This document shows positions 1-64,000 of a stretch of DNA of 64,000 nucleotides, piece after piece. Position 1 is the stretch's first letter; each line of letters opens with the position of its first letter. The translations under genes were made by a program, and so were the position numbers. The notes below the pieces were generated by a model that saw nothing but the letters and a program-made list of their open reading frames with translations, made no database searches and had not been told where the DNA came from. The stretch is from positions 2,678,001-2,742,000 of the forward strand of contig NC_011891.1 in the NCBI RefSeq assembly GCF_000022145.1, written 5' to 3'. Origin of the DNA: Anaeromyxobacter dehalogenans 2CP-1. Lineage in GTDB: Bacteria > Myxococcota > Myxococcia > Myxococcales > Anaeromyxobacteraceae.

Positions 1-835
1 GCGGGTTCACCACCATCTGCGCCTTGGCGGCGTGCGCGACCAGCAGCCGCCCCTGCGCGTCGTAGGCGACCACCGACGGGAGCGTGCGGTACCCCTGGCG
101 CGAGGCGAGCACCTCGGGCTTGCCGCCCCGCACCACCGCCACGCAGGAGTTGGTCGTGCCGAGATCGATGCCGATCACCGGACCGCGCGCCTTCGCCGGG
201 GGCGCCGGGGACGCTGCGGACGGCGGAGACGTCGGCGAGGGCGGGGCGGGCGCCGGCGAGGGCGCGGCGGCCGAGGCCGGGCGGACCGCGGGCACGCCCG
301 GCGGGTGCCCCGGCGGCGGGGCGGCGGCGCGCGTCACGGGCGCGGGCACGCCGGGGGGACGTCCCGGGGGCGGCGCGGCCACGCGCGGCGCGGGCCCGGG
401 CGCGCCGGGCGAACGTGCGGCAGCCGGCGCTGGCGCGGCGGGCGGTCGCGCCGGCGGGGCCGCCGGGCGGGGCGGCTCGTCGCTCTGCGCCGCGCCGCCG
501 CGGCCCGCCACCAGCCGGTCCACCAGCGCCCGGCTCTCGGGCGAGAGGTCCACGAACTTGATGCCCATGCCCGGGACGCGCGCCGGCTCGCCGGGCGCGG
601 ACGGGGGCGTGCTCCAGCGCACCACGCCGCTGCCGTGGATGACCTGGTCGCCGGACTCGAGCACCACGTCCAGGCGCAGCGGGGTCCCCGGCGGCTGTGG
701 CTCGAGCGTCCGCACGAACAGGCCGCCGCGCGAGACGTTCAGCGCGAAGCGATCGACGAACTCGTCCACCGATCCGTAGGCCAGCCGGATGCGGAGCAAG
801 ACGGGGACACGGGGGTCGCGGCGTTCCTGCGGCAT
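1..835 (-). CDS. PilZ domain - Hsp70 (DnaK-like) ATPase fusion, 3' part missing
   Basis: The gene runs off the left edge, so only the first 278 codons are visible. Residues 1-115 look like a PilZ domain, the c-di-GMP receptor fold, with both hallmarks: RRDPR at 5-9 (RxxxR) and NVSRGG at 33-38 ((D/N)xSxxG). A Pro/Ala/Gly-rich linker follows (about 120-215) and holds near copies of PPPGxPPGVPA. From residue 218 the chain becomes the start of an Hsp70/actin-like ATPase, with [10 protein letters not shown] and then the typical PSVVAYD strand. The ATG at 835 is the only start that keeps the whole RxxxR motif. It is not housekeeping DnaK, which begins with the ATPase. That c-di-GMP controls the ATPase is inference; the substrate-binding part lies outside the window. 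Confidence 0.85.
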
Positions 836-1024
836 TTCGGCGGATTGTACCCCCGACGGGCCGCCCCGCCAGCCCGAGCCCAATGGCGGCCCCTTCGCGG
901 CGGTCGGTGGCCTACGCTTCCGGTGACCGGCCGCCCGCCCGGCCACGCGTCAGGCCTTGCGGCGGCGGCCACGGCCCGAAACCTTGTTGGGAGCGGTCGC
1001 GCACCGCGCCGGGAGGAAGCCACC

Positions 1025-2341
1025 GTGAGGAAGCCACGCTCGATCGCGCCGGCGAAGGGCCGGCTGGCCGTGCTCGTGCCGGGACTGGGCGCCGTCGCCA
1101 CCACCCTCATCGCCGGGGTCGAGGCGGTGAAGCGCGGCATGGGCAAGCCGATCGGCTCGCTCACGCAGATGGGCACGGTGCGGCTCGGCAAGCGCACCGA
1201 GAAGCGGGCGCCGCTCATCCGCGAGCTGGTGCCCATCGCCGCGCTCGAGGACGTGCGCTTCGGCGCGTGGGACCCGTTCCCGGACGACGCCTACGCCTCC
1301 GCGACGCACGCCTCGGTGCTCGACCACGCGCTGCTGGAGCAGCTCCGCGTCCCGCTGTCCGCCGTCCGGCCCATGCCGGCGGTGTTCTCGCCGGAGTACG
1401 TGCGCCGCCTCGACGGGCCGAACGTGAAGAAGGCGCCGAGCAAGCTGGAGCTGGGCGAGGCGCTGCGCGAGGACATCCGCCGCTTCGTGCGCGAGAACGA
1501 CTGCGCCCGCGCGGTGATGGTCTGGTGCGCCTCCACCGAGGTGTACCTGGAGCCGTCGGCGGTCCACGCCGAGCTGGGCCGGTTCGAGAAGGCCATGGCG
1601 GCGAGCGACCCGGCCATCGCGCCCTCCATGATCTACGCCTGGGCGGCGCTGAAGGAGGGCGTGGCGTTCGCGAACGGGGCGCCGAACCTGACCGTGGACA
1701 TCCCCGCGCTGCAGCAGCTCGCGCGGAAGCAGGGGGTGCCGCTCGCGGGCAAGGACTTCAAGACCGGCCAGACCATGATGAAGACCGTGCTCGCGCCCAT
1801 GCTCAAGGCGCGGCTGCTCGCCCTGAACGGCTGGTTCTCGACGAACATCCTGGGCAACCGCGACGGCGAGGTGCTCGACGATCCCGGCAGCTTCAAGACC
1901 AAGGCGGTCTCGAAGCTCTCCGCGCTCCAGTACATCCTGCAGCCGGAGCTGTACCCCGACCTCTACGGCCACTTCGACCACCAGGTTCACATCGAGTACT
2001 ACAAACCGCGCGGCGACAACAAGGAGGGGTGGGACAACGTCGACATCGAGGGCTGGCTCGGCTACCCGATGCAGATCAAGGTGAACTTCCTCTGCCGGGA
2101 CTCGATCCTGGCGGCCCCCGTCGCGCTCGACGTGGCGCTGTTCCTGGACCTGGCGCAGCGCGCCGGGATGTCCGGGATCCAGGAGTGGCTCTCGTTCTAC
2201 TTCAAGAGCCCCATGGTCGCCGAGGGCCTCTACCCCGAGCACGACCTGTTCATCCAGCTCACCAAGCTGAAGAACACGCTCCGCCACCTGGCGGGCGAGG
2301 AGCTCATCACCCACCTCGGGCTCGATTATTACGAGCCCTAG
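1025..2341 (+). CDS. ino1: myo-inositol-1-phosphate synthase
   Basis: Converts glucose 6-phosphate to 1D-myo-inositol 3-phosphate (EC 5.5.1.4), an NAD-dependent cytosolic step that feeds inositol lipids or compatible solutes. The protein has 438 residues. A Gly-rich nucleotide loop (VPGLGAVATT) lies near residue 14, the family motif GKDFKTGQT near 242, and the active-site stretch NGWFSTNILGNRDGEVL near 268-284. The GTG at 1025 is chosen because GGGAGGAAGCC lies just before it and the Rossmann loop would otherwise gain a long unrelated extension; the open frame continues upstream to base 32 without a plausible start. It stands alone, 33 bases ahead of fdxA, and may share its transcript. Confidence 0.93.
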   Translation: MRKPRSIAPAKGRLAVLVPGLGAVATTLIAGVEAVKRGMGKPIGSLTQMGTVRLGKRTEKRAPLIRELVPIAALEDVRFGAWDPFPDDAYASATHASVLDHALLEQLRVPLSAVRPMPAVFSPEYVRRLDGPNVKKAPSKLELGEALREDIRRFVRENDCARAVMVWCASTEVYLEPSAVHAELGRFEKAMAASDPAIAPSMIYAWAALKEGVAFANGAPNLTVDIPALQQLARKQGVPLAGKDFKTGQTMMKTVLAPMLKARLLALNGWFSTNILGNRDGEVLDDPGSFKTKAVSKLSALQYILQPELYPDLYGHFDHQVHIEYYKPRGDNKEGWDNVDIEGWLGYPMQIKVNFLCRDSILAAPVALDVALFLDLAQRAGMSGIQEWLSFYFKSPMVAEGLYPEHDLFIQLTKLKNTLRHLAGEELITHLGLDYYEP

Positions 2342-2374
2342 ATTAGGAACCCGTCCCCTTCTGGAGGACGCGCC

Positions 2375-2698
2375 ATGGCCTATGTCGTCGCCGAGCCCTG
2401 CATCAAGTGCAAGTACACCGACTGCGTCGAGGTCTGTCCGGTGGACTGCTTCTACGAGGGGCCGAACTTCCTCGTCATCCATCCGGACGAGTGCATCGAC
2501 TGCGGCGCCTGCGAGCCTGCCTGCCCGACGAAGGCCATCTTCCCGGAGGAGAGCCTGCCGGCGAAGTGGAACGAGTACGTGCAGCTGAACTCCGAGCTGA
2601 GCAAGGCCTGGCCGAACATCACCGAGAAGAAGGACCCGCTGCCCGAGGCCGAGGAGTGGAAGGACGTGGAGGAGAAGCGGGACAAGCTGGAGCGGTGA
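2375..2698 (+). CDS. fdxA: 7Fe-8S ferredoxin
   Basis: A 107-residue two-cluster ferredoxin, a small soluble electron carrier. The Cys pattern matches the Azotobacter FdI class: C9, C17 and C50 would hold the 3Fe-4S cluster, and C21, C40, C43 and C46 the 4Fe-4S cluster, with C12 as a spare Cys. An acidic, Glu/Lys-rich C-terminal tail of about 55 residues follows, as is usual for FdxA. CTGGAGGACGCGCC gives a strong ribosome site before the ATG. It follows ino1 closely and precedes tRNA-Leu. Its redox partner cannot be deduced from the neighbours. Confidence 0.95.
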
Positions 2699-2745
2699 CC
2701 GGTCGGGAAAGCTCCGCCTTCCTGACCCGTTCGCGTTTTCCGCTG

Positions 2746-2774
2746 TTGCGCCCGGAACGGGCCTTTGCTAGAAA
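2746..2774 (+). promoter_or_regulatory. sigma-70 promoter of tRNA-Leu
   Basis: TTGCGC at 2746-2751 and TAGAAA at 2769-2774 are separated by exactly 17 bases, with TGC directly before the -10 box (extended -10). Predicted start is near 2781, about 8 bases before the mature tRNA. Seen in sequence; activity is inferred. Confidence 0.6.
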
Positions 2775-2789
2775 CCGTCCGCTCCGAAC

Positions 2790-2871
2790 GCCCAGGTGGT
2801 GGAACTGGTAGACACACCATCTTGAGGGGGTGGCGCCGTAAGGCGTGCGAGTTCGAATCTCGCCCTGGGCA
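2790..2871 (+). tRNA. tRNA-Leu, anticodon GAG
   Basis: Class II tRNA with a long variable arm. The acceptor stem GCCCAGG (2790-2796) pairs with CCTGGGC (2864-2870), and A2871 is the discriminator. The anticodon stem CCATC/GGTGG encloses TTGAGGG, giving anticodon GAG at 2824-2826, which reads CUC and CUU. The T loop is GTTCGAATC. CCA is not encoded. A matched promoter and an intrinsic terminator flank it, so it is a single-gene transcript. Confidence 0.97.
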
Positions 2872-2884
2872 CTCCGAACAGCAG

Positions 2885-2916
2885 AAAGGGGATCCGGCGA
2901 ACCGGATCCCCTTTTT
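2885..2916 (+). terminator. intrinsic terminator of tRNA-Leu
   Basis: Perfect 10-bp stem GGGGATCCGG / CCGGATCCCC with loop CGAA, followed by TTTTT and flanked by AAA, so the stem can extend. It also faces the end of secG on the other strand, where it has a short T run and may act weakly. Confidence 0.93.
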
Positions 2917-2981
2917 CTTTGCCCTCTCGTCGCGATCCCGGGGACGGGCGCCCGCGCGACGCGAGCGCCCTGCCCTCGCCG

Positions 2982-3346
2982 CTACTTGCCGGGCGCGGGC
3001 TGCGCCGGGGCCGGCGCGGCCGGCTGCTGGGCCGGCGCGGGCTGCGCCGGCGCGGGGAGCTGAGCGCCCGGCGCGAACGGCGCCGGGGCCGGGGCGGCCT
3101 CGCGCTCGACCACCGAGGTGGTGCGGGACGCGTGGTAGGCGAGCGTCACCGAGGTGAGCATGAAGATGCCCGCGGACACGCTGGTCACCTTGCCGAGGAA
3201 CGTCTGGGAGCCGCGCCCGCCGAACACCGTCTGCGAGCCGCCGCCGCCCAGGCCGGCGCCCATGCCCCCGCCCTTACCGGCCTGGAGCAGGATCACGAGG
3301 ATGAGGAAGATGCAGACGAGGACGTGGAGGACGGTGACGAGCGTGA

Positions 3347-3350
<4 letters not shown>
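2982..3350 (-). CDS. secG: preprotein translocase subunit SecG
   Basis: Inner-membrane subunit of SecYEG. The 122-residue product has a first membrane helix at about 3-22, the conserved cytoplasmic loop rich in Gly ([13 protein letters not shown]) followed by [15 protein letters not shown], and a second helix at about 50-70. The C-terminal 45 residues are an Ala/Pro/Gln-rich tail longer than usual. No ATG exists near the start. A TTG at 3350 is chosen because its TTGA overlaps the tpiA stop codon and AAAGG lies 8-12 bases upstream, indicating translational coupling. It is the last gene of gap-pgk-tpiA-secG. Confidence 0.9.
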
Positions 3351-4108
<758 letters not shown>

Positions 4109-4110
4109 GG

Positions 4111-5301
4111 TCACTCCTCGCAAGCCTTCACGCCGGGCAGCTCTCGCCCCTCGATGAACTCGAGGCTGGCGCCGCCGCCGGTGGAGACGTGCTTCATCGC
4201 GTCCACGAGACCGGCCTGCTCGACGGCCGCGGCGCTGTCGCCGCCGCCCACCACGGTGACGGCCGGGCTCGCCGCCATCGCCTTCGCGACGCCGAAGGTG
4301 CCCTCGGACCACGGCTTCTGCTCGAACAGGCCCATGGGGCCGTTCCAGAAGACGGTCTTCGCCGCGGCGATGCGCTGCCGGTAGCGGTCGAGCGTCTTCG
4401 GGCCGATGTCGAGGCCCATGAGGCCGTCGGGGATGGCGCGGTCGTTCACGACCACGCGCTCGGCGGTCTCCTTGGGCTCCGCGCCGCAGACGTGGTCCAC
4501 CGGGAGCAGCAAGTCCACCTTGCGGGCCTCGGCGCGCTCCAGGATCTGGCGGGCCAGCTCGAGCTTGTCCTCCTCGACCAGGCTCTTCCCCACCGGCACG
4601 CCCTGCGCCTTCAGGAACGTGTAGGCCATCGCGCCGCCGACGCAGATCGCGTCGGCCTTGGCGATGAGGTTCTCGAGGACCTTGATCTTGTCCGACACCT
4701 TGGCGCCGCCGACGATGGCGACGAACGGCCGCGCCGGGCTGCCGAGCGCCTTGCCCAGGTACTCGACCTCCTTCTGCACCAGGAAGCCGGCGGCCTTCTC
4801 CTTCACGAACCTCGCCATGCCCGCGGTCGAGGCGTGGGCGCGGTGCGCGGTGCCGAACGCGTCGTTCACCCACACGTCGGCCAGGCTGGCCAGCTCGCGG
4901 GCGAACGCCTCGTCGTTCTTCTCCTCCTCGGGGTGGAACCGGAGGTTCTCGAGCAGGAGGACGTGCCCGTCCTTCAGGTCCCGCACCAGCTTCTTCACCC
5001 CGTCGCCGACGCAGTCGTCCGCCAGGATCACGTCCTGGGAGAGCAGTTCGGAGAGCCGCACCGCCGCCGGCTCCAGGGTGAGCTTCTGGCGATCCTCCGG
5101 CTTGCCCTTCGGGCGCCCCAGGTGCGAGGCCAGGATCACCTTGGCCTTGGCCTGGATCGCGTGGCGGATGGTCGGCAGCGCGGCGCGGATGCGCGCGTCG
5201 TCGGTCACCCTGCCCTGCGGGTCGAGCGGGACGTTGAAGTCCACGCGGATGAAGACCCGCTTGCCCGCGAGCTCGAGGGCGTCGATGGTCCTGAGCGCCA
5301 T
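4111..5301 (-). CDS. pgk: phosphoglycerate kinase
   Basis: Transfers phosphate between 1,3-bisphosphoglycerate and ADP. The 396 residues show the signature RVDFNVPL near the start, the substrate-binding SHLGRPKG, the hinge region, [10 protein letters not shown] and the nucleotide-binding [10 protein letters not shown], followed by the closing STGGGASLE. Length is standard for bacteria. The start lies 8 bases downstream of the gap stop codon, with GAGAG before the ATG. It is the second gene of the glycolytic operon. Confidence 0.98.
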
Positions 5302-5309
5302 GGCGGCTC

Positions 5310-6311
5310 TCACTTCGTGACGAGCTTCGCCACGTCCACCATGCGGTTCGAGAAGCCCCACTCGTTGTCGTACCAGGCGAACACCTTCGCGAAGTTGCCG
5401 TCGATGACGAAGGTGTTGGTGGCGTCGAAGATCGACGAGTGCGGGTTGTGGTTGTAGTCCACCGAGACGGTCGGCGCCTCGGAGTACTCGAGCACGCCCT
5501 TCAGCGCGCCCTCGGCCGCCTTCTTGAACTCCGCGTTGATCTCCTCGGCGGTGGCGCTCTTCTCCAGCTCCACCGTGAGGTCCACCAGGGAGACGTTCGG
5601 CGTGGGCACGCGCACCGCGGTGCCGTGCAGCTTGCCCTTCAGCGCCGGGATCACCTCGGCGACCGCCTTGGCGGCGCCGGTGGTCGACGGGATCATCGAC
5701 AGCGCGGCGGCGCGGGCCCGGCGCAGGTCCTTGTGCGGCAGGTCGAGCAGGTTCTGGTCGTTCGTGTACGAGTGGATCGTCGTCATCAGGCCGCGCTTGA
5801 TGCCGAACGACTCGAGCAGGACCTTCGCCACCGGCGTGAGGCAGTTGGTGGTGCAGGACGCGTTCGAGATGATCTTGTGCTTCGCGAGGTCGAGCTGCTG
5901 GTGGTTGATGCCGTAGGCGATGGTGATGTCCGGGCCCTTCGCCGGCGCCGAGATCAGCACCCGCGGCCCGCCGGCCTGGAGGTGGCCCTCGGCCTTGGCG
6001 CGCTCGGTGAACAGGCCGGTGCACTCCAGCACCAGGTCCACCTTGTTCGCGGTATGCGGCAGGTCGGCCGGCGACTTGATGGCCGTGACCTGGATCTCCT
6101 TGCCGTTCACCACGATGCCCTTGTCCGTGGCCTTCACGTCGGCGTTCAGGACGCCGTGCACGGAGTCGTACTTCAGCAGGTGGGCCAGGGTCTTCGTGTC
6201 GGTGAGGTCGTTGATGGAGACGAACTCCAGGTCCTTCTCCCCGCGCTCGATGGCAGCGCGAACGATGCAGCGACCGATGCGACCGAAGCCGTTGATTGCG
6301 ATACGCGCCAT
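5310..6311 (-). CDS. gap: glyceraldehyde-3-phosphate dehydrogenase, type I
   Basis: NAD-dependent phosphorylating dehydrogenase of glycolysis. The 333 residues contain the NAD fold INGFGRIGR at 5-13, the active-site SNASCTTNC with nucleophile C153, the catalytic His in [10 protein letters not shown], and the phosphate-binding STTGAAKA. The end [12 protein letters not shown] is typical. The reading frame continues 34 codons upstream, but AGGAGGAGGGCGGCGC sits directly before the ATG at 6311, which fixes the start. It leads gap-pgk-tpiA-secG and has its own promoter at 6349-6377. Confidence 0.98.
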
Positions 6312-6348
6312 GCGCCGCCCTCCTCCTGGGGGTTGAAAAAGGTGGCCT

Positions 6349-6377
6349 AAGCTACTTTCCGCGACATGGGGAGTCAA
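6349..6377 (-). promoter_or_regulatory. promoter of the gap-pgk-tpiA-secG operon
   Basis: On the minus strand TTGACT (6377-6372) and TAGCTT (6354-6349) are 17 bases apart. The -35 box matches consensus at five of six positions and the -10 only at T1, A2 and T6. The leader would be about 30 bases with a strong ribosome site. Confidence 0.5.
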
Positions 6378-6401
6378 CGGAAACGAGGTGGGATGGAGCC
6401 G

Positions 6402-6443
6402 GAAAAAAAGCAAGGACGGCGCCGGGTTCTCCCGGCACCGTCC
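6402..6443 (-). terminator. intrinsic terminator of the 76-residue gene
   Basis: Two 13-base arms, GGACGGCGCCGGG and CCCGGCACCGTCC, pair at 12 of 13 positions around the loop TTCT. On the minus strand the stem is followed by a T-rich run (TTGCTTTTTTTCC). It lies 31 bases after the stop codon at 6474 and insulates that gene from gap. Confidence 0.9.
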
Positions 6444-6473
6444 GCGCGCTCCCAGGCCGTGGGTGCGGCCGCG

Positions 6474-6704
6474 CTAGAGGGCGGCCCGCCAGCCTTCCTT
6501 GGCGTCCTCGCCGAGGAGCTGGGGCGGCGTGGCCCGGAGGGCCTCGGCGTCGTGCTCGCCCTTGAGATCCTGGGTGACGAGGTCGATGAGCTCGGTCGAG
6601 AGGCTCAGGATCTGGTTGGGCGAGTAGCCGTTGCCACGCAGCTCCTTGAAGAGCGACTTCGCGAGGATCTGAGTTCCCTTGACGTCGAGCATGCCTGGCA
6701 CCAT
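6474..6704 (-). CDS. conserved-looking 76-residue protein behind a sigma-54 promoter
   Basis: I do not recognise the family. The product is small, soluble and mostly helical, with no signal peptide, membrane segment or Cys. Charged and amphipathic stretches (ILAKSLFKELRGNGYS, LSTELIDLVTQDL) suggest a compact helical bundle. The ATG at 6704 has GGGAGAAACTCA before it; a second ATG four codons later is possible. The gene is transcribed alone: sigma-54 promoter at 6766-6782, intrinsic terminator at 6402-6443. Such an expression unit suggests a regulated rather than constitutive role, but the function is unknown. Confidence 0.75.
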   Translation of the reverse strand: MVPGMLDVKGTQILAKSLFKELRGNGYSPNQILSLSTELIDLVTQDLKGEHDAEALRATPPQLLGEDAKEGWRAAL

Positions 6705-6765
6705 TGAGTTTCTCCCGCGCGGTGCGGACTTGGCCGCGCCGCAAACGACCGTGGCCCCCGGAAGC

Positions 6766-6782
6766 AGCAAGGGGCGGGCCAA
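6766..6782 (-). promoter_or_regulatory. sigma-54 (-24/-12) promoter
   Basis: The minus strand reads TTGGCCCGCCCCTTGCT. It has the invariant GG and GC exactly ten bases apart and matches the known consensus TTGGCACG-N4-TTGCT except that the A of CACG is C. Predicted transcription start is near 6754, about 50 bases before the ATG at 6704. At 6801-6826, 20-45 bases upstream, there is an AT-rich island with GCAC/GTGC ends, an unusual patch in this genome that could hold an IHF or activator site. Confidence 0.75.
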
Positions 6783-6934
6783 ACCCATTCGAAGGTGACC
6801 GCACCAATATTTTCATGTAGTTGTGCCCTTCCAGGCCCTTTCCGGAGCCGAGGGTGGGTGCGTAGGCCGGTTCGCATCCCCTGCCCGCATGACAGACCGG
6901 CGCGTAACCCGCTTCGCGGTCGGAGAGGTGTGGC

Positions 6935-8527
6935 TTGCGGTACAGGATCTCGAACATCCCGCTCTGGCTCGACGAGGACGAGGGGCTGCTGACGCGCCGC
7001 GCCGCCGAGCGCCTGGGCGTCTCGGCCGCGCACCTCCGCGAGGTGCTGGTGATCCGCCGCTCGCTCGATGCGCGGAAGAAGGGCCACGCGCGGTGGCTGG
7101 TGAACCTCGAGGCGACGGTCGACGGCGAGGTCCACGCCGCCGGCGCCGACGTGACGCCCGCCCCGGCCCCCGAGCCACCGGCGCCGAGGGTGCGCGCGCC
7201 GGCCGCCCCGCCCATCATCCTCGGGGCGGGCCCGGCCGGCCTGTTCTGCGCCTGGGAGCTGCTGGAGCGCGGCGTGCCGTCGGTGGTGGTCGATCGCGGC
7301 AAGCCGGTCGGGCCACGCCGGCGCGACGTCGCCGAGCTCATGCGGTCCGGCGCGCTCGATCCCGAGTCGAACATGAACTTCGGCGAGGGGGGCGCGGGCG
7401 CGTACACCGACGGCAAGCTCGGGACGCGCATCCACCACCCGGCGGTGCGCAAGGTGGTCGAGCTGTTCGCGCGCTTCGGGGGCGTGTCGCGGATCCTGGC
7501 CGAGGGGAAGCCGCACGTCGGCTCCGACCTCCTGCCCGGCGCCATCTCCGCCATGCGCGAGGAGCTGGAGCGCGGCGGCTGCACGTTCCTGTGGGGCGCC
7601 CGCGCCGTGGACCTGGAGCTCGCCGGCGGTCGCTTCCGCGGCCTGACGCTCGCCGACGGCCGCACCGTCGACTCCGACCGCCTGGTGCTCGCCCCGGGGA
7701 ACAGCGCGCGGGAGCTGTTCGAGCTGTTCGCCCGCCGGGGCTGGCCCGTCGAGGCGAAGCCGTTCGCGGTCGGGTTCCGCGCGGAGCACCCGCAGCCGCT
7801 CATCGACCGCATCCAGTACGGCACCGAGCGGCGCCACCCGAAGCTCCCGCCCGCCGACTACAAGCTGGCCGACAACCCGCGGGTGGCGGGCGCGGCGCGC
7901 GGCGTCTTCTCGTTCTGCATGTGCCCCGGCGGCGTGGTGGTCCCCACCCCGACCGAGCCCGAGATGCAGTGCACGAACGGCATGTCCAACTCGCACCGCA
8001 GCTCGCCGCTCGCGAACGCCGGCATGGTGGTCGCGGTCTCGCCGGCGGACTTCGCCGCCGAGGGCTTCGAGGGGCCGCTCGCCGGCCTCGAGTGGCAGCG
8101 CAAGTGGGAGCGCGCCGCCTACCGCCTCGGCGGCGGCGGGTACCACGCGCCGGCGCAGCGGCTGTCGGCCTATCTCGCCGGCAGGCCGGGAACCGCGCCC
8201 GGCCGCACCTCGTATCGCCCCGGCGTGGTGCCGGCCGATCTGTCGCAGCTCTTCCCGCCGGCGGTGCGCGAGGCGCTCCGCGCCGGCCTGCGGAGCTTCG
8301 AGAAGCGCATGCACGGCTTCGTCACCGACGAGGCGCTGCTCATCGGCGTCGAGACCCGCACCAGCGCGCCCTGCCGCCTGGTGCGCGGCGAGGATCTGCA
8401 GAGCCCGGCGCTCCGCGGCGTCTACCCCGCCGGCGAGGGCGCCGGCTACGCGGGCGGCATCGTCTCCTCGGCGGTGGACGGGCTGCGCGTCGCCGAGGCC
8501 ATCGCCGCGGAGCTGGGGCCGGCATGA
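6935..8527 (+). CDS. FAD-dependent dehydrogenase of the COG2509 type
   Basis: A 530-residue flavoprotein of uncertain substrate. Residues 1-70 form a small N-terminal domain (RISNIPLWLDEDEG) typical of this family. The FAD loop ILGAGPAGLFCAWELLERG begins near 95 and is followed by an acidic strand end. NFGEGGAGAYTDGKL and the late GEGAGYAGGI are family hallmarks, and FCMCPGG is a conserved Cys-bearing segment. The TTG at 6935 is chosen because GGAGAGG lies eight bases upstream and the domain begins there. Its stop overlaps the ATG of the next gene. Known members are uncharacterised FAD dehydrogenases, so no reaction is assigned. Confidence 0.85.
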   Translation: MRYRISNIPLWLDEDEGLLTRRAAERLGVSAAHLREVLVIRRSLDARKKGHARWLVNLEATVDGEVHAAGADVTPAPAPEPPAPRVRAPAAPPIILGAGPAGLFCAWELLERGVPSVVVDRGKPVGPRRRDVAELMRSGALDPESNMNFGEGGAGAYTDGKLGTRIHHPAVRKVVELFARFGGVSRILAEGKPHVGSDLLPGAISAMREELERGGCTFLWGARAVDLELAGGRFRGLTLADGRTVDSDRLVLAPGNSARELFELFARRGWPVEAKPFAVGFRAEHPQPLIDRIQYGTERRHPKLPPADYKLADNPRVAGAARGVFSFCMCPGGVVVPTPTEPEMQCTNGMSNSHRSSPLANAGMVVAVSPADFAAEGFEGPLAGLEWQRKWERAAYRLGGGGYHAPAQRLSAYLAGRPGTAPGRTSYRPGVVPADLSQLFPPAVREALRAGLRSFEKRMHGFVTDEALLIGVETRTSAPCRLVRGEDLQSPALRGVYPAGEGAGYAGGIVSSAVDGLRVAEAIAAELGPA

Positions 8528-8802
8528 GACGGAAGCCCATGCGCTACCACGTGCGGGACGCGAGCGGCCGCGAGCTCGTGGTCCCGTCGCTCGCGGACCT
8601 GCACGCGCTCTACGCGCACGGCTTCCTCGCCGACGACGATCTGGTCCGCGCGGAGACCTCCGACCGCTGGACGCGCGCCGGGGCCATGCACGCGCTGCAG
8701 GGCGTGCGCGAGACCCGCGCCGAGAGCCCGCGCAGGGTGGCGCTGCTGGTCGCGGCGCTGGTCGTCCTCGCGACCGCGATCGGGATCCTGCTCTCCCGCT
8801 GA
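8524..8802 (+). CDS. small tail-anchored protein with GYF-like domain
   Basis: Product of 92 residues, translationally coupled to the flavoprotein by an ATGA overlap. Residues 5-60 (a short strand, then SLADLHALYAHGFLADDDLV and a Trp-containing end, DRWTRAG) resemble the GYF_2/DUF4339 type of small adaptor domain. Residues 74-90 are a single hydrophobic helix at the extreme C-terminus, so the domain should face the cytoplasm, anchored by its tail. It may tether or regulate the flavoprotein at the membrane; that is inference from the coupling. Confidence 0.7.
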   Translation: MRRKPMRYHVRDASGRELVVPSLADLHALYAHGFLADDDLVRAETSDRWTRAGAMHALQGVRETRAESPRRVALLVAALVVLATAIGILLSR

Positions 8803-8947
8803 CGAGACCGGCTCTCGCCGCTGCGCGCCCTGCCGCGCCCCGCGACCGGCGCGCGGCGGTCTTCGCGCCCCGGGGCGCGTGCGAAGCGGCCGGGGCGCCT
8901 GCGCGGGGCAACCCCGGCGTCGCCTGCGGCCGGACCGCCCGGCGCCG

Positions 8948-9116
8948 CTCAGAGCGCGTGAATCCATCCCCGGACCGAGCCAGGCGGTCGAGACGCGAGC
9001 AGCGCGAGGCGCGACGACCGAGCATGCCCCGAGGCCTGTGAGGGAGGAGCAACGACGCGATGCGACGCGGATCGGCCGCCGCGGCGACGGGAGGGGATGG
9101 GTTCACGCTCTCTCAG
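8948..9116. repeat. 169-bp dispersed repeat, copy 1
   Basis: This stretch matches 19435-19603 at 165 of 169 positions, with identical length. Its two ends form a 24-bp imperfect inverted repeat (21 of 24 paired): the left end begins CTCAGAGCGCGTGAATCC and the right end closes with GGTTCACGCTCTCTCAG. CTCAG occurs as a direct repeat at both outer edges. Inside, CATGCC-CCGA-GGCCTG is a near-perfect hairpin. The right edge supplies the TGA stop of the cupin gene. To its left, 8803-8947 holds no gene, only GC-rich dyads such as a 16-bp palindrome at 8864-8879. No transposase is present. Confidence 0.92.
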
Positions 9117-9469
9117 CGCCCGTAGTCGTCCTGGACGCGCACCACGTCCTCGACCTCGGGCGTCGACACCTCCAGCACGTCGCAGTCGGTCACCGCGCGC
9201 ATGCGGTGCACCGTGCCCGGCCGCACGTGGTAGCTGTCGCCGGGGCGCATCGGGTGATCGACCAGGCGGCCATCCTCCTGGAGGACGAGCACCATCTCGC
9301 CGCTCCAGAGGTGGATCGTCTCGTCCTTCCTCACGTGGTACTGGAGCGAGAGCTGCGTCCCCGCCTTCACGTGCAGGAGCTTGCCGACGTAGCGCTCGGT
9401 GTGGGCCCACCAGAGCTCGTGGCCCCAGGGCTTCTCGACGCGCTTCGGGTTCTCGAAAGTGCTGGTCAT
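9113..9469 (-). CDS. single-domain cupin of the mannose-6-phosphate isomerase type
   Basis: A 118-residue cupin resembling the C-terminal half of type II phosphomannose isomerase / mannose-1-phosphate guanylyltransferase. It begins with the family phrase RVEKPWGHELWW. The metal-site pattern includes QYHVRKDE plus a later His in VRPGTVHRM. GGAGAGAC precedes the ATG. It is the last gene of the minus-strand series argS-SPOR-cupin, and its stop codon lies inside the 169-bp repeat. It probably binds or isomerises a sugar phosphate; the exact substrate is not deducible. Confidence 0.85.
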   Translation of the reverse strand: MTSTFENPKRVEKPWGHELWWAHTERYVGKLLHVKAGTQLSLQYHVRKDETIHLWSGEMVLVLQEDGRLVDHPMRPGDSYHVRPGTVHRMRAVTDCDVLEVSTPEVEDVVRVQDDYGR

Positions 9470-9499
9470 GTCTCTCCGGCTCCCGACGTGAAGCTAGGC

Positions 9500-10228
9500 T
9501 CACCGGCTCGCCGTCACGAATCCCTTGGCCCCCGATTCCCGCTCGGCGTCGCGCAGGTAGCGCTCCGCCTCCGCGCGGGTCCCGAAGCTGCCCGCCCGCA
9601 CCCGGAAGAAGCGGCCCTTGCCCGGGACGTCGGCGGCCTCGATGCGCGGCGAGAGCGCCCGGTACTTCGCGGCGATCCGCTCCGCCTCGGTCCGGCTCTG
9701 GGTGGCGGCGAGCTGCACCACGAACGCGCCCGCCGCGGCCGGCTTCGGCGCGGCGGCGGACGGCGCCGGGGCGGCGGCCGGCTTGGGCGACGGCGCGGGC
9801 GGCGCGGCGGCGGGCTTCTCGGGCGCGGCGGCGGCCACGGCGGGCGGCGCGGCGGGCGCGGCGGCGGCCGTGGCGGACGGCGCAGGCGCGGCAGCGGGCG
9901 CGGCAGCGGGCGCGGCCGCCGGGGCGGGCGCCGGGCGCGCCTCGACCGGCGGCGGCGCCGACGGCTTCCCCTTGGGGAGCTGGTCGTAGAAGGTCAGGTC
10001 GTTCCGGGCCGGGGCCGGGGCCGCCACCGGGACGCGGTCGAGCGCGTCCAGGTCGCCGGAGCCGCGGACCGCCTCCGCCTGCCGGGCGGCCATCTGCCGG
10101 CCCACGTTCAGGCCGAGGACGAAGATGACGCCCAGGATCACGAGCGCGCCGACCACGATCGACGCGATCTGGCGGCCGTCCAGGGACAGCTCGAACTTCT
10201 CACGGCTCCGGACGTTCTCTTCGCGCAT
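9500..10228 (-). CDS. SPOR-domain protein, single-pass inner membrane
   Basis: A 242-residue protein with a short cytoplasmic N-terminus, one membrane helix at about 21-42 (IASIVVGALVILGVIFVLGL), a long Ala/Pro periplasmic linker and a C-terminal SPOR domain (about 165-242; FVVQLAATQSRTEAERI ... FFRVRAGSFGTRAEAERYL). SPOR domains bind denuded septal peptidoglycan, so a role at division sites is likely, as for FtsN-like proteins. The linker DNA includes tandem 12-bp units near 9887-9920, which may vary in number. The start is the ATG at 10228; a GTG three codons earlier is possible. Confidence 0.9.
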   Translation of the reverse strand: MREENVRSREKFELSLDGRQIASIVVGALVILGVIFVLGLNVGRQMAARQAEAVRGSGDLDALDRVPVAAPAPARNDLTFYDQLPKGKPSAPPPVEARPAPAPAAAPAAAPAAAPAPSATAAAAPAAPPAVAAAAPEKPAAAPPAPSPKPAAAPAPSAAAPKPAAAGAFVVQLAATQSRTEAERIAAKYRALSPRIEAADVPGKGRFFRVRAGSFGTRAEAERYLRDAERESGAKGFVTASR

Positions 10229-10299
10229 GGACGTCACCCCGCCGCGGAGACGGGCGCGCGCCGCGAGGACCGGGGGCGCGAACCGCGGCAGCCTGGATT

Positions 10300-12096
10300 C
10301 TAGACGTCGTCCGCGATATCGCGAGTTTCCGGACTCTCCATCCGATCCGGCGCGGAGACGCCCAGGACCGCCAGGCCGTTCGCGAGCACCTGCTTCAGGG
10401 CGCGGCACAGGAACAGGCGCGCCGCGGTCTTGACCGGGTCGGGCCCGATGACCTTCTCGCCGCTCTTCTTCCCCTGCGTGTACCAGGAGTGGAACGCGGC
10501 GATGGTCTCCTGGAGGTAGAACGCCACCCGGTGCGGCTCGTAGGCGAGCGCGGCGGCGGCGAGCATGTCCGGGAACGCGGCGATGCGGCGGATGAGGTCC
10601 TGCTCCTCCGGCGAGGCGAGCGTCCGCGCGGCCTCGAGGTCGAAGTCGGGCACCGCGTGCCCGGCCTCGCGCGCCTTCTGGAAGATGGCCGCCAGGCGCG
10701 CGTGCCCGTACTGGACGTAGAAGACCGGGTTGTCGAGCGTCTGCCGCTTGGCGAGCTCGACGTCGAAGTCGAGCGGCGCGTCGGAGCGCCGGGTGAGGAA
10801 GATGAAGCGGGTCGCGTCGCGCCCCACCTCGTCGACCACCTCCCGCAGCGACACGAGCGTGCCGGCGCGCTTCGACATCTTCACCGACTCGCCCCCGCGC
10901 ATCAGGCTGACCATCTGGATCAGCACGACGTGCAGGTCCTTGCGCGAGGCGCCCAGCGCCTCCATCGCCGCCTCGAGCCGCGGCACGTAGCCGCCGTGGT
11001 CGGCGCCGAGCACGTCCACCAGCGCGTCCGCGCGCTGGCGCTTGTCCCAGTGGTACGCGATGTCCGCGCAGAAGTAGGTGGGCGTCCCGTCCGCCTTCTT
11101 CACCGGCCGGTCCACCTCGTCGCCGTACGCCGACGAGCGGAACAGCGTGAGGTCCTCGGCCGCGGTCACGCCCTCCTCGTCGGGCTGCGGCTGCGGCGGC
11201 GGCTGCCCCTTCTTCGACTTCGGCGGCGGCAGCTTGCCGACGTAGACGAGGTCCTTCTCCTCCAGGAAGCGGAGGAAGCGGTCCACCGTGCCCGACTCGT
11301 AGAGCGCCTTCTCCGACGACCAGCGGTCGAACGAGATGTTCACCGCGGCGAGGTCCCCGCGGATCATCCCGAGCACGTGCTGGACCGAGTGGTCGCGGAA
11401 CAGCGTGAGCCACTCGGCCTCGGGCGCGTCCAGGAACCTCGCCCCGTACTCGGCCTTCAGGCCGGCGGCGATGTCCTTCACGTACTCGCCCGGATAGCTC
11501 TTGGGCGGCATGGTCACGGTCCGCCCGTGCAGCTCCTGGTAGCGGAGGTGGACCGAGCGCGCCAGCGTCTGCACCTGCGCGCCGTAGTCGTTGACGTAGT
11601 ACTCGCGGGTGACGTCGAAGCCGGCCCAGCGCAGCAGGCCCTGGACGCCGTCGCCCACGACCGCGTTGCGCCCGTGCCCGACGTGCATCGGGCCGGTCGG
11701 GTTGGCCGACACGTACTCGACGATGACCTTCTTCCCCTGCCCCACCGCGGTCCGGCCGTAGTCCGGGCCCTCCGCGACCGCGCGCGCGAGCGTGCGCAGC
11801 CACAGGTCCGGGGAGAGCCGCACGTTGATGAAGCCGGGGCCGGCGATCTCCAGGCCGGCCAGGTCGCCGGCGGTGTCGGCCGCGCGCACCGCCTCGACGA
11901 TCGCCTGCGCCAGCTCGCGCGGCGGCCTGCCCGCCTGCTTCGCCAGCACCATGGCGGCGTTCACCGCGAAGTCGCCGTGCTTCGGGTCGCGCGGCGCCTC
12001 CACCGAGAAGCCGGCGCCCGCCGCCGGCCAGCGCCCGTCGTCGGCGCCCTGGGCGAGCGCCTTGCGGAAGAGTTCGATGACGCGATCACGGACCAT
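10300..12096 (-). CDS. argS: arginyl-tRNA synthetase
   Basis: Charges tRNA-Arg. The 598-residue class I synthetase has the Add-1 N-terminal domain, the HIGH motif as HVGH at 138-141 (in ANPTGPMHVGHGRN), a KMSKR signature and the DALR anticodon-binding C-terminus (YEPHRVAFYLQETIAAFHSWY). A Pro/Gln/Lys-rich insertion (KLPPPKSKKG ... QPDEEG, about 283-305) lies in the catalytic domain. It is the middle gene of the lapB-argS-SPOR series. Confidence 0.97.
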   Translation of the reverse strand: MVRDRVIELFRKALAQGADDGRWPAAGAGFSVEAPRDPKHGDFAVNAAMVLAKQAGRPPRELAQAIVEAVRAADTAGDLAGLEIAGPGFINVRLSPDLWLRTLARAVAEGPDYGRTAVGQGKKVIVEYVSANPTGPMHVGHGRNAVVGDGVQGLLRWAGFDVTREYYVNDYGAQVQTLARSVHLRYQELHGRTVTMPPKSYPGEYVKDIAAGLKAEYGARFLDAPEAEWLTLFRDHSVQHVLGMIRGDLAAVNISFDRWSSEKALYESGTVDRFLRFLEEKDLVYVGKLPPPKSKKGQPPPQPQPDEEGVTAAEDLTLFRSSAYGDEVDRPVKKADGTPTYFCADIAYHWDKRQRADALVDVLGADHGGYVPRLEAAMEALGASRKDLHVVLIQMVSLMRGGESVKMSKRAGTLVSLREVVDEVGRDATRFIFLTRRSDAPLDFDVELAKRQTLDNPVFYVQYGHARLAAIFQKAREAGHAVPDFDLEAARTLASPEEQDLIRRIAAFPDMLAAAALAYEPHRVAFYLQETIAAFHSWYTQGKKSGEKVIGPDPVKTAARLFLCRALKQVLANGLAVLGVSAPDRMESPETRDIADDV

Positions 12097-12166
12097 AGGA
12101 AGGGGTCTCTCTACCGGGGGCGCGCGCCGGAAGCAAGCGCCGGGCCGCGCGCGGGCCGGAGCTTGC

Positions 12167-13276
12167 TCAGGGATAGGCGTCGAACGCGCCGCAGCGGCGG
12201 CACCGCCACGCGCGCGACGGTGCGTCGGAGCCGCAGCGCTCGCAGCGCGGGGCCTTGCCGCGGCGGAGCAGCGCCGCGACCAGCAGGTCGTGGCGGGCGG
12301 CGAGGTCGTCCGGGCCCGGCGCGGCGGCCTGGTGCAGCAGCTCCCGCATCGCCAGCGACACCTCGCCCACCCGGTCGCGCTCCAGCGCCAGGCGCAGCGC
12401 CGCCACCGCCTCCGGGTTCCGCGCGCAGCGGTGCAGCGCGCGGCCGTGCAGCAGGTGCAGGGCCGGGTCGTCCGGGCGCGCGGCCGCGCGGGCCGCCGCG
12501 AACGCCTCGGCCGCCGCGGCGTCCGGCACCGCGGCGAGCGCCGGCCACGCCAGCAGCGCGGCGCGCGGGTCCTCCTCGAGCGAGCGGCCCGCAGCGTCCA
12601 GGGCTGCGGCGGTCGCGCCCGCGGCGGCCTCCGCCTCGGCGAGCGCCATCCAGGCGTCCGCGCTGCGCGGGTGCGCCGCCAGCCCCTCTCGCGCGAGCGC
12701 CGCCGCCTGCGCCGGGTCGCCGCGCAGCGCCTCGCGCGCCTGCGCCGCGAGCAGGTGCGCCAGCACCGGGTCTCCGTCGCCCGGGCCGAGGCGCCGCTGC
12801 AGCGCCACCGCGCCCGCCAGGTCGCCCTGCTCGACCCTCACGTCGCGCAGCCCCTCGGCCGCGGCGCGATCCCCGTCGCCCTCCGCCAGCCGGGCGTACA
12901 GCTCGGCGGCCTCGGCGAGCATGCCGCTCCGCCGGTAGTCCTCGGCCAGCTCGCGCTCCACCTCGGCGCGCCGCGCCGGGTCGAGCCCGCGGCCGAGCAG
13001 CATGTTCCGGTGCAGGCGCACCGCACGGGCGAGGTCGCCCTCGCGCCGGAACAGCGCGCCCAGCGCCAGGTAGGTGTCCACCGCCTCGGGCGTGCCCAGG
13101 CGCGCGGCGTCGGAGAGCGCCTCGATGGCGGCGTCCGGGTCGCCCTGCACGATGGAGCGGACGCCCTTCAGGTAGGCCTGCGCCTCGTCGCGGCGCCGGC
13201 GCAGGCGCTCCGCGAGCAGGATCGCCACGATCGCGGCGAGCGAGCCGGCGGCGAGCGCGAGCCAGAGCTGCGTCAC
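12167..13276 (-). CDS. lapB: LapB/YciM-like TPR protein with C-terminal zinc ribbon
   Basis: In Escherichia coli LapB is an inner-membrane TPR protein that works with FtsH to control LpxC and so lipopolysaccharide synthesis. This 369-residue protein has the same layout: an N-terminal anchor (about 4-22), a basic stop (ERLRRRRDEA), repeated TPR helices through residues 30-330, and a rubredoxin-like end CERCGS ... CRRCG that would bind metal. The GTG start overlaps the HIT stop codon (GTGA). The call rests on architecture; sequence divergence leaves some room for a different TPR role. Confidence 0.78.
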   Translation of the reverse strand: MTQLWLALAAGSLAAIVAILLAERLRRRRDEAQAYLKGVRSIVQGDPDAAIEALSDAARLGTPEAVDTYLALGALFRREGDLARAVRLHRNMLLGRGLDPARRAEVERELAEDYRRSGMLAEAAELYARLAEGDGDRAAAEGLRDVRVEQGDLAGAVALQRRLGPGDGDPVLAHLLAAQAREALRGDPAQAAALAREGLAAHPRSADAWMALAEAEAAAGATAAALDAAGRSLEEDPRAALLAWPALAAVPDAAAAEAFAAARAAARPDDPALHLLHGRALHRCARNPEAVAALRLALERDRVGEVSLAMRELLHQAAAPGPDDLAARHDLLVAALLRRGKAPRCERCGSDAPSRAWRCRRCGAFDAYP

Positions 13277-13770
13277 GGGCCCAGCGCGGCGAACCCGGCG
13301 TGCAGCCGCTGCCAGGCCTCGTCGAGCGCCTCCACGACCACGCGGTTGTCGGCCAGCACCGGCATGAAGTTGTTGTCGCCGATCCAGCGCGGCACCACGT
13401 GCCAGTGCAGGTGGTCGGCGATCCCCGCGCCGGCGGCGCGACCCAGGTTCATGCCGACGTTCATGCCGTCCGGCCGGTAGACCGCCTTCACGACGGCGGC
13501 GGCGCGGCGCAGCTCCTCCTGCAGGTCGGCCCACTCCGCCGGCCCGAGCGCGCCGAGGTCGGCGACGTGCGCGCGCGGGATCACCATCACGTGCCCGGAG
13601 TTGTACGGGAACCGGTTCAGGCAGGTGAACGCGTGCGCCGAGCGGTGCACCACCAGGTTGCCGCGGTCGGCCGCCTCCGGCGCCGCGGGGAAGTCGCAGA
13701 AGATGCACCCGGCCGGCTTCTCGGACCGGATGAACTCCATGCGCCACGGGGCCCAGAGCGGCTGCTGCAC
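13273..13770 (-). CDS. HIT-family nucleotide hydrolase/phosphorylase
   Basis: A 165-residue histidine-triad protein with H120, H122 and H124 in HLHWHVVPRW, the active-site motif of Ap4A phosphorylase- and hydrolase-like enzymes. CIFC at 22-25 plus upstream His may bind zinc. The N-terminal phrase PLWAPWRMEFI is characteristic of the bacterial/mycobacterial Ap4A phosphorylase-like group. It lies 25 bases downstream of sppA and is coupled to lapB. It probably clears dinucleoside polyphosphates or adenylylated intermediates; the substrate is not proven here. Confidence 0.9.
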   Translation of the reverse strand: MQQPLWAPWRMEFIRSEKPAGCIFCDFPAAPEAADRGNLVVHRSAHAFTCLNRFPYNSGHVMVIPRAHVADLGALGPAEWADLQEELRRAAAVVKAVYRPDGMNVGMNLGRAAGAGIADHLHWHVVPRWIGDNNFMPVLADNRVVVEALDEAWQRLHAGFAALGP

Positions 13771-13795
13771 GGGAGTCTCCTTGCGGCGCGCGCCG

Positions 13796-14944
13796 CTACC
13801 GCGCGAGGAAGTAGACGCCGGGCTGCCGCGCGTCGGCCGCGCCCTGCGCCACCCGGGTGGCGACCGCGTCGGCCACCGCGCCGGCCGCGCCGCCCATGAG
13901 CTGCTCGAGGAACCGGCCGTGCTCGTCGGGCGGGTAGACCAGCACCGCCTCGCCGCTCAGCTTCGCCTCCTGCTTCGCCAGCTCGACCGCGTCGTAGAAG
14001 TTGCCGAGCTGGTCCACCAGCCCGGCCTCCTTCGCCTGCGCGCCGGTGAGCACGCGGCCGTCGGCGATGGCGCGCACCTTCGCCTCGTCGAGCTTGCGCC
14101 CCTCGGCCACCGCCTTCACGAACTGGCCCAGCGTGTTCTCGACCAGCCCCTGCCAGTAGGCGCGGTCCTCCGGCGTCATGTCGCGGAACGGGTTGCCGGC
14201 GTCCTTCAGCTTGCCGGTCTTCACCGTCTCGACCTTCACCCCCAGCTTCTCGGCGAGATCCTTCACGTTCGGGAACTGGCTGATGACGCCGATCGAGCCG
14301 GTGAGCGTGCCGGGGTTCGCGACGATCTTCGGGCAGGCCACCGACACGTACAGGCCGCCCGAGGCGGCCAGGTTGCCCATCGAGCAGACCACGACCTTCT
14401 TCTGCGCGAGGCGCTTCACCTCGTCGTGGATCTCCTGGCTGGCGCCCACCGAGCCGCCGGGAGAGTCCACCCGGATCACCACCGCCTTGAGATCGCCGTC
14501 CTCGGCGAACCGGCGGATGCGCTTCAGGATGTCCTCGGTCTCGTCGCGCTCGCCGCCGCCGATGGTGCCCTTCACGTCGATGACGCCGACGCGCGGACCG
14601 GAGCCGAGGCGCGGGGACTCGCCCCGCACCGCGCCGAACGCCAGCAGCAGGAACCCGAAGAACACCAGGAACAGGCCGCCGAAGATGAAGGCGACGATGC
14701 CGAGCGCCAGGCGATCGCGGCGCGGCGGCGGCTGCGGCGGCATGCCGGGCGGGGGCGCGCCCCAGCTCGCGGGCGGCGGCGGCGGGCCGGGCGGCGGGCC
14801 CCAGCTCGGCGGCGGCGGGGGCGGCGCGCCCCAGCGCGGCGGCTCCGGCCGCGCGGGCGATCCCGGCCCGGTCGCCCCGGGCTGCGGCTCCTGCGGGCCG
14901 ACCGGCGTGGTGGGGAGGGGCTCGTTGGGATCGCTGGGGTTCAT
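13796..14944 (-). CDS. sppA: signal peptide peptidase SppA, short form
   Basis: Membrane-bound serine peptidase that degrades cleaved signal peptides. The 382 residues start with a Pro/Gly-rich cytoplasmic segment (about 1-90), then one membrane helix (about 95-120), then a single peptidase domain. The nucleophile Ser lies in NLAASGGLYVS and the general-base Lys in the VKTGKLKDAG region, as in 36K-type SppA of Gram-positives and archaea rather than the double-length E. coli form. The ATG at 14944 is the only start after an in-frame stop; its ribosome site is weak. It lies after the rpsA terminator. Confidence 0.92.
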   Translation of the reverse strand: MNPSDPNEPLPTTPVGPQEPQPGATGPGSPARPEPPRWGAPPPPPPSWGPPPGPPPPPASWGAPPPGMPPQPPPRRDRLALGIVAFIFGGLFLVFFGFLLLAFGAVRGESPRLGSGPRVGVIDVKGTIGGGERDETEDILKRIRRFAEDGDLKAVVIRVDSPGGSVGASQEIHDEVKRLAQKKVVVCSMGNLAASGGLYVSVACPKIVANPGTLTGSIGVISQFPNVKDLAEKLGVKVETVKTGKLKDAGNPFRDMTPEDRAYWQGLVENTLGQFVKAVAEGRKLDEAKVRAIADGRVLTGAQAKEAGLVDQLGNFYDAVELAKQEAKLSGEAVLVYPPDEHGRFLEQLMGGAAGAVADAVATRVAQGAADARQPGVYFLAR

Positions 14945-14985
14945 GGTCGGGTCAGGTAAGCACGCGGCCGGGGGGGTCGCAACCG

Positions 14986-15026
14986 GCAAAAATGAAGCGG
15001 GCGGCCCGCTCGCGCAGGCCGCCCGC
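14986..15026 (-). terminator. intrinsic terminator of rpsA
   Basis: A perfect 10-bp stem, GCGGGCGGCC (14997-15006) with GGCCGCCCGC (15017-15026), ten-base loop, followed on the minus strand by TTCATTTTTGCC. It sits 24 bases after the rpsA stop codon. Confidence 0.9.
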
Positions 15027-15049
15027 CGGTGCTCCGGACCGCCGCGAGG

Positions 15050-16756
<1,707 letters not shown>

Positions 16757-16977
16757 TCGGTTAGGCCAACCTTTTTCCGGGAAGCGCCGGCGCCCGTCGA
16801 AGCTCGGGGCTGGATCGTGCCGGCGTTGCCACTGCGTTGCCCCCTGGGTCTGGTGCTTCGCGCCGCGCCCCCGGGGATCGAGGAGCCGTCGCGCGCCGGG
16901 CGTACCCCGGCCTACATTCCGGATTACGGAGTGCGCACGCTACACGTCTGAAATTGCAGCGTCAAGGCGGGCCCCGG

Positions 16978-17814
16978 CTAGCGGAGGACCCGCAGCCAGG
17001 CCGCCACCCCCTCGACCACCCAGTCCGGCGTCGATGCCCCCGCCGAAAGGCCGACCACGCGGCACCCCTCGAACCAGGCCGCCTCGAGCTCGGCCTCGGT
17101 CTCGACGTGCCAGGTGCGCGGCTGGATGGCGCGGCAGATCTCGGCGAGGTGGCGCGTGTTGGCGCTGTTCTTCCCGCCCACCACCACCACCGCGTCGACC
17201 TCGCTGGCGAGCGCCCGGGCGTCCGCCTGGCGCTCCTCGGTGTCGTTGCAGATGGTGTTCACGGCCCGGACCTCCTTGTGCCGGAGGGCCAGGACGCCCA
17301 CCACCCTCTCGAACTCCGCGCCGATGCAGGTGGTCTGGGCGATGACCGCGACCTTCTTCGCCTTGATCTCGGGGACCGGGCCGCCCGGCTTCACCACCGT
17401 GCACGGCTGCTCGGAGTACGAGATGACGCCCTTGATCTCGGCGTGGTTCGCGTCCCCGACGATGACGATGTGGTAGCCCTCGCGCGAGAGGCGCTGGGCC
17501 ATGGCCTGCGGGTACTTCACGTAGGGGCAGGTGCCGTCCACCACCTCGAGCCCGCGCGCCTCGGCGCGCTCCAGCTCCTCGCGGACCGCGCCGTGGGTGC
17601 GGACCACGACGGTGGTCCCGTCGGTCACCTCGCCGATCCCGTTCACGGTCCCGACGCCCTTCTCGCTGAAGCGGGCGACCGCCTGGGGGTTGTGGATGAT
17701 GGGCCCGAGGGTGACGACGGGGGCCCGGTGCTGGTCGGCGACCTCCATCACCTTGTCGACGGTGCGGCGCACACCCCAGCAGAACCCGGCGGTCTTCGCG
17801 ATCTTGACGTCCAC
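16978..17814 (-). CDS. ispH: 4-hydroxy-3-methylbut-2-enyl diphosphate reductase
   Basis: Last enzyme of the MEP isoprenoid pathway, a 4Fe-4S protein. The 278 residues carry the three cluster Cys in GFCWGVRR (C12), GTCPYVK and NTICNDTEER, and the substrate His/Glu residues in IIHNPQAV and RTHGA. The GTG at 17814 gives the family-standard N-terminus VKIAKTAGFCWG, with AGAGG four bases upstream; a TATATA box lies next to it, so the leader may be very short. It is divergent from the esterase at 17963 and about 160 bases upstream of rpsA, across a 221-base gap that holds the rpsA promoter region and no gene. Confidence 0.96.
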   Translation of the reverse strand: MDVKIAKTAGFCWGVRRTVDKVMEVADQHRAPVVTLGPIIHNPQAVARFSEKGVGTVNGIGEVTDGTTVVVRTHGAVREELERAEARGLEVVDGTCPYVKYPQAMAQRLSREGYHIVIVGDANHAEIKGVISYSEQPCTVVKPGGPVPEIKAKKVAVIAQTTCIGAEFERVVGVLALRHKEVRAVNTICNDTEERQADARALASEVDAVVVVGGKNSANTRHLAEICRAIQPRTWHVETEAELEAAWFEGCRVVGLSAGASTPDWVVEGVAAWLRVLR

Positions 17815-17962
17815 GGCGCCTCTATATAACGGCGCGCCCTGCGACGGCCAGCCACCCGACCCCTCCATCCGTGGCGCACCGCCGGGGTTGTCCCCTCTAC
17901 TCGGAGTCACGAAGTTCCCGGGGCGGGCCTCTCGGCACAGGACCCCCGCTGGAGGACTGGCG

Positions 17963-19351
17963 ATGCGAACCCTCGGACGAGTCGTGGCCTCCCTGGCGGC
18001 GCTCACCCTCGCAAGCGCTGCCGCGGCGCAGGCGACCACTCCCCCCGCTCCTCCGGCTGCGTCGCCCGGCCCCACGCCCGCCCCTGCCGCCGCAACCGCG
18101 GCCGCCTCGTCCGCCGCCCCGCCCGACGCGGCCGCCGCGGCGCCCGCGACGCCGGAGCCCTCCGGCGCGTTCCGGATCCGCTCGGCGGTGCTCGGCGAGG
18201 AGCGCAGCTTCGTGGTGCTCGCGCCGCCCGGCTACGCCACCTCCGGCCGGCGCTACCCGGTGGTCTACTTCACCGACGGGAGCCCCAGCCTCGCCCTGCT
18301 CGCCACCGTGACGCGGTTCCTCGCGCAGAACGGGCGCATGCCGGAGGTGATCCTGGTCGGGATCGACCACGCCGACCGGGTGCGCGACCTCACCCCGTCG
18401 CCGGGCAGGTTCGAGGGCGCGCCGCCGGCCGCGTTCAAGACCGCCGGCGGCGGCGACCGGTTCCTGTCGTTCCTGCAGGACGAGCTCATCCCGCACGTCG
18501 AGCGCTCCTACCGGACCGAGCCGTTTCGCATGCTGGTGGGGCACTCGCTGGGTGGGCTGCTCGCGGTGCACGCGCAGCTGGCGCGCCCCGGCCTGTTCCA
18601 GGCGACGCTGGCGCTGGCGCCGACGCTCACCTGGAACGGCGACGAGCCGGTGCGGCGCGCCCGCGAGGCGCTGGCAGGCGGCCGCGGGCCGCGCGGCGTG
18701 ATGGTGATCGTCTCGCCGAACGACGGCCCGGCGGCGGCGAAGCAGGCGCAGGCGCTGGTGCGGACGGTGCGCGGCGCCAGCGGCCTGCAGGTCGCGGCGG
18801 TGGAGCTGCCGGAGGAGGATCACGGGTCGGTGGTGCTCGAGGGCGCCACGCGCGGCTTCAAGGAGGTGTTCGCCGGGTGGATGATGCCCGCCCCGGCTGG
18901 CGCGGTCGGGCCCGGCGGCGGGCTCCCCGCGGTCGAGCGCCACTACGCGAGGCTGTCGGAGCGGCTCGGCTGGACGGTCCGGCCGCCCGAGCCGGTCGTG
19001 GACGCCGCCGGCCGCCAGGCGATCCGCGACGGGAAGCTCGACGACGGCATCCGCGCCCTGCGGCAGAACGCGGCCTGGCACCCGGCCAGCGCGGCGGCGC
19101 ACGACGTGCTGGGCATGGCGCTGGTGCGCGCGGACCGGCTCGAGGAGGCGAAGGGCGCGTTCCGGACCGCGCTCGAGGTGGCCGAGCGGGCGAAGGATCC
19201 CGACGCCGCCGCGTACCGCGCCCACCTCGAGGCCGCGACCGCCCGCGCGCCGATCCGCGAGGCGCTCAACCCCACCTGGCCCGGGCTGCCGAACCTCTGC
19301 GGCAAGGCCGGGGATCGGGGCTGGGAGGACCACCACCACCACGGCAACTGA
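17963..19351 (+). CDS. secreted esterase, Fes/esterase-D type, with C-terminal repeat domain
   Basis: A 462-residue exported alpha/beta hydrolase. Signal peptide 1-23, Ala/Pro-rich spacer to about 68, then an esterase domain (70-300) with nucleophile Ser in GHSLGG, likely acid in SPNDG and His in EEDHGS. This fold covers enterobactin esterase and S-formylglutathione hydrolase relatives. Residues 350-430 look like TPR helices. The end is unusual: GWEDHHHHGN, a natural run of four His. GGAGGACTGGCG fixes the ATG. It stands alone, divergent from ispH, followed by the second 169-bp repeat. Substrate unknown. Confidence 0.85.
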   Translation: MRTLGRVVASLAALTLASAAAAQATTPPAPPAASPGPTPAPAAATAAASSAAPPDAAAAAPATPEPSGAFRIRSAVLGEERSFVVLAPPGYATSGRRYPVVYFTDGSPSLALLATVTRFLAQNGRMPEVILVGIDHADRVRDLTPSPGRFEGAPPAAFKTAGGGDRFLSFLQDELIPHVERSYRTEPFRMLVGHSLGGLLAVHAQLARPGLFQATLALAPTLTWNGDEPVRRAREALAGGRGPRGVMVIVSPNDGPAAAKQAQALVRTVRGASGLQVAAVELPEEDHGSVVLEGATRGFKEVFAGWMMPAPAGAVGPGGGLPAVERHYARLSERLGWTVRPPEPVVDAAGRQAIRDGKLDDGIRALRQNAAWHPASAAAHDVLGMALVRADRLEEAKGAFRTALEVAERAKDPDAAAYRAHLEAATARAPIREALNPTWPGLPNLCGKAGDRGWEDHHHHGN

Positions 19352-19434
19352 GCCGCGCCGCGCTCCGCGTGCCGTCCCGCGATCGCGCGGCTCGCGACGG
19401 CCGCGCGAGCGGCCGGCGCCGCCCGCGATGGGCG

Positions 19435-19603
19435 CTCAGAGCGCGTGAATCCATCCCCGGACCGAGCCAGGCGGTCGAGACGCGAGCAGCGCGAGGCGCG
19501 ACGACCGAGCATGCCCCGAGGCATGTGAGGGAGGAGCAACGACGCGATGCGACGCGGATCGGCCGCCGCGGCGACGGGAGGGGATGGGGTCACGTGCTCT
19601 CAG
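19435..19603. repeat. 169-bp dispersed repeat, copy 2
   Basis: Second copy, differing from 8948-9116 at four positions: one in the internal hairpin and three in the right terminal arm. Here the inner hairpin CATGCC-CCGA-GGCATG pairs perfectly. The terminal arms pair at 20 of 24. It again lies between convergent genes (esterase on the left, the Cys-motif gene on the right), and its right end again provides the TGA of the right-hand gene, at 19600-19602. Orientation relative to the flanking genes is the same in both copies. Confidence 0.92.
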
Positions 19604-20256
19604 GCCTTCTCGCCGACGAAGCGGTCCTTCTCGTCCCTGAACAGCACGTTGAACGTCGTGAGCGAGCCGTAGCACCGCGTCACGTACTGCTGCAGCTCCA
19701 CCTTCTCGGCGTCCGTCAGCTTGTCGGTGGCGTTGACCTTCTGCTCCAGCACCCGCAGCCGGTCGCGGATCATCACGATCTTGTGGAACAGGCTGTCGAG
19801 CGGGATCTCCTTGGGCGCGGTGCCGGGATCCCCGGGCTTCAGCACCACCGTGCCGCCCTCCCACTTGGGCGCGAGCGGGACGGGCACGTCCTCGCGCAGC
19901 GCCTCGCGGATGGCCTGGGCGAACTCCTCTCGCGTCATGTCGGTCAGCTCCTCGGGCAAGGGGACGGAGGTGGTGGGCGACGGCGCGGGCGTGCCGTGGC
20001 CCGGGGCGCGGTGCACGACCACGCTCGGCCCGGGCGCGCGCGCGCGGCGGCGCGCCGGCTCGGGCGGCGGCGCGGAGGGGATGGCGGCCTCGCGGGACAG
20101 GTAACGCTCGCAGACGGGCGCGGTGCCCGGGAAGTCGCCGGTGCGCACGCCCAGGCGGCACGGGCCGATGGGGCCGCGCGCGTCCTCCAGGATGGGCCGC
20201 CACAGCCGGCAGGTCCCGCACTCCTTCGGCCCGTAGGTGCGCTCGCCCTCGCTCAC
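19600..20256 (-). CDS. unknown 218-residue protein with N-terminal four-Cys motif and coiled coil
   Basis: I do not recognise the family. C13, C16, C33 and C49 (CGTCRLW ... GPCRLG ... PVCERYL) look like a small metal ribbon or Cys-knuckle. A Pro/Ala/Arg-rich spacer (55-105) follows, then a helical region (105-218) with TREEFAQAIREAL, KIVMIRDRLRVLEQKV and KVELQQYV, likely a coiled coil. No signal or membrane segment. The GTG start overlaps the cmk stop (GTGA), so the pair is co-translated. Its stop codon is furnished by the 169-bp repeat. Confidence 0.75.
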   Translation of the reverse strand: MSEGERTYGPKECGTCRLWRPILEDARGPIGPCRLGVRTGDFPGTAPVCERYLSREAAIPSAPPPEPARRRARAPGPSVVVHRAPGHGTPAPSPTTSVPLPEELTDMTREEFAQAIREALREDVPVPLAPKWEGGTVVLKPGDPGTAPKEIPLDSLFHKIVMIRDRLRVLEQKVNATDKLTDAEKVELQQYVTRCYGSLTTFNVLFRDEKDRFVGEKA

Positions 20257-21008
20257 GGCCGGCCCCCGGCGCGCCCGCGCCGGCGCTGGCGCGCGCGCAC
20301 CTCGCGGGCGAGCGCGTCCACCACCGCCTCGAGCGGCGTGCCGCTCGTGTCCACCACCACCGCGTCCTCCGCCGGACGGAGGGGGGCGATCTCGCGCTCC
20401 GAGTCCTGCCGGTCGCGCTTCAGCTGGTCGGCGAGCACTTCCTCGAAGGTGGAGCCGTCGCCCTTCGCCAGCAGCTCGGCGTGGCGCCGCCGCGCCCGCT
20501 CCTCGGGCGTCGCGACCAGGAAGAACTTGGCGTCGGCGTCCGGGAACACCACCGTGCCGATGTCGCGTCCCTCGAGCACCGCCCCGCGGTTCTCCGCGGC
20601 GAGCGCGAGCCGGCGCTGCAGCTCGAGCAGCCCGGCCCGCACCACCGGCCGCGCCGACACCTTGCTCGCCCCGAGCGACATGGGCGGGGTGCGGATCTCC
20701 ACCGACACGTCCTCCTCGCCGAGGAGGACCCGCTGGCCGCCGCCGGGCTGCCCGGAGGGCGCGAAGCGGATGGCGAGCAGCGGGAGCAGCTGGCCCAGGC
20801 CGGCGTCGTCGTCGAGCGCGATCCCGCGGAGCGTCGCGGCGAGCGCCACGGTCCGGTAGATGGCGCCGGTGTCCACCATGGCGAACCCGAGCCGCGCGGC
20901 GAGCTGCCGCGAGGCGGTGGACTTGCCCGCGCCGGCCGGCCCGTCGATCGCGACGATGAAGGGGCGGTGCGCGGGTGCGGGGCTCGAGGAGCCCTGGGGG
21001 ACGGGCAT
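20253..21008 (-). CDS. cmk: cytidylate kinase
   Basis: Phosphorylates CMP and dCMP. The 251 residues have the P-loop IDGPAGAGKST near 20-30, the CMP-binding DTGAIYR, the family insert, and the nucleotide-binding EGRDIGTVVFPDADAKFF; LID-region arginines lie in RARRRH. The frame extends 19 codons upstream, but the ATG at 21008 gives a normal N-terminus. It has no Shine-Dalgarno and a TATAAC box only nine bases before it, suggesting a leaderless message. In many bacteria cmk precedes rpsA; here the two are about 4 kb apart. Confidence 0.93.
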   Translation of the reverse strand: MPVPQGSSSPAPAHRPFIVAIDGPAGAGKSTASRQLAARLGFAMVDTGAIYRTVALAATLRGIALDDDAGLGQLLPLLAIRFAPSGQPGGGQRVLLGEEDVSVEIRTPPMSLGASKVSARPVVRAGLLELQRRLALAAENRGAVLEGRDIGTVVFPDADAKFFLVATPEERARRRHAELLAKGDGSTFEEVLADQLKRDRQDSEREIAPLRPAEDAVVVDTSGTPLEAVVDALAREVRARQRRRGRAGGRP

Positions 21009-21017
21009 GGGCGAACC

Positions 21018-21023
21018 GTTATA
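21018..21023 (-). promoter_or_regulatory. -10 box of cmk, probably leaderless
   Basis: TATAAC on the minus strand, nine bases before the ATG at 21008. Transcription would start within two or three bases of the start codon. No clear -35 box is visible. Confidence 0.45.
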
Positions 21024-21106
21024 CCCCTGTCCGCCGGGAGGCGCGACCGCGCCGAGGTCCCCCATCGCGGACTGGCGCCGGCCGGCTCCGGCGTCACGAT
21101 CCCGGG

Positions 21107-21493
21107 GTGCACGCCGTCGCCGCCGGCCTGGCCGCCCTGCTCGTCGCCATCCCCGGCGCGGCGACGGCGCCGGAGCAGCCGGTGTCCGTCCACCTCCGGC
21201 TGGACGAGCGGCCGCACGGCTCGCGGGCGGAGCGCGAGCGGCTCCGCGATCTCGAGTACGCGCTGATGGAGCGGCTGGCGGGCGGCGCGGGCCGGCTGGT
21301 CCGGGACGAGTGGCGCGACGGCTTCTGCGTGCTGCACCTGGCCGGCCCCGACGCGCGGGCGCTCTGGGCCGCGGTGGAGCCGGCGGTGCGCGCCGCGCGG
21401 CCCCGGACCGGCTCCTACGCGGTGCTGCGGGCGGGACCGGAGGGCGCGCCGGAGGAGCGGATCCCGCTCGGCGCCGTCACTCCTCCGAGGTGA
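21107..21493 (+). CDS. small exported protein of unknown function
   Basis: A 128-residue product beginning at GTG 21107. The first 22 residues (VHAVAAGLAALLVAIPGAATA) form a hydrophobic export signal. The mature part is a short alpha/beta-looking domain (VSVHLRLDERPHGSRAERE, CVLHLAGPDARALWAAVEPAV, GSYAVLRAGPEGA) with an Arg- and Glu-rich surface. I do not recognise the family. Its last 17 bases overlap the end of accA head-to-head. Codon use is like its neighbours. The evidence for a real gene is composition and the plausible signal only. Confidence 0.6.
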   Translation: MHAVAAGLAALLVAIPGAATAPEQPVSVHLRLDERPHGSRAERERLRDLEYALMERLAGGAGRLVRDEWRDGFCVLHLAGPDARALWAAVEPAVRAARPRTGSYAVLRAGPEGAPEERIPLGAVTPPR

Positions 21494-22445
21494 ACACGCC
21501 CATCGCCCGGAACTTGCGGTACCGGTCGGTGACGAGCTGCTCGGGCGACAGCTTCCGGAGCTCGGCGAGGTGGCGGCGGAGCGCGTCGCCCACGTTCTTG
21601 GCGGTGAGCACCGGGTCGCGGTGCGCCCCGCCGGGCGCCTCCGGGACGAGCTCGTCGGTGATCCCGAAGCCGGCCAGGTCGCGCGCCGTGAGCTTGAGCG
21701 CGTCCGCCGACTTCTGCGCCTTCGTCGGATCGCGGTAGAGGATGGCGCTGCAGCTCTCCGGCGAGATGACCGAGTAGATCGAGTACTGCAGCATGAGCAC
21801 GCGGTTCGCGACGCCGAGCGCGAGCGCGCCGCCGGAGCCGCCCTCGCCGATCACGATGGCGATGACCGGCACCTCCAGCGACGACATCACCTCGAGGTTC
21901 ACCGCGATGGCCTCGGCCTGGCCCCGCTCCTCGGCGCCGATGCCGGGGTAGGCGCCCGGCGTGTCGATGAAGGTGATGACCGGCTTGCGGAACCGGTTGG
22001 CGAGGTCGAACAGGCGGCGCGCCTTGCGGTAGCCCTCCGGCCGCGGCATGCCGAAGTTCCGGAGCATGTTCTCCTTGGTGCTCCGGCCCTTCTGGTGGCC
22101 GATGACCACCACCGGCTCGCCGTCGAAGCGGGCGAACCCGGACACGATCGAGTGGTCGGCAGAGAAGCGACGATCGCCCTCGATGTCGAAGAAGTCGGTG
22201 AACAGCTCCCTCAGGTAGTCGAGGGTGTACGGGCGCTGCGGGTGCCGGGCGAGCTGGACGGTCTGCCACCGGTCGAGGTCGCTGAAGATCTCGGCCTGGA
22301 GCTTCCGGGCCTTCTTCTCGAGCTTCTGGATCTCCTCGCTGAAGTCGACCTTGGCGCCGCCGGAGAGCTCCTTCAGCTCGGCGATCTTGGACTCGAGGGC
22401 GAGGAGCGGGCGCTCGAAGTCGAGGGCGTAGGCTGGCTTGGACAC
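21477..22445 (-). CDS. accA: acetyl-CoA carboxylase carboxyltransferase, alpha subunit
   Basis: Transfers CO2 from carboxybiotin to acetyl-CoA, first step of fatty acid synthesis, as an alpha2-beta2 complex with AccD. The 322 residues show the family start (FERPLLALESKIAEL), GHQKGRSTKEN, the oxyanion and CoA region (TPGAYPGIGAEERGQ, GEGGSGGALALGVAN) and the closing helices. The GTG at 22445 has TATAAG just six bases upstream and no ribosome site, so a leaderless mRNA is likely. accD is not in the window. Confidence 0.97.
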   Translation of the reverse strand: MSKPAYALDFERPLLALESKIAELKELSGGAKVDFSEEIQKLEKKARKLQAEIFSDLDRWQTVQLARHPQRPYTLDYLRELFTDFFDIEGDRRFSADHSIVSGFARFDGEPVVVIGHQKGRSTKENMLRNFGMPRPEGYRKARRLFDLANRFRKPVITFIDTPGAYPGIGAEERGQAEAIAVNLEVMSSLEVPVIAIVIGEGGSGGALALGVANRVLMLQYSIYSVISPESCSAILYRDPTKAQKSADALKLTARDLAGFGITDELVPEAPGGAHRDPVLTAKNVGDALRRHLAELRKLSPEQLVTDRYRKFRAMGVFTSEE

Positions 22446-22451
22446 GGACGG

Positions 22452-22457
22452 CTTATA
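22452..22457 (-). promoter_or_regulatory. -10 box of accA, probably leaderless
   Basis: TATAAG on the minus strand, six bases from the GTG start codon, which would place the transcript start on or next to the start codon. Confidence 0.45.
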
Positions 22458-22561
22458 GCACGGCGCCGCCGGAACGCACGCGCGCAGCCCACCGGCTTCT
22501 CAGCGCTTTTCGACGCGCCGCGCCAACCGAAAGCACGCCCGCGCGGCCTCCGGAAACGACA

Positions 22562-22593
22562 CCGCGCACGCCCCGGGACCGGAGCGTGCGCGG
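22562..22593 (-). terminator. hairpin after the secreted Cys-rich gene
   Basis: CCGCGCACGC (22562-22571) pairs perfectly with GCGTGCGCGG (22584-22593), 23 bases beyond the stop codon at 22617. On the minus strand it is followed by TGTCGTTTCC, a weak T tract, so termination is likely but not certain. Confidence 0.45.
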
Positions 22594-22616
22594 CTGGGTT
22601 CGGCGGCTTGGAAGCG

Positions 22617-23279
22617 CTACTCGCAGCTGCAGTAGGTGACGTGCGAGATGGCCTGACCATTCGGCGTGGCCAGCGTGTCACCGGCGCTCACGCCCACGTA
22701 CACCTTGTAGCAGGTGCCGGCCTTCACCAGCGCCAGGTCGGCGTCCATCGACGCTTCGTGGCTCTGACCGGTGAGCCCGTCGTCCTTGCCGGCGGGCACG
22801 AGGCCGAAGTAGGCGCACTCGTTCCGCGGGTTGCCGAGGTTGCCGCAGAACGTCGAGCCGTCCTCGACGCCGGACAGCTCCTCGCACACGGGCGGCGGCG
22901 GCGTGCCGCCGCACAGCGGGATGATGCCCGCGGGGATCGTGATGGTCGGCACGAACGACAGCGGCGAGGTCTCCACGATGTTGACCTGACCGGCATCGTA
23001 GTTCGCGGAGCCGCCCTGTGCGGTCAGGTCGATGCTGACGCTCCACAGGCCGAAGTTGCCCGGATACAGCATGAACCCGTACCAGCCGTCGGCGCCCGTC
23101 GGCGCGTACGACGTGGACACGACGCTACCCTGCGTGAACGTCAGCACGGCCCCCGGGACCGCCACGCTGGGATCGGACTCGCAGACCAGGTAGCCCCAGG
23201 CCTCGCGCGCGGACGCGGAGCGCGCGCCCAGGAGAATCATCAGGACAGCCGCCATCAACCCGAACTTCACTCGACGCAT
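22617..23279 (-). CDS. secreted Cys-rich protein of unknown function
   Basis: A 220-residue exported protein. The signal peptide MRRVKFGLMAAVLMILLG to about residue 24 ends at ASA. The mature part has eight Cys spaced in its second half (PLCGGT, PVCEEL, TFCGNL, NECAYF, GTCYKV, TYCSCE), suggesting disulfides, and a first half of beta-rich character (GADGWYGFMLYPGNFGLWSV) that resembles a carboxypeptidase-regulatory-like or transthyretin-like fold. GGGGGCGAAAT precedes the ATG. Its AT content looks higher than its neighbours, so recent acquisition is possible. No homolog family is recognised. Confidence 0.75.
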   Translation of the reverse strand: MRRVKFGLMAAVLMILLGARSASAREAWGYLVCESDPSVAVPGAVLTFTQGSVVSTSYAPTGADGWYGFMLYPGNFGLWSVSIDLTAQGGSANYDAGQVNIVETSPLSFVPTITIPAGIIPLCGGTPPPPVCEELSGVEDGSTFCGNLGNPRNECAYFGLVPAGKDDGLTGQSHEASMDADLALVKAGTCYKVYVGVSAGDTLATPNGQAISHVTYCSCE

Positions 23280-23394
23280 ATTTCGCCCCCGTGGAACGTG
23301 AGACAGCGGCCGCACTGTAGTCGACTGTGTGCCGGAGTGACGAAGATCAGGCGGGTGTGGCGAAATCGGCTGCGACGTGTGCCGCGATCGCGGG

Positions 23395-24312
23395 TCACCG
23401 GATCGCGGGAGGTCGCGGCTCCAGGACTCGGCGCGACAGCGCCTCGACGTCGTGCGGCGGCGCGATCCAGGCGACGCCGCGCTCCCTGCGGAGCCAGATC
23501 ACCTGGCGGCGCGCGTAGCGGCGGTGCGCCACCTGGACGCGCCGGATGGCCTCCTCCAGATCGAGCTCGCCGCGCAGGTGCGCCGCCGCCTCCGCGTAGC
23601 CGATGGGGAGCCGGGCCGGCAGCGCGCCGACGAAGCGCGCCTCGAGCGCGCGCGCCTCGTCGAGCAGGCCGCCCGCGAACATCGCGCGGACGCGCGCGTC
23701 GATGCGCGCGTGCAGCTCGGCGCGCGGCGGGTCGAGCGCGAGCAGCGCCGCGTCGTAGCGGTCCTCGCGGAACGCGTGCGCCTGGTAGAGCTCGGAGGGC
23801 GTGCGGCCGCCGGCGGCGATCTCCAGCGCGCGCACCACCCGCACCAGGTCGTTGGGCCGGATGCGCTCCGCCGCGGCGGGGTCCACGGCGGCGAGCCGGG
23901 CGTGGACCGCCGGCCGGCCCAGTCGCGCCGCCTCCTCCTCCAGCGCCGCCCGGAGCGCCGGGTCTCGCCCGGGCGCCTCCACCACGCCGTGCAGGAGGGC
24001 CCGGACGTACAGCCCGGTGCCTCCCGCCACGATGGGCACGCGTCCGCGCGCGGCGATCCCGGCGATGGCGGCATCCGCGAGCGCCGCGAAGCGGGCCGCG
24101 TCCATCCCCTCCCCCGGCTCGACGAGGTCGAGCAGGTGGTGCGGGGCGGCGCCGCGCTCCTCGGCGGTGGGCTTGGCGGTCCCGACGTCGAGCCCGCGGT
24201 AGACCTGCTGCGAGTCGGCGTTGACGATCTCGCCGCCGAGCCGACGCGCCAGCGCGATCGCGAGCGCGGTCTTGCCGGACGCGGTCGGCCCGGCGACCAC
24301 CACCAGCCGCAT
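23395..24312 (-). CDS. miaA: tRNA dimethylallyltransferase
   Basis: Adds the dimethylallyl group to A37 of tRNAs reading UNN codons. The 305 residues show the P-loop GPTASGKTALA at 8-18, the catalytic Asp region VNADSQQVYRGLDVGTAKP, GGTGLYVRALLHG, and the C-terminal QVAHRRYARRQVIWLRR. Length is standard. The ATG shares one base with the stop of the upstream gene (TGATG), so it is the terminal gene of hisS-24312-miaA. Confidence 0.96.
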   Translation of the reverse strand: MRLVVVAGPTASGKTALAIALARRLGGEIVNADSQQVYRGLDVGTAKPTAEERGAAPHHLLDLVEPGEGMDAARFAALADAAIAGIAARGRVPIVAGGTGLYVRALLHGVVEAPGRDPALRAALEEEAARLGRPAVHARLAAVDPAAAERIRPNDLVRVVRALEIAAGGRTPSELYQAHAFREDRYDAALLALDPPRAELHARIDARVRAMFAGGLLDEARALEARFVGALPARLPIGYAEAAAHLRGELDLEEAIRRVQVAHRRYARRQVIWLRRERGVAWIAPPHDVEALSRRVLEPRPPAIR

Positions 24313-24857
24313 CAGCGAGCCCCGGCGCCGCGCGCCTCGAACAGCCCGGGGACGAGCGACGCCGCGCGCGCGAGCAGCGGCTCGACGTCCTCCGGCAGCG
24401 GCGCCGCCGCCGAGGCCACCGGCACGCCCGCGGCGCCGAGCAGCCGGACCGTGATCCGCAGCCCGCCCGACGCGTCACGCTCCAGGCGCGCCAGGACGCG
24501 GCGACCGGCCTCGAGCGCCTCGCCCACCGTCCGCGGGCAGTCCTCGCCCTGGCAGGCGCCGAGCGCCTCGGCGCGCGCCACCACGTCCAGCTCGGGGGCG
24601 CCGTCCGGACAGATCGCGTCGGCGCGGGCCGCCTCGGCCACCGCCGCGCACAGCCGCTCGGTCACGGCCCCGACGATCGCGGCCGCGACGCCGCGGTCCG
24701 CGGTGACCTCCAGCACGACCGGACCGGCGGCGGCGCCGCCGCTGGCCGGTGCCCGCGCCGACGCCGGCGTCGAGGCAGGCTTCGGGGCGGTCGTCGGGGC
24801 CGGCCCGGGCGCGGCGGCGAGGGCGAGCGCGAGCGCGGCGAGGGGCGCGAGCGGCAT
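24312..24857 (-). CDS. exported protein of unknown function, hisS-miaA operon
   Basis: A 181-residue protein with a signal peptide ([18 protein letters not shown]), an Ala/Pro/Ser spacer and a domain from about 45: VVLEVTADRGVAAAIVGAVTERLCAAV, then CPDGAP, GACQGEDCPRTVGEAL and GGLRITVRLLGAAG. The Cys pairs may form disulfides. The build recalls periplasmic FlgO/TolB-N-like domains found in myxobacterial proteins, but that is only a resemblance. It starts five bases after hisS and overlaps miaA by one base. Confidence 0.7.
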   Translation of the reverse strand: MPLAPLAALALALAAAPGPAPTTAPKPASTPASARAPASGGAAAGPVVLEVTADRGVAAAIVGAVTERLCAAVAEAARADAICPDGAPELDVVARAEALGACQGEDCPRTVGEALEAGRRVLARLERDASGGLRITVRLLGAAGVPVASAAAPLPEDVEPLLARAASLVPGLFEARGAGAR

Positions 24858-24862
24858 GGCGG

Positions 24863-26107
24863 CTACCCCGAGACCCGCGCGGCGAGCTCCGAGAGCGCCA
24901 CCGGCGTCTCCTCGCGCGTCTGCAGGTCCTTCAGCTTGGCCTGCCCGGTCGCGACCTCGTTGCCGCCGAGCACCACCGCCCACCGCGCGCCGACCCGCTC
25001 CGCCTGCTTGAACTGCGCCTTCAGCTTGCCGCCGCGCGGATCGAGCTCGCAGGCGATCCCTGCCCGCCGCAGCCCGGCCGCGAGCCGCAGCGCCTCGAGC
25101 GCGCCGGTCGCGTCCGCGCTGACGAAGAACACCGCCGGCCGCCGCTCCGGCGCGGCGCGGCCCACCTTCTCCAGGATCATCGAGAGGCGCTCCTCGCCGA
25201 GGGCGAAGCCGATGCCCGGCGTGGGCGGGCCGCCGAGCGTCTCGACCAGCCGGTCGTACCGGCCGCCACCCGCGACGGCGGACTGGGACCCGAGCGCGTC
25301 GGAGGTGAACTCGTACGCGGTGCGCACGTAGTAGTCGAGCCCGCGCACCAGCCGCGGCTCGACGCGGTAGGCGACGCCGAGCGCGTCGAGGCCGGCCTTC
25401 ACCTGGTCGAAGTGCGCCCGGCACGGCTCGCAGAGCCGCTCCAGCAGCCGCGGCGCCTGCTCCAGCACCGGCTGGCAGGACTCGACCTTGCAGTCGAGCA
25501 CGCGGAGTGGGTTGCGCTCGATGCGGTCCTTGCAGTCGGCGCAGAGCGCGCCCTGGTTCGCGACCAGGTACGCCTTCAGGTCGGCGAGGTAGGCGGGGCG
25601 GCACTGCGCATCGCCCACCGAGTTGAGCTTCAGCTCCGCGGTCACGCCCAGGCGCGCGAAGTAGTCGGCGAGCAGCGCGATCTGCTCCGCGTCGAGGTAC
25701 GGCTCGGCGACGCCGAACGCCTCGCAGCCGATCTGGTGGAACTGGCGGTAGCGGCCCTTCTGCGGCCGCTCGCGCCGGAACATCGGGCCCATGTAGAACC
25801 ACTTCTGCGGGCCCTCCACGAACGCGCCGTGCTCGATGAACGCGCGCACCGTGCCGGCGGTGCCCTCGGGGCGCAGCGCGAGCAGCTCCTCGCCCTTGTC
25901 CTCGAAGACGTACATCTCCTTGTTGACGATGTCGGTGGCCTCGCCGACGCCGCGGGCGAACAGCGCCGCGTGCTCCACGGCCGGGGTCCGCACCTCGCGG
26001 TAGCCGTACAGCGCGAACACCTCGCGCGCGACCGCCTCCATCTCGTGCCAGCGGGCGACGTCCGCGGGGAGGACGTCGTTCATGCCCTTCACGCCGTTGA
26101 TCTTCAC
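24863..26107 (-). CDS. hisS: histidyl-tRNA synthetase
   Basis: Charges tRNA-His. The 414-residue class II synthetase has the N-terminal GVKGMNDVLP, motif 1, motif 2 (MGPMFRRERPQKGRYRQFHQ), the histidine A loop LVRGLDYYVRTAYEF, motif 3 GIGFALGEERL and the anticodon-binding end. Four Cys in a zinc-like pair (ALCADCKDR, RVLDCK ... ERLCEPC) lie mid-chain. The GTG at 26107 gives the family start VKINGVKGMND. It heads the operon hisS-24312-miaA. Confidence 0.97.
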   Translation of the reverse strand: MKINGVKGMNDVLPADVARWHEMEAVAREVFALYGYREVRTPAVEHAALFARGVGEATDIVNKEMYVFEDKGEELLALRPEGTAGTVRAFIEHGAFVEGPQKWFYMGPMFRRERPQKGRYRQFHQIGCEAFGVAEPYLDAEQIALLADYFARLGVTAELKLNSVGDAQCRPAYLADLKAYLVANQGALCADCKDRIERNPLRVLDCKVESCQPVLEQAPRLLERLCEPCRAHFDQVKAGLDALGVAYRVEPRLVRGLDYYVRTAYEFTSDALGSQSAVAGGGRYDRLVETLGGPPTPGIGFALGEERLSMILEKVGRAAPERRPAVFFVSADATGALEALRLAAGLRRAGIACELDPRGGKLKAQFKQAERVGARWAVVLGGNEVATGQAKLKDLQTREETPVALSELAARVSG

Positions 26108-26175
26108 GCCGGCATGGATACCAGAGCCCCGCGCGTGATGCACGGGGAGGTGGCAGGCCGGCGGCGCGCCGCGGC

Positions 26176-27024
26176 CTACGCCGCGCCGCCGAGCGGCTCG
26201 CCGACCCGGACCCGCACCCCGGGCGCGAGCCGCGGGTCGAGGCGCGCCTTTCCGGGCTCGAAGAGCAGGATCACGGTGGAGCCCATCTCGAAGGCCCCCA
26301 GCTCCTGCCCCTTCTCCACCGGGATCGGCGTCTCGTAGTCGTGCCGGCGCGGCGCCGCGCCGGGCAGGTTGGTGAAGGGGATGGACGGGTCGTAGTAGGC
26401 GCACACCCGGCCCACCACCGTGGCCCCCACCGCCACCACCGCGCAGGCGCCGAGCGGCGTCTCCAGCACGGTCACGAGCCGCTCGTTCAACGCGAACAGG
26501 CCGCGGACGGTGCGGACCGAGGCCGGGTTCACCGGCCAGAGCTTCCCCGGCACGTAGCGCCAGCCGGTCACCCGCCCGCCCAGCGGGAAGTGGATGCGGT
26601 GGTAGTCCTTCGGCGCGAGATAGAGGGTGGCGTAGGCGCCGCCGGCGAACCGGGCGGCGAGCGCCTCGTCGCCCAGCAGCGCGGCGGCCGGGTAGTCGAT
26701 GCCCTTCGCCTGCACCAAGCGGCCGGCCTCGACCCGACCCGTCTCCGAGACCGCCCCGTCCACCGGCGACGCCACCACCCGCTCCCCGGGCGCGATGGGC
26801 CGCAGCCCGGGCCGCAGCGGCCGCGCGAAGAACTCGCCGAAGGTCCGGTAGACGTCGAGGTCCGGGCACTCCGAGAGGTCGATCCCGTAGCGCCGCGCGA
26901 ACGCCCGGATGGCGGCGACGCGCACCGGGACCGGCGCGCGCCAGCGGGTGAGCGCGCCGACGGCGCGCGAGAGGGCGTTCTTGGGCAGGAGCCGCAGGGC
27001 GGAGATGAAGAGGCGGTCGTTCAT
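26176..27024 (-). CDS. psd: phosphatidylserine decarboxylase proenzyme
   Basis: Makes phosphatidylethanolamine in the inner membrane. The 282-residue proenzyme self-cleaves at the GST site ([12 protein letters not shown], near 245) to form a pyruvoyl group. The catalytic Asp lies in SPVDGAV and the His residues in [13 protein letters not shown], as in type I enzymes. No signal peptide. The ATG has no Shine-Dalgarno and a TAGACT box 11 bases upstream. It is divergent from hutU, about 100 bases apart. Confidence 0.96.
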
Positions 27025-27035
27025 GGAGCGCGCGG

Positions 27036-27041
27036 AGTCTA
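27036..27041 (-). promoter_or_regulatory. extended -10 box of psd, probably leaderless
   Basis: TGCTAGACT on the minus strand (box at 27041-27036), 11 bases before the ATG, with no ribosome site. It resembles the boxes at 2769, 30632 and 35286. Confidence 0.45.
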
Positions 27042-27126
27042 GCAGCGCGCGCCCGCGGCGGGCCCCGTTTTTCGCGGTGCGGCCGGCGCGGCCCCGGGCC
27101 AGGCTCTCGCGCCGGAGGTGGCTCCC

Positions 27127-28767
27127 ATGGACGCGATCCGCGCACCGCGAGGGAGCGCCCTCTCCTGCCGAGGCTGGGTGCAGGAGGCGGCGCTCCGCAT
27201 GCTGATGAACAACCTCGATCCGGACGTGGCCGAGCGGCCCGAGGACCTGGTGGTCTACGGCGGCACCGGCAAGGCGGCCCGCGACTGGGAGAGCTACCGC
27301 CGCATCGTCGCGGCGCTGAAGGCGCTCGGCGACGACGAGACGCTGCTCGTGCAGAGCGGCAAGCCGGTGGGCGTGCTCGGCACGCACCCCGACGCGCCGC
27401 GCGTGCTCATCGCGAACTCGAACCTGGTCCCGCGCTTCGCCACCTGGGAGCACTTCTGGGACCTCGAGGCGCGCGGGCTCATGATGTACGGGCAGATGAC
27501 GGCGGGCTCCTGGATCTACATCGGCAGCCAGGGGATCCTGCAGGGCACCTACGAGACGTTCGCGCAGGCCGGCCGCACGCACTTCGGCACCGACGACCTC
27601 GGCGGCCGCCTGGTGCTGTCCGGCGGCCTCGGCGGCATGGGCGGCGCGCAGCCGCTCGCGGCCACGCTGCTCGGCGCGGCGTTCCTCGGCGTGGACGTGG
27701 ACCCGGCCCGCATCGAGAAGCGGCTCGCGACCGGCTACCTCGACGCGCGCGCCGCCGACCTGGACGACGCGCTCGCCCGGCTCGAGGCTGCGCGCCGCGA
27801 CCGGCGCCCGCTGTCGGTGGGCCTGGTCGGCAACGCCGCCACCGTGTACGCCGAGCTGGCCCGCCGCGGCGTCGCGCCCGACCTCGTCACCGACCAGACC
27901 TCCGCCCACGATCCGCTGAACGGCTACGTCCCCGCCGACGTCCCGCTCGCGGACCTCCCCGCGCTCCGCGCCCGCGACCCCGAGGGCGTGGTGCGGCGCG
28001 CGAAGGAGTCGATGGCCCGGCAGGTCGAGGCGATGCTGGCCATGCGCCGCCTGGGCAGCCACGTGTTCGACTACGGCAACAACCTGCGCGCCGGGGCGCG
28101 GGAGGCGGGCCTCGCCGACGCGTTCGCCTACCCCGGGTTCGTCCCGGCCTACATCCGGCCCATGTTCTGCGAGGGCAAGGGCCCGTTCCGCTGGGTGGCG
28201 CTGTCCGGCGACCCGGCCGACATCGCGCGCACCGACCGCGCCGTGATGGAGCTGTTCCCGGAGAACGCCGGCCTGCGCCGCTGGCTCGACCTCGCCGCCC
28301 GCAAGGTCCGGTTCCAGGGGCTGCCCGCGCGCATCTGCTGGCTCGGCTACGGCGAGCGCGATCGCGCCGGGCTGGCGTTCAACGAGCTGGTGCGGCGGGG
28401 CGAGGTGAAGGCGCCCATCGTCATCGGCCGCGACCACCTCGACTGCGGCTCGGTGGCCTCGCCGAACCGCGAGACCGAGGCCATGAAGGACGGCTCCGAC
28501 GCGGTGGCCGACTGGCCCATCCTGAACGCGCTCGTCAACGCGGTGAACGGGGCGTCCTGGGTCAGCTTCCACCACGGCGGCGGGGTGGGCATCGGCTGGA
28601 GCCTCCACGCCGGCCAGGTGATCGTGGCGGACGGGACGGATGCGGCGGCGCGCCGCGTCGCCCGGGTGCTGCGCAGCGACCCGGCCATGGGGGTGCTCCG
28701 TCACGCGGACGCGGGCTATCCGGAGGCCGAGCGCGTCGCGCGGGAACGGGGTATCAAGCTCCCGTGA
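27127..28767 (+). CDS. hutU: urocanate hydratase
   Basis: Second step of histidine degradation: urocanate to imidazolonepropionate, using tightly bound NAD. The 546 residues include [14 protein letters not shown], the NAD-binding [13 protein letters not shown], and the conserved [12 protein letters not shown] near the end. GGAGGTGG seven bases upstream fixes the ATG at 27127; an ATG nine bases earlier is in frame but sits on that site. The stop overlaps hutI (GTGA). hutH is not in the window. Confidence 0.97.
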
Positions 28768-30029
28768 GCCGCCCCACCGCGACCCTGGTCCTCCGCAACG
28801 CCGTCGTCGCCACCTGCGACCGCAGCCCCTCCGACGCCGGCCTGCTCCCCGGGGCCGCGGTGGCCGTGGAGGGGCGGCGCGTCGCGTGGGTCGGCCGCGA
28901 CCGCGATCTCGAGGCCGAGGTGAACGCGGGGGGCGCGCAGGTGATCGACGCCCGCGGCGGCCTCGTCACCCCGGGGCTGGTGGACTCGCACACGCACCTG
29001 GTCTTCGCGGGCGAGCGCGCGGGCGAGTTCGCGCTCCGCTGCGCCGGGCGCAGCTACCTGCAGGTGGCGCTGTCCGGCGGCGGGATCGCGGTCACCACCC
29101 GCGCGACCCGCGCCGCGCCGGACGAGCAGCTGCTCGCGGACGCCGCCGCCCGCGCCCGCCGCCTCATCGCCCAGGGCGTCACCACCATCGAGGTGAAGAG
29201 CGGCTACGGCCTGGACGCCCCGGAGGAGCTGCGGCTCCTGCGGATCGTCCACCAGCTCGGCGACGCGCTCGGCGGAGACGCGACCATCCTGCCCACGCTG
29301 CTGTTCCACGCGGTGCCGCCGGAGCAGGTCGGCGACCGGGCCGCGTTCGTGCGCGAGGCGTGCGCCGCGCTCATCCCCCAGGTCGCGCGCGAGCGGCTGG
29401 CGGTGTTCTGCGACGTGTTCGTGGAGGACGGCGCCTTCGCGCCCGACGAGGCCCGGCGGCTGCTGCAGGCCGCGAAGGACCGCGGGCTGGTGCCGCGCGT
29501 CCACGCCGAGCAGCTCACCGCGGGCGGCGGCGCGCGGCTGGCGGCGGAGCTCGGCTGCGCGAGCGCCGATCACCTCGAGGAGCTGGACGACGCGGGGGTC
29601 GCCGCGCTGGCGGAGGCGCGCGTGGTGGCCGGGCTGCTGCCCCTCTCGACGCTGTTCCTCGGGTCGGAGCGGTACGCGCCGGCGCGGCGGCTGCTCGAGG
29701 CGGGCGTGCCGGTCTCGCTCGCCACGAACATGAACCCCGGCAGCGCCATGAGCGAGAACGTCGGGCTCACCCTGTCGCTGGCCTGCCTGAAGCTCGGGCT
29801 GACGCCCGCGGAGGCGCTGGTCGCGTTCACCGCCGGCGGCGCGAGGGCGCTGCGCCAGCCGGACCTGGGCCGCATCGCGCGCGGCGCCGACGCCGACCTC
29901 GTGTTGTGGGGCTGCGGCTCGCCCGAGCACCTGGCCTGGCACATGGCCGTGAACCACGCGCTCGTGGTGGTGAAGCACGGGCGGGTGGTGCACGAGGCGC
30001 CGTCCGCCGCGATGGTGGACTGCCGCTGA
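28764..30029 (+). CDS. hutI: imidazolonepropionase
   Basis: Third step of histidine degradation: hydrolyses 4-imidazolone-5-propionate to formimidoylglutamate. The 421-residue amidohydrolase has the metal pair [10 protein letters not shown], further ligands in PRVHAEQL and SADHLEEL, and the late Asp region ATNMNPGSA. It is coupled to hutU by a four-base overlap and followed by a phosphodiesterase one base later, so all three may form a single transcript. Confidence 0.97.
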
Positions 30030-30030
30030 G

Positions 30031-30558
30031 GTGCGCGTGCGGGTCGGGCTGCTCTCGGACACGCACGGCCTGCTCGACCCCGCCCTGCCCGCGCTGTTCC
30101 GCGGCTGCGCCCTGCTGGTCCACGCCGGCGACGTGGTCCGGCCGGAGATCCTGGACGCGCTCGCGGAGGTGGCGCCCGTCGCCGCGGTCCGCGGGAACAA
30201 CGACCGGGATCCCGCGTTCGACGCGCTGCCCGAGACCGTGCGGCTCGCGCTGGGCGCGCTGCGCGCGCTGGTGGTCCACGACCTCGGCCCGCGCGACCGG
30301 CCCCGCCCGCCGGCGCGCCCGCTCCTCGCGCGCGATCCGCCCGAGCTCGTCATCCACGGCCACTCCCACCGCCCCGGCGCGGCGCGCCTCGGCCCCACGC
30401 TGTACGTGAACCCGGGCAGCGCCGGGCCGCGCCGCTTCCGCCTGCCGCGCACCGCCGCGATCCTCACGGTGCGCGGGCGGCACGCGCAGGTGGCGTTCTT
30501 CGAGCTGGGCGCCGGTCGCCCGCGGCCGTTCGGGGCCCCGGTGGACGCGGCGCTCTGA
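30031..30558 (+). CDS. YfcE-like metallophosphoesterase
   Basis: A 175-residue calcineurin-like phosphodiesterase. The metal ligands lie in LLSDTHG, VHAGDVV, RGNND and IHGHSH, in the standard order. The protein is compact, without signal or membrane parts. It starts at GTG 30031, directly after the hutI stop codon. In E. coli YfcE hydrolyses model phosphodiesters only, so the physiological substrate is unknown; location behind hut genes may be incidental. Confidence 0.92.
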   Translation: MRVRVGLLSDTHGLLDPALPALFRGCALLVHAGDVVRPEILDALAEVAPVAAVRGNNDRDPAFDALPETVRLALGALRALVVHDLGPRDRPRPPARPLLARDPPELVIHGHSHRPGAARLGPTLYVNPGSAGPRRFRLPRTAAILTVRGRHAQVAFFELGAGRPRPFGAPVDAAL

Positions 30559-30607
30559 CGAGCACGCGAGGCGATCCCGCCCCGCGGCGGGCGCGCCCCC
30601 GCCCGGA

Positions 30608-30637
30608 TTGGATCGGCGGGCGGCGCCCTGCTAGATT
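30608..30637 (+). promoter_or_regulatory. promoter of the glutamine amidotransferase-like gene, leaderless
   Basis: TTGGAT (30608-30613) and TAGATT (30632-30637) 18 bases apart, with TGC before the -10. The ATG lies 13 bases after the box and has no ribosome site. Confidence 0.45.
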
Positions 30638-30650
30638 CCCTGCGTCCGCG

Positions 30651-31424
30651 ATGTGCCGCCTCTTCGGTCAGCACGCCCACCCCGGCCGCGATGCCTGCGA
30701 GCCGCTCTGCAGCGCAGAGAACGCCCTCCGGTTCCAGTCGCACCGGCACCCGCACGGCTGGGGGATCGCCTGGTACGTGCAGGGGTCGCCGCTCGTGCGC
30801 CGGGGCATCCTCCCCGCCCACGCCGACGCCGCCTTCGTCGAGGCGGGGCGCGAGATCCGCTCGGCGGTGGTGGTCGCGCACGTGCGCGAGGCCAGCGTCG
30901 GGCCGGTGCTCCGCGAGAACACCCACCCGTTCGTGCACGATCGCTGGGTGTTCGCGCACAACGGGACGGTCGCCCGCTTCAAGGACGCCCCGGACGTGCG
31001 CGAGCGGATCCTCGCCGAGATCGACCCCGACCTGCGCGGCCGCATCCGCGGCGACACCGACAGCGAGCGCTGCTTCTACCTGTTCCTGACCCGGCTGCGC
31101 GCGCGCGGCGGGCTCGAGGCGCCCGGCGTCGAGGCGGTGCGCGCGGCGCTCGCGGCCACCACCGACGCCGTGCTGCGCATCGCGGACGCGGTGCCGTCGC
31201 CCAAGCCGAGCTCGCTCACCTTCCTCGTGTCGGACGGCCGGCTCCTCGCCGCCTGCCGCCGCGGCCGCACGCTGCACGCCGCGAGCGACGCCGGGCCGCG
31301 CCACGCGTTCGTGGTGGCGAGCGAGCGGATCGGCCGAGCCCCTTGGAGCGAGGTGCCCGAGGGAGGCTTCGTCGCCACCGAGGACGGGATCCGGGTGGTT
31401 GACGCGCCGCTGCACGCGCCCTGA
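30651..31424 (+). CDS. class II glutamine amidotransferase domain protein (YafJ/EgtC-like)
   Basis: A 257-residue stand-alone Ntn-hydrolase domain. After Met removal Cys2 (MCRLFGQ) would be the nucleophile. Supporting residues: HPHGWGIAWY, AHVREASVG, NTHPF, FAHNGTV and GDTDSERCFYLFL. Such proteins release ammonia or hydrolyse gamma-glutamyl amides. No synthetase partner lies next to it, so the target is unclear. The start is fixed by Cys2 and the adjacent -10 box. Confidence 0.92.
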   Translation: MCRLFGQHAHPGRDACEPLCSAENALRFQSHRHPHGWGIAWYVQGSPLVRRGILPAHADAAFVEAGREIRSAVVVAHVREASVGPVLRENTHPFVHDRWVFAHNGTVARFKDAPDVRERILAEIDPDLRGRIRGDTDSERCFYLFLTRLRARGGLEAPGVEAVRAALAATTDAVLRIADAVPSPKPSSLTFLVSDGRLLAACRRGRTLHAASDAGPRHAFVVASERIGRAPWSEVPEGGFVATEDGIRVVDAPLHAP

Positions 31425-31589
31425 GCCCCTCCGCGCGGGGACCGCCCCGGCGCTTCCCCCTGCCCCGTGCATCGCAGGCGCGGCGGCTCGACCCGCCCGC
31501 GCGACCCCCGCCGTGAGGCCGCCGCGGGTGATTTCCCCCTGTACGCTCGTGGCGAGGTTCCGATCGCTTCGACGCTGTGCGGAGGGGCC

Positions 31590-32051
31590 ATGCGTCCGAC
31601 GATCCTCGCGGTGCTGTCCGCGCTGGCGGCGTTCGCGCCGGCGCGCGCCCCGGCCCAGACCGAACCGGGCCGCTGGGACGAGATCCACGCCGGCCTGCTG
31701 TCGGAGCCGGTGTCCACCTGCGTCGGGTGCCACGAGGAGGCGGCCCGCCTGCACGCCGCACACCCCGTGGACGTGACCTACGCCCCCGACGCGTCCGGCA
31801 TGCTGCGGCCCCGCGCGGAGGTGGAGCGGCGCGGCGTGGCCCTGCCGGACGGGAAGGTCCACTGCTGGAGCTGCCACTCGGCGAGCTCGCGCTGGCGGTT
31901 CCACCTGTTCCTGCCCCAGGCGACGACGGCCCGCCGGCGCGTGATCCCGGGGGTGGAGAGCACCTACGAGGACCAGCAGGGCGACGTGCTCGTGGACGGC
32001 TCGGACGTGAGCCCGAAGCCGCTCTGCCTCGCCTGCCACGCGTTCGACTGA
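31590..32051 (+). CDS. periplasmic three-haem c-type cytochrome
   Basis: A 153-residue exported protein with a signal peptide to about residue 22 (ending ARAPAQ) and three CxxCH haem sites: CVGCH at 44-48, CWSCH at 92-96 and CLACH at 146-150, the last four residues from the end. The spacing is wide (48 and 54 residues) and His residues lie in between (H57, H105) that could be distal ligands. Small multi-haem proteins of this type serve electron transfer in metal-respiring bacteria; that role is inferred. GGAGGGGCC precedes the ATG. No neighbouring redox genes. Confidence 0.9.
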   Translation: MRPTILAVLSALAAFAPARAPAQTEPGRWDEIHAGLLSEPVSTCVGCHEEAARLHAAHPVDVTYAPDASGMLRPRAEVERRGVALPDGKVHCWSCHSASSRWRFHLFLPQATTARRRVIPGVESTYEDQQGDVLVDGSDVSPKPLCLACHAFD

Positions 32052-32064
32052 GGCCCGCGCCCGC

Positions 32065-32607
32065 TCAGCGCGATCGTCGGCCCGTGCGCGCGGTCCGGGG
32101 CGCCGGGCGCCGCGCGCGCCTCGGCGGCGCGACCAGCGCTTGCGCCAGCGCCGCGTGCCGCGCGCCGACGCCCTCCAGCTCCAGGTGCCGGACCTCCGGC
32201 CGCGCGGCGTCGTGCGAGAGCCGCAGCGTGAGCCGCTCCGCGGGGAGCGCCCCGGGGATGCGGTCCGCCCACTCCACCAGCAGCGCGCCCTCCCCGCCCA
32301 CCAGGTCGCCGAAGCCGGTCCCGTACAGCTCGTCCTCGTCCGCGATCCGGTAGAGGTCGGCGTGGTGCACCGGGATGCGTCCGGCGTAGGTGGCGACGAT
32401 CGCGAAGGTGGGGCTGGAGACCTCGCCGGGCGGGACGTCCGCGCCCTCGCAGGCGCCGCGGACGAGCTGCGTCTTGCCGGCCCCGAGGTCGCCCTCCAGC
32501 GCCACCACGTCGCCGGGCCGGAGCAGCCCGCCCAGCCTCGCGCCGAGGCGGCGGGTGGCCGCCGCCGACCGCGTGGTCCGCCGCGCCGTGAAGCGCTCGC
32601 CGCTCAT
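32065..32607 (-). CDS. tsaE: tRNA t6A synthesis ATPase TsaE
   Basis: ATPase partner of TsaB and TsaD in N6-threonylcarbamoyladenosine formation at A37. The 180-residue protein carries the P-loop LEGDLGAGKTQLVRG, the switch-like SSPTFAIV and the conserved HADLYR and LVEWADRIP. The C-terminal 25 residues are Arg/Pro-rich and atypical. The ATG overlaps the nnr stop (ATGA). It is the last gene of the run from ftsH through pdxJ and nnr. Confidence 0.93.
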   Translation of the reverse strand: MSGERFTARRTTRSAAATRRLGARLGGLLRPGDVVALEGDLGAGKTQLVRGACEGADVPPGEVSSPTFAIVATYAGRIPVHHADLYRIADEDELYGTGFGDLVGGEGALLVEWADRIPGALPAERLTLRLSHDAARPEVRHLELEGVGARHAALAQALVAPPRRARRPAPRTARTGRRSR

Positions 32608-34133
32608 CTCCGCCATTCCGCCCACACCTCCCCGATGGCCGCGCCCAGATCGCCCGCGAGCAGCCCGCGCTCGCCGAGCCGCCGCGCGACCAGGTCGCCG
32701 GCGCGCCCGTGGACCCACGCGCCCGCACGCCCCGCCGCCCCGGGCGCGAGCCCGCCGGCGAGCAGCGCGCCGCACAGCCCGGCCAGCACGTCGCCGGTGC
32801 CGCCGGTGGCCATGCCGGGGTTGCCGGTCGGGATCACCGCCGGCGGACCGGACGGATCCGCCACCACCGTGCGCGCGCCCTTCAGCACCACCGTCGCCGC
32901 CCAGGCGCTCGCCTGCCGCGCCGCGAGGCCGAGCCGGTCGCGCTGCACCTCGGCGGTGGAGAGGCCGCACAGCCGGGCCATCTCGCCCGGGTGCGGGGTG
33001 AGCAGCAGCGGCACCCCCGTCGCGGCGAGCCGCTCCGCCTGGCCCGCGACGGCGTTGAGCGCGTCGGCGTCGAGCACCGCCGGCAGGCCCGCGCGCGAGA
33101 GCAGCTCGAGGAGCAGCGCGCCGGTGCCGTCGCCGCGCGGGATCCCCGGCCCGATCACCAGCGCGTCGGCGGCGGCCGCCGCCTCCAGCAGCGGGCCCAG
33201 GTCGGCCGCGGCGAGCGGCCCCGCCCCCGGCAGCGCCGCGCTCATCGCCTCCGGGCGTCCGGCCAGCGCCAGGGGCAGGACCTCCGCCCGCGCCGCAAGC
33301 GTCACCAGCCCGGCGCCGCCGCGCAGCGCGCCGGTGAGCGCGAGGTGCGCCGCGCCGGTCTTGCCGGGCGAGCCGGCGATCACCAGCACCCGGCCCGCCT
33401 CGCCCTTGTGCGCCTCCGGGTCGCGCGGCGGGACCAGCGCGCGGGCCTCGTCCTCGACGAGCAGCTCGGCCTCGGCCGGCACCTGCGCCGCCGCCTCCGG
33501 CGGGATGCCGATGTCGGCCACCGTCACCTCGCCGGCGTGGGCCGGGCCCGGGTGGAGCACCAGGCCGCGCTTCTGGAACGCGAAGGTGACGGTGCGATCG
33601 GCGCGGACGCAGGCCTCGCCCAGCGGCTGGCCGGTGTCGGCGGACAGGCCGGAGGGCACGTCCACCGCCAGCACCCGCGCCCCGGCGCGGCGCGCCGCCT
33701 CGATCCGCGAGATCGCCGCGGCGAACGCGCCCTCGGGGGCGCGCGACAGGCCGGTCCCGAAGATCGCGTCCACCACCACGTCGCCCGGGCCGGCCTCGAG
33801 CGGCGCGTCGGCGGCCTCGGCCGCCACCCCGGCGGCCTCCGCCCGCGCGCGCTCGGCGCGGGCGTCCGGGCTGAGCCGCGCCGCGTCGACCAGCGACACC
33901 ACCCGCACCGCCCGCCCGGCGCCCACCAGCAGGCGCGCCACCACCCAGCCATCCCCGCCGTTGTTGCCGCCGCCGCAGACCACTGCGAAGCGGCCCCCCG
34001 GCCCGGCCAGCCCGCGCGCCGCGTCGGCCGCCGCCCGCCCGGCGCGCTCCATCAGCTCGAGCGAGGGGATCCCCAGCCCGTCGATGGCGGCCCGGTCGAT
34101 CGCGCGCATCTCCGCCGCGCCCACCAGCCTCAT
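32604..34133 (-). CDS. nnr: bifunctional NAD(P)H-hydrate epimerase / ADP-dependent dehydratase
   Basis: Repairs hydrated NADH and NADPH. The 509-residue fusion has an epimerase domain (1-215; CGGGNNGGDGWVVARLL, DAIFGTGLSR) and a dehydratase domain (225-500; GRVLVIAGSPGKTGAAHLA, IGPGIPRGDG, TPHPGEMARL, GNPGMATGGTGDVLAG). Both catalytic parts look intact. It overlaps acpS and tsaE by four bases on each side, an order common in Deltaproteobacteria. Confidence 0.96.
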   Translation of the reverse strand: MRLVGAAEMRAIDRAAIDGLGIPSLELMERAGRAAADAARGLAGPGGRFAVVCGGGNNGGDGWVVARLLVGAGRAVRVVSLVDAARLSPDARAERARAEAAGVAAEAADAPLEAGPGDVVVDAIFGTGLSRAPEGAFAAAISRIEAARRAGARVLAVDVPSGLSADTGQPLGEACVRADRTVTFAFQKRGLVLHPGPAHAGEVTVADIGIPPEAAAQVPAEAELLVEDEARALVPPRDPEAHKGEAGRVLVIAGSPGKTGAAHLALTGALRGGAGLVTLAARAEVLPLALAGRPEAMSAALPGAGPLAAADLGPLLEAAAAADALVIGPGIPRGDGTGALLLELLSRAGLPAVLDADALNAVAGQAERLAATGVPLLLTPHPGEMARLCGLSTAEVQRDRLGLAARQASAWAATVVLKGARTVVADPSGPPAVIPTGNPGMATGGTGDVLAGLCGALLAGGLAPGAAGRAGAWVHGRAGDLVARRLGERGLLAGDLGAAIGEVWAEWRR

Positions 34134-34516
34134 GGCCCGGTCCCCTCCAGGATCACCGCCGCGACCGCCACGCCGCCGTCGTGCGTGAGCGTGAGGTGCA
34201 CGCGCGCGACGCCCAGGCGCCGCGCCGCGTCGGCCGCGATGCCGTCGAGCACCAGCGACGGCGCGCCGCCGCCGCGCTCCACCACCAGGTCCAGCCAGCG
34301 GACCCCCTCCGGCGTCCCGAGCGCCTTCACCGCCGCCTCCTTCGCGGCGAAGCGCGCGGCGTACCGGGTGGCCCGGTCCTGCCGCGCGTCGCAGTAGGCG
34401 CGCTCGGCGGGCGCGAACACCCGCGCCAGGAACCGCTCCGCGCGCGCGGGCGGGCCCGCCAGGATCCGCTGGATCCGGGCCACCTCCACCACGTCCAGGC
34501 CGAGCCCCAGGATCAC
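34130..34516 (-). CDS. acpS: holo-[acyl-carrier-protein] synthase
   Basis: Transfers phosphopantetheine from CoA to acyl carrier protein. The 128 residues contain the magnesium Asp in LGLDVVEV and the catalytic Glu in FAAKEAAVKALGT, plus the C-terminal LTLTHDGGVAVAAVI. Length is normal. It sits 31 bases after pdxJ and overlaps nnr (ATGA). Confidence 0.95.
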   Translation of the reverse strand: MILGLGLDVVEVARIQRILAGPPARAERFLARVFAPAERAYCDARQDRATRYAARFAAKEAAVKALGTPEGVRWLDLVVERGGGAPSLVLDGIAADAARRLGVARVHLTLTHDGGVAVAAVILEGTGP

Positions 34517-34547
34517 GCCCGCTCCTCGCTCGCCGGGCGGCGCCGCG

Positions 34548-35276
34548 CTACGGGCGCGCCTCGCGCAGCAGCTCGCGCATCTCGCGCACCGCGCGCTCGA
34601 ACCCCACCAGCACCGCCCGCGCCACGATCGAGTGGCCGATGTTCAGCTCCTCGATCTCCGGGATCGCGGCCACCGGCACCACGTTCTGGTAGTTGAGCCC
34701 GTGGCCCGCCGCCACGCGCAGCCCGAGCTTCGCGGCTGCCTTGCACGCGTCGATGACGCGCGACAGCTCGCGCCGGCGATCCGACGCGAGCCGCGCGTCG
34801 CAGTAGCGCCCGGTGTGCAGCTCCACCACCTCCGCCTCGGCGCGGTGGGCCGCCTTCACCTGGTCGAGGTCCGGGTCGATGAACAGCGACACCTCGATCT
34901 CGGCGTCGCGGAGCGTCTTCACCACCTTGCGCACGTGCTCGCGACCGCCCACCACGTCCAGGCCGCCCTCGGTGGTCAGCTCCTCGCGCCGCTCCGGCAC
35001 CAGGGTGGCGATGTCCGGCTTCACGCCGTACGCGATCTTCACCATGTCCTGCGTGGCGGCCATCTCGAGGTTGAGCCGGCTCGAGACGGTCTTCCGCAGC
35101 ACCTGGAGATCGCGCTCCTGGATGTGCCGGCGGTCCTCGCGCAGGTGGATGGTGATCTGGTCGGCGCCGCCCATCTCGGCGAGCACCGCCGCGGCGACCG
35201 GGTCCGGGTACTGGGTGCGGCGCGACTGGCGCAGGGTCGCGACGTGATCGACGTTGACTCCGAGGCGTGCGGGCAT
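34548..35276 (-). CDS. pdxJ: pyridoxine 5'-phosphate synthase
   Basis: Condenses 3-amino-2-oxopropyl phosphate with deoxyxylulose phosphate to pyridoxine phosphate. The 242-residue barrel shows the family start [55 protein letters not shown], and the phosphate-binding GHGLNYQN and [15 protein letters not shown] box lies nine bases from the ATG, and no ribosome site is seen. The gene lies 120 bases after glmM; that gap holds only a 14-bp palindrome (GCCGCTCGAGCGGC) and this promoter. Confidence 0.97.
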
Positions 35277-35285
35277 GGCGGCGGG

Positions 35286-35291
35286 AGTCTA
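35286..35291 (-). promoter_or_regulatory. -10 box of pdxJ, probably leaderless
   Basis: TAGACT on the minus strand, nine bases before the ATG at 35276; no Shine-Dalgarno in between. The same hexamer precedes psd. Confidence 0.45.
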
Positions 35292-35396
35292 CCGCGGAAC
35301 CCGCTCCACCGCCGAGGTTCGTGCCCTCGCCCCGCCGCGGGCGCCCGGCCCGGCGGCCGGGGCCGCTCGAGCGGCTCGCCGCCGCGGCGCGCGGCG

Positions 35397-36887
35397 TTAC
35401 CCGATGGCCTGGCGCAGCTCGGCGGCGATGCCGTCGGCGAGCGCCCGGGCGCGCTTCGCGTCGGGCCCCTCGACCAGCACCCGCACCTTGTTCTCGGTGC
35501 CGGAGGCCCGGACCAGCACCCGCCCCTCGGCCCCGAGCGCCTTCTCCGCGGCGGCGATGGCCTTCACCACCGAGGGCAGCTCGGCCACGGGCCGCTTCTC
35601 GCGCACCTCCACGTTGACGAGCGCCTGCGGGACCGGCTCGAAGCAGCGCGCCAGCTCGGACAGCGGCTTGCCCTCGCGCACCATCACCGCCAGCACGTTC
35701 AGGCCGGCCGCCACGCCGTCGCCGGTGGTGACGTGGTCGAGGAACACCAGGTGCCCGGACTGCTCGCCGCCGAACGAGTAGCCGCTCCGGCGCATCTCCT
35801 CGACCACGTACCGGTCGCCCACCGCGGTGCGCACCACCTTGCCGCCGAGCGGCGCGAGCGCCCGCTCCAGGCCCAGGTTGGACATGACGGTGGCCACCAC
35901 GGTCTTCTTGGCGAGCGCCTTGCGGGCGAGCAGGTCGCGGCCCACCAGCGCCATGATGGCGTCGCCGTCCACCACGTTGCCGTGCTCGTCGGCCAGGATC
36001 ACCCGGTCGGCGTCGCCGTCGAGCGCCAGCCCGAGGTTCGCGCCGTGGCGCTTCACCGTCCGGGCCATCGACTCGGGGTGAACGGCGCCGCAGGCGTCGT
36101 TGATGTTCTTGCCGTCGGGCTTGACGTTGAGCGGGATCACCTTGGCGCCCAGCTCCTCGAACACCACCGGCGCGACGTGGTACGCGGCGCCGTGGGCGCA
36201 GTCCACCACCACCGTCAGCCCCTCCAGCGTCAGCTCCTTCGGGAAGATGGTCTTCAGGAACTGCGCGTAGCGCCCGATGGCGTCGTCGATGCGCTTCGCC
36301 TTGCCGATCCGGGTGGCCGTGGGGCGGAGCGCGCGGAACTCCTCGGCGCCGGCGTCGTCCTCCCCTGCGTCCAGCACCAGCCGCTCGATCTGCAGCTCCA
36401 GCTCGTCGGGCAGCTTGAAGCCGTCGCGCGAGAAGAACTTGATGCCGTTGTCCTGGTAGGGGTTGTGGCTGGCGCTGATCACCACGCCCGCGTCGGCGCG
36501 CATCGAGTGGGTCACGAACGCGATGCCTGGCGTGGGCAGCGGGCCGCACAGCATCACGTCCACGCCCATCGACGAGATCCCGGAGGCGATGGCCTGCTCG
36601 AGCATGTAGCCGGAGAGCCGGGTGTCCTTGCCGATCACGATCCGGTGCCGGTGCGGCCCGCTCCGCACGATGTAGGCGAGCGCGCGGCCGAGCTGGAGCG
36701 CCATCTCGGCGGTCATGGGGTGCACGTTCGCGACGCCGCGGACGCCGTCGGTGCCGAACAGGCGCCGCGCGAGCGGCGCGGGGCGGGCGGGCGCCGCGGG
36801 GACGCCGTTGCGGGCGCCGGGGGTGCGGGGCGCGCGGCGTGGGAGGCCGACGGCGGCGGGGCGGGTGCGGGTCGCGGGGGTGGTCAT
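35397..36887 (-). CDS. glmM: phosphoglucosamine mutase
   Basis: Converts glucosamine 6-phosphate to glucosamine 1-phosphate for cell-wall precursors. The catalytic phosphoserine lies in [18 protein letters not shown], the metal loop in ALDGDADRV, the sugar loop in GEQSGH and the phosphate loop in [11 protein letters not shown]. At 496 residues it is about 45 longer than usual, due to an N-terminal Ala/Pro/Arg-rich extension before the normal start [13 protein letters not shown]. No start codon exists between, so the extension is probably real. It follows cdaA-cdaR, the known c-di-AMP module. Confidence 0.95.
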
Positions 36888-36896
36888 CGCGTCAAC

Positions 36897-37286
36897 CTAT
36901 GGGTGGGTGGGAGCGCCTTCAACGGGCGCGCGGTGGAGCTCGACGGAGCCTTGCGCAGGGTGGATCGCGTCCACGCGGAGCCCGCGCGGAAGGTGGAGCG
37001 CCTCGGAGCGGAGGTACCAGGTGGCCACGCCGGGCCCGCTGCGGGAGAGCTCGGCGCGGAGCACGAGCCCGGACGGATCGAGCGTGCGCAGGCGCGCCCA
37101 CGGCCCCGAGATGGCCACGCTCACGTCGGACGGGAGCGCCGGCTCCGCGGCCAGGTCCTTCGGGAGCGAGGCCACCACCGGGACCGTGTAGGTCGCCGTG
37201 ACGCGGCGCTCGCCGCGGACCACCAGGAACAGGGCCACCGCCGCGGCCACCGCGAGCAGCGCCAGCGCGAGGTCAGATCGCCGCAC
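36897..37286 (-). CDS. CdaR/YbbR-domain protein, single repeat
   Basis: A 129-residue membrane-anchored protein with one N-terminal helix (about 6-24, ALALLAVAAAVALFLVV) and one extracytoplasmic YbbR repeat (YTVPVVASLPKDLAAEP, VSVAISGPWARLRTLD). Firmicute CdaR has several YbbR repeats and regulates the diadenylate cyclase; this is the minimal form. The GTG at 37286 overlaps the end of cdaA by 14 bases, and glmM follows 10 bases later. Confidence 0.85.
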   Translation of the reverse strand: MRRSDLALALLAVAAAVALFLVVRGERRVTATYTVPVVASLPKDLAAEPALPSDVSVAISGPWARLRTLDPSGLVLRAELSRSGPGVATWYLRSEALHLPRGLRVDAIHPAQGSVELHRAPVEGAPTHP

Positions 37287-38154
37287 GGGGCGCTCCCTGC
37301 CCGGCCGGGTGGGGCCCGCCCGCCGGCGCGGGGCGCCCGGCGGCGCCGCCGCTGCCGCGGCCCGCCGTCACGAACAGTGAATAGAGCAGCTTCCGCAGCG
37401 CCTTCTCGTCGAGCGCGCGGTGCAGCGTGCCCTCCAGCGCGACCGACACCTCGCCGCGCTCCTCGGACACCACCACCACCGCGGCGTCCACCTCCTCGGC
37501 GAGGCCCAGCGCGGCGCGGTGCCGGGTGCCCAGCTCCTGCGGCGCCTCGGCGGCGGAGAGCGGCAGCAGGCACCCGGCGGCGGCGAGGCGCGCGCCCTGG
37601 ATCACCGCGGCGCCGTCGTGGATGGGCCCGGCCGGCAGGAAGATGGAGAGCAGCAGCTCGGAGGTGACCGCCGCGTCCACCCGCAGGCCGGAGTCGATGA
37701 CGTCGGAGAGGTCGGCCGAGCGCTCCAGCACGATGAGCGCGCCGTGCCGGCGCCGCGCCAGCTCGCCGGCGGCCTTCACCACCGCGTCCACCGCGCCGCG
37801 CTGGGTGGCGAGGTCGTCTCGCGACAGCGCGGCGAGCAGGCGGGAGGAGCGGCCGAGCTCGGCCAGCGCGCGGCGGATGTCCGACTGGAACAGGACGATC
37901 ACGCCGAAGATGAACGAGTAGCTGAGGAAGTGGCCGAGCACCCAGCTCAGCGTCTCCAGCCCGGCGACCTGCGCGCCGAGGTAGCCGAGGCCGAGCAGGA
38001 AGAGCCCGAACAGCACCGCCACCGCGCGCGTGCCGCGGATGATGCGGAGCACGCGGTAGACGAGGTACGCGACGAGGCCGATGTCGACCAGCGCGAGCGC
38101 GAGGTCGCCCAGCGAGACGTCGGGGCCGATGAGGTAGACGAGGATCCGCTGCAA
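37273..38154 (-). CDS. cdaA: diadenylate cyclase, CdaA type
   Basis: Makes c-di-AMP from two ATP. The 293 residues have three N-terminal membrane helices (about 15-35, 42-62, 70-90) and a cytoplasmic DAC domain with the catalytic DGA at 180-182 and RHR at 211-213. The last 35 residues are a Gly/Pro/Ala tail without known function. The gene order cdaA-cdaR-glmM is the conserved c-di-AMP locus, linking osmotic and cell-wall control. Confidence 0.96.
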   Translation of the reverse strand: MQRILVYLIGPDVSLGDLALALVDIGLVAYLVYRVLRIIRGTRAVAVLFGLFLLGLGYLGAQVAGLETLSWVLGHFLSYSFIFGVIVLFQSDIRRALAELGRSSRLLAALSRDDLATQRGAVDAVVKAAGELARRRHGALIVLERSADLSDVIDSGLRVDAAVTSELLLSIFLPAGPIHDGAAVIQGARLAAAGCLLPLSAAEAPQELGTRHRAALGLAEEVDAAVVVVSEERGEVSVALEGTLHRALDEKALRKLLYSLFVTAGRGSGGAAGRPAPAGGPHPAGQGAPRAAI

Positions 38155-38176
38155 CGGGCTTCTCCGGCGCGGCAGT

Positions 38177-39028
38177 CTACAGCGGACCGGGAGCGCGCGC
38201 CGCTCCCCGGATCGCGGCCGCGACGTCGGCTGCCTGCCGGGCGGCCGCGACGTCGTGGACGCGCACCAGCTCCACGCCGGCCAGCACGCACGCGGTCACC
38301 GCCGCGAGCGTGCCGGGCAGGCGCTCCGCCGCGGGCGCGCCGGTGACCTTCCCGATGAAGCTCTTGCGCGACGGGCCCACCAGCAGCGGGCACCCGAGGC
38401 GCCGCAGCTCCCCGACCCGCGCCAGCAGCTCCAGGCTCTGCCGGGCGTCCTTCGCGAAGCCGATGCCGGGGTCGAGCACCACGCGATCGCGCGGGATGCC
38501 GGCCGCCCCGGCCCGGGCCAGCGCCTCGTCCAGCTCGGCGGCGACCTCCTCGACCACGTCCGCATACACCGCGCGCGTGGCCATGTCGGCGAACGTGCCG
38601 CGCATGTGCTGGAGCACGATCGGCACGCCGGCCCCGGCGACCACGCCGCCCATGTCCGGGTCGGCGAGGCCGGTCACGTCGTTCACCAGGTCCGCCCCGG
38701 CCGCGAGCGCCTCCCGCGCCACCCGCGCCTTCCACGTGTCCACCGAGATCGGGAGCGTGAACCCGCGCGCGCGCAGCGCGGCGACGACCGGCACCACCCG
38801 CCGGAGCTCCTCGTCGGCCGTCACCGGCGGCGCGCCGGGCCGGGTGGACTCGCCGCCCAGGTCCACCAGATCGGCGCCCTCGTCCGCGAGCCGCAGCGCG
38901 TGCGCCACCGCCGCGTCGCGCTCGAGGAACCGGCCGCCGTCCGAGAACGAGTCCGGGGTCGCGTTCACGACCCCCATGACGAAGGGGCCAGGCCCGTCGA
39001 AGAGCCTGGCCCCGATCCGCATCCGCAT
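38177..39028 (-). CDS. folP: dihydropteroate synthase
   Basis: Joins p-aminobenzoate to hydroxymethyl-dihydropterin in folate synthesis; target of sulfonamides. The 283-residue barrel shows VNATPDSFSDGG (usually NVTPDSFSDGG), DLGGESTRPGA, PISVDTWKARVA, NDVTGL, LDPGIGFAKDARQSLELL, GPSRKSFIG and the late RVHDVAAA. GGAG lies upstream of ATG 39028; an ATG two codons later is an alternative. It lies between ftsH and cdaA. Confidence 0.97.
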   Translation of the reverse strand: MRMRIGARLFDGPGPFVMGVVNATPDSFSDGGRFLERDAAVAHALRLADEGADLVDLGGESTRPGAPPVTADEELRRVVPVVAALRARGFTLPISVDTWKARVAREALAAGADLVNDVTGLADPDMGGVVAGAGVPIVLQHMRGTFADMATRAVYADVVEEVAAELDEALARAGAAGIPRDRVVLDPGIGFAKDARQSLELLARVGELRRLGCPLLVGPSRKSFIGKVTGAPAAERLPGTLAAVTACVLAGVELVRVHDVAAARQAADVAAAIRGAARAPGPL

Positions 39029-39076
39029 CGCGACGTGATCTCCGGCCGGTGCCCGCGGAACGGGCGCCGCGGCCGA

Positions 39077-40984
<1,908 letters not shown>

Positions 40985-41104
40985 GGCTCGATTTCCCCTT
41001 CGGTGGAGCGTCGATCGACCGGAACCGACGGCGAGGTCCGACTCTTCCGCACCGCGCCCCGCGCCGCCAGGCGCCCGGCCAGGCGACGCCCGGGCCAGGT
41101 GCCC

Positions 41105-41133
41105 GTTATAACAGGCCCTCACCCCCTTTGCAG
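41105..41133 (-). promoter_or_regulatory. candidate ftsH promoter within tilS
   Basis: TATAAC (41110-41105) with the weak -35 hexamer CTGCAA (41133-41128) 17 bases upstream. It overlaps the tilS stop codon and would give ftsH a leader of about 115 bases. Confidence 0.4.
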
Positions 41134-42458
41134 TACGAGCCGTCCGGGCCGGGCGCGGTCGAAATCCGCACGCGCAACCCGGCGCCCGAAGGGCCCAGCC
41201 CTTCCGCGACGGCGCCCAGCTCCGGAACCGCCAGCACCGCGCCCCCGGGTGCGGCGAGGAGCACCAGCCGATCCCGCGCCTCGCGCGGCACCTTCCGGTC
41301 GATGAGCCAGCGCTTCAGCTTCGTCCCGCCCGGCCCGCCCTCCGGCCGGAAGCGGTCCCCCGGGCGGCGGGTCCGGAGGGTGAGCGGCCAGGGCACCTCG
41401 GCCGGCCGCGCGGCGCCGACCTCCACCCAGGCGTCCAGTGCCGGGAGCGCATACCTCCCCGGCCCCGGCACCTCCACCGGCGCCACCACCGGGACGGGCG
41501 CCGCGGGGCCGGCGAGCTCGAGGCGCCCGTAGCGGCACCGGGCGCGCCGCCCGCCCGGGAGCGCGACCTCGCCCGGCCGCCCGCGGCGCAGGAGCGCCAG
41601 CACCGCCGCCACGTGCTGCGCCTCGAGCGCCCGGCCGCTGCCGGTCGCGGCGCGCCAGAGCCGCCGCACCACCCGCCGCCGCACCGCGAGCGGCTCGCCC
41701 CGGAGCGCGGCCACGTCCACCGCGGTGCCGCCCCCCGCGACCGCGCGCGCCCGGCGATCGAGCGCGCGCTCGTCCTCGCGCGCCAGGTCGGCCGCGCGCG
41801 CCAGCGCCCGGTCCGCCGCCGGCGCCGCCGCCCGCAGCAGCGGCCAGAGCTCGAGCCGGAGCCGGTTCCGCGCGTAGCCCGGGACGGCGTTGGTGGGGTC
41901 GTCGGCCCAGCCCAGCCCCATCGCGCGCAGGTAGGCGTTCCCCTCCTCGCGCGTGCGATCGATGAGGGGCCGGATCACCGGGCCGCGCCGCGGCGGGATC
42001 GCGGCGAGCCCGCGCGCGCCGGCGCCGCGGAGCAGGCGCAGCAGCACGGTCTCGGCCTGGTCGCCCAGCGTGTGCCCGGTGGCGATCCGCGACGCGCCGG
42101 CGCGCGCCGCCGCCTCGCGCAGCGCCGCGTAGCGCACCCGGCGGGCCTCGGCCTGCACGTTGCCGGCCCCCACCGCGAGGCGCCGCTCCTCGAGCGGCAC
42201 GCCGAGCCGCGCGCACGCGGCGCGGGCCGACGCCGCCTCGGGCTCGCTGCCCGCGCGCAGCCCGTGGTCCAGGTACAGGGCCCGCACCTCCGCGAGCGCG
42301 CCGGCGTCGCGCAGCGCCGCGAGGGCGGCGAGCAGGGCCGTCGAGTCGGCGCCGCCCGAGAGCGCCACGAGCACGCGGTCCGCGGGGCCGAACAGCCGCC
42401 GGCGGCGGGCGGTCTCGAGCACGGCGGCGGGGTACGGGTGGAGGTCAGGGCGTCGCAT
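41106..42458 (-). CDS. tilS: tRNA(Ile)-lysidine synthetase
   Basis: Converts C34 of tRNA-Ile(CAU) to lysidine. The 450 residues have the PP-loop [12 protein letters not shown] near 34, the family motifs [30 protein letters not shown] and the substrate region [14 protein letters not shown], then two C-terminal domains with [22 protein letters not shown]. Standard length. It precedes ftsH, a very widespread order. Confidence 0.95.
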
Positions 42459-42515
42459 GCAGGAGGGGCTCCTCGGCCCCGGCGCGGAGGTGCGCGGGTC
42501 GGGCGTGCACCGGAC

Positions 42516-42752
42516 CTCGACCCGCGCCGGGAATGCGAGCGCCGGCCGGCGGGTTCGAGTGGCTGGAGCGCGCAGCCTGCCGCCTTCCCCGTCGCGGCTG
42601 CAAGTTGCGGGATCCGTTGTGGAATGCGATGTTGGGTCGCCGGTGTTGACGACCGTGCAGGATGGAACAAGTTTGTGGCGCTGGGCCTAGGGGTCCCCCC
42701 CCTCCCCCTCTGGGCCCACGGAGAGCCGGCAGTGATGCCGGCTCTCTTCTTT
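42516..42752 (+). ncRNA. possible structured small RNA in the 505-base gap
   Basis: The gap 42459-42963 holds no convincing gene. It has two strong structures: a long hairpin at 42516-42559 (CTCGACCCGC and GCGGGTTCGAG with a one-base bulge, inner stem GCCGG/CCGGC), and a perfect intrinsic terminator at 42721-42752. Between them is a near-homopolymer C tract (42695-42715). TTGACG at 42647 could be a -35 box, though no good -10 follows. No tRNA, tmRNA, SRP or 6S pattern fits. The transcript, its start and its function are inference. Confidence 0.25.
42721..42752 (+). terminator. intrinsic terminator without an obvious upstream gene
   Basis: Perfect 10-bp stem GAGAGCCGGC / GCCGGCTCTC with loop AGTGAT, followed by TTCTTT on the plus strand. 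The nearest upstream genes (tilS, ftsH) are on the other strand, so it must end an unannotated plus-strand transcript or be fortuitous. Confidence 0.75.
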
Positions 42753-42902
42753 GGTGCTGCCCGAACCGCCCCATCACCACGCCTCCGCCCCCAGCATTCG
42801 CGCGGGGATCGCTCGCTCGCGCCCGCCGCGCCGCAACCCGGGCGAGCGAGACCTCGTCGCGCCAGCCTCACGGTGGGTGCGCCCCGTCGGGTGGATGAAA
42901 GC

Positions 42903-42932
42903 TTGACCGATGGAGCGATCCCAGCGTACAAC
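42903..42932 (+). promoter_or_regulatory. promoter of the TIGR04563-like gene
   Basis: TTGACC (42903-42908) and TACAAC (42927-42932), 18 bases apart, about 31 bases before the ATG at 42964. Confidence 0.55.
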
Positions 42933-42963
42933 GCCGTCGTTTGCCCCACAGCATGGAGCAGTG

Positions 42964-43179
42964 ATGGCCGGCACCGACAAGCGCAAGCAGTCCCTGTACT
43001 TCCCCGAGGACATGCTGAACGAGATCCAGGCGGAAGCGAACCGGCAGGACCGGTCGCTCTCGTGGATCGTCCAGCAGGCCTGGCGCATCGCCCGCGGCGA
43101 GATCATGCGCTTCCCGTCCGTCAACGACGTGCTGTCCGGCGTCGCGCGGGAGGACGAGCGCGAGGAGAAGGGCATCTAG
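42964..43179 (+). CDS. TIGR04563-like small protein, ribbon-helix-helix type
   Basis: A 71-residue protein whose core KRKQSLYFPEDMLNEIQAEA, followed by RQDRSLSWIVQQAW, reads like a ribbon-helix-helix DNA-binding unit: one short strand and two helices. It resembles the small TIGR04563 family I know from myxobacteria; that assignment is from memory and not checked. The C-terminus is acidic (REDEREEKG). It has its own promoter, ribosome site and terminator, so it forms a monocistronic unit. Upstream in-frame ATGs lack a ribosome site. Probably a small transcription factor. Confidence 0.75.
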   Translation: MAGTDKRKQSLYFPEDMLNEIQAEANRQDRSLSWIVQQAWRIARGEIMRFPSVNDVLSGVAREDEREEKGI

Positions 43180-43215
43180 GCAGCGGCCCTCGCCGCCGAC
43201 GCTTCGAGAGCTTTC

Positions 43216-43256
43216 GCGAGCCCGCACCGGTCCATCCGGTGCGGGCTCGCCTTTTT
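43216..43256 (+). terminator. intrinsic terminator of the small RHH-like gene
   Basis: Perfect 15-bp stem from GCGAGCCCGCACCGG to its complement at 43236-43250, loop TCCAT, then CTTTTTC. It lies 36 bases after the stop codon and is the strongest terminator in the window. Confidence 0.95.
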
Positions 43257-43324
43257 CGCGTCGCCCTTTTGACCGCAGGCATGGGCGGGCAGTACCCTCG
43301 TCGAGCCCCGCCCCCGACCTGCCG

Positions 43325-44605
43325 ATGCGAAAGCCCCCCCTGCCCGACCCTGCCGCGGCGCCGTCCGAGGACGGCTTCGTGGAGCTCGACGACGACTCCT
43401 ACGCGCCCCCCGCCGATCTCGACGGCGACGGCCCCCCGCGCCCCCGCGTCCCCGCGCCCGGCGCGTCGCGGCCGCCCGGCCGCTCGCGGGTGACGCTGAT
43501 CGCCGGCGCCGGCGTGGTCCTGCTGATCGGCGCCGCGCTGCTCGCCTACCGCGCGCACCACCGCCACCAGGCGCTCCAGGCCGGGATGCAGCGGGCCGAG
43601 GAGCTGATCCGCCTCGACACCGCGGCCGGCTACCGCGAGGCCGCGGACCTGCTGGAGCCGCTCGCGGCGCTCGACCCGCTGGAGGCCGCCAGCCTGCGTG
43701 CCTACGCGCTCGCGGCGCTGCACGTGGACTACCGCGACGACGGCGCCGGCGCGCAGGCCGAGGCGCTGCTCGTCGAGCCCGGCCGCGCCGCCGAGGTGCC
43801 GCGCTGGGCCAGCCTGGCGAGTGGCATGCTGGCGCTGTCGCGGCGCAGCCTCGGCGACGCCACCGCCGCGTCGGCCGCGGCGCAGGGCTCGCCGTTCGCC
43901 GACGCGCTGCAGGCGCGCATCGCGCTCGCGGCCGGATCGCTCGCCGCCGCCGCCGACGCGGCCCAGGCCGCCGCCGCCGATCGCGCGCTGCCGGCCGGCC
44001 TCGCCCTGCACGGCGATACCGCGCGCCGGGCGCGCGGCGACGCGGCCACGGCCCGCGCCGCGTATGCGGCCGCCCTGACCGCCTCCCCCACGCACCCGCG
44101 CGCCGCCTACGGGCTCGCCAAGCTGGCCCTGGCCGGCGACGCGCCCGCGGCCGACGCGGTGAAGGCGCTCGAGCGCCTGACGGCGGACGCCGCCGGCACG
44201 CCGGCGCCCGAGCGCGCCCGCGCGGCGCTCCACCTCGCGGCGCTGCGGATCCGCGCCGGCGATCGCGCCGCGGCCGCCGCGGCGCTCGACGGCGCCGGCC
44301 TCGCCCCCGGGGCCCGCGACTGGGCCGGCCGGGCCGCCGAGGTGGAGGCGCGCGCCCGCGGCCCGTACCGCGCGGTGGCGGGCGCGCCGCCCTCGGTGTC
44401 GAGCGCCTGCGACGACGATCCCGCCGTGGTCGCCGCCGTGCTCCCGCCCGAGCCGCGACCGGAGCCGCCGCCGAGGCCCGCGCCGGTCCGCAAGGCGACG
44501 GCCGCGAAGGCCGCCGCCAAGGCGGGCACCCGCAAGACGGCGACGCCGGCGAAGAAGCCCGCCTCCCGCACGGCGGCCAAGCGCACCTCGCGCACTGCCC
44601 GCTGA
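43325..44605 (+). CDS. membrane-anchored TPR protein with histone-H1-like basic tail
   Basis: A 426-residue protein with an acidic, Pro-rich N-terminus (1-55), a single membrane helix at about 56-75, a long Ala-rich helical region with TPR-like repeats (85-350), then a Pro/Glu linker and a strongly basic Lys/Ala/Thr tail (about 388-426; KATAAKAAAKAGTRKTATP and KKPASRTAAKRTSRTAR). The tail resembles bacterial and eukaryotic H1-like DNA-binding tails. With the N-terminus cytoplasmic and positive residues after the helix, topology is uncertain. I do not recognise an orthologous family. It lies 180 bases upstream of amtB. Confidence 0.75.
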   Translation: MRKPPLPDPAAAPSEDGFVELDDDSYAPPADLDGDGPPRPRVPAPGASRPPGRSRVTLIAGAGVVLLIGAALLAYRAHHRHQALQAGMQRAEELIRLDTAAGYREAADLLEPLAALDPLEAASLRAYALAALHVDYRDDGAGAQAEALLVEPGRAAEVPRWASLASGMLALSRRSLGDATAASAAAQGSPFADALQARIALAAGSLAAAADAAQAAAADRALPAGLALHGDTARRARGDAATARAAYAAALTASPTHPRAAYGLAKLALAGDAPAADAVKALERLTADAAGTPAPERARAALHLAALRIRAGDRAAAAAALDGAGLAPGARDWAGRAAEVEARARGPYRAVAGAPPSVSSACDDDPAVVAAVLPPEPRPEPPPRPAPVRKATAAKAAAKAGTRKTATPAKKPASRTAAKRTSRTAR

Positions 44606-44724
44606 CCGGGCAGCCGGGTGCCGCGACCGGCGCGGCTGCCCGCGGGCAGGGCAGCGGGATGCCGCCGAGTCGGGCAACGCACCGCGAGCGGGCTCCGGAA
44701 CGCCCGCGATCCGCGCACCTCCGG

Positions 44725-44741
44725 CGGGCACGGGCGCTGCA
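44725..44741 (+). promoter_or_regulatory. sigma-54 promoter of amtB
   Basis: CGGGCACGGGCGCTGCA: GG at 44727-44728 and GC at 44739-44740, ten bases apart, with the consensus CACG and CTGCA. Predicted start is near 44752, 34 bases before the GTG. Ammonium transporters are classic NtrC/sigma-54 targets. No clear NtrC dyad was found between 44606 and 44724; that stretch holds an 8-bp stem (44608-44615/44634-44641) just after the preceding stop codon. Confidence 0.65.
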
Positions 44742-44785
44742 GTGGCCCGGGGAGCGCGCCCCGCGCACCCTGCCCTGGAGGCTCC

Positions 44786-46156
44786 GTGAAGAAGCTCCTC
44801 GCACCGCTGCTGCTGGCCCTGCCCGCGCTCGCGTCCGCCGCCGACGGCATCGACACCGGCGACACCGCGCTCGTGCTCGTGAGCGCCGGGCTGGTCATGC
44901 TCATGACCCCGGGCCTCGCGTTCTTCTACGGCGGCCTGGTCCGCGCCAAGAACGTCGTCCACACCATGAACCTGTCGATCGTGTGCATGGCGATCGTGGG
45001 CGTGCTGTGGGCGACGATCGGCTACTCGCTCGCGTTCGCCCCCGGGCCGGGCGCGCTCGACCGCGTGGTGGGCGGCCTGCGCTGGGCCGGGCTCGCCGGC
45101 GTGGGCGACGCGCCCGAGCCGTCCCTCGCGGCCACGGTGCCGCACTCCGCGTTCATGCTCTTCCAGGCGATGTTCGCCGTGATCACGCCGGCGCTCATCT
45201 CGGGCGCGGTGGTCGAGCGCATGCGCATCAAGGCCTACGTGCTGTTCGTCGCGCTGTGGAGCCTGGTGGTGTACACGCCGGTGGCGCACTGGGTGTGGGC
45301 GCCGGGCGGCTGGCTCCGCAACCTCGGCGTCCTCGACTTCGCCGGCGGCACGGTGGTGCACGTGAACGCCGCCGCGGCGGCGCTGGTGGGCGCGGTGGTG
45401 CTGGGCAAGCGCCGCGGCCTGCGCGCCCCCACGGTGCTCCCGCACAGCGTCCCGTTCGCCATCCTCGGCGCGGGCCTGCTCTGGTTCGGCTGGCTCGGCT
45501 TCAACGGCGGCAGCGCGCTGGCCGCGAACGGCCTCGCCAGCACCGCCTTCGCGAACACCTTCTTCGCGCCCGCGGCGGCGGCCGCCGCCTGGGGGCTCGC
45601 CGAGCTGCTGATGCACGGGAAGGTCTCGGGCGTCGGGCTCGCCTCCGGCGCGGTGGCCGGCATGGTGGCCATCACGCCGGCCGCCGGCTTCATCCGGCCC
45701 GGCGCGAGCCTGGTGCTCGGTGCGGTCGCGGCGCTCGCCTCCTTCGGCGCCATCCGGCTGCGCCCGCGGCTCGGGCTGGACGACGCGCTGGACGTCTTCG
45801 CGGTCCACGGCGTGGCGGCCACGCTCGGCGCGGTGCTCACCGGCGCGCTCGCCACCACCTCGGTGAACGCCGCCGGCGCGGACGCGAGCCTGGCGCTGGT
45901 GGGCAAGCAGGCCCTGGGCGTGGCCGTGACGCTGGTGTTCTCCGGCGGGCTGTCCTACGGGCTGTACCGGCTGGTGGCGCTCGTCACGCCGTTGCGCGCC
46001 GACGAGCAGGACGAGTGGACCGGCCTCGACCAGGCCGAGGCCGGCGAGCGGGCGTACCTCTCCACCGACCTCGAGACGGCCGGCGCCGCGCCCAGCGCCG
46101 CGACGCACGCGCCGGTGCCGGTGGCCCGCCCGAGCCCCGGCTCCAGCGCCGCCTGA
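44786..46156 (+). CDS. amtB: ammonium transporter
   Basis: Ammonium channel of the Amt family in the inner membrane. The 456 residues start with a signal-like segment (to about 22) and then 11 membrane helices. The twin pore histidines lie in GGTVVHVNA and FAVHGVAATLG. AMMONIUM-family phrases FFYGGLVRAKNV and the Phe-gate regions are present. A Pro/Ala cytoplasmic tail of about 45 residues ends the protein. The GTG has CTGGAGG five bases upstream. No glnK follows, unlike the common glnK-amtB pair; instead an outer membrane protein with a similar sigma-54 promoter does. Confidence 0.96.
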   Translation: MKKLLAPLLLALPALASAADGIDTGDTALVLVSAGLVMLMTPGLAFFYGGLVRAKNVVHTMNLSIVCMAIVGVLWATIGYSLAFAPGPGALDRVVGGLRWAGLAGVGDAPEPSLAATVPHSAFMLFQAMFAVITPALISGAVVERMRIKAYVLFVALWSLVVYTPVAHWVWAPGGWLRNLGVLDFAGGTVVHVNAAAAALVGAVVLGKRRGLRAPTVLPHSVPFAILGAGLLWFGWLGFNGGSALAANGLASTAFANTFFAPAAAAAAWGLAELLMHGKVSGVGLASGAVAGMVAITPAAGFIRPGASLVLGAVAALASFGAIRLRPRLGLDDALDVFAVHGVAATLGAVLTGALATTSVNAAGADASLALVGKQALGVAVTLVFSGGLSYGLYRLVALVTPLRADEQDEWTGLDQAEAGERAYLSTDLETAGAAPSAATHAPVPVARPSPGSSAA

Positions 46157-46182
46157 TCGCGAGCCGCCCCGCGCCGCCCCGC

Positions 46183-46219
46183 GCCCGCCCCCGGCTCCCG
46201 GGGGCGGGCGTTCACGTTT
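46183..46219 (+). terminator. GC-rich hairpin after amtB
   Basis: A perfect 12-bp stem, GCCCGCCCCCGG / CCGGGGGCGGGC, with loop CTC, 26 bases past the amtB stop codon, followed by GTTCACGTTTC. The T tract is poor. Confidence 0.6.
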
Positions 46220-46242
46220 CGTCACGACGCGCTCCGTGAACG
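46209..46242. other. inverted repeat upstream of the outer membrane protein gene
   Basis: CGTTCACG (46209-46216) and CGTGAACG (46235-46242) form a perfect 8-bp dyad with centres 26 bases apart, roughly 110-130 bases upstream of the predicted sigma-54 transcript start. The placement fits an enhancer-type activator site, but the motif is not the NtrC consensus. Confidence 0.35.
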
Positions 46243-46340
46243 TGCGCCGCTTGCTCGCGGCGCGCGCACGCCGCTGCCCCGGCGGCGCTCAATCGCGTGC
46301 GCGGGCGGCCGGAAACCCGCGTGTTCGCGCACGGACCGGG

Positions 46341-46357
46341 GCGGCACGCGCGCTGCA
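46341..46357 (+). promoter_or_regulatory. sigma-54 promoter of the outer membrane protein gene
   Basis: GCGGCACGCGCGCTGCA: GG at 46343-46344 and GC at 46355-46356, ten bases apart. Its core GGCACGNGCGCTGCA is the same as in the amtB promoter. Predicted start is about 48 bases before the ATG at 46416. Confidence 0.65.
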
Positions 46358-46415
46358 AACCCTTCCGGGCGAGCGGTCACCCGGCCGCGACGACCACCAC
46401 GGAGGGATTCACCCG

Positions 46416-47180
46416 ATGAACAGTGCTCTGAAGGCGCTCGCGGTCTCGGCGCTCCTCGCCGTCGCGCAGGGTGCGCGGGCCACGCCGTCCACCACGTTCT
46501 GGACGCCGGCGACCACGTACACCCAGCCCGCGCTCGTCCCGCACCTCACCTACGACACCTACTTCGCCGAGCAGGGCGCCCTGCAGATCGACACCGGCCT
46601 GGAGCTGGGCCTGTTCAGCCTGCCCTACCTGCAGGCCGAGGCGGGCGTGGACTTCTTCTACCCGGGCGACACGAAGAAGTACGTGCAGCTGAACGCCAAG
46701 CTGACGCTGCCGGAGGGCGCGCTGGCGAGCTGGGCCCCGGGCCTGTCCGCCGGCATCGCCAACGCCGGGTTCGAGAAGGACGTGTCCGACTACCACCTGC
46801 TGCACGCGACGCTCGGGAAGACCACGCCGCTCGGCGTCCTGGGCGTGGGCGGCTACTACGGCGCCGGCTCGAAGGCGCTCTGGACCGGCTCCGACGGCGA
46901 CGTGAACCGCGCCGGCTTCATGGCGAGCTGGGTGTCGCCGGACGTGACCGTGAACCTCCCCGGCCTGCAGAAGATCATCTTCCTCGCCGACGTGGCCACC
47001 GGAAAGAACTGGATGGGCGCGGCCGGCGGCGGCATCGGCCTGTACTTCACGCCGGCCATCGACGTCCTCACCGGCCCGGTCTTCTTCCTCGACCAGGACT
47101 ACTACAAGGGCGCGACCGGCACCGACTGGATGTGGACGGTGCAGCTCGACGTGGACGTGGAGCTGCTCGCGAAGAAGTAG
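46416..47180 (+). CDS. predicted outer membrane beta-barrel protein
   Basis: A 254-residue exported protein. Signal peptide 1-22 (MNSALKALAVSALLAVAQ, then GARA). The mature part alternates hydrophobic and polar residues in strands such as GALQIDTGLELGLFSLPYLQAE, ending in alternating WTVQLDVDVELLAKK, as in small barrels. I do not recognise a defined family. GGAGGGATTC gives a good ribosome site. Shared promoter architecture with amtB suggests it serves nitrogen uptake across the outer membrane; that is inference. Confidence 0.75.
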   Translation: MNSALKALAVSALLAVAQGARATPSTTFWTPATTYTQPALVPHLTYDTYFAEQGALQIDTGLELGLFSLPYLQAEAGVDFFYPGDTKKYVQLNAKLTLPEGALASWAPGLSAGIANAGFEKDVSDYHLLHATLGKTTPLGVLGVGGYYGAGSKALWTGSDGDVNRAGFMASWVSPDVTVNLPGLQKIIFLADVATGKNWMGAAGGGIGLYFTPAIDVLTGPVFFLDQDYYKGATGTDWMWTVQLDVDVELLAKK

Positions 47181-47261
47181 TGCGGGCGGCGCGCGTGGGT
47201 GCGCGCCGGGCGGGGCGCTCCGGGCGATCCGGGGCGCCTCGCCTCTTTCACCGCGCCGGGA

Positions 47262-47750
47262 TCAGGCGGTCAGCTGCTCGAGCACGGTGTCGAACACCAT
47301 CAGCTCGAGGCGCTCGCGCTCGGCGGCGGTGAGGCCGACGAGCTGGAACGACGCGCGCACGTTCCCCTGCAGCGGCTTCACGTCGGTGACCCGCGCGCGG
47401 CACGCGAGCGCCTCGCCGCCGGGGAGCCGCATCGACACCTTCACCTCGTCGCCCGCCGGCGGCGCCTTCGCGAGCAGGCAGGCGAACCCGCCGCTCGACA
47501 CGTCGACGGTGAGCGCGCGCGCGGCGGAGGTGAGCATGTCCAGGTCCACCTGGAGCGCGCGGGCCACGCGCAGCGCCTGCCGCGGCAGCTCGCCCGGCTT
47601 CAGGGTGAGCCGCTGCGCCGCGAGCAGCGCGCGGGCCAGCTCGTCGCGGCCGGCGCGGTAGACGTCGGCCTCGCGCCCGGCGAGCGTGCCGGCGCGCGCC
47701 TTCGCGTGGAGCACGCGGAAGTCCTTCAGCCAGTCGGAGAGGCTGCTCAT
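47262..47750 (-). CDS. PilZ-domain protein
   Basis: A 162-residue protein with a helical N-terminal part (1-60) and a PilZ domain (about 55-160). The c-di-GMP motifs are present in variant form: RQALRVAR (an R-rich start) and DVSSGGFAC ((D/N)xSxxG). The closing strands RARVTDVKPLQGNVRASFQLVGL fit. It lies 11 bases after HU and may be co-transcribed with it; the previous + gene converges on it. A cytosolic c-di-GMP effector is likely, target unknown. Confidence 0.85.
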   Translation of the reverse strand: MSSLSDWLKDFRVLHAKARAGTLAGREADVYRAGRDELARALLAAQRLTLKPGELPRQALRVARALQVDLDMLTSAARALTVDVSSGGFACLLAKAPPAGDEVKVSMRLPGGEALACRARVTDVKPLQGNVRASFQLVGLTAAERERLELMVFDTVLEQLTA

Positions 47751-47761
47751 GGGGGCCTCGC

Positions 47762-48034
47762 CTACAGCGCCTTCTTCAGCTCGGGCGCGGGCTTGAAGCC
47801 GACGGTCTTGGTGGGAGCGATCTGGATCTCGGCGCCCGTCTGCGGGTTGCGGCCCACCCGGCCGGCCCGGCGCTTCACCACGAACGTCCCGAAGCCCGGC
47901 ATGGTGAAGCGCTTGTCCTTGCGGATGCCCTTGGCCAGGTGCTCGAACACCGAGTCCACCAGGAGCGCCACCTGCCGCTTGGAGAGGTCGTCGTGGAGCG
48001 CCTGAACCTTCTCGATGAGGTCTGCCTTGGTCAT
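47762..48034 (-). CDS. HU-family DNA-binding protein
   Basis: A 90-residue nucleoid protein: MTKADLIEKVQ start, dimer helices, and the DNA arm GRNPQTGAEIQI followed by the closing helix. The phrase FTMPGFGTFVVKRRAGRVGRNP is the HU/IHF signature region. GGGGGACGC lies upstream of the ATG. It is a separate gene from the kam operon upstream of it on the same strand (104 bases) and precedes the PilZ gene. Which HU paralogue (alpha, beta or IHF-like) cannot be told. Confidence 0.95.
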   Translation of the reverse strand: MTKADLIEKVQALHDDLSKRQVALLVDSVFEHLAKGIRKDKRFTMPGFGTFVVKRRAGRVGRNPQTGAEIQIAPTKTVGFKPAPELKKAL

Positions 48035-48138
48035 GGAGCGCGCGTCCCCCGCGTGAAACCGCGCGAAGGTAGCCTCCCCTTCCGGGAGCGTCAAGCCAGC
48101 GAAGGGAAGGACACGCGCGCGGTGACGCGCAGCGCGGC

Positions 48139-48957
48139 TCACGTGATCCCGAGCAATGCGCGCGCCTCGGCGGGCGTGGCGGGCTCGCGCCCGGCGCGCC
48201 TTACGCGCTGCACCGCGAGCGAGACCAGCTCGTCCGAGCCCTTCGCCAGCACGCCCTTGGCCGCGTACAGGTTGTCCTCGAGCCCGACGCGCACATGCCC
48301 CCCCATCGGCGCCGCCAGCTCCACCATGGAGAGCTGGAACCGCCCCACCCCGGCGACGGACCAGTGCACCGCCTCGGACAGCCCCTCCACCAGGAAGCGC
48401 AGGTTCCGCTCGCTCGCGGCCATGCCGCCCGGCACGCCCAGCACGAACTGCACGTGGTAGGGCTGCGCCAGGTGGCCCTTCTCCAGCAGCCACCGGAGCG
48501 TGTCCAGCATGCCGGCGTCGTAGACCTCGCACTCCGGCACGAGGCGCCGCTCCCGCAGGCGGCCCGCCACCTTCACCAGGTCGGGCCGGGTGTTCACGAA
48601 CACCTCGTCGCCGAAGTTCATGGTGCCCATGTTGAGCGTGCCCATCTCGGCGCCCTCCACCAGCGAGCCGAGCCGCTCGTCGAGCGACATGCCCACCGCG
48701 CCGCCGGTCGAGCACTGGATCACCACGTCGCTGCCGGCCGAGCGGATGCGGTCGATGATCTCGCGGAAGTGCTCCGGCGCCTGCGAGGGGCGGCCGTCGG
48801 GCCAGCGCGCGTGCAGGTGGACCACCGCCGCGCCGGCCCGTCCCGCGTCCACCGCGGCCCGGGCGATCTCCTCCGGCGTGTAGGGCACGGCCGGGTTCTG
48901 GGCGCGCGTCACCTCCGCGCCGACCACCGCCGCGGTCACGATCGTCTTCTCGGCCAT
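48139..48957 (-). CDS. kce: 3-keto-5-aminohexanoate cleavage enzyme
   Basis: Zinc enzyme of the lysine fermentation pathway: cleaves 3-keto-5-aminohexanoate with acetyl-CoA to acetoacetate and 3-aminobutyryl-CoA. The 272-residue barrel of the BKACE/DUF849 family has the zinc ligands in VVHLHAR, plus QCSTGGAVGMSLDER, GTMNFGDEVF and GHVRVGLEDN. It is preceded on the same strand by kal, with 45 bases between, and is the last gene of the operon. Position among kamD, kamE and kal makes Kce the preferred assignment over other BKACE enzymes. Confidence 0.92.
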   Translation of the reverse strand: MAEKTIVTAAVVGAEVTRAQNPAVPYTPEEIARAAVDAGRAGAAVVHLHARWPDGRPSQAPEHFREIIDRIRSAGSDVVIQCSTGGAVGMSLDERLGSLVEGAEMGTLNMGTMNFGDEVFVNTRPDLVKVAGRLRERRLVPECEVYDAGMLDTLRWLLEKGHLAQPYHVQFVLGVPGGMAASERNLRFLVEGLSEAVHWSVAGVGRFQLSMVELAAPMGGHVRVGLEDNLYAAKGVLAKGSDELVSLAVQRVRRAGREPATPAEARALLGIT

Positions 48958-49002
48958 GGGACCTCCCAGCCGCGCCCGGCGCGGCCGAACGGGTGGACCG
49001 GC

Positions 49003-49398
49003 TCAGCGCGCGACGCGCTGCTTGTCCTTGGGGACGACGCAGGTGCCGGTCGCGCGGCACACCACCACCGGCTCCGCCAGCACCTCGGCGGCGGAGTCGG
49101 AGAGGTCCGGCCGCGGCGAGATCACCTTGCGCACCTCGAAGCGCATGGCGCGAGAGGTGTTCCCCACCTTCACGATCTCGCCCTCCGCCTCGACGTAGTC
49201 GCCGGCGTGGACCGGGGCGAGGAACTCCACCGCGTCGTAGGCGCGGAACAGCCCCTCGTCGCCGTCGTGGCGGATGAGCAGCTCGGTGGCGAGATCGCCG
49301 AACAGCGCCAGCATGCGCGCGCCGTCCACCAGGTTGCCGCCGTAGTGCGCGTCGGCCTGCGACATGCGCAGCCGGAGCGTCGCCTTCACCGGGGCCAT
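49003..49398 (-). CDS. kal: 3-aminobutyryl-CoA ammonia-lyase
   Basis: Eliminates ammonia from 3-aminobutyryl-CoA to give crotonyl-CoA. The 131-residue hotdog-fold protein has [19 protein letters not shown], a central strand [14 protein letters not shown] and a C-terminal end PKDKQRVAR typical of the family. Its ATG overlaps the kamE stop codon (ATGA). Known enzyme length is about 130 residues. Confidence 0.92.
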
Positions 49399-50165
49399 CA
49401 GTGCATCTCCTTGCCCATGCGCTTCAGGACCGACCCGACCACGAAGTTCGCCACGTCGGACGGCCTGGTGCCCGGGCCGAAGCCGGCGTCGTAGCCCAGC
49501 TCCAGCGCCAGGCGGTGGTCGATGCGGGGGCCGCCCAGGATGGTGGTGATGCGCCCGCGGATCCCGAGCCGCTCCAGCGCGTCGAGCAGCTGGCGCGCGT
49601 TCTCCTTGTGCACGTCGCGCTGGGTCACCACCTGCGAGACCAGCACCGCGTCGGCCTGGCGATCCCGGCACAGCTCGGCCAGGCGCTGGTTCTCGACCTG
49701 CGCGCCCAGGTTGGTGGCGTCGAAGCACGCGTAGCGCTCGAGGCCGTAGTCGCCGGCGTAGCCCTTCATGTTCATGATGGCGTCGATGCCGACCGCGTGG
49801 GCGTCCGAGCCGGTGCAGGCGCCCAGCACCACGATGCGCCGGCCCACCTCGCGCAGCGCGTAGGCGTTCAGCTCGTCGAAGCCCTTCTTGCGGACCACCA
49901 CCTCGGGCACCTGGATGCGCCCGTAGTCCACCGCCACGGTGCTGCGCCCGTACACCACGAAGAACGTGTAGCGATCGGCCGCCGGCTCCATGGCGGCGAC
50001 ATGCACCTGCTCCAGCCCCATCTTGCGCGCCACCTCGGCGGCGGCCTCGCGGGCCCGCTCGCCGGGCGGGACCGGCAGCACGAACGAGAGCTGCACCACG
50101 CCGTCGTCGCGCCGGTCGCCGTACGGGCGGACCACCTGCCCCGGCTCCCACTCGTGCAGCGTCAT
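49398..50165 (-). CDS. kamE: lysine 5,6-aminomutase, beta subunit
   Basis: Cobalamin-binding subunit of the adenosylcobalamin and PLP-dependent mutase that turns beta-lysine (or D-lysine) into 3,5-diaminohexanoate. The 255 residues have an N-terminal dimer region, then a B12 domain with the base-off motif DAHAVG (in [13 protein letters not shown]) and the later GGPRIDH, which in other enzymes is the Ser/Gly loop. A Lys for PLP is expected in the N-terminal loop (VVRKKGFDE). Overlaps its neighbours by four bases on each side. Confidence 0.93.
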
Positions 50166-50710
50166 GCCTGCCCCCCGATGCGCGCGCTGCTCGACAGCGT
50201 CCGCCAGGCGTCGATCGCCTCCGCGCCGGCGGGGGTGCGCGCGGTGAAGAAGACCTGGTACTGGCTGCCGCCGTCGCAGGCCGCCCACGCCCACACGTGC
50301 CAGCCGGCGGAGTCGCCCTCGAACGAGAACGCGCGGGCGCCGGCGAAGCGCGTGGGGTGCCGGCGGGCCCGCTCCATCGCCTCGCCGCGCTTCAGCACCG
50401 CCTCGGCGTCCGCCAGGCAGGCCTGCTCGCCCTCGAACGGCTGCTCCGGCGTGGACACGTCCAGCCGGGCGTTCCCGTCCGGCGCCTCGAGCCGCAGCTT
50501 GCGGGCCGAGCCGGAGGCCCGCCACGTCTCCGGCGCCTCGAAGCGCAGCGCACCCACCGTGTACACGAGCCACCCGGGCCGGCCGGAGGGGACGCCCTCC
50601 GGCGCGGGCGAGAGCGCCTCGCGGAGGCCGGCGCAGCCGCCCAGCAGGAGCGGTCCGAGCGCCAGGGCGAGCGCGAGCGCCGCGCGCCGCGGGGATCGGG
50701 TGCGGATCAT
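50162..50710 (-). CDS. lipoprotein of unknown function embedded in the kam operon
   Basis: A 182-residue predicted lipoprotein: basic start, hydrophobic stretch [15 protein letters not shown] with lipid Cys at 26, then a soluble beta-rich domain ([71 protein letters not shown]) that recalls exported PsbP- or DUF1795-like domains. Its start overlaps the kamD stop codon and its stop overlaps the kamE start (both ATGA), so it is co-translated between two subunits of one cytosolic enzyme. Real and expressed, but function unknown. Confidence 0.88.
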
Positions 50711-52281
50711 CGCGCGCCCTCCAGGATCTCGAGGAACGGGTTGAAGTACGCCGGATCGCGGGGCACCACGCCGGACAGCCCCTTGCCGCCGTCCTCGGCG
50801 CGCGCCACGTCGCCGAAGCGCGCCCGGGCGATCGACGCGGGCAGGCCGTCCCGCGCCACCTCCTCGAGCAGCGCCAGCGCCTTGCCGAGCGTCTCCCGCG
50901 CCCGCGACTCGACCATGCCGCCCGGCCGGAACGTGATCTCGGCGCCCATCGAGCGCCAGGCCCGGTAGACGTAGTCGGCGCCCTTCAGCGCGACGTACCG
51001 ATCCATCAGGAAGGGGTTGTGCATGGCCTCGGTCATCATGCCGAGGAGCTGGATGCCCTGCCCGGTGACCCAGCCCACCACGTCGGACATCATGTCGTAG
51101 GCGTGGCTGAAGAAGATGTCGCCCTGCTTGTGCTTGGTGGGCGGCATGTACTTGATGGGCGCGTCGGGGAAGAGCGTCCGCACGAGCAGCGCCTGCGCCA
51201 GCTCGCGCGCGATGGTGTCCTCGCGCTCCGGGTCGATCTCGAAGCTGTGGCCGAGCCCGATGAGCCGGTCGGGCAGGCCGGCGCGGTGCGCGAAGCTCTC
51301 GTTCACGAACTGCGAGGCGATCACGGTGTGCGCGGCCTCGTCCGCGTCGGCGGTGGTGATGTAGTTGTCCTCGCCGGTGTTGATGAGGATCCCGGCCAGC
51401 GCGCAGATGCGGCGGGAGAAGTGCTGGTCGCACAGGGTCCGCTTCATGTTGATGTCGCGGAACAGGATCCCGTACATCGCGTCGTTGAGCAGCATGTCGA
51501 GCCGCTCCCACGCCGCCGAGAACGCGATCTCCGGCATGCACAGGCCGGAGGAGTAGTTGGTGAGGTGGACGTAGCGGCGGAGCTTGCGCGACTCGTCGTC
51601 GAGCGCCTCGCGCATGATCCGGAAGTTCTCCTGGGTGGCGTAGGTCCCGCCGTAGCCCTCGGTGGTCGCGCCGTGGGGGACGTAGTCGAGCAGCGACTGC
51701 GCGGTCGAGCGGATCACGGCGATGACGTCGGCGCCCGCCTGCGCCGCGGCGCGGGCCTGCTCCACGTCGTCGTGGATGTTGCCGGTCGCGACGATGAGGT
51801 ACTTGTGCGGCCGCGGCCCCACCCCCAGCTCCGCCCGGAGCGCGTCGCGCGCCTGCACCCGCGACCGCAGCTCGTCCACGCCGGCCCGCGCCTCGCCCCG
51901 CATCTCCGCCAGCAGCGCATGCTCCTCGGCGGGCGGCAGCGGCTCGGGGTCGGAGGGGAGCGCCGCCATCCGCTCGACGATCGCGAGCGGGTCGGTGGCG
52001 CCCCGGCGCATCACGTAGCCCATCCAGTAGGCGGCGCCGCGATGCAGCAGCCGCTTCTCGTGGAGCGCGTCCACCGCCATGTTCACCAGCGGTACGCCAC
52101 GCGGCCCCGCGTCGTGCAGGCCGAACAGGCGCAGGACGGTGCGCTCGATCGAGACGGTGGTGTGCCGCCCCACGAACTCCAGCACCGGGGCGGTGATGCG
52201 GTCGGCGAGCGCGCGGCAGCGCTCGACCTGCGCGCGATCGAGGTGGAGATCCGGGACGTGGCGGCCGTCGCTGAGCTGCAT
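50707..52281 (-). CDS. kamD: lysine 5,6-aminomutase, alpha subunit
   Basis: Large catalytic subunit of the B12/PLP mutase. The 524 residues form a TIM barrel with family phrases KYLIVATGNIHDDVEQA, GATTEGYGGTYATQENF, YVHLTNYSSGLCMPEIA, MKRTLCDQHFSRRICA and PTKHKQGDIFFSHAYDMM. GGCGGC with ATG start; first gene of kamD-lipoprotein-kamE-kal-kce. Lysine 2,3-aminomutase, 3,5-diaminohexanoate dehydrogenase and the reactivase genes are not in the window. Confidence 0.95.
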   Translation of the reverse strand: MQLSDGRHVPDLHLDRAQVERCRALADRITAPVLEFVGRHTTVSIERTVLRLFGLHDAGPRGVPLVNMAVDALHEKRLLHRGAAYWMGYVMRRGATDPLAIVERMAALPSDPEPLPPAEEHALLAEMRGEARAGVDELRSRVQARDALRAELGVGPRPHKYLIVATGNIHDDVEQARAAAQAGADVIAVIRSTAQSLLDYVPHGATTEGYGGTYATQENFRIMREALDDESRKLRRYVHLTNYSSGLCMPEIAFSAAWERLDMLLNDAMYGILFRDINMKRTLCDQHFSRRICALAGILINTGEDNYITTADADEAAHTVIASQFVNESFAHRAGLPDRLIGLGHSFEIDPEREDTIARELAQALLVRTLFPDAPIKYMPPTKHKQGDIFFSHAYDMMSDVVGWVTGQGIQLLGMMTEAMHNPFLMDRYVALKGADYVYRAWRSMGAEITFRPGGMVESRARETLGKALALLEEVARDGLPASIARARFGDVARAEDGGKGLSGVVPRDPAYFNPFLEILEGAR

Positions 52282-52315
52282 GGCGGCTCATGGATTAGGC
52301 CGTCGTGCCCTGATG

Positions 52316-52332
52316 GGCAAGCTTCCAGCCGG
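52316..52332 (-). promoter_or_regulatory. possible sigma-54 promoter of the kam operon
   Basis: Minus strand CCGGCTGGAAGCTTGCC: GG and GC ten bases apart, with an intact TTGC at -12 but CTGG instead of CACG at -24. Transcript start would be near 52305, about 24 bases before the ATG. In a 74% GC genome such matches arise by chance, so this is weaker than the other three. Confidence 0.3.
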
Positions 52333-52380
52333 GCCCTGCCGGGTGGTCCAGGACGCCCGCCGAGCCGCCCGCCTCCGGCT

Positions 52381-53436
52381 TCAGGCGATGCGCCCGCCGC
52401 CCACCACCTCGTCGCCCGCGTAGAAGACGGCCGCCTGCCCCGGCGCCACGCCGCGCACCGGCCGCGCCAGCCGGACGTCGGCGCCCGCGCCGCCCGACAC
52501 CGCGCGCACGGTGCCGCGCTCGCCCTCGTGCCGGTGCCGCACCTTCACCCGCAGCTCGACCGGGCCCGCCGGCGGCGCCCCGGACACCCAGCTCGCCTCG
52601 CGCACCTCGAAGCGGTCGCGCGAGGCCTCCTCGGCGCTGCCCACCACCACCCGCGCCGTCGCGGCGTCCAGCCGGACCACGTAGCGCGGCACCGCGCCCG
52701 CGATCCCGAGCCCGCGCCGCTGCCCCACCGTGAACCGGTGCACGCCGTCGTGGCGGCCGAGCACCTCGCCCGCGGTGGAGACGATCTCGCCCGCCCGGAT
52801 CCGCGCCGGCGCGCGCAGCGCCACGAAGTCCCCCGCGTCACCGCGCGTCACGAAGCAGATCTCCTGCGAGTCGGGCTTGTCCGCCACCGCCAGGCCGGCG
52901 CGCGCCGCCTCCGCCCGCACGACGGGCTTCGCCAGCGCGCCCACCGGGAACAGCACGTCGCGGAGCGCGTCCTGGCCCAGGCCGTAGAGGAAGTAGCTCT
53001 GGTCCTTCGCCGGATCCGCGGCGGTGAGCAGCGCGCGCCGCCCGCCCCGCTCCTCGACCCGGGCGTAGTGCCCGGTCGCGAGCTTCGCGCCGAGCGCGCG
53101 GGCGCGGGCCAGCAGCCAGTCGAACTTCACCTCGGTGTTGCAGGCGACGCACGGGTTGGGCGTGCGGCCCTCGACGTAGTCGTCGACGAACCGATCGATG
53201 ACGCGCTCGCGGAAGCGCGCCTCCACGTTCGCCACGTAGAACGGGATGCCGAGGCGCCGCGCCGCCGCGCGCGCGTCCTCGACGTCGTCGGGCGCGCAGC
53301 AGGAGCGTCCGCGGGCCACGTCGGAGTAGTCGGCCACGCGCATGGTGACGCCGATCACCTCGTGGCCGTGGCCGGCGAGGAGGGCGGCGGCGGTCGAGCT
53401 GTCGACCCCGCCCGACATGGCGACCAGGATGCGCAT
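52381..53436 (-). CDS. mnmA: tRNA-specific 2-thiouridylase
   Basis: Puts sulfur on U34 of tRNA-Lys, Glu and Gln. The 351 residues show the PP-loop [12 protein letters not shown], the catalytic Cys pair in [12 protein letters not shown] and SQEICFV, and the C-terminal OB-like domain (VGQRRGLGI). A few residues include an RSCCAP motif early on, usual in deltaproteobacterial forms. It is transcribed behind the sensor kinase gene with a 43-base gap and lies about 100 bases before kamD. Confidence 0.96.
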
Positions 53437-53479
53437 GGCAGGTCCGGAGGCGGGGGTGTACCGCCGCCCGCGGCGCGGA

Positions 53480-54733
53480 TCAACCGAGCGAGGCGCTGGG
53501 CGGCGCCGCCGGATCCGCGGGGGGCTGGTCGGCCGGGCGGACCGGAATCTCCAGCACGAACTTGCAGCCGGTGAAGTGGCGGGCCACGCTCGCCGGCTGG
53601 GTGCGCGGCGGGCTCTCCACCCACACCCGCCCGCCGTGGGCCTCCGCGATGCGCCGCGCCACCGGCAGCCCCAGGCCGGAGCCCGGCAGCCGGGCCTCCT
53701 CCCCCGCCCGCGCCGCCGCGTGGTGCAGCGGCTCGAACACCTGCTCCAGCTCCGCCGCGCCGATGCCGGGGCCCTGGTCGTAGACGGTGAAGCGCAGCCG
53801 CCCCGGCTCGCGCCCGACCTCCACCAGCACCTCGCCGCCGTGGGGCGAGAACTTCACCGCGTTCGACACGATGTTGGAGAGCGCCTGCCGGAGCTTGCGC
53901 GCGTCGGCGAGCACCGCCCCGCCGCCCGCGTGCGACACCGCCACGTGCAGCCGCGCGTCGCGGATCGCGGGCCGGTGCTCGGCCACCACGTCGTCGGCGA
54001 ACTGGTCCGGCACCACCGGTTGCTCGACGATGGGCGCGCGCCCCGCCTGCAGGCTTGCGAAGTCGGACAGGTTGTCCACGATGCGGCTCAGCCGCGCCAC
54101 CGAGCCGAGCATCGCCTCCACGATGCGGCGCTGCTGCGGCTGCAGCGGGCCCAGCTTGTCGGACTGGAGGATGCGCAGGTACCCGGCGAGCGGGGTGAGC
54201 GGCGTGGAGAGCTCGTGCGCCAGGTTGTGCATGAACGCGCTCTTCAGCCGGTCCACCTCGATCAGCCGCTCGGCGGCGCGGCGCTCGCCCGCGACCGCCG
54301 ACTCGAGCTGCGCCGCCAGCGTCCCCGAGAACGCCCGCAGCCCGGCGCGCTCGCCGTCCTCGCTGAGCCGCTCGCGCTTCCCCCCGAGGAACGCGCGCAC
54401 CTCCTCGCCCAGGCGCGCGTCCGGCTCGCGCGACGCGAAGCCGTCGGCCCCGGCCGCGAGCGCGAGGTCGTGATCCTCCTGCGTCTCGCCCAGCGCCACG
54501 AACGGCACCGCCTGCAGCGACCGCTCGCGCTTCAGCCGCGCCGCGAGCGCGTGCCCCTCGAGATCCGGGAGGCGCAGGTCGGCGACGATCACGTCGGGCG
54601 GGAGCGAGAGCGCGCGGGCGATGGCGTCGAGGCCGGAGCCGGTCGCGTCCACCGCGAACCCCTCGGCCTCGAGCAGGGCTCGCGCCCGGTCGCGGCGCGG
54701 CCCGTCCTCCTCGATGAGCAGCACCCGCGGCAT
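53480..54733 (-). CDS. soluble hybrid sensor histidine kinase with N-terminal receiver
   Basis: A 417-residue cytosolic protein without membrane segments. Residues 1-117 form a receiver-like domain: IEED start and DLRLPD (phospho-Asp), but the conserved Lys near the end is Arg (GFASREPD), so phosphorylation may be impaired. Residues 160-225 are a dimerisation/phosphoacceptor domain with H-box [14 protein letters not shown]; 270-395 is the ATPase domain with N box ([10 protein letters not shown]), G1 (DQGPGIG) and G2 (GSGLGLPVA). TATAAT 17 bases upstream of ATG is a near-ideal -10. Its partner regulator is not adjacent. Confidence 0.9.
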
Positions 54734-54750
54734 CGCGAAACCCCGCCTGA

Positions 54751-54756
54751 ATTATA
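54751..54756 (-). promoter_or_regulatory. -10 box of the soluble sensor kinase
   Basis: TATAAT on the minus strand, a perfect consensus box, 17 bases before the ATG and followed by AGGCGGGG as ribosome site. It overlaps the 3' end of the upstream nucleotidyltransferase gene. No clear -35 box. Confidence 0.5.
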
Positions 54757-56062
54757 AGGCCCCGGTCCGACCGGCCCACCATCGGCGCAGCTCGGCCGCG
54801 AGCGCCTCGCGCGTGTTCTGCGCAGGATCCTCCAGCACCCGGTCGAGCAGGTGGTGGAGCGCCTCGCCGACGTGGGGACCGGGCCCCTCACCCAGCAGCG
54901 ACATCACCGCACGCCCATCCAGGGCGAGGTCGCCGGTGGCGAGCGGTGGCGCCGCCGCGAGCTCGGCGTCGATGGCCGCGCGCGCCCGCGAGACCTCCGG
55001 CGCGACCGCGGCGCGGTGCGCGGGCGAGAGCGTGCGGAGCTCCGCCGACACCAGCTCGAACACCGCCGGCACGCGCTGCGGGCCCGTGCGCGCGAGCCAC
55101 CGCCGGATGTCCGCCGGCGCGTCCGGCAGCGCGGCCGGGTGGCGCGCCGCCGGGCAGGCGTACGCCCGGAGGAGCGTCCCGACCTCGTCGGACAGGCGGC
55201 GGGGGAGCCGCAGGCCGAACACGATCTTCGAGGCCTCCTCGGGGCCAACCCCGTGCAGCAGCGCCGCGAGCCGCAGCGCCGGCTCGGCGGGGGCGTGACG
55301 GACCACCGAGGCCGCGTGCCGGTAGGCGGAGAGCGGGAGCGCGGCGATGGCGGGCAGCACCACCCCGAGGAGCCCGGTGCGGCGGAGCAGCAGCAGCGCG
55401 GGCCCGGCGTGCGCGGCGAGCACGAGCCGCGACAGCTCCTCGGCGACGCGCTCCACGCTCACCTTGCGGACCACCTCGAGCGCGCCGGGGATGGCGGCGC
55501 GGGTGGCAGGGTCGAGGCGGTAGCCGAGCTGCGCCGCGAAGCGGACGGCGCGCATGGCGCGGAGGCCGTCCTCGCCGAAGCGCGCGGCCGGCTCGCCGAC
55601 CGCGCGGATGCGCCGGCGGCTCATGTCCACGCGGCCGTCGAACGGATCGCGGAAGTCCGCCTGGAGCGGATCGTACGCCATCGCGTTCATGGTGAAGTCG
55701 CGCCGGGCCAGGTCCGCCTCGAGCTCGGCCAGGAACGTCACCGAGGCCGGACGGCGGCCGTCCACGTAGTCGCCCTCCCCGCGGAACGTGGTGACCTCGA
55801 CCTTCTCGTCGCCCACCAGCACGGTGACGGTGCCGTGGTCGATGCCCGTCGGGATGACGCGCCGGAACAGCGCCATGACCTGCCGCGGCGTGGCCGGCGT
55901 GGCGACGTCGAAGTCGGTGGCGGCGCGGGGGCGGTGCAGGAGCAGGTCGCGGACCGCCCCGCCGACCAGCCAGGAGCGGTGCCCCGCGGCCGAGAGGCGG
56001 CGGAGCACGTCCAGGATCGCCTCGGGGAAGCGCGCCTGCTCGAGGGCGGCGGGCGGCCGCAT
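54752..56062 (-). CDS. tRNA nucleotidyltransferase / poly(A) polymerase family protein
   Basis: Class II nucleotidyltransferase of 436 residues. The head has LVGGAVRDLLL and the catalytic pair DFDVAT, a further carboxylate region in VEVTTFRGEGDYVDGR, the RRDFTMNAMAYDP motif, DPFDGRVDMSRRRIRAVG and EDGLRAMRAVRFAAQL. The C-terminal half has an HD-like helical region (LAALLHGVGPEEASK). The balance between CCA-adding and poly(A) activity cannot be told from sequence by eye. It overlaps the next gene upstream by one base (TGATG). Confidence 0.93.
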   Translation of the reverse strand: MRPPAALEQARFPEAILDVLRRLSAAGHRSWLVGGAVRDLLLHRPRAATDFDVATPATPRQVMALFRRVIPTGIDHGTVTVLVGDEKVEVTTFRGEGDYVDGRRPASVTFLAELEADLARRDFTMNAMAYDPLQADFRDPFDGRVDMSRRRIRAVGEPAARFGEDGLRAMRAVRFAAQLGYRLDPATRAAIPGALEVVRKVSVERVAEELSRLVLAAHAGPALLLLRRTGLLGVVLPAIAALPLSAYRHAASVVRHAPAEPALRLAALLHGVGPEEASKIVFGLRLPRRLSDEVGTLLRAYACPAARHPAALPDAPADIRRWLARTGPQRVPAVFELVSAELRTLSPAHRAAVAPEVSRARAAIDAELAAAPPLATGDLALDGRAVMSLLGEGPGPHVGEALHHLLDRVLEDPAQNTREALAAELRRWWAGRTGAL

Positions 56063-56367
56063 CAGTGCATCCTGCGCAGCTCCTCGCCGGCGCGATCGAG
56101 GAGGCGGAAGTAGAGGCGGATGAGCGCGAGGCGCGTGCCCTCGTCGAGCGTTCCCACCGCGCCGCGGGCCACCGGGAGCGGGTCGCGGCAGATGGTGAGC
56201 AGCGCCTCGCCGAGCGCGTCGGCCTCCTCGCGCGTCACCGGCTCGTCCGGCACCGCGTACGCGGCGCGGATCTGGTCGGGCTCGAAGAGCACGTGGTGCC
56301 CCCGCAGGCCCTCCTCGATGATGACGGCCAGGCGCCCGGGCGCGAGCGACGCGAGCTTCTCCTCCAT
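56062..56367 (-). CDS. small soluble protein of unknown function
   Basis: A 101-residue helical protein. The ATG at 56367 is chosen because GGAGG lies nine bases upstream; the frame opens 14 codons earlier without a ribosome site. Features: LASLAPGRLAVIIEEGLRGH start, DQIRAAYAVPDEPVTREEA, and LIRLYFRLLDRAGEELRRM end. No Cys, signal or membrane part. I do not recognise the family; co-transcription with the nucleotidyltransferase (TGATG overlap) hints at an RNA-related role. Confidence 0.7.
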   Translation of the reverse strand: MEEKLASLAPGRLAVIIEEGLRGHHVLFEPDQIRAAYAVPDEPVTREEADALGEALLTICRDPLPVARGAVGTLDEGTRLALIRLYFRLLDRAGEELRRMH

Positions 56368-56517
56368 CCTCACAAGCCTCCACCGTGTCCGACGAGCGAG
56401 CGGGCGCAACGTAACCCGAAACGCGCCGGGCGGGGCGAGGATCCGCGAAGGGAGGAGCGCGCGCCGGCCGGGCGGCCGGGCGCGCGATTCCGGACGATGT
56501 CGAGCGGCGGCGCCGGC

Positions 56518-57141
56518 TCAGAGGCGCGCCGGGAAGATGCCCTGGGTGCAGATGACGTAGGTGAGGCCGTTCGGGGCCGCCTGGCTGAGGTCGGGCAGCG
56601 CGAACGTGGTCCTGCCGTCGCCGCCGTACAGCGTCCCGAGCAGCGAGAACAGCGCGGTGTTCGAGCTGATCGACAGCAGCTGCCCGCGCGCCGGCGTCGC
56701 GCCCGCGACGGAGCCGGCGACGAGCCACACCTCACCGATGGTGCACTCGCGGCCGCGCCCGTCGACGGCGTAGCCGGGCTCCCCGAAGCGTGAGTCCGGC
56801 CCCGGAGGTCCCTCGGGCCCCTGCGGCCCCTGCAAGCCGGCCGGCCCCATCGGTCCCGGCGCGCCGACCGGGCCCGCAGGACCGGTCGCGCCCGCCGGGC
56901 CGGTCGCGCCCGCCGGGCCGGTCGCGCCAGCGGGCCCGGGCGCGCCGGCGGGACCGATCGGCCCGGCCTCGCCCGCGGGCCCCGCGGGCCCCGGCGGCCC
57001 GGCCGGACCCGCGGGGCCCTCCGGCCCCTGTGGCCCCTGCAGCCCCGCCTGCCCCGCCGTCCCGTCCTCGCCCGAGGATCCCTTGCACGCCGCCAGGGCC
57101 ACGACGAGCGCACCGAGCAGCCACGTCCTTCTCACGATCAC
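56518..57141 (-). CDS. collagen-like lipoprotein with phage-tail-collar-type C-terminal domain
   Basis: A 207-residue lipoprotein: GTG start with AGGAGGTGG nine bases upstream, hydrophobic [12 protein letters not shown] with lipid Cys at 19, then about 32 uninterrupted Gly-X-Y triplets (about 24-120; [19 protein letters not shown] style). The C-terminal domain (125-207; [38 protein letters not shown] and [11 protein letters not shown]) matches the tail-collar/microcystin-dependent protein type I know. Such domains trimerise, which would drive a collagen triple helix. A rod-like surface protein anchored in the outer membrane is inferred. Confidence 0.88.
56882..56935. repeat. three 18-bp tandem units in the collagen region
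   Basis: The unit CCGGTCGCGCCCGCCGGG occurs twice exactly and once with a small change, encoding the reverse-strand triplet Gly-Ala-Thr-Gly-Pro-Ala. Copy number may vary between strains, changing rod length. Confidence 0.85.
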
Positions 57142-57253
57142 GCGAACCCACCTCCTGTGGAAGCGGAGGCATACGGTGGGTCCGCGGGCTCGCTCCAGCG
57201 GGCATGCGGGATGGGTGTCCCCGCCCGCCACGTCGGCGGGGGACATGGCCGGC

Positions 57254-57287
57254 CCACGTCGAGCCCTCCACGCGCGGCTCGACGTGG
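57254..57287. other. perfect 12-bp inverted repeat between the sigma-54 activator and the collagen-like gene
   Basis: CCACGTCGAGCC (57254-57265) and GGCTCGACGTGG (57276-57287), ten-base loop. It begins 10 bases after the activator stop codon and lies about 110 bases before the collagen-like gene start. It lacks a T tract, so it may be an RNA hairpin that stalls or protects, or an operator for a dimeric regulator. Confidence 0.55.
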
Positions 57288-57296
57288 CTCACCCGG

Positions 57297-58316
<1,020 letters not shown>

Positions 58317-58360
58317 CGGCGACCTCCCCCACTCGCCGCGCCCGAGGGCGGCTCGCCCCG

Positions 58361-59725
58361 TCACCCGCCGTACCTCCCCGCCGCACGCAGGAGCCGCAGC
58401 GCCGCGAGATCCGCGGCGAGCCCCTCGTTCACCGCGCCCAGCTCGGCGGTGGCGAGCGCCACGTTCGCGTCGGTCGCCTCGAGGGACGTCGCCTGACCGG
58501 CGCGGAACGCGACCTCCACCAGGCGCTGGTTCTCGCGGGCGAGCGCCACCTGCTCCTCGGCCTTCGCCCGGTTCGCACGGGCCGAGGCGAGATCCAGGCG
58601 CGCGCGGCGCACCTCGTCGCGGGCCTGCAGCGCCAGCGAGGCGCGGGCGGCCTCCGCCTCGACGAGCCGCGCGCCCGCCTCGCGCCGGCTGGCCTCGCGG
58701 GCGCCGCCGTCGAACAGCTCCCACTGGAGCGACAGCCCCGCCGCCCAGCTCTCCTCCTTGCCGGTGAAGCCGGCGACGCTCGACCAGCGCGCCTGGCCGA
58801 AGGCGCCGAGCGTGGGCAGGTAGCGCGCGGTCTCCGCCCGCCGCGAGGCCGTCGCCGCCTCGACGGCGGCGCCGGCGGCCCGCAGCTCCGGCCGCAGGCG
58901 CACCGCCTCGTCCTCGAGCGGCGAGAGGTCGGCGGGCAGGTCCGGCGCAGGGGGCTGCGCCAGCGCGAAGTCCGTGGCCTCCCCGCGGCCGAGCAGCGCC
59001 GCGAGCGTGCTCTTCGCGCCGGCGAGCCCGTTGCGCGCGCGGACGAGGTCCTCCTCGGCCCGGGCCCGGTCGATCTGCGCGCGCAGCAGCACGATGCGAG
59101 CGGCCGTGCCGGCCTGCACCTGCACCTGCGCGTCGCGCTCGTGCAGGCTCGCCACCGAGAGCTGCCGCTCCTGGACCTGCACCGCCTGCTCCGCCGCGGC
59201 GGCGCCGTAGAACGCCTGCGCCACGCCGAACCGCAGCTCGCGCCGCGCCGCCTCCGCCTGCTGGGCCGAGGCGCGCGCGCTCGCGCCGGCCGCGTCGATC
59301 GCGAACCAGAGCTGCGGCGCGAGGATGGCCTGGGTGAGCTCGAGCTGCGCGCCGAGCTGATCCCGCGCCTGGATGGTCGCGCCCACCACCTGCGACGGGA
59401 CGACCGCGTAGGACGTCGGGGCGCCGGGCAGGCCCGCCCCCGAGGTCGGCGTCCCCACGTCGCGGATCGTATAGCCGACCGGCAGCTCCAGCTTCGCCTC
59501 CTCGGAGTTGCGGGTGTACGTGGCGCCGGCCTTCACCTGCGGCAGGTAGCCGGCGCGGACGCGGTCGGACGCGGCGCGCGCCTGGTCGAGCCGCGCGCGG
59601 GCTGCGACGAGGTCGGGGCTGGCGCGTTCGGCCTCCGCGAGCGCCGCGGCGAGCGTGAGCGGCGCCTCGGCGCGGACGGCGAGCGGGATCGCGGCCAGGG
59701 CCGCGAGGAGGGTGGTGCGGATCAT
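58361..59725 (-). CDS. TolC-like outer membrane efflux protein
   Basis: A 454-residue TolC/OprM family channel. Signal peptide 1-19 (ending AVRA), then two long coiled-coil repeats typical of the family (LAEAERASPDLVAARARLDQARAA; LALQARDEVRRARLDLASARAN). Outer membrane trimer for the RND pump encoded just upstream. It starts 25 bases after the RND stop codon, and no lipobox is seen. Confidence 0.93.
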   Translation of the reverse strand: MIRTTLLAALAAIPLAVRAEAPLTLAAALAEAERASPDLVAARARLDQARAASDRVRAGYLPQVKAGATYTRNSEEAKLELPVGYTIRDVGTPTSGAGLPGAPTSYAVVPSQVVGATIQARDQLGAQLELTQAILAPQLWFAIDAAGASARASAQQAEAARRELRFGVAQAFYGAAAAEQAVQVQERQLSVASLHERDAQVQVQAGTAARIVLLRAQIDRARAEEDLVRARNGLAGAKSTLAALLGRGEATDFALAQPPAPDLPADLSPLEDEAVRLRPELRAAGAAVEAATASRRAETARYLPTLGAFGQARWSSVAGFTGKEESWAAGLSLQWELFDGGAREASRREAGARLVEAEAARASLALQARDEVRRARLDLASARANRAKAEEQVALARENQRLVEVAFRAGQATSLEATDANVALATAELGAVNEGLAADLAALRLLRAAGRYGG

Positions 59726-59750
59726 GTTGGCGCTCCTGTGAGCTGGGGGA

Positions 59751-62837
<3,087 letters not shown>

Positions 62838-62849
62838 GGCTCGCTCCCG

Positions 62850-63953
62850 CTACTGCGCGACCGCGACGCGCGCGCCGTCGATCAGCCCCGCCACGCCCTC
62901 GACCACCACCGCGTCGCCCGCGGACAGGCCGGCGCGCACGCGCGTCCACTGCGGCGTCACCGGCTCTGCCTGCACCTCGCGGCGCCGCGCCACGCCCTCG
63001 TCCGCCACCCACACGAACCGGCGCGCCCCCTCCCGCACCACGGCCTGCGCCGGCACGAACGGCCCCTGCGCCGCCGACGAGCCGCCCAGGTCCACCTCGG
63101 CGAGGCCGCCCGAGCGGAGCGCGCCGACGCTCGCGCCCGCGGCCGCGCGCACGTCGGCCAGCACCTCGACCGACCGCGTCTGCGGGTCCACCGTGGCGCC
63201 CACGCTCGTCACCTTCGCCTCGAACGGCGCGCCGCCCGGGATGCTCCGGCCGCGAAGCGCCGCGCCCGGCTTCAGGGGGTCCACCAGGCCCTCGGGGACC
63301 GAGAGGCGCACCTCCAGCGCGTCCGACGCCACCACCGTCGCGACCGGCGTCGGTGGCATGGTCACGAGGTAGTCGCCGACGTTCTTCGGGCGGGCCGTGA
63401 CGACGCCGTCGAACGGCGCCCGGACCACCAGGTCGCGGAGGTTCTGCTCCAGCAGCCGCACCTGGGCGTCGGCCTGCTCGAGCGAGGCCTCCGCCTGCTG
63501 CGCGCCCGCGCGGGCCTTGTCGAGGACCGCCGGCGCCGCGGCGTCCGCCCGCGCGAGCTGCTCGGTGCGGGCGAGATCGGAGCGGGCGTTGTCGCGGACC
63601 GCGAGCGCCATCTTGCGCGCGGCGCGGGCCTGGTCGAGCTGGATGGCGATCGTCGCCGGATCGAGCTCGACGATGGGGTCGCCCTTGCGGACGCGATCGC
63701 CCACCTGCGCGCGGACGCGGAGGATGGTCCCGGAGACCTTGGCCGAGACGGTCGCCTGCAGCTTCGCGCGCAGCTCGCCGGTGGCGCGCGCCGTCTCGCC
63801 CTCCAGGCGCTCGCGGGGGCGCTCGGCCCGCACCGCCAGGGCGGGCTGCTCGCCCTTCGCGCTGGGCAGCGCCGCGGCGTCGCCGCGCGAGCAGCCGAGG
63901 TGCGTGGCGGCGGCGAGGGTGGAGATCAGGAGGAAGCGTCGGGACGGGATCAT
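62850..63953 (-). CDS. RND efflux membrane-fusion (adaptor) lipoprotein
   Basis: A 367-residue periplasmic adaptor with a lipobox (AATHLGC, lipid Cys 21). Lipoyl halves (VSGTILRVRAQVGDRVRKGDPIVELD; VVRAPFDGVVTARPKNVGDY) flank a coiled-coil hairpin (about 100-170), followed by beta-barrel and membrane-proximal parts. Links the RND pump to the TolC-like channel. First gene of the operon; only 47 bases of upstream sequence remain in the window, and no convincing promoter is visible in them. Confidence 0.94.
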   Translation of the reverse strand: MIPSRRFLLISTLAAATHLGCSRGDAAALPSAKGEQPALAVRAERPRERLEGETARATGELRAKLQATVSAKVSGTILRVRAQVGDRVRKGDPIVELDPATIAIQLDQARAARKMALAVRDNARSDLARTEQLARADAAAPAVLDKARAGAQQAEASLEQADAQVRLLEQNLRDLVVRAPFDGVVTARPKNVGDYLVTMPPTPVATVVASDALEVRLSVPEGLVDPLKPGAALRGRSIPGGAPFEAKVTSVGATVDPQTRSVEVLADVRAAAGASVGALRSGGLAEVDLGGSSAAQGPFVPAQAVVREGARRFVWVADEGVARRREVQAEPVTPQWTRVRAGLSAGDAVVVEGVAGLIDGARVAVAQ

Positions 63954-64000
63954 CGGGGGCCTCGGGGCGCCGGGCCGAGCGGGTCCGGCTGGCTAACGCA

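Follow-up and report, generated by a model that had tools for sequence, protein, structure and literature searches.

The window analysed here, a 64,000-nucleotide stretch of the Anaeromyxobacter dehalogenans 2CP-1 genome, holds two copies of a 169-bp repeat that belongs to a real family of mobile elements, a conclusion that is well supported. By our best explanation, which we hold to be highly probable, the repeat is a short non-autonomous element mobilised by IS1182 transposases, carrying a strand-specific hairpin that is under selection, probably as RNA, and having ends that can be exchanged. The terminal inverted repeats would be recognised in trans by DDE transposases of the IS1182 family, which would insert the element at CTNAG or CTAG and duplicate the target bases. 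A core of about 120 nt and both ends would together form, on one strand, one long rod whose tip is conserved, and through time this core would have gained different ends, each fitting different IS1182 transposases. The tip may bind a cellular factor that favours upkeep or spread of the element. We also propose, tentatively and at slightly less than even odds, that the persistent selected unit could be the strand-specific RNA hairpin module itself, which would ride successive IS1182 transposases, swap its ends and so cross species and phyla, and whose conserved tip would bind some factor. Dozens of repeats between genes in Anaeromyxobacter and related genomes, for which there is no Rfam family, are accounted for by such an element, whose structured motif is new, lacks annotation and occurs in several phyla.

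Copies, empty sites and neighbouring genes

The two window copies (Table 1) are each 169 bp long and differ at four positions of the repeat (89, 155, 161 and 162). The arms of their terminal inverted repeats pair at 21/24 positions in copy 1 and 20/24 in copy 2, and CTCAG is present at each end of both, exactly as the first-pass annotation had described them. The inner hairpin that it had pointed out is also there, the apical stem being unbroken in copy 2 and interrupted by a single mismatch in copy 1. A scan for promoter and terminator patterns at copy 1 found none. The 169-bp element has no coding capacity, and among relatives the core is mostly 118-125 nt long and keeps no reading frame.

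Table 1. Parts of the two copies of the 169-bp element, in positions of the window
Feature	Position	Strand	Remark
Copy 1, left CTCAG, target duplication	8948..8952	+	single CTCAG in orthologous empty sites L132, L141
Copy 1, left terminal inverted repeat AGCGCGTGAATCCATCCCC	8953..8971	+	
Copy 1, conserved core GGACCGAG...GGCGACGGGA, rod-forming	8972..9092	+	
Copy 1, apical tip with tandem G-A steps, GCGACGAC facing GGAGGAGC	9006..9055	+	G-A pairing by eye from alignment
Copy 1, right terminal inverted repeat GGGGATGGGTTCACGCTCT	9093..9111	+	inverted start AGAGCGTGAA = resident IS1182 right end
Copy 1, right CTCAG	9112..9116	+	TCA 9113-9115 = TGA stop of right-hand minus-strand gene
Copy 2, left CTCAG	19435..19439	+	one CTCAG at relative's empty site L146
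Copy 2, left terminal inverted repeat	19440..19458	+	
Copy 2, conserved core	19459..19579	+	
Copy 2, apical tip	19493..19542	+	
Copy 2, right terminal inverted repeat, commoner ...TCACGTGCT form	19580..19598	+	
Copy 2, right CTCAG	19599..19603	+	TCA 19600-19602 = TGA stop of minus-strand ORF 19600-20256

The core occurs 48 times in the 2CP-1 genome (G000; 5,029,329 bp, one contig), compared with 0 for a reversed-pattern control. Many further copies had indeed been predicted from the two in the window, and the opposite outcome, only two copies and no conservation of paired ends, had been named as grounds for doubting an element family; the 48 copies and the paired ends present in relatives speak for the family. 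The first 41 or so copies that we aligned in G000 are 94-100% identical, nearly all are 165-170 bp long, and CTCAG is mostly found at both ends, while copies in tandem have a single CTCAG between them. At about position 992490 of G000 (L018), a short remnant, CTCAGAGCGCGTGCTCTCAG, adjoins a full copy and resembles an internal deletion between two ends.

Orthologous empty sites, which the first-pass annotation had suggested looking for, were searched in two relatives, G001 and G002, using the joined flanks of occupied sites. Element-free orthologous sites were found in G002 (L130, L131, L136, L141, L146 and L149) as well as in G001 (L128, L129, L132, L133 and L154). Most of the aligned empty junctions from both genomes carry a single CTCAG, and the pentanucleotide is thus a target duplication. 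At least one insertion is apparently common to G000 and G001 (L040 and L105), and the covariance model described below detected no core copy in G002, against the 48 in G000. The element therefore inserts, duplicates CTCAG and is polymorphic among close relatives, as the empty, single-CTCAG and shared sites demonstrate.

The right-hand neighbour is a minus-strand gene for 38 of 41 G000 copies, where neighbours are as called by a simple codon-usage script rather than taken from annotation, and in most of these 38 the TCA of the right CTCAG provides the TGA stop of that gene. Other genomes, several of which have CTAG targets, show stop codons on either side of the copies; at the palindromic CTAG targets the orientation of the element looks random, and both orientations to the neighbouring genes occur. 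No copies were called inside genes and few between divergent genes (6 of the 72 copies outside G000 for which both neighbours were called). The simplest reading is that the target is CTNAG and that copies survive at harmless sites only: they usually lie directly 3′ of genes because CTNAG or CTAG often holds a TGA or TAG stop and because insertions within genes are selected against.

The same position directly after stop codons, together with the rarity of copies between divergent genes, could also be expected of a 3′ UTR element useful to the host, such as an mRNA stabiliser or insulator comparable to some REP/BIME, which would have spread through beneficial insertion after stops. We regard this as quite unlikely, since the presence of the element is patchy and polymorphic (abundant in G000, with no model match in G002), its plus strand lies antisense to the gene on the right in those 38 of 41 G000 copies and its orientation at CTAG targets looks random, and since the target sequence combined with purifying selection already explains the position.

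The conserved core and its fold on one strand

The plus strand of the element folds as one long hairpin, with free energies of -108.1 kcal/mol in copy 1 and -112.2 kcal/mol in copy 2 and z scores of -8.6 and -9.3, respectively, relative to dinucleotide shuffles. The minus strand folds less well (z of -3.5 in copy 1 and -5.1 in copy 2). Relatives of 2CP-1 have the core in common but not the ends. Searches of the genome and its relatives and covariance modelling, both of which had been recommended at first pass, revealed a family with strong covariation. With a covariance model built from 15 cores, 32 of the 147 genomes of the class were found to have the core; across the phylum, searched at a stricter threshold, 33 of 195 did. 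In an alignment of 79 cores, which was itself fitted to the covariance model, 94.2% of the cells are paired and double compensatory changes are seen in 25 of 31 pairs; double changes were already visible in 13 of the 31 pairs in a smaller, unguided alignment. The covariation score of the 79 cores is 0.464, compared with 0.158 when shuffled and at most 0.08 when slid.

When 84,980 species genomes were scanned with a pattern, the matches listed included Polyangiaceae and metagenome-assembled genomes (MAGs) labelled Nitrospirae and Elusimicrobia, phylum attributions that rest on MAG labels and binning as deposited. Ten genomes then searched from these listed matches had 2 to 53 matches each. An Elusimicrobia-labelled MAG has 26 matches spread over many contigs, among them a derived set that consists of the apical tip only. 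At L376 (G147:C61:18280-18810, from an Elusimicrobia-labelled MAG), two divergent tip-type elements lie in opposite orientation and have common flanking sequence. In Polyangiaceae (L230, L239, L278, L300 and others), the core with its own stem is found within larger repeats that have different outer ends; the outer inverted repeats of these are of at least two other kinds (GACCGCTTTCGATTTGACGCGA; AGAGCATGTTTACCAGCC). Plasmid and phage collections contain no match to the core, and the strict core pattern gave 0 matches in viral contigs. A shorter tip pattern did give 65 matches in the viral contigs, which we take as chance because the flanking core sequence is lacking. A different dispersed repeat of about 50 nt, GCGCGGCCTCGGCCGCGCGGAGTCGAGCG, is located in the left flank of L010 (G000, about 2107600) and has dozens of matches in G001 and G002.

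The mismatches in the hairpin are of unequal types. G-U outnumbers A-C by 106 to 23 in the core and by 110 to 15 in the terminal stems, and when the 17 end classes are considered separately, G-U is favoured in 13, A-C in none, and 4 are ties (sign test, p 0.00024). Reading of duplex ends by a transposase gives no reason for such an excess, which thus points to selection on the folded plus strand, ends included. A mutational cause, namely strand-biased C-to-T change, was rejected: copies are found in either orientation relative to genes, and the minus strand is the coding strand of the right-hand gene in G000, so that the opposite bias would be expected. The selected form is probably an RNA of the plus strand, and the hairpin presumably has a function.

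The hairpin could instead act as single-stranded DNA, either extruded or exposed by replication, and be bound during transposition. The near-palindrome is long, DNA too tolerates G-T wobble and tandem G-A pairs, and insertions occur in both gene orientations, so that no host promoter always lies ahead of the plus strand. However, DDE transposases work on duplex ends, and cruciform extrusion exposes both strands, from which a preference for G-U on one strand is not expected. We therefore consider a DNA hairpin doubtful, though worth keeping in mind, and prefer an RNA.

The fold also bears on whether the element is simply an ordinary MITE, that is, a deletion derivative of IS1182 with passive filler inside, whose conservation reflects recent shared descent. 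Its small size, IS1182-like ends and target duplication would agree with such an origin, as would the 94-100% identity within G000. But passive filler is not expected to be conserved among families and among phyla or to show compensatory changes, as the inside does in 25 of its 31 pairs; of the 17 end classes, 13 have the strand-specific fold and none goes against it, and the core is absent from the IS1182 element that we read. An ordinary MITE is for these reasons an unlikely explanation.

IS1182-family transposases and the turnover of ends

A candidate helper for the preferred reading, a non-autonomous element with a selected hairpin, is provided by a 1.5-kb repeat that adjoins five or six of the G000 copies. 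This repeat encodes a transposase of 427 aa, placed in the IS1182 family by a score of 370 bits to NF033551 (cut-off 270), with the Pfam domains DDE_Tnp_1 and DUF772. It is present in G000 in 10 copies, one of them internally deleted, and in none of seven relatives. All 10 copies are flanked by TCAG/CTCAG repeats in the same orientation, and the right end, when inverted, reads AGAGCGTGAA, which is the right end of window copy 1 and of three other copies. The core sequence was absent from the IS1182 elements read here. At L037 (G000 116574-117550), an internally deleted IS1182 lies between two oppositely oriented 169-bp copies.

When the ends of IS1182 elements were compared with those of the short elements over 16 positions, the G137 IS1182 matched the G098/G104b elements at 14-15 positions, and the G104 IS1182 matched the G104a elements at 13-15 and the related G137 class at 11-12. 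The match of the G000 IS ends to copy 1 is moderate (up to 13/16). Matches across classes are mostly 4-9 of 16, and the G098/G104b and G104a end groups do not match the unrelated groups tested. The G137 IS1182 is flanked by CTAG repeats, and an IS1182 fragment identical to it adjoins another element, with which it has a CTAG in common (L254). Judging from these sequence comparisons, the assignment of IS1182 as the putative helper is good in three cases, and the elements would be transposed by it in trans. A transposase search found no IS1182 in seven copy-bearing genomes (G098, G044, G007, G010, G036, G031 and G001), whose helper may have been lost, may lie in unassembled sequence, may be of a different kind or may simply be missing. 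The MO_167 genome (G150) has further IS1182-like elements at L357 and L358, whose CTAG-bounded ends are near-perfect (CTAGGGGGTGTTCCTATTAGCTGG; CTAGGTCGTGTCCCTGAATTC).

The terminal inverted repeats vary by lineage and fall into 17 groups. Within one genome they form multi-copy classes, two of which coexist in G044 and in G104; at L190 in G104, elements of both end classes are arranged in tandem with one CTAG between them. On a tree of 97 cores, which is based on 122 columns only and has many forks unresolved, the 17 end groups need 17 changes, the least possible being 16. Moreover, where two cores are 95% alike, the similarity of their ends can be at background level (for example L048 and L084). 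The ends thus have a quicker turnover than the core, through either replacement or fast change, and replacement appears to us the probable mode.

These ends and targets also weigh on the possibility that a RAYT (HUH) transposase moves the element as one of REP type, which would be in keeping with the hairpin, the high copy number and the fixed orientation to CTCAG in G000. The ends and the target are, however, shared with a DDE insertion sequence, insertion duplicates CTCAG whereas REP/RAYT elements are recognised by having no target duplication, and unlike elements stand in tandem with one CTAG (L190 and L254). We judge this reading very improbable. The first-pass annotation had offered a MITE-like element, a REP-type element or a structured RNA; the first and the last are borne out jointly, the structured form being probably RNA, and the REP type lacks support in view of the DDE helper candidates and the duplicated target.

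Comparison with known systems

No Rfam family reached its gathering score, nor was there any Rfam match up to an E value of 5, and we did not find the element described in literature on Anaeromyxobacter MITEs, IS1182 MITEs and myxobacterial structured RNAs. HEARO, the IscB omega RNA, is a mobile structured RNA; a HEARO-like reading was dropped, as there was no Rfam match and an unsystematic look noticed no associated nuclease gene. ERIC and REP/BIME are, like the 169-bp element, intergenic imperfect palindromes with conserved sequence and high copy number, but the element differs from them in sequence, in target and in ends matched to a particular DDE transposase. With IS1182 it has in common the ends, the CTNAG/CTAG target and copies that abut, and it differs in having no transposase gene and in a core that the IS1182 elements read here lack.

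The closest published idea that we found is the MRSC-65-2 motif (Narunsky et al. 2024), one long covarying stem that is a candidate mobile element or repeat, with dozens of copies per genome in diverse phyla and sometimes near a transposase (PMC11109978). None of the 79 cores has, on the plus strand, the UYCCGG repeat that is conserved in MRSC-65-2, and the two are probably distinct.

Bacterial MITEs such as MITEAba12 are short, non-coding elements with terminal inverted repeats, target duplication and many copies, presumed to be mobilised by resident insertion sequences (PMC6382973). The 169-bp element resembles them in being short and non-coding, and in its terminal inverted repeats, its target duplication confirmed by empty sites and its many copies. 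It differs in an inside that is deeply conserved and covarying on one strand, from family to family and phylum to phylum, and in ends that change; that the inside be unconserved beyond recent descent is a usual expectation of MITEs rather than part of their strict definition, and the element departs from it. We know of no MITE with a conserved covarying inside and changing ends. It is by their ends that non-autonomous elements are commonly defined, with the inside regarded as filler; in this family the inside lasts and the ends change, so that the idea of a selfish structured nucleic acid switching helpers can be put to the test.
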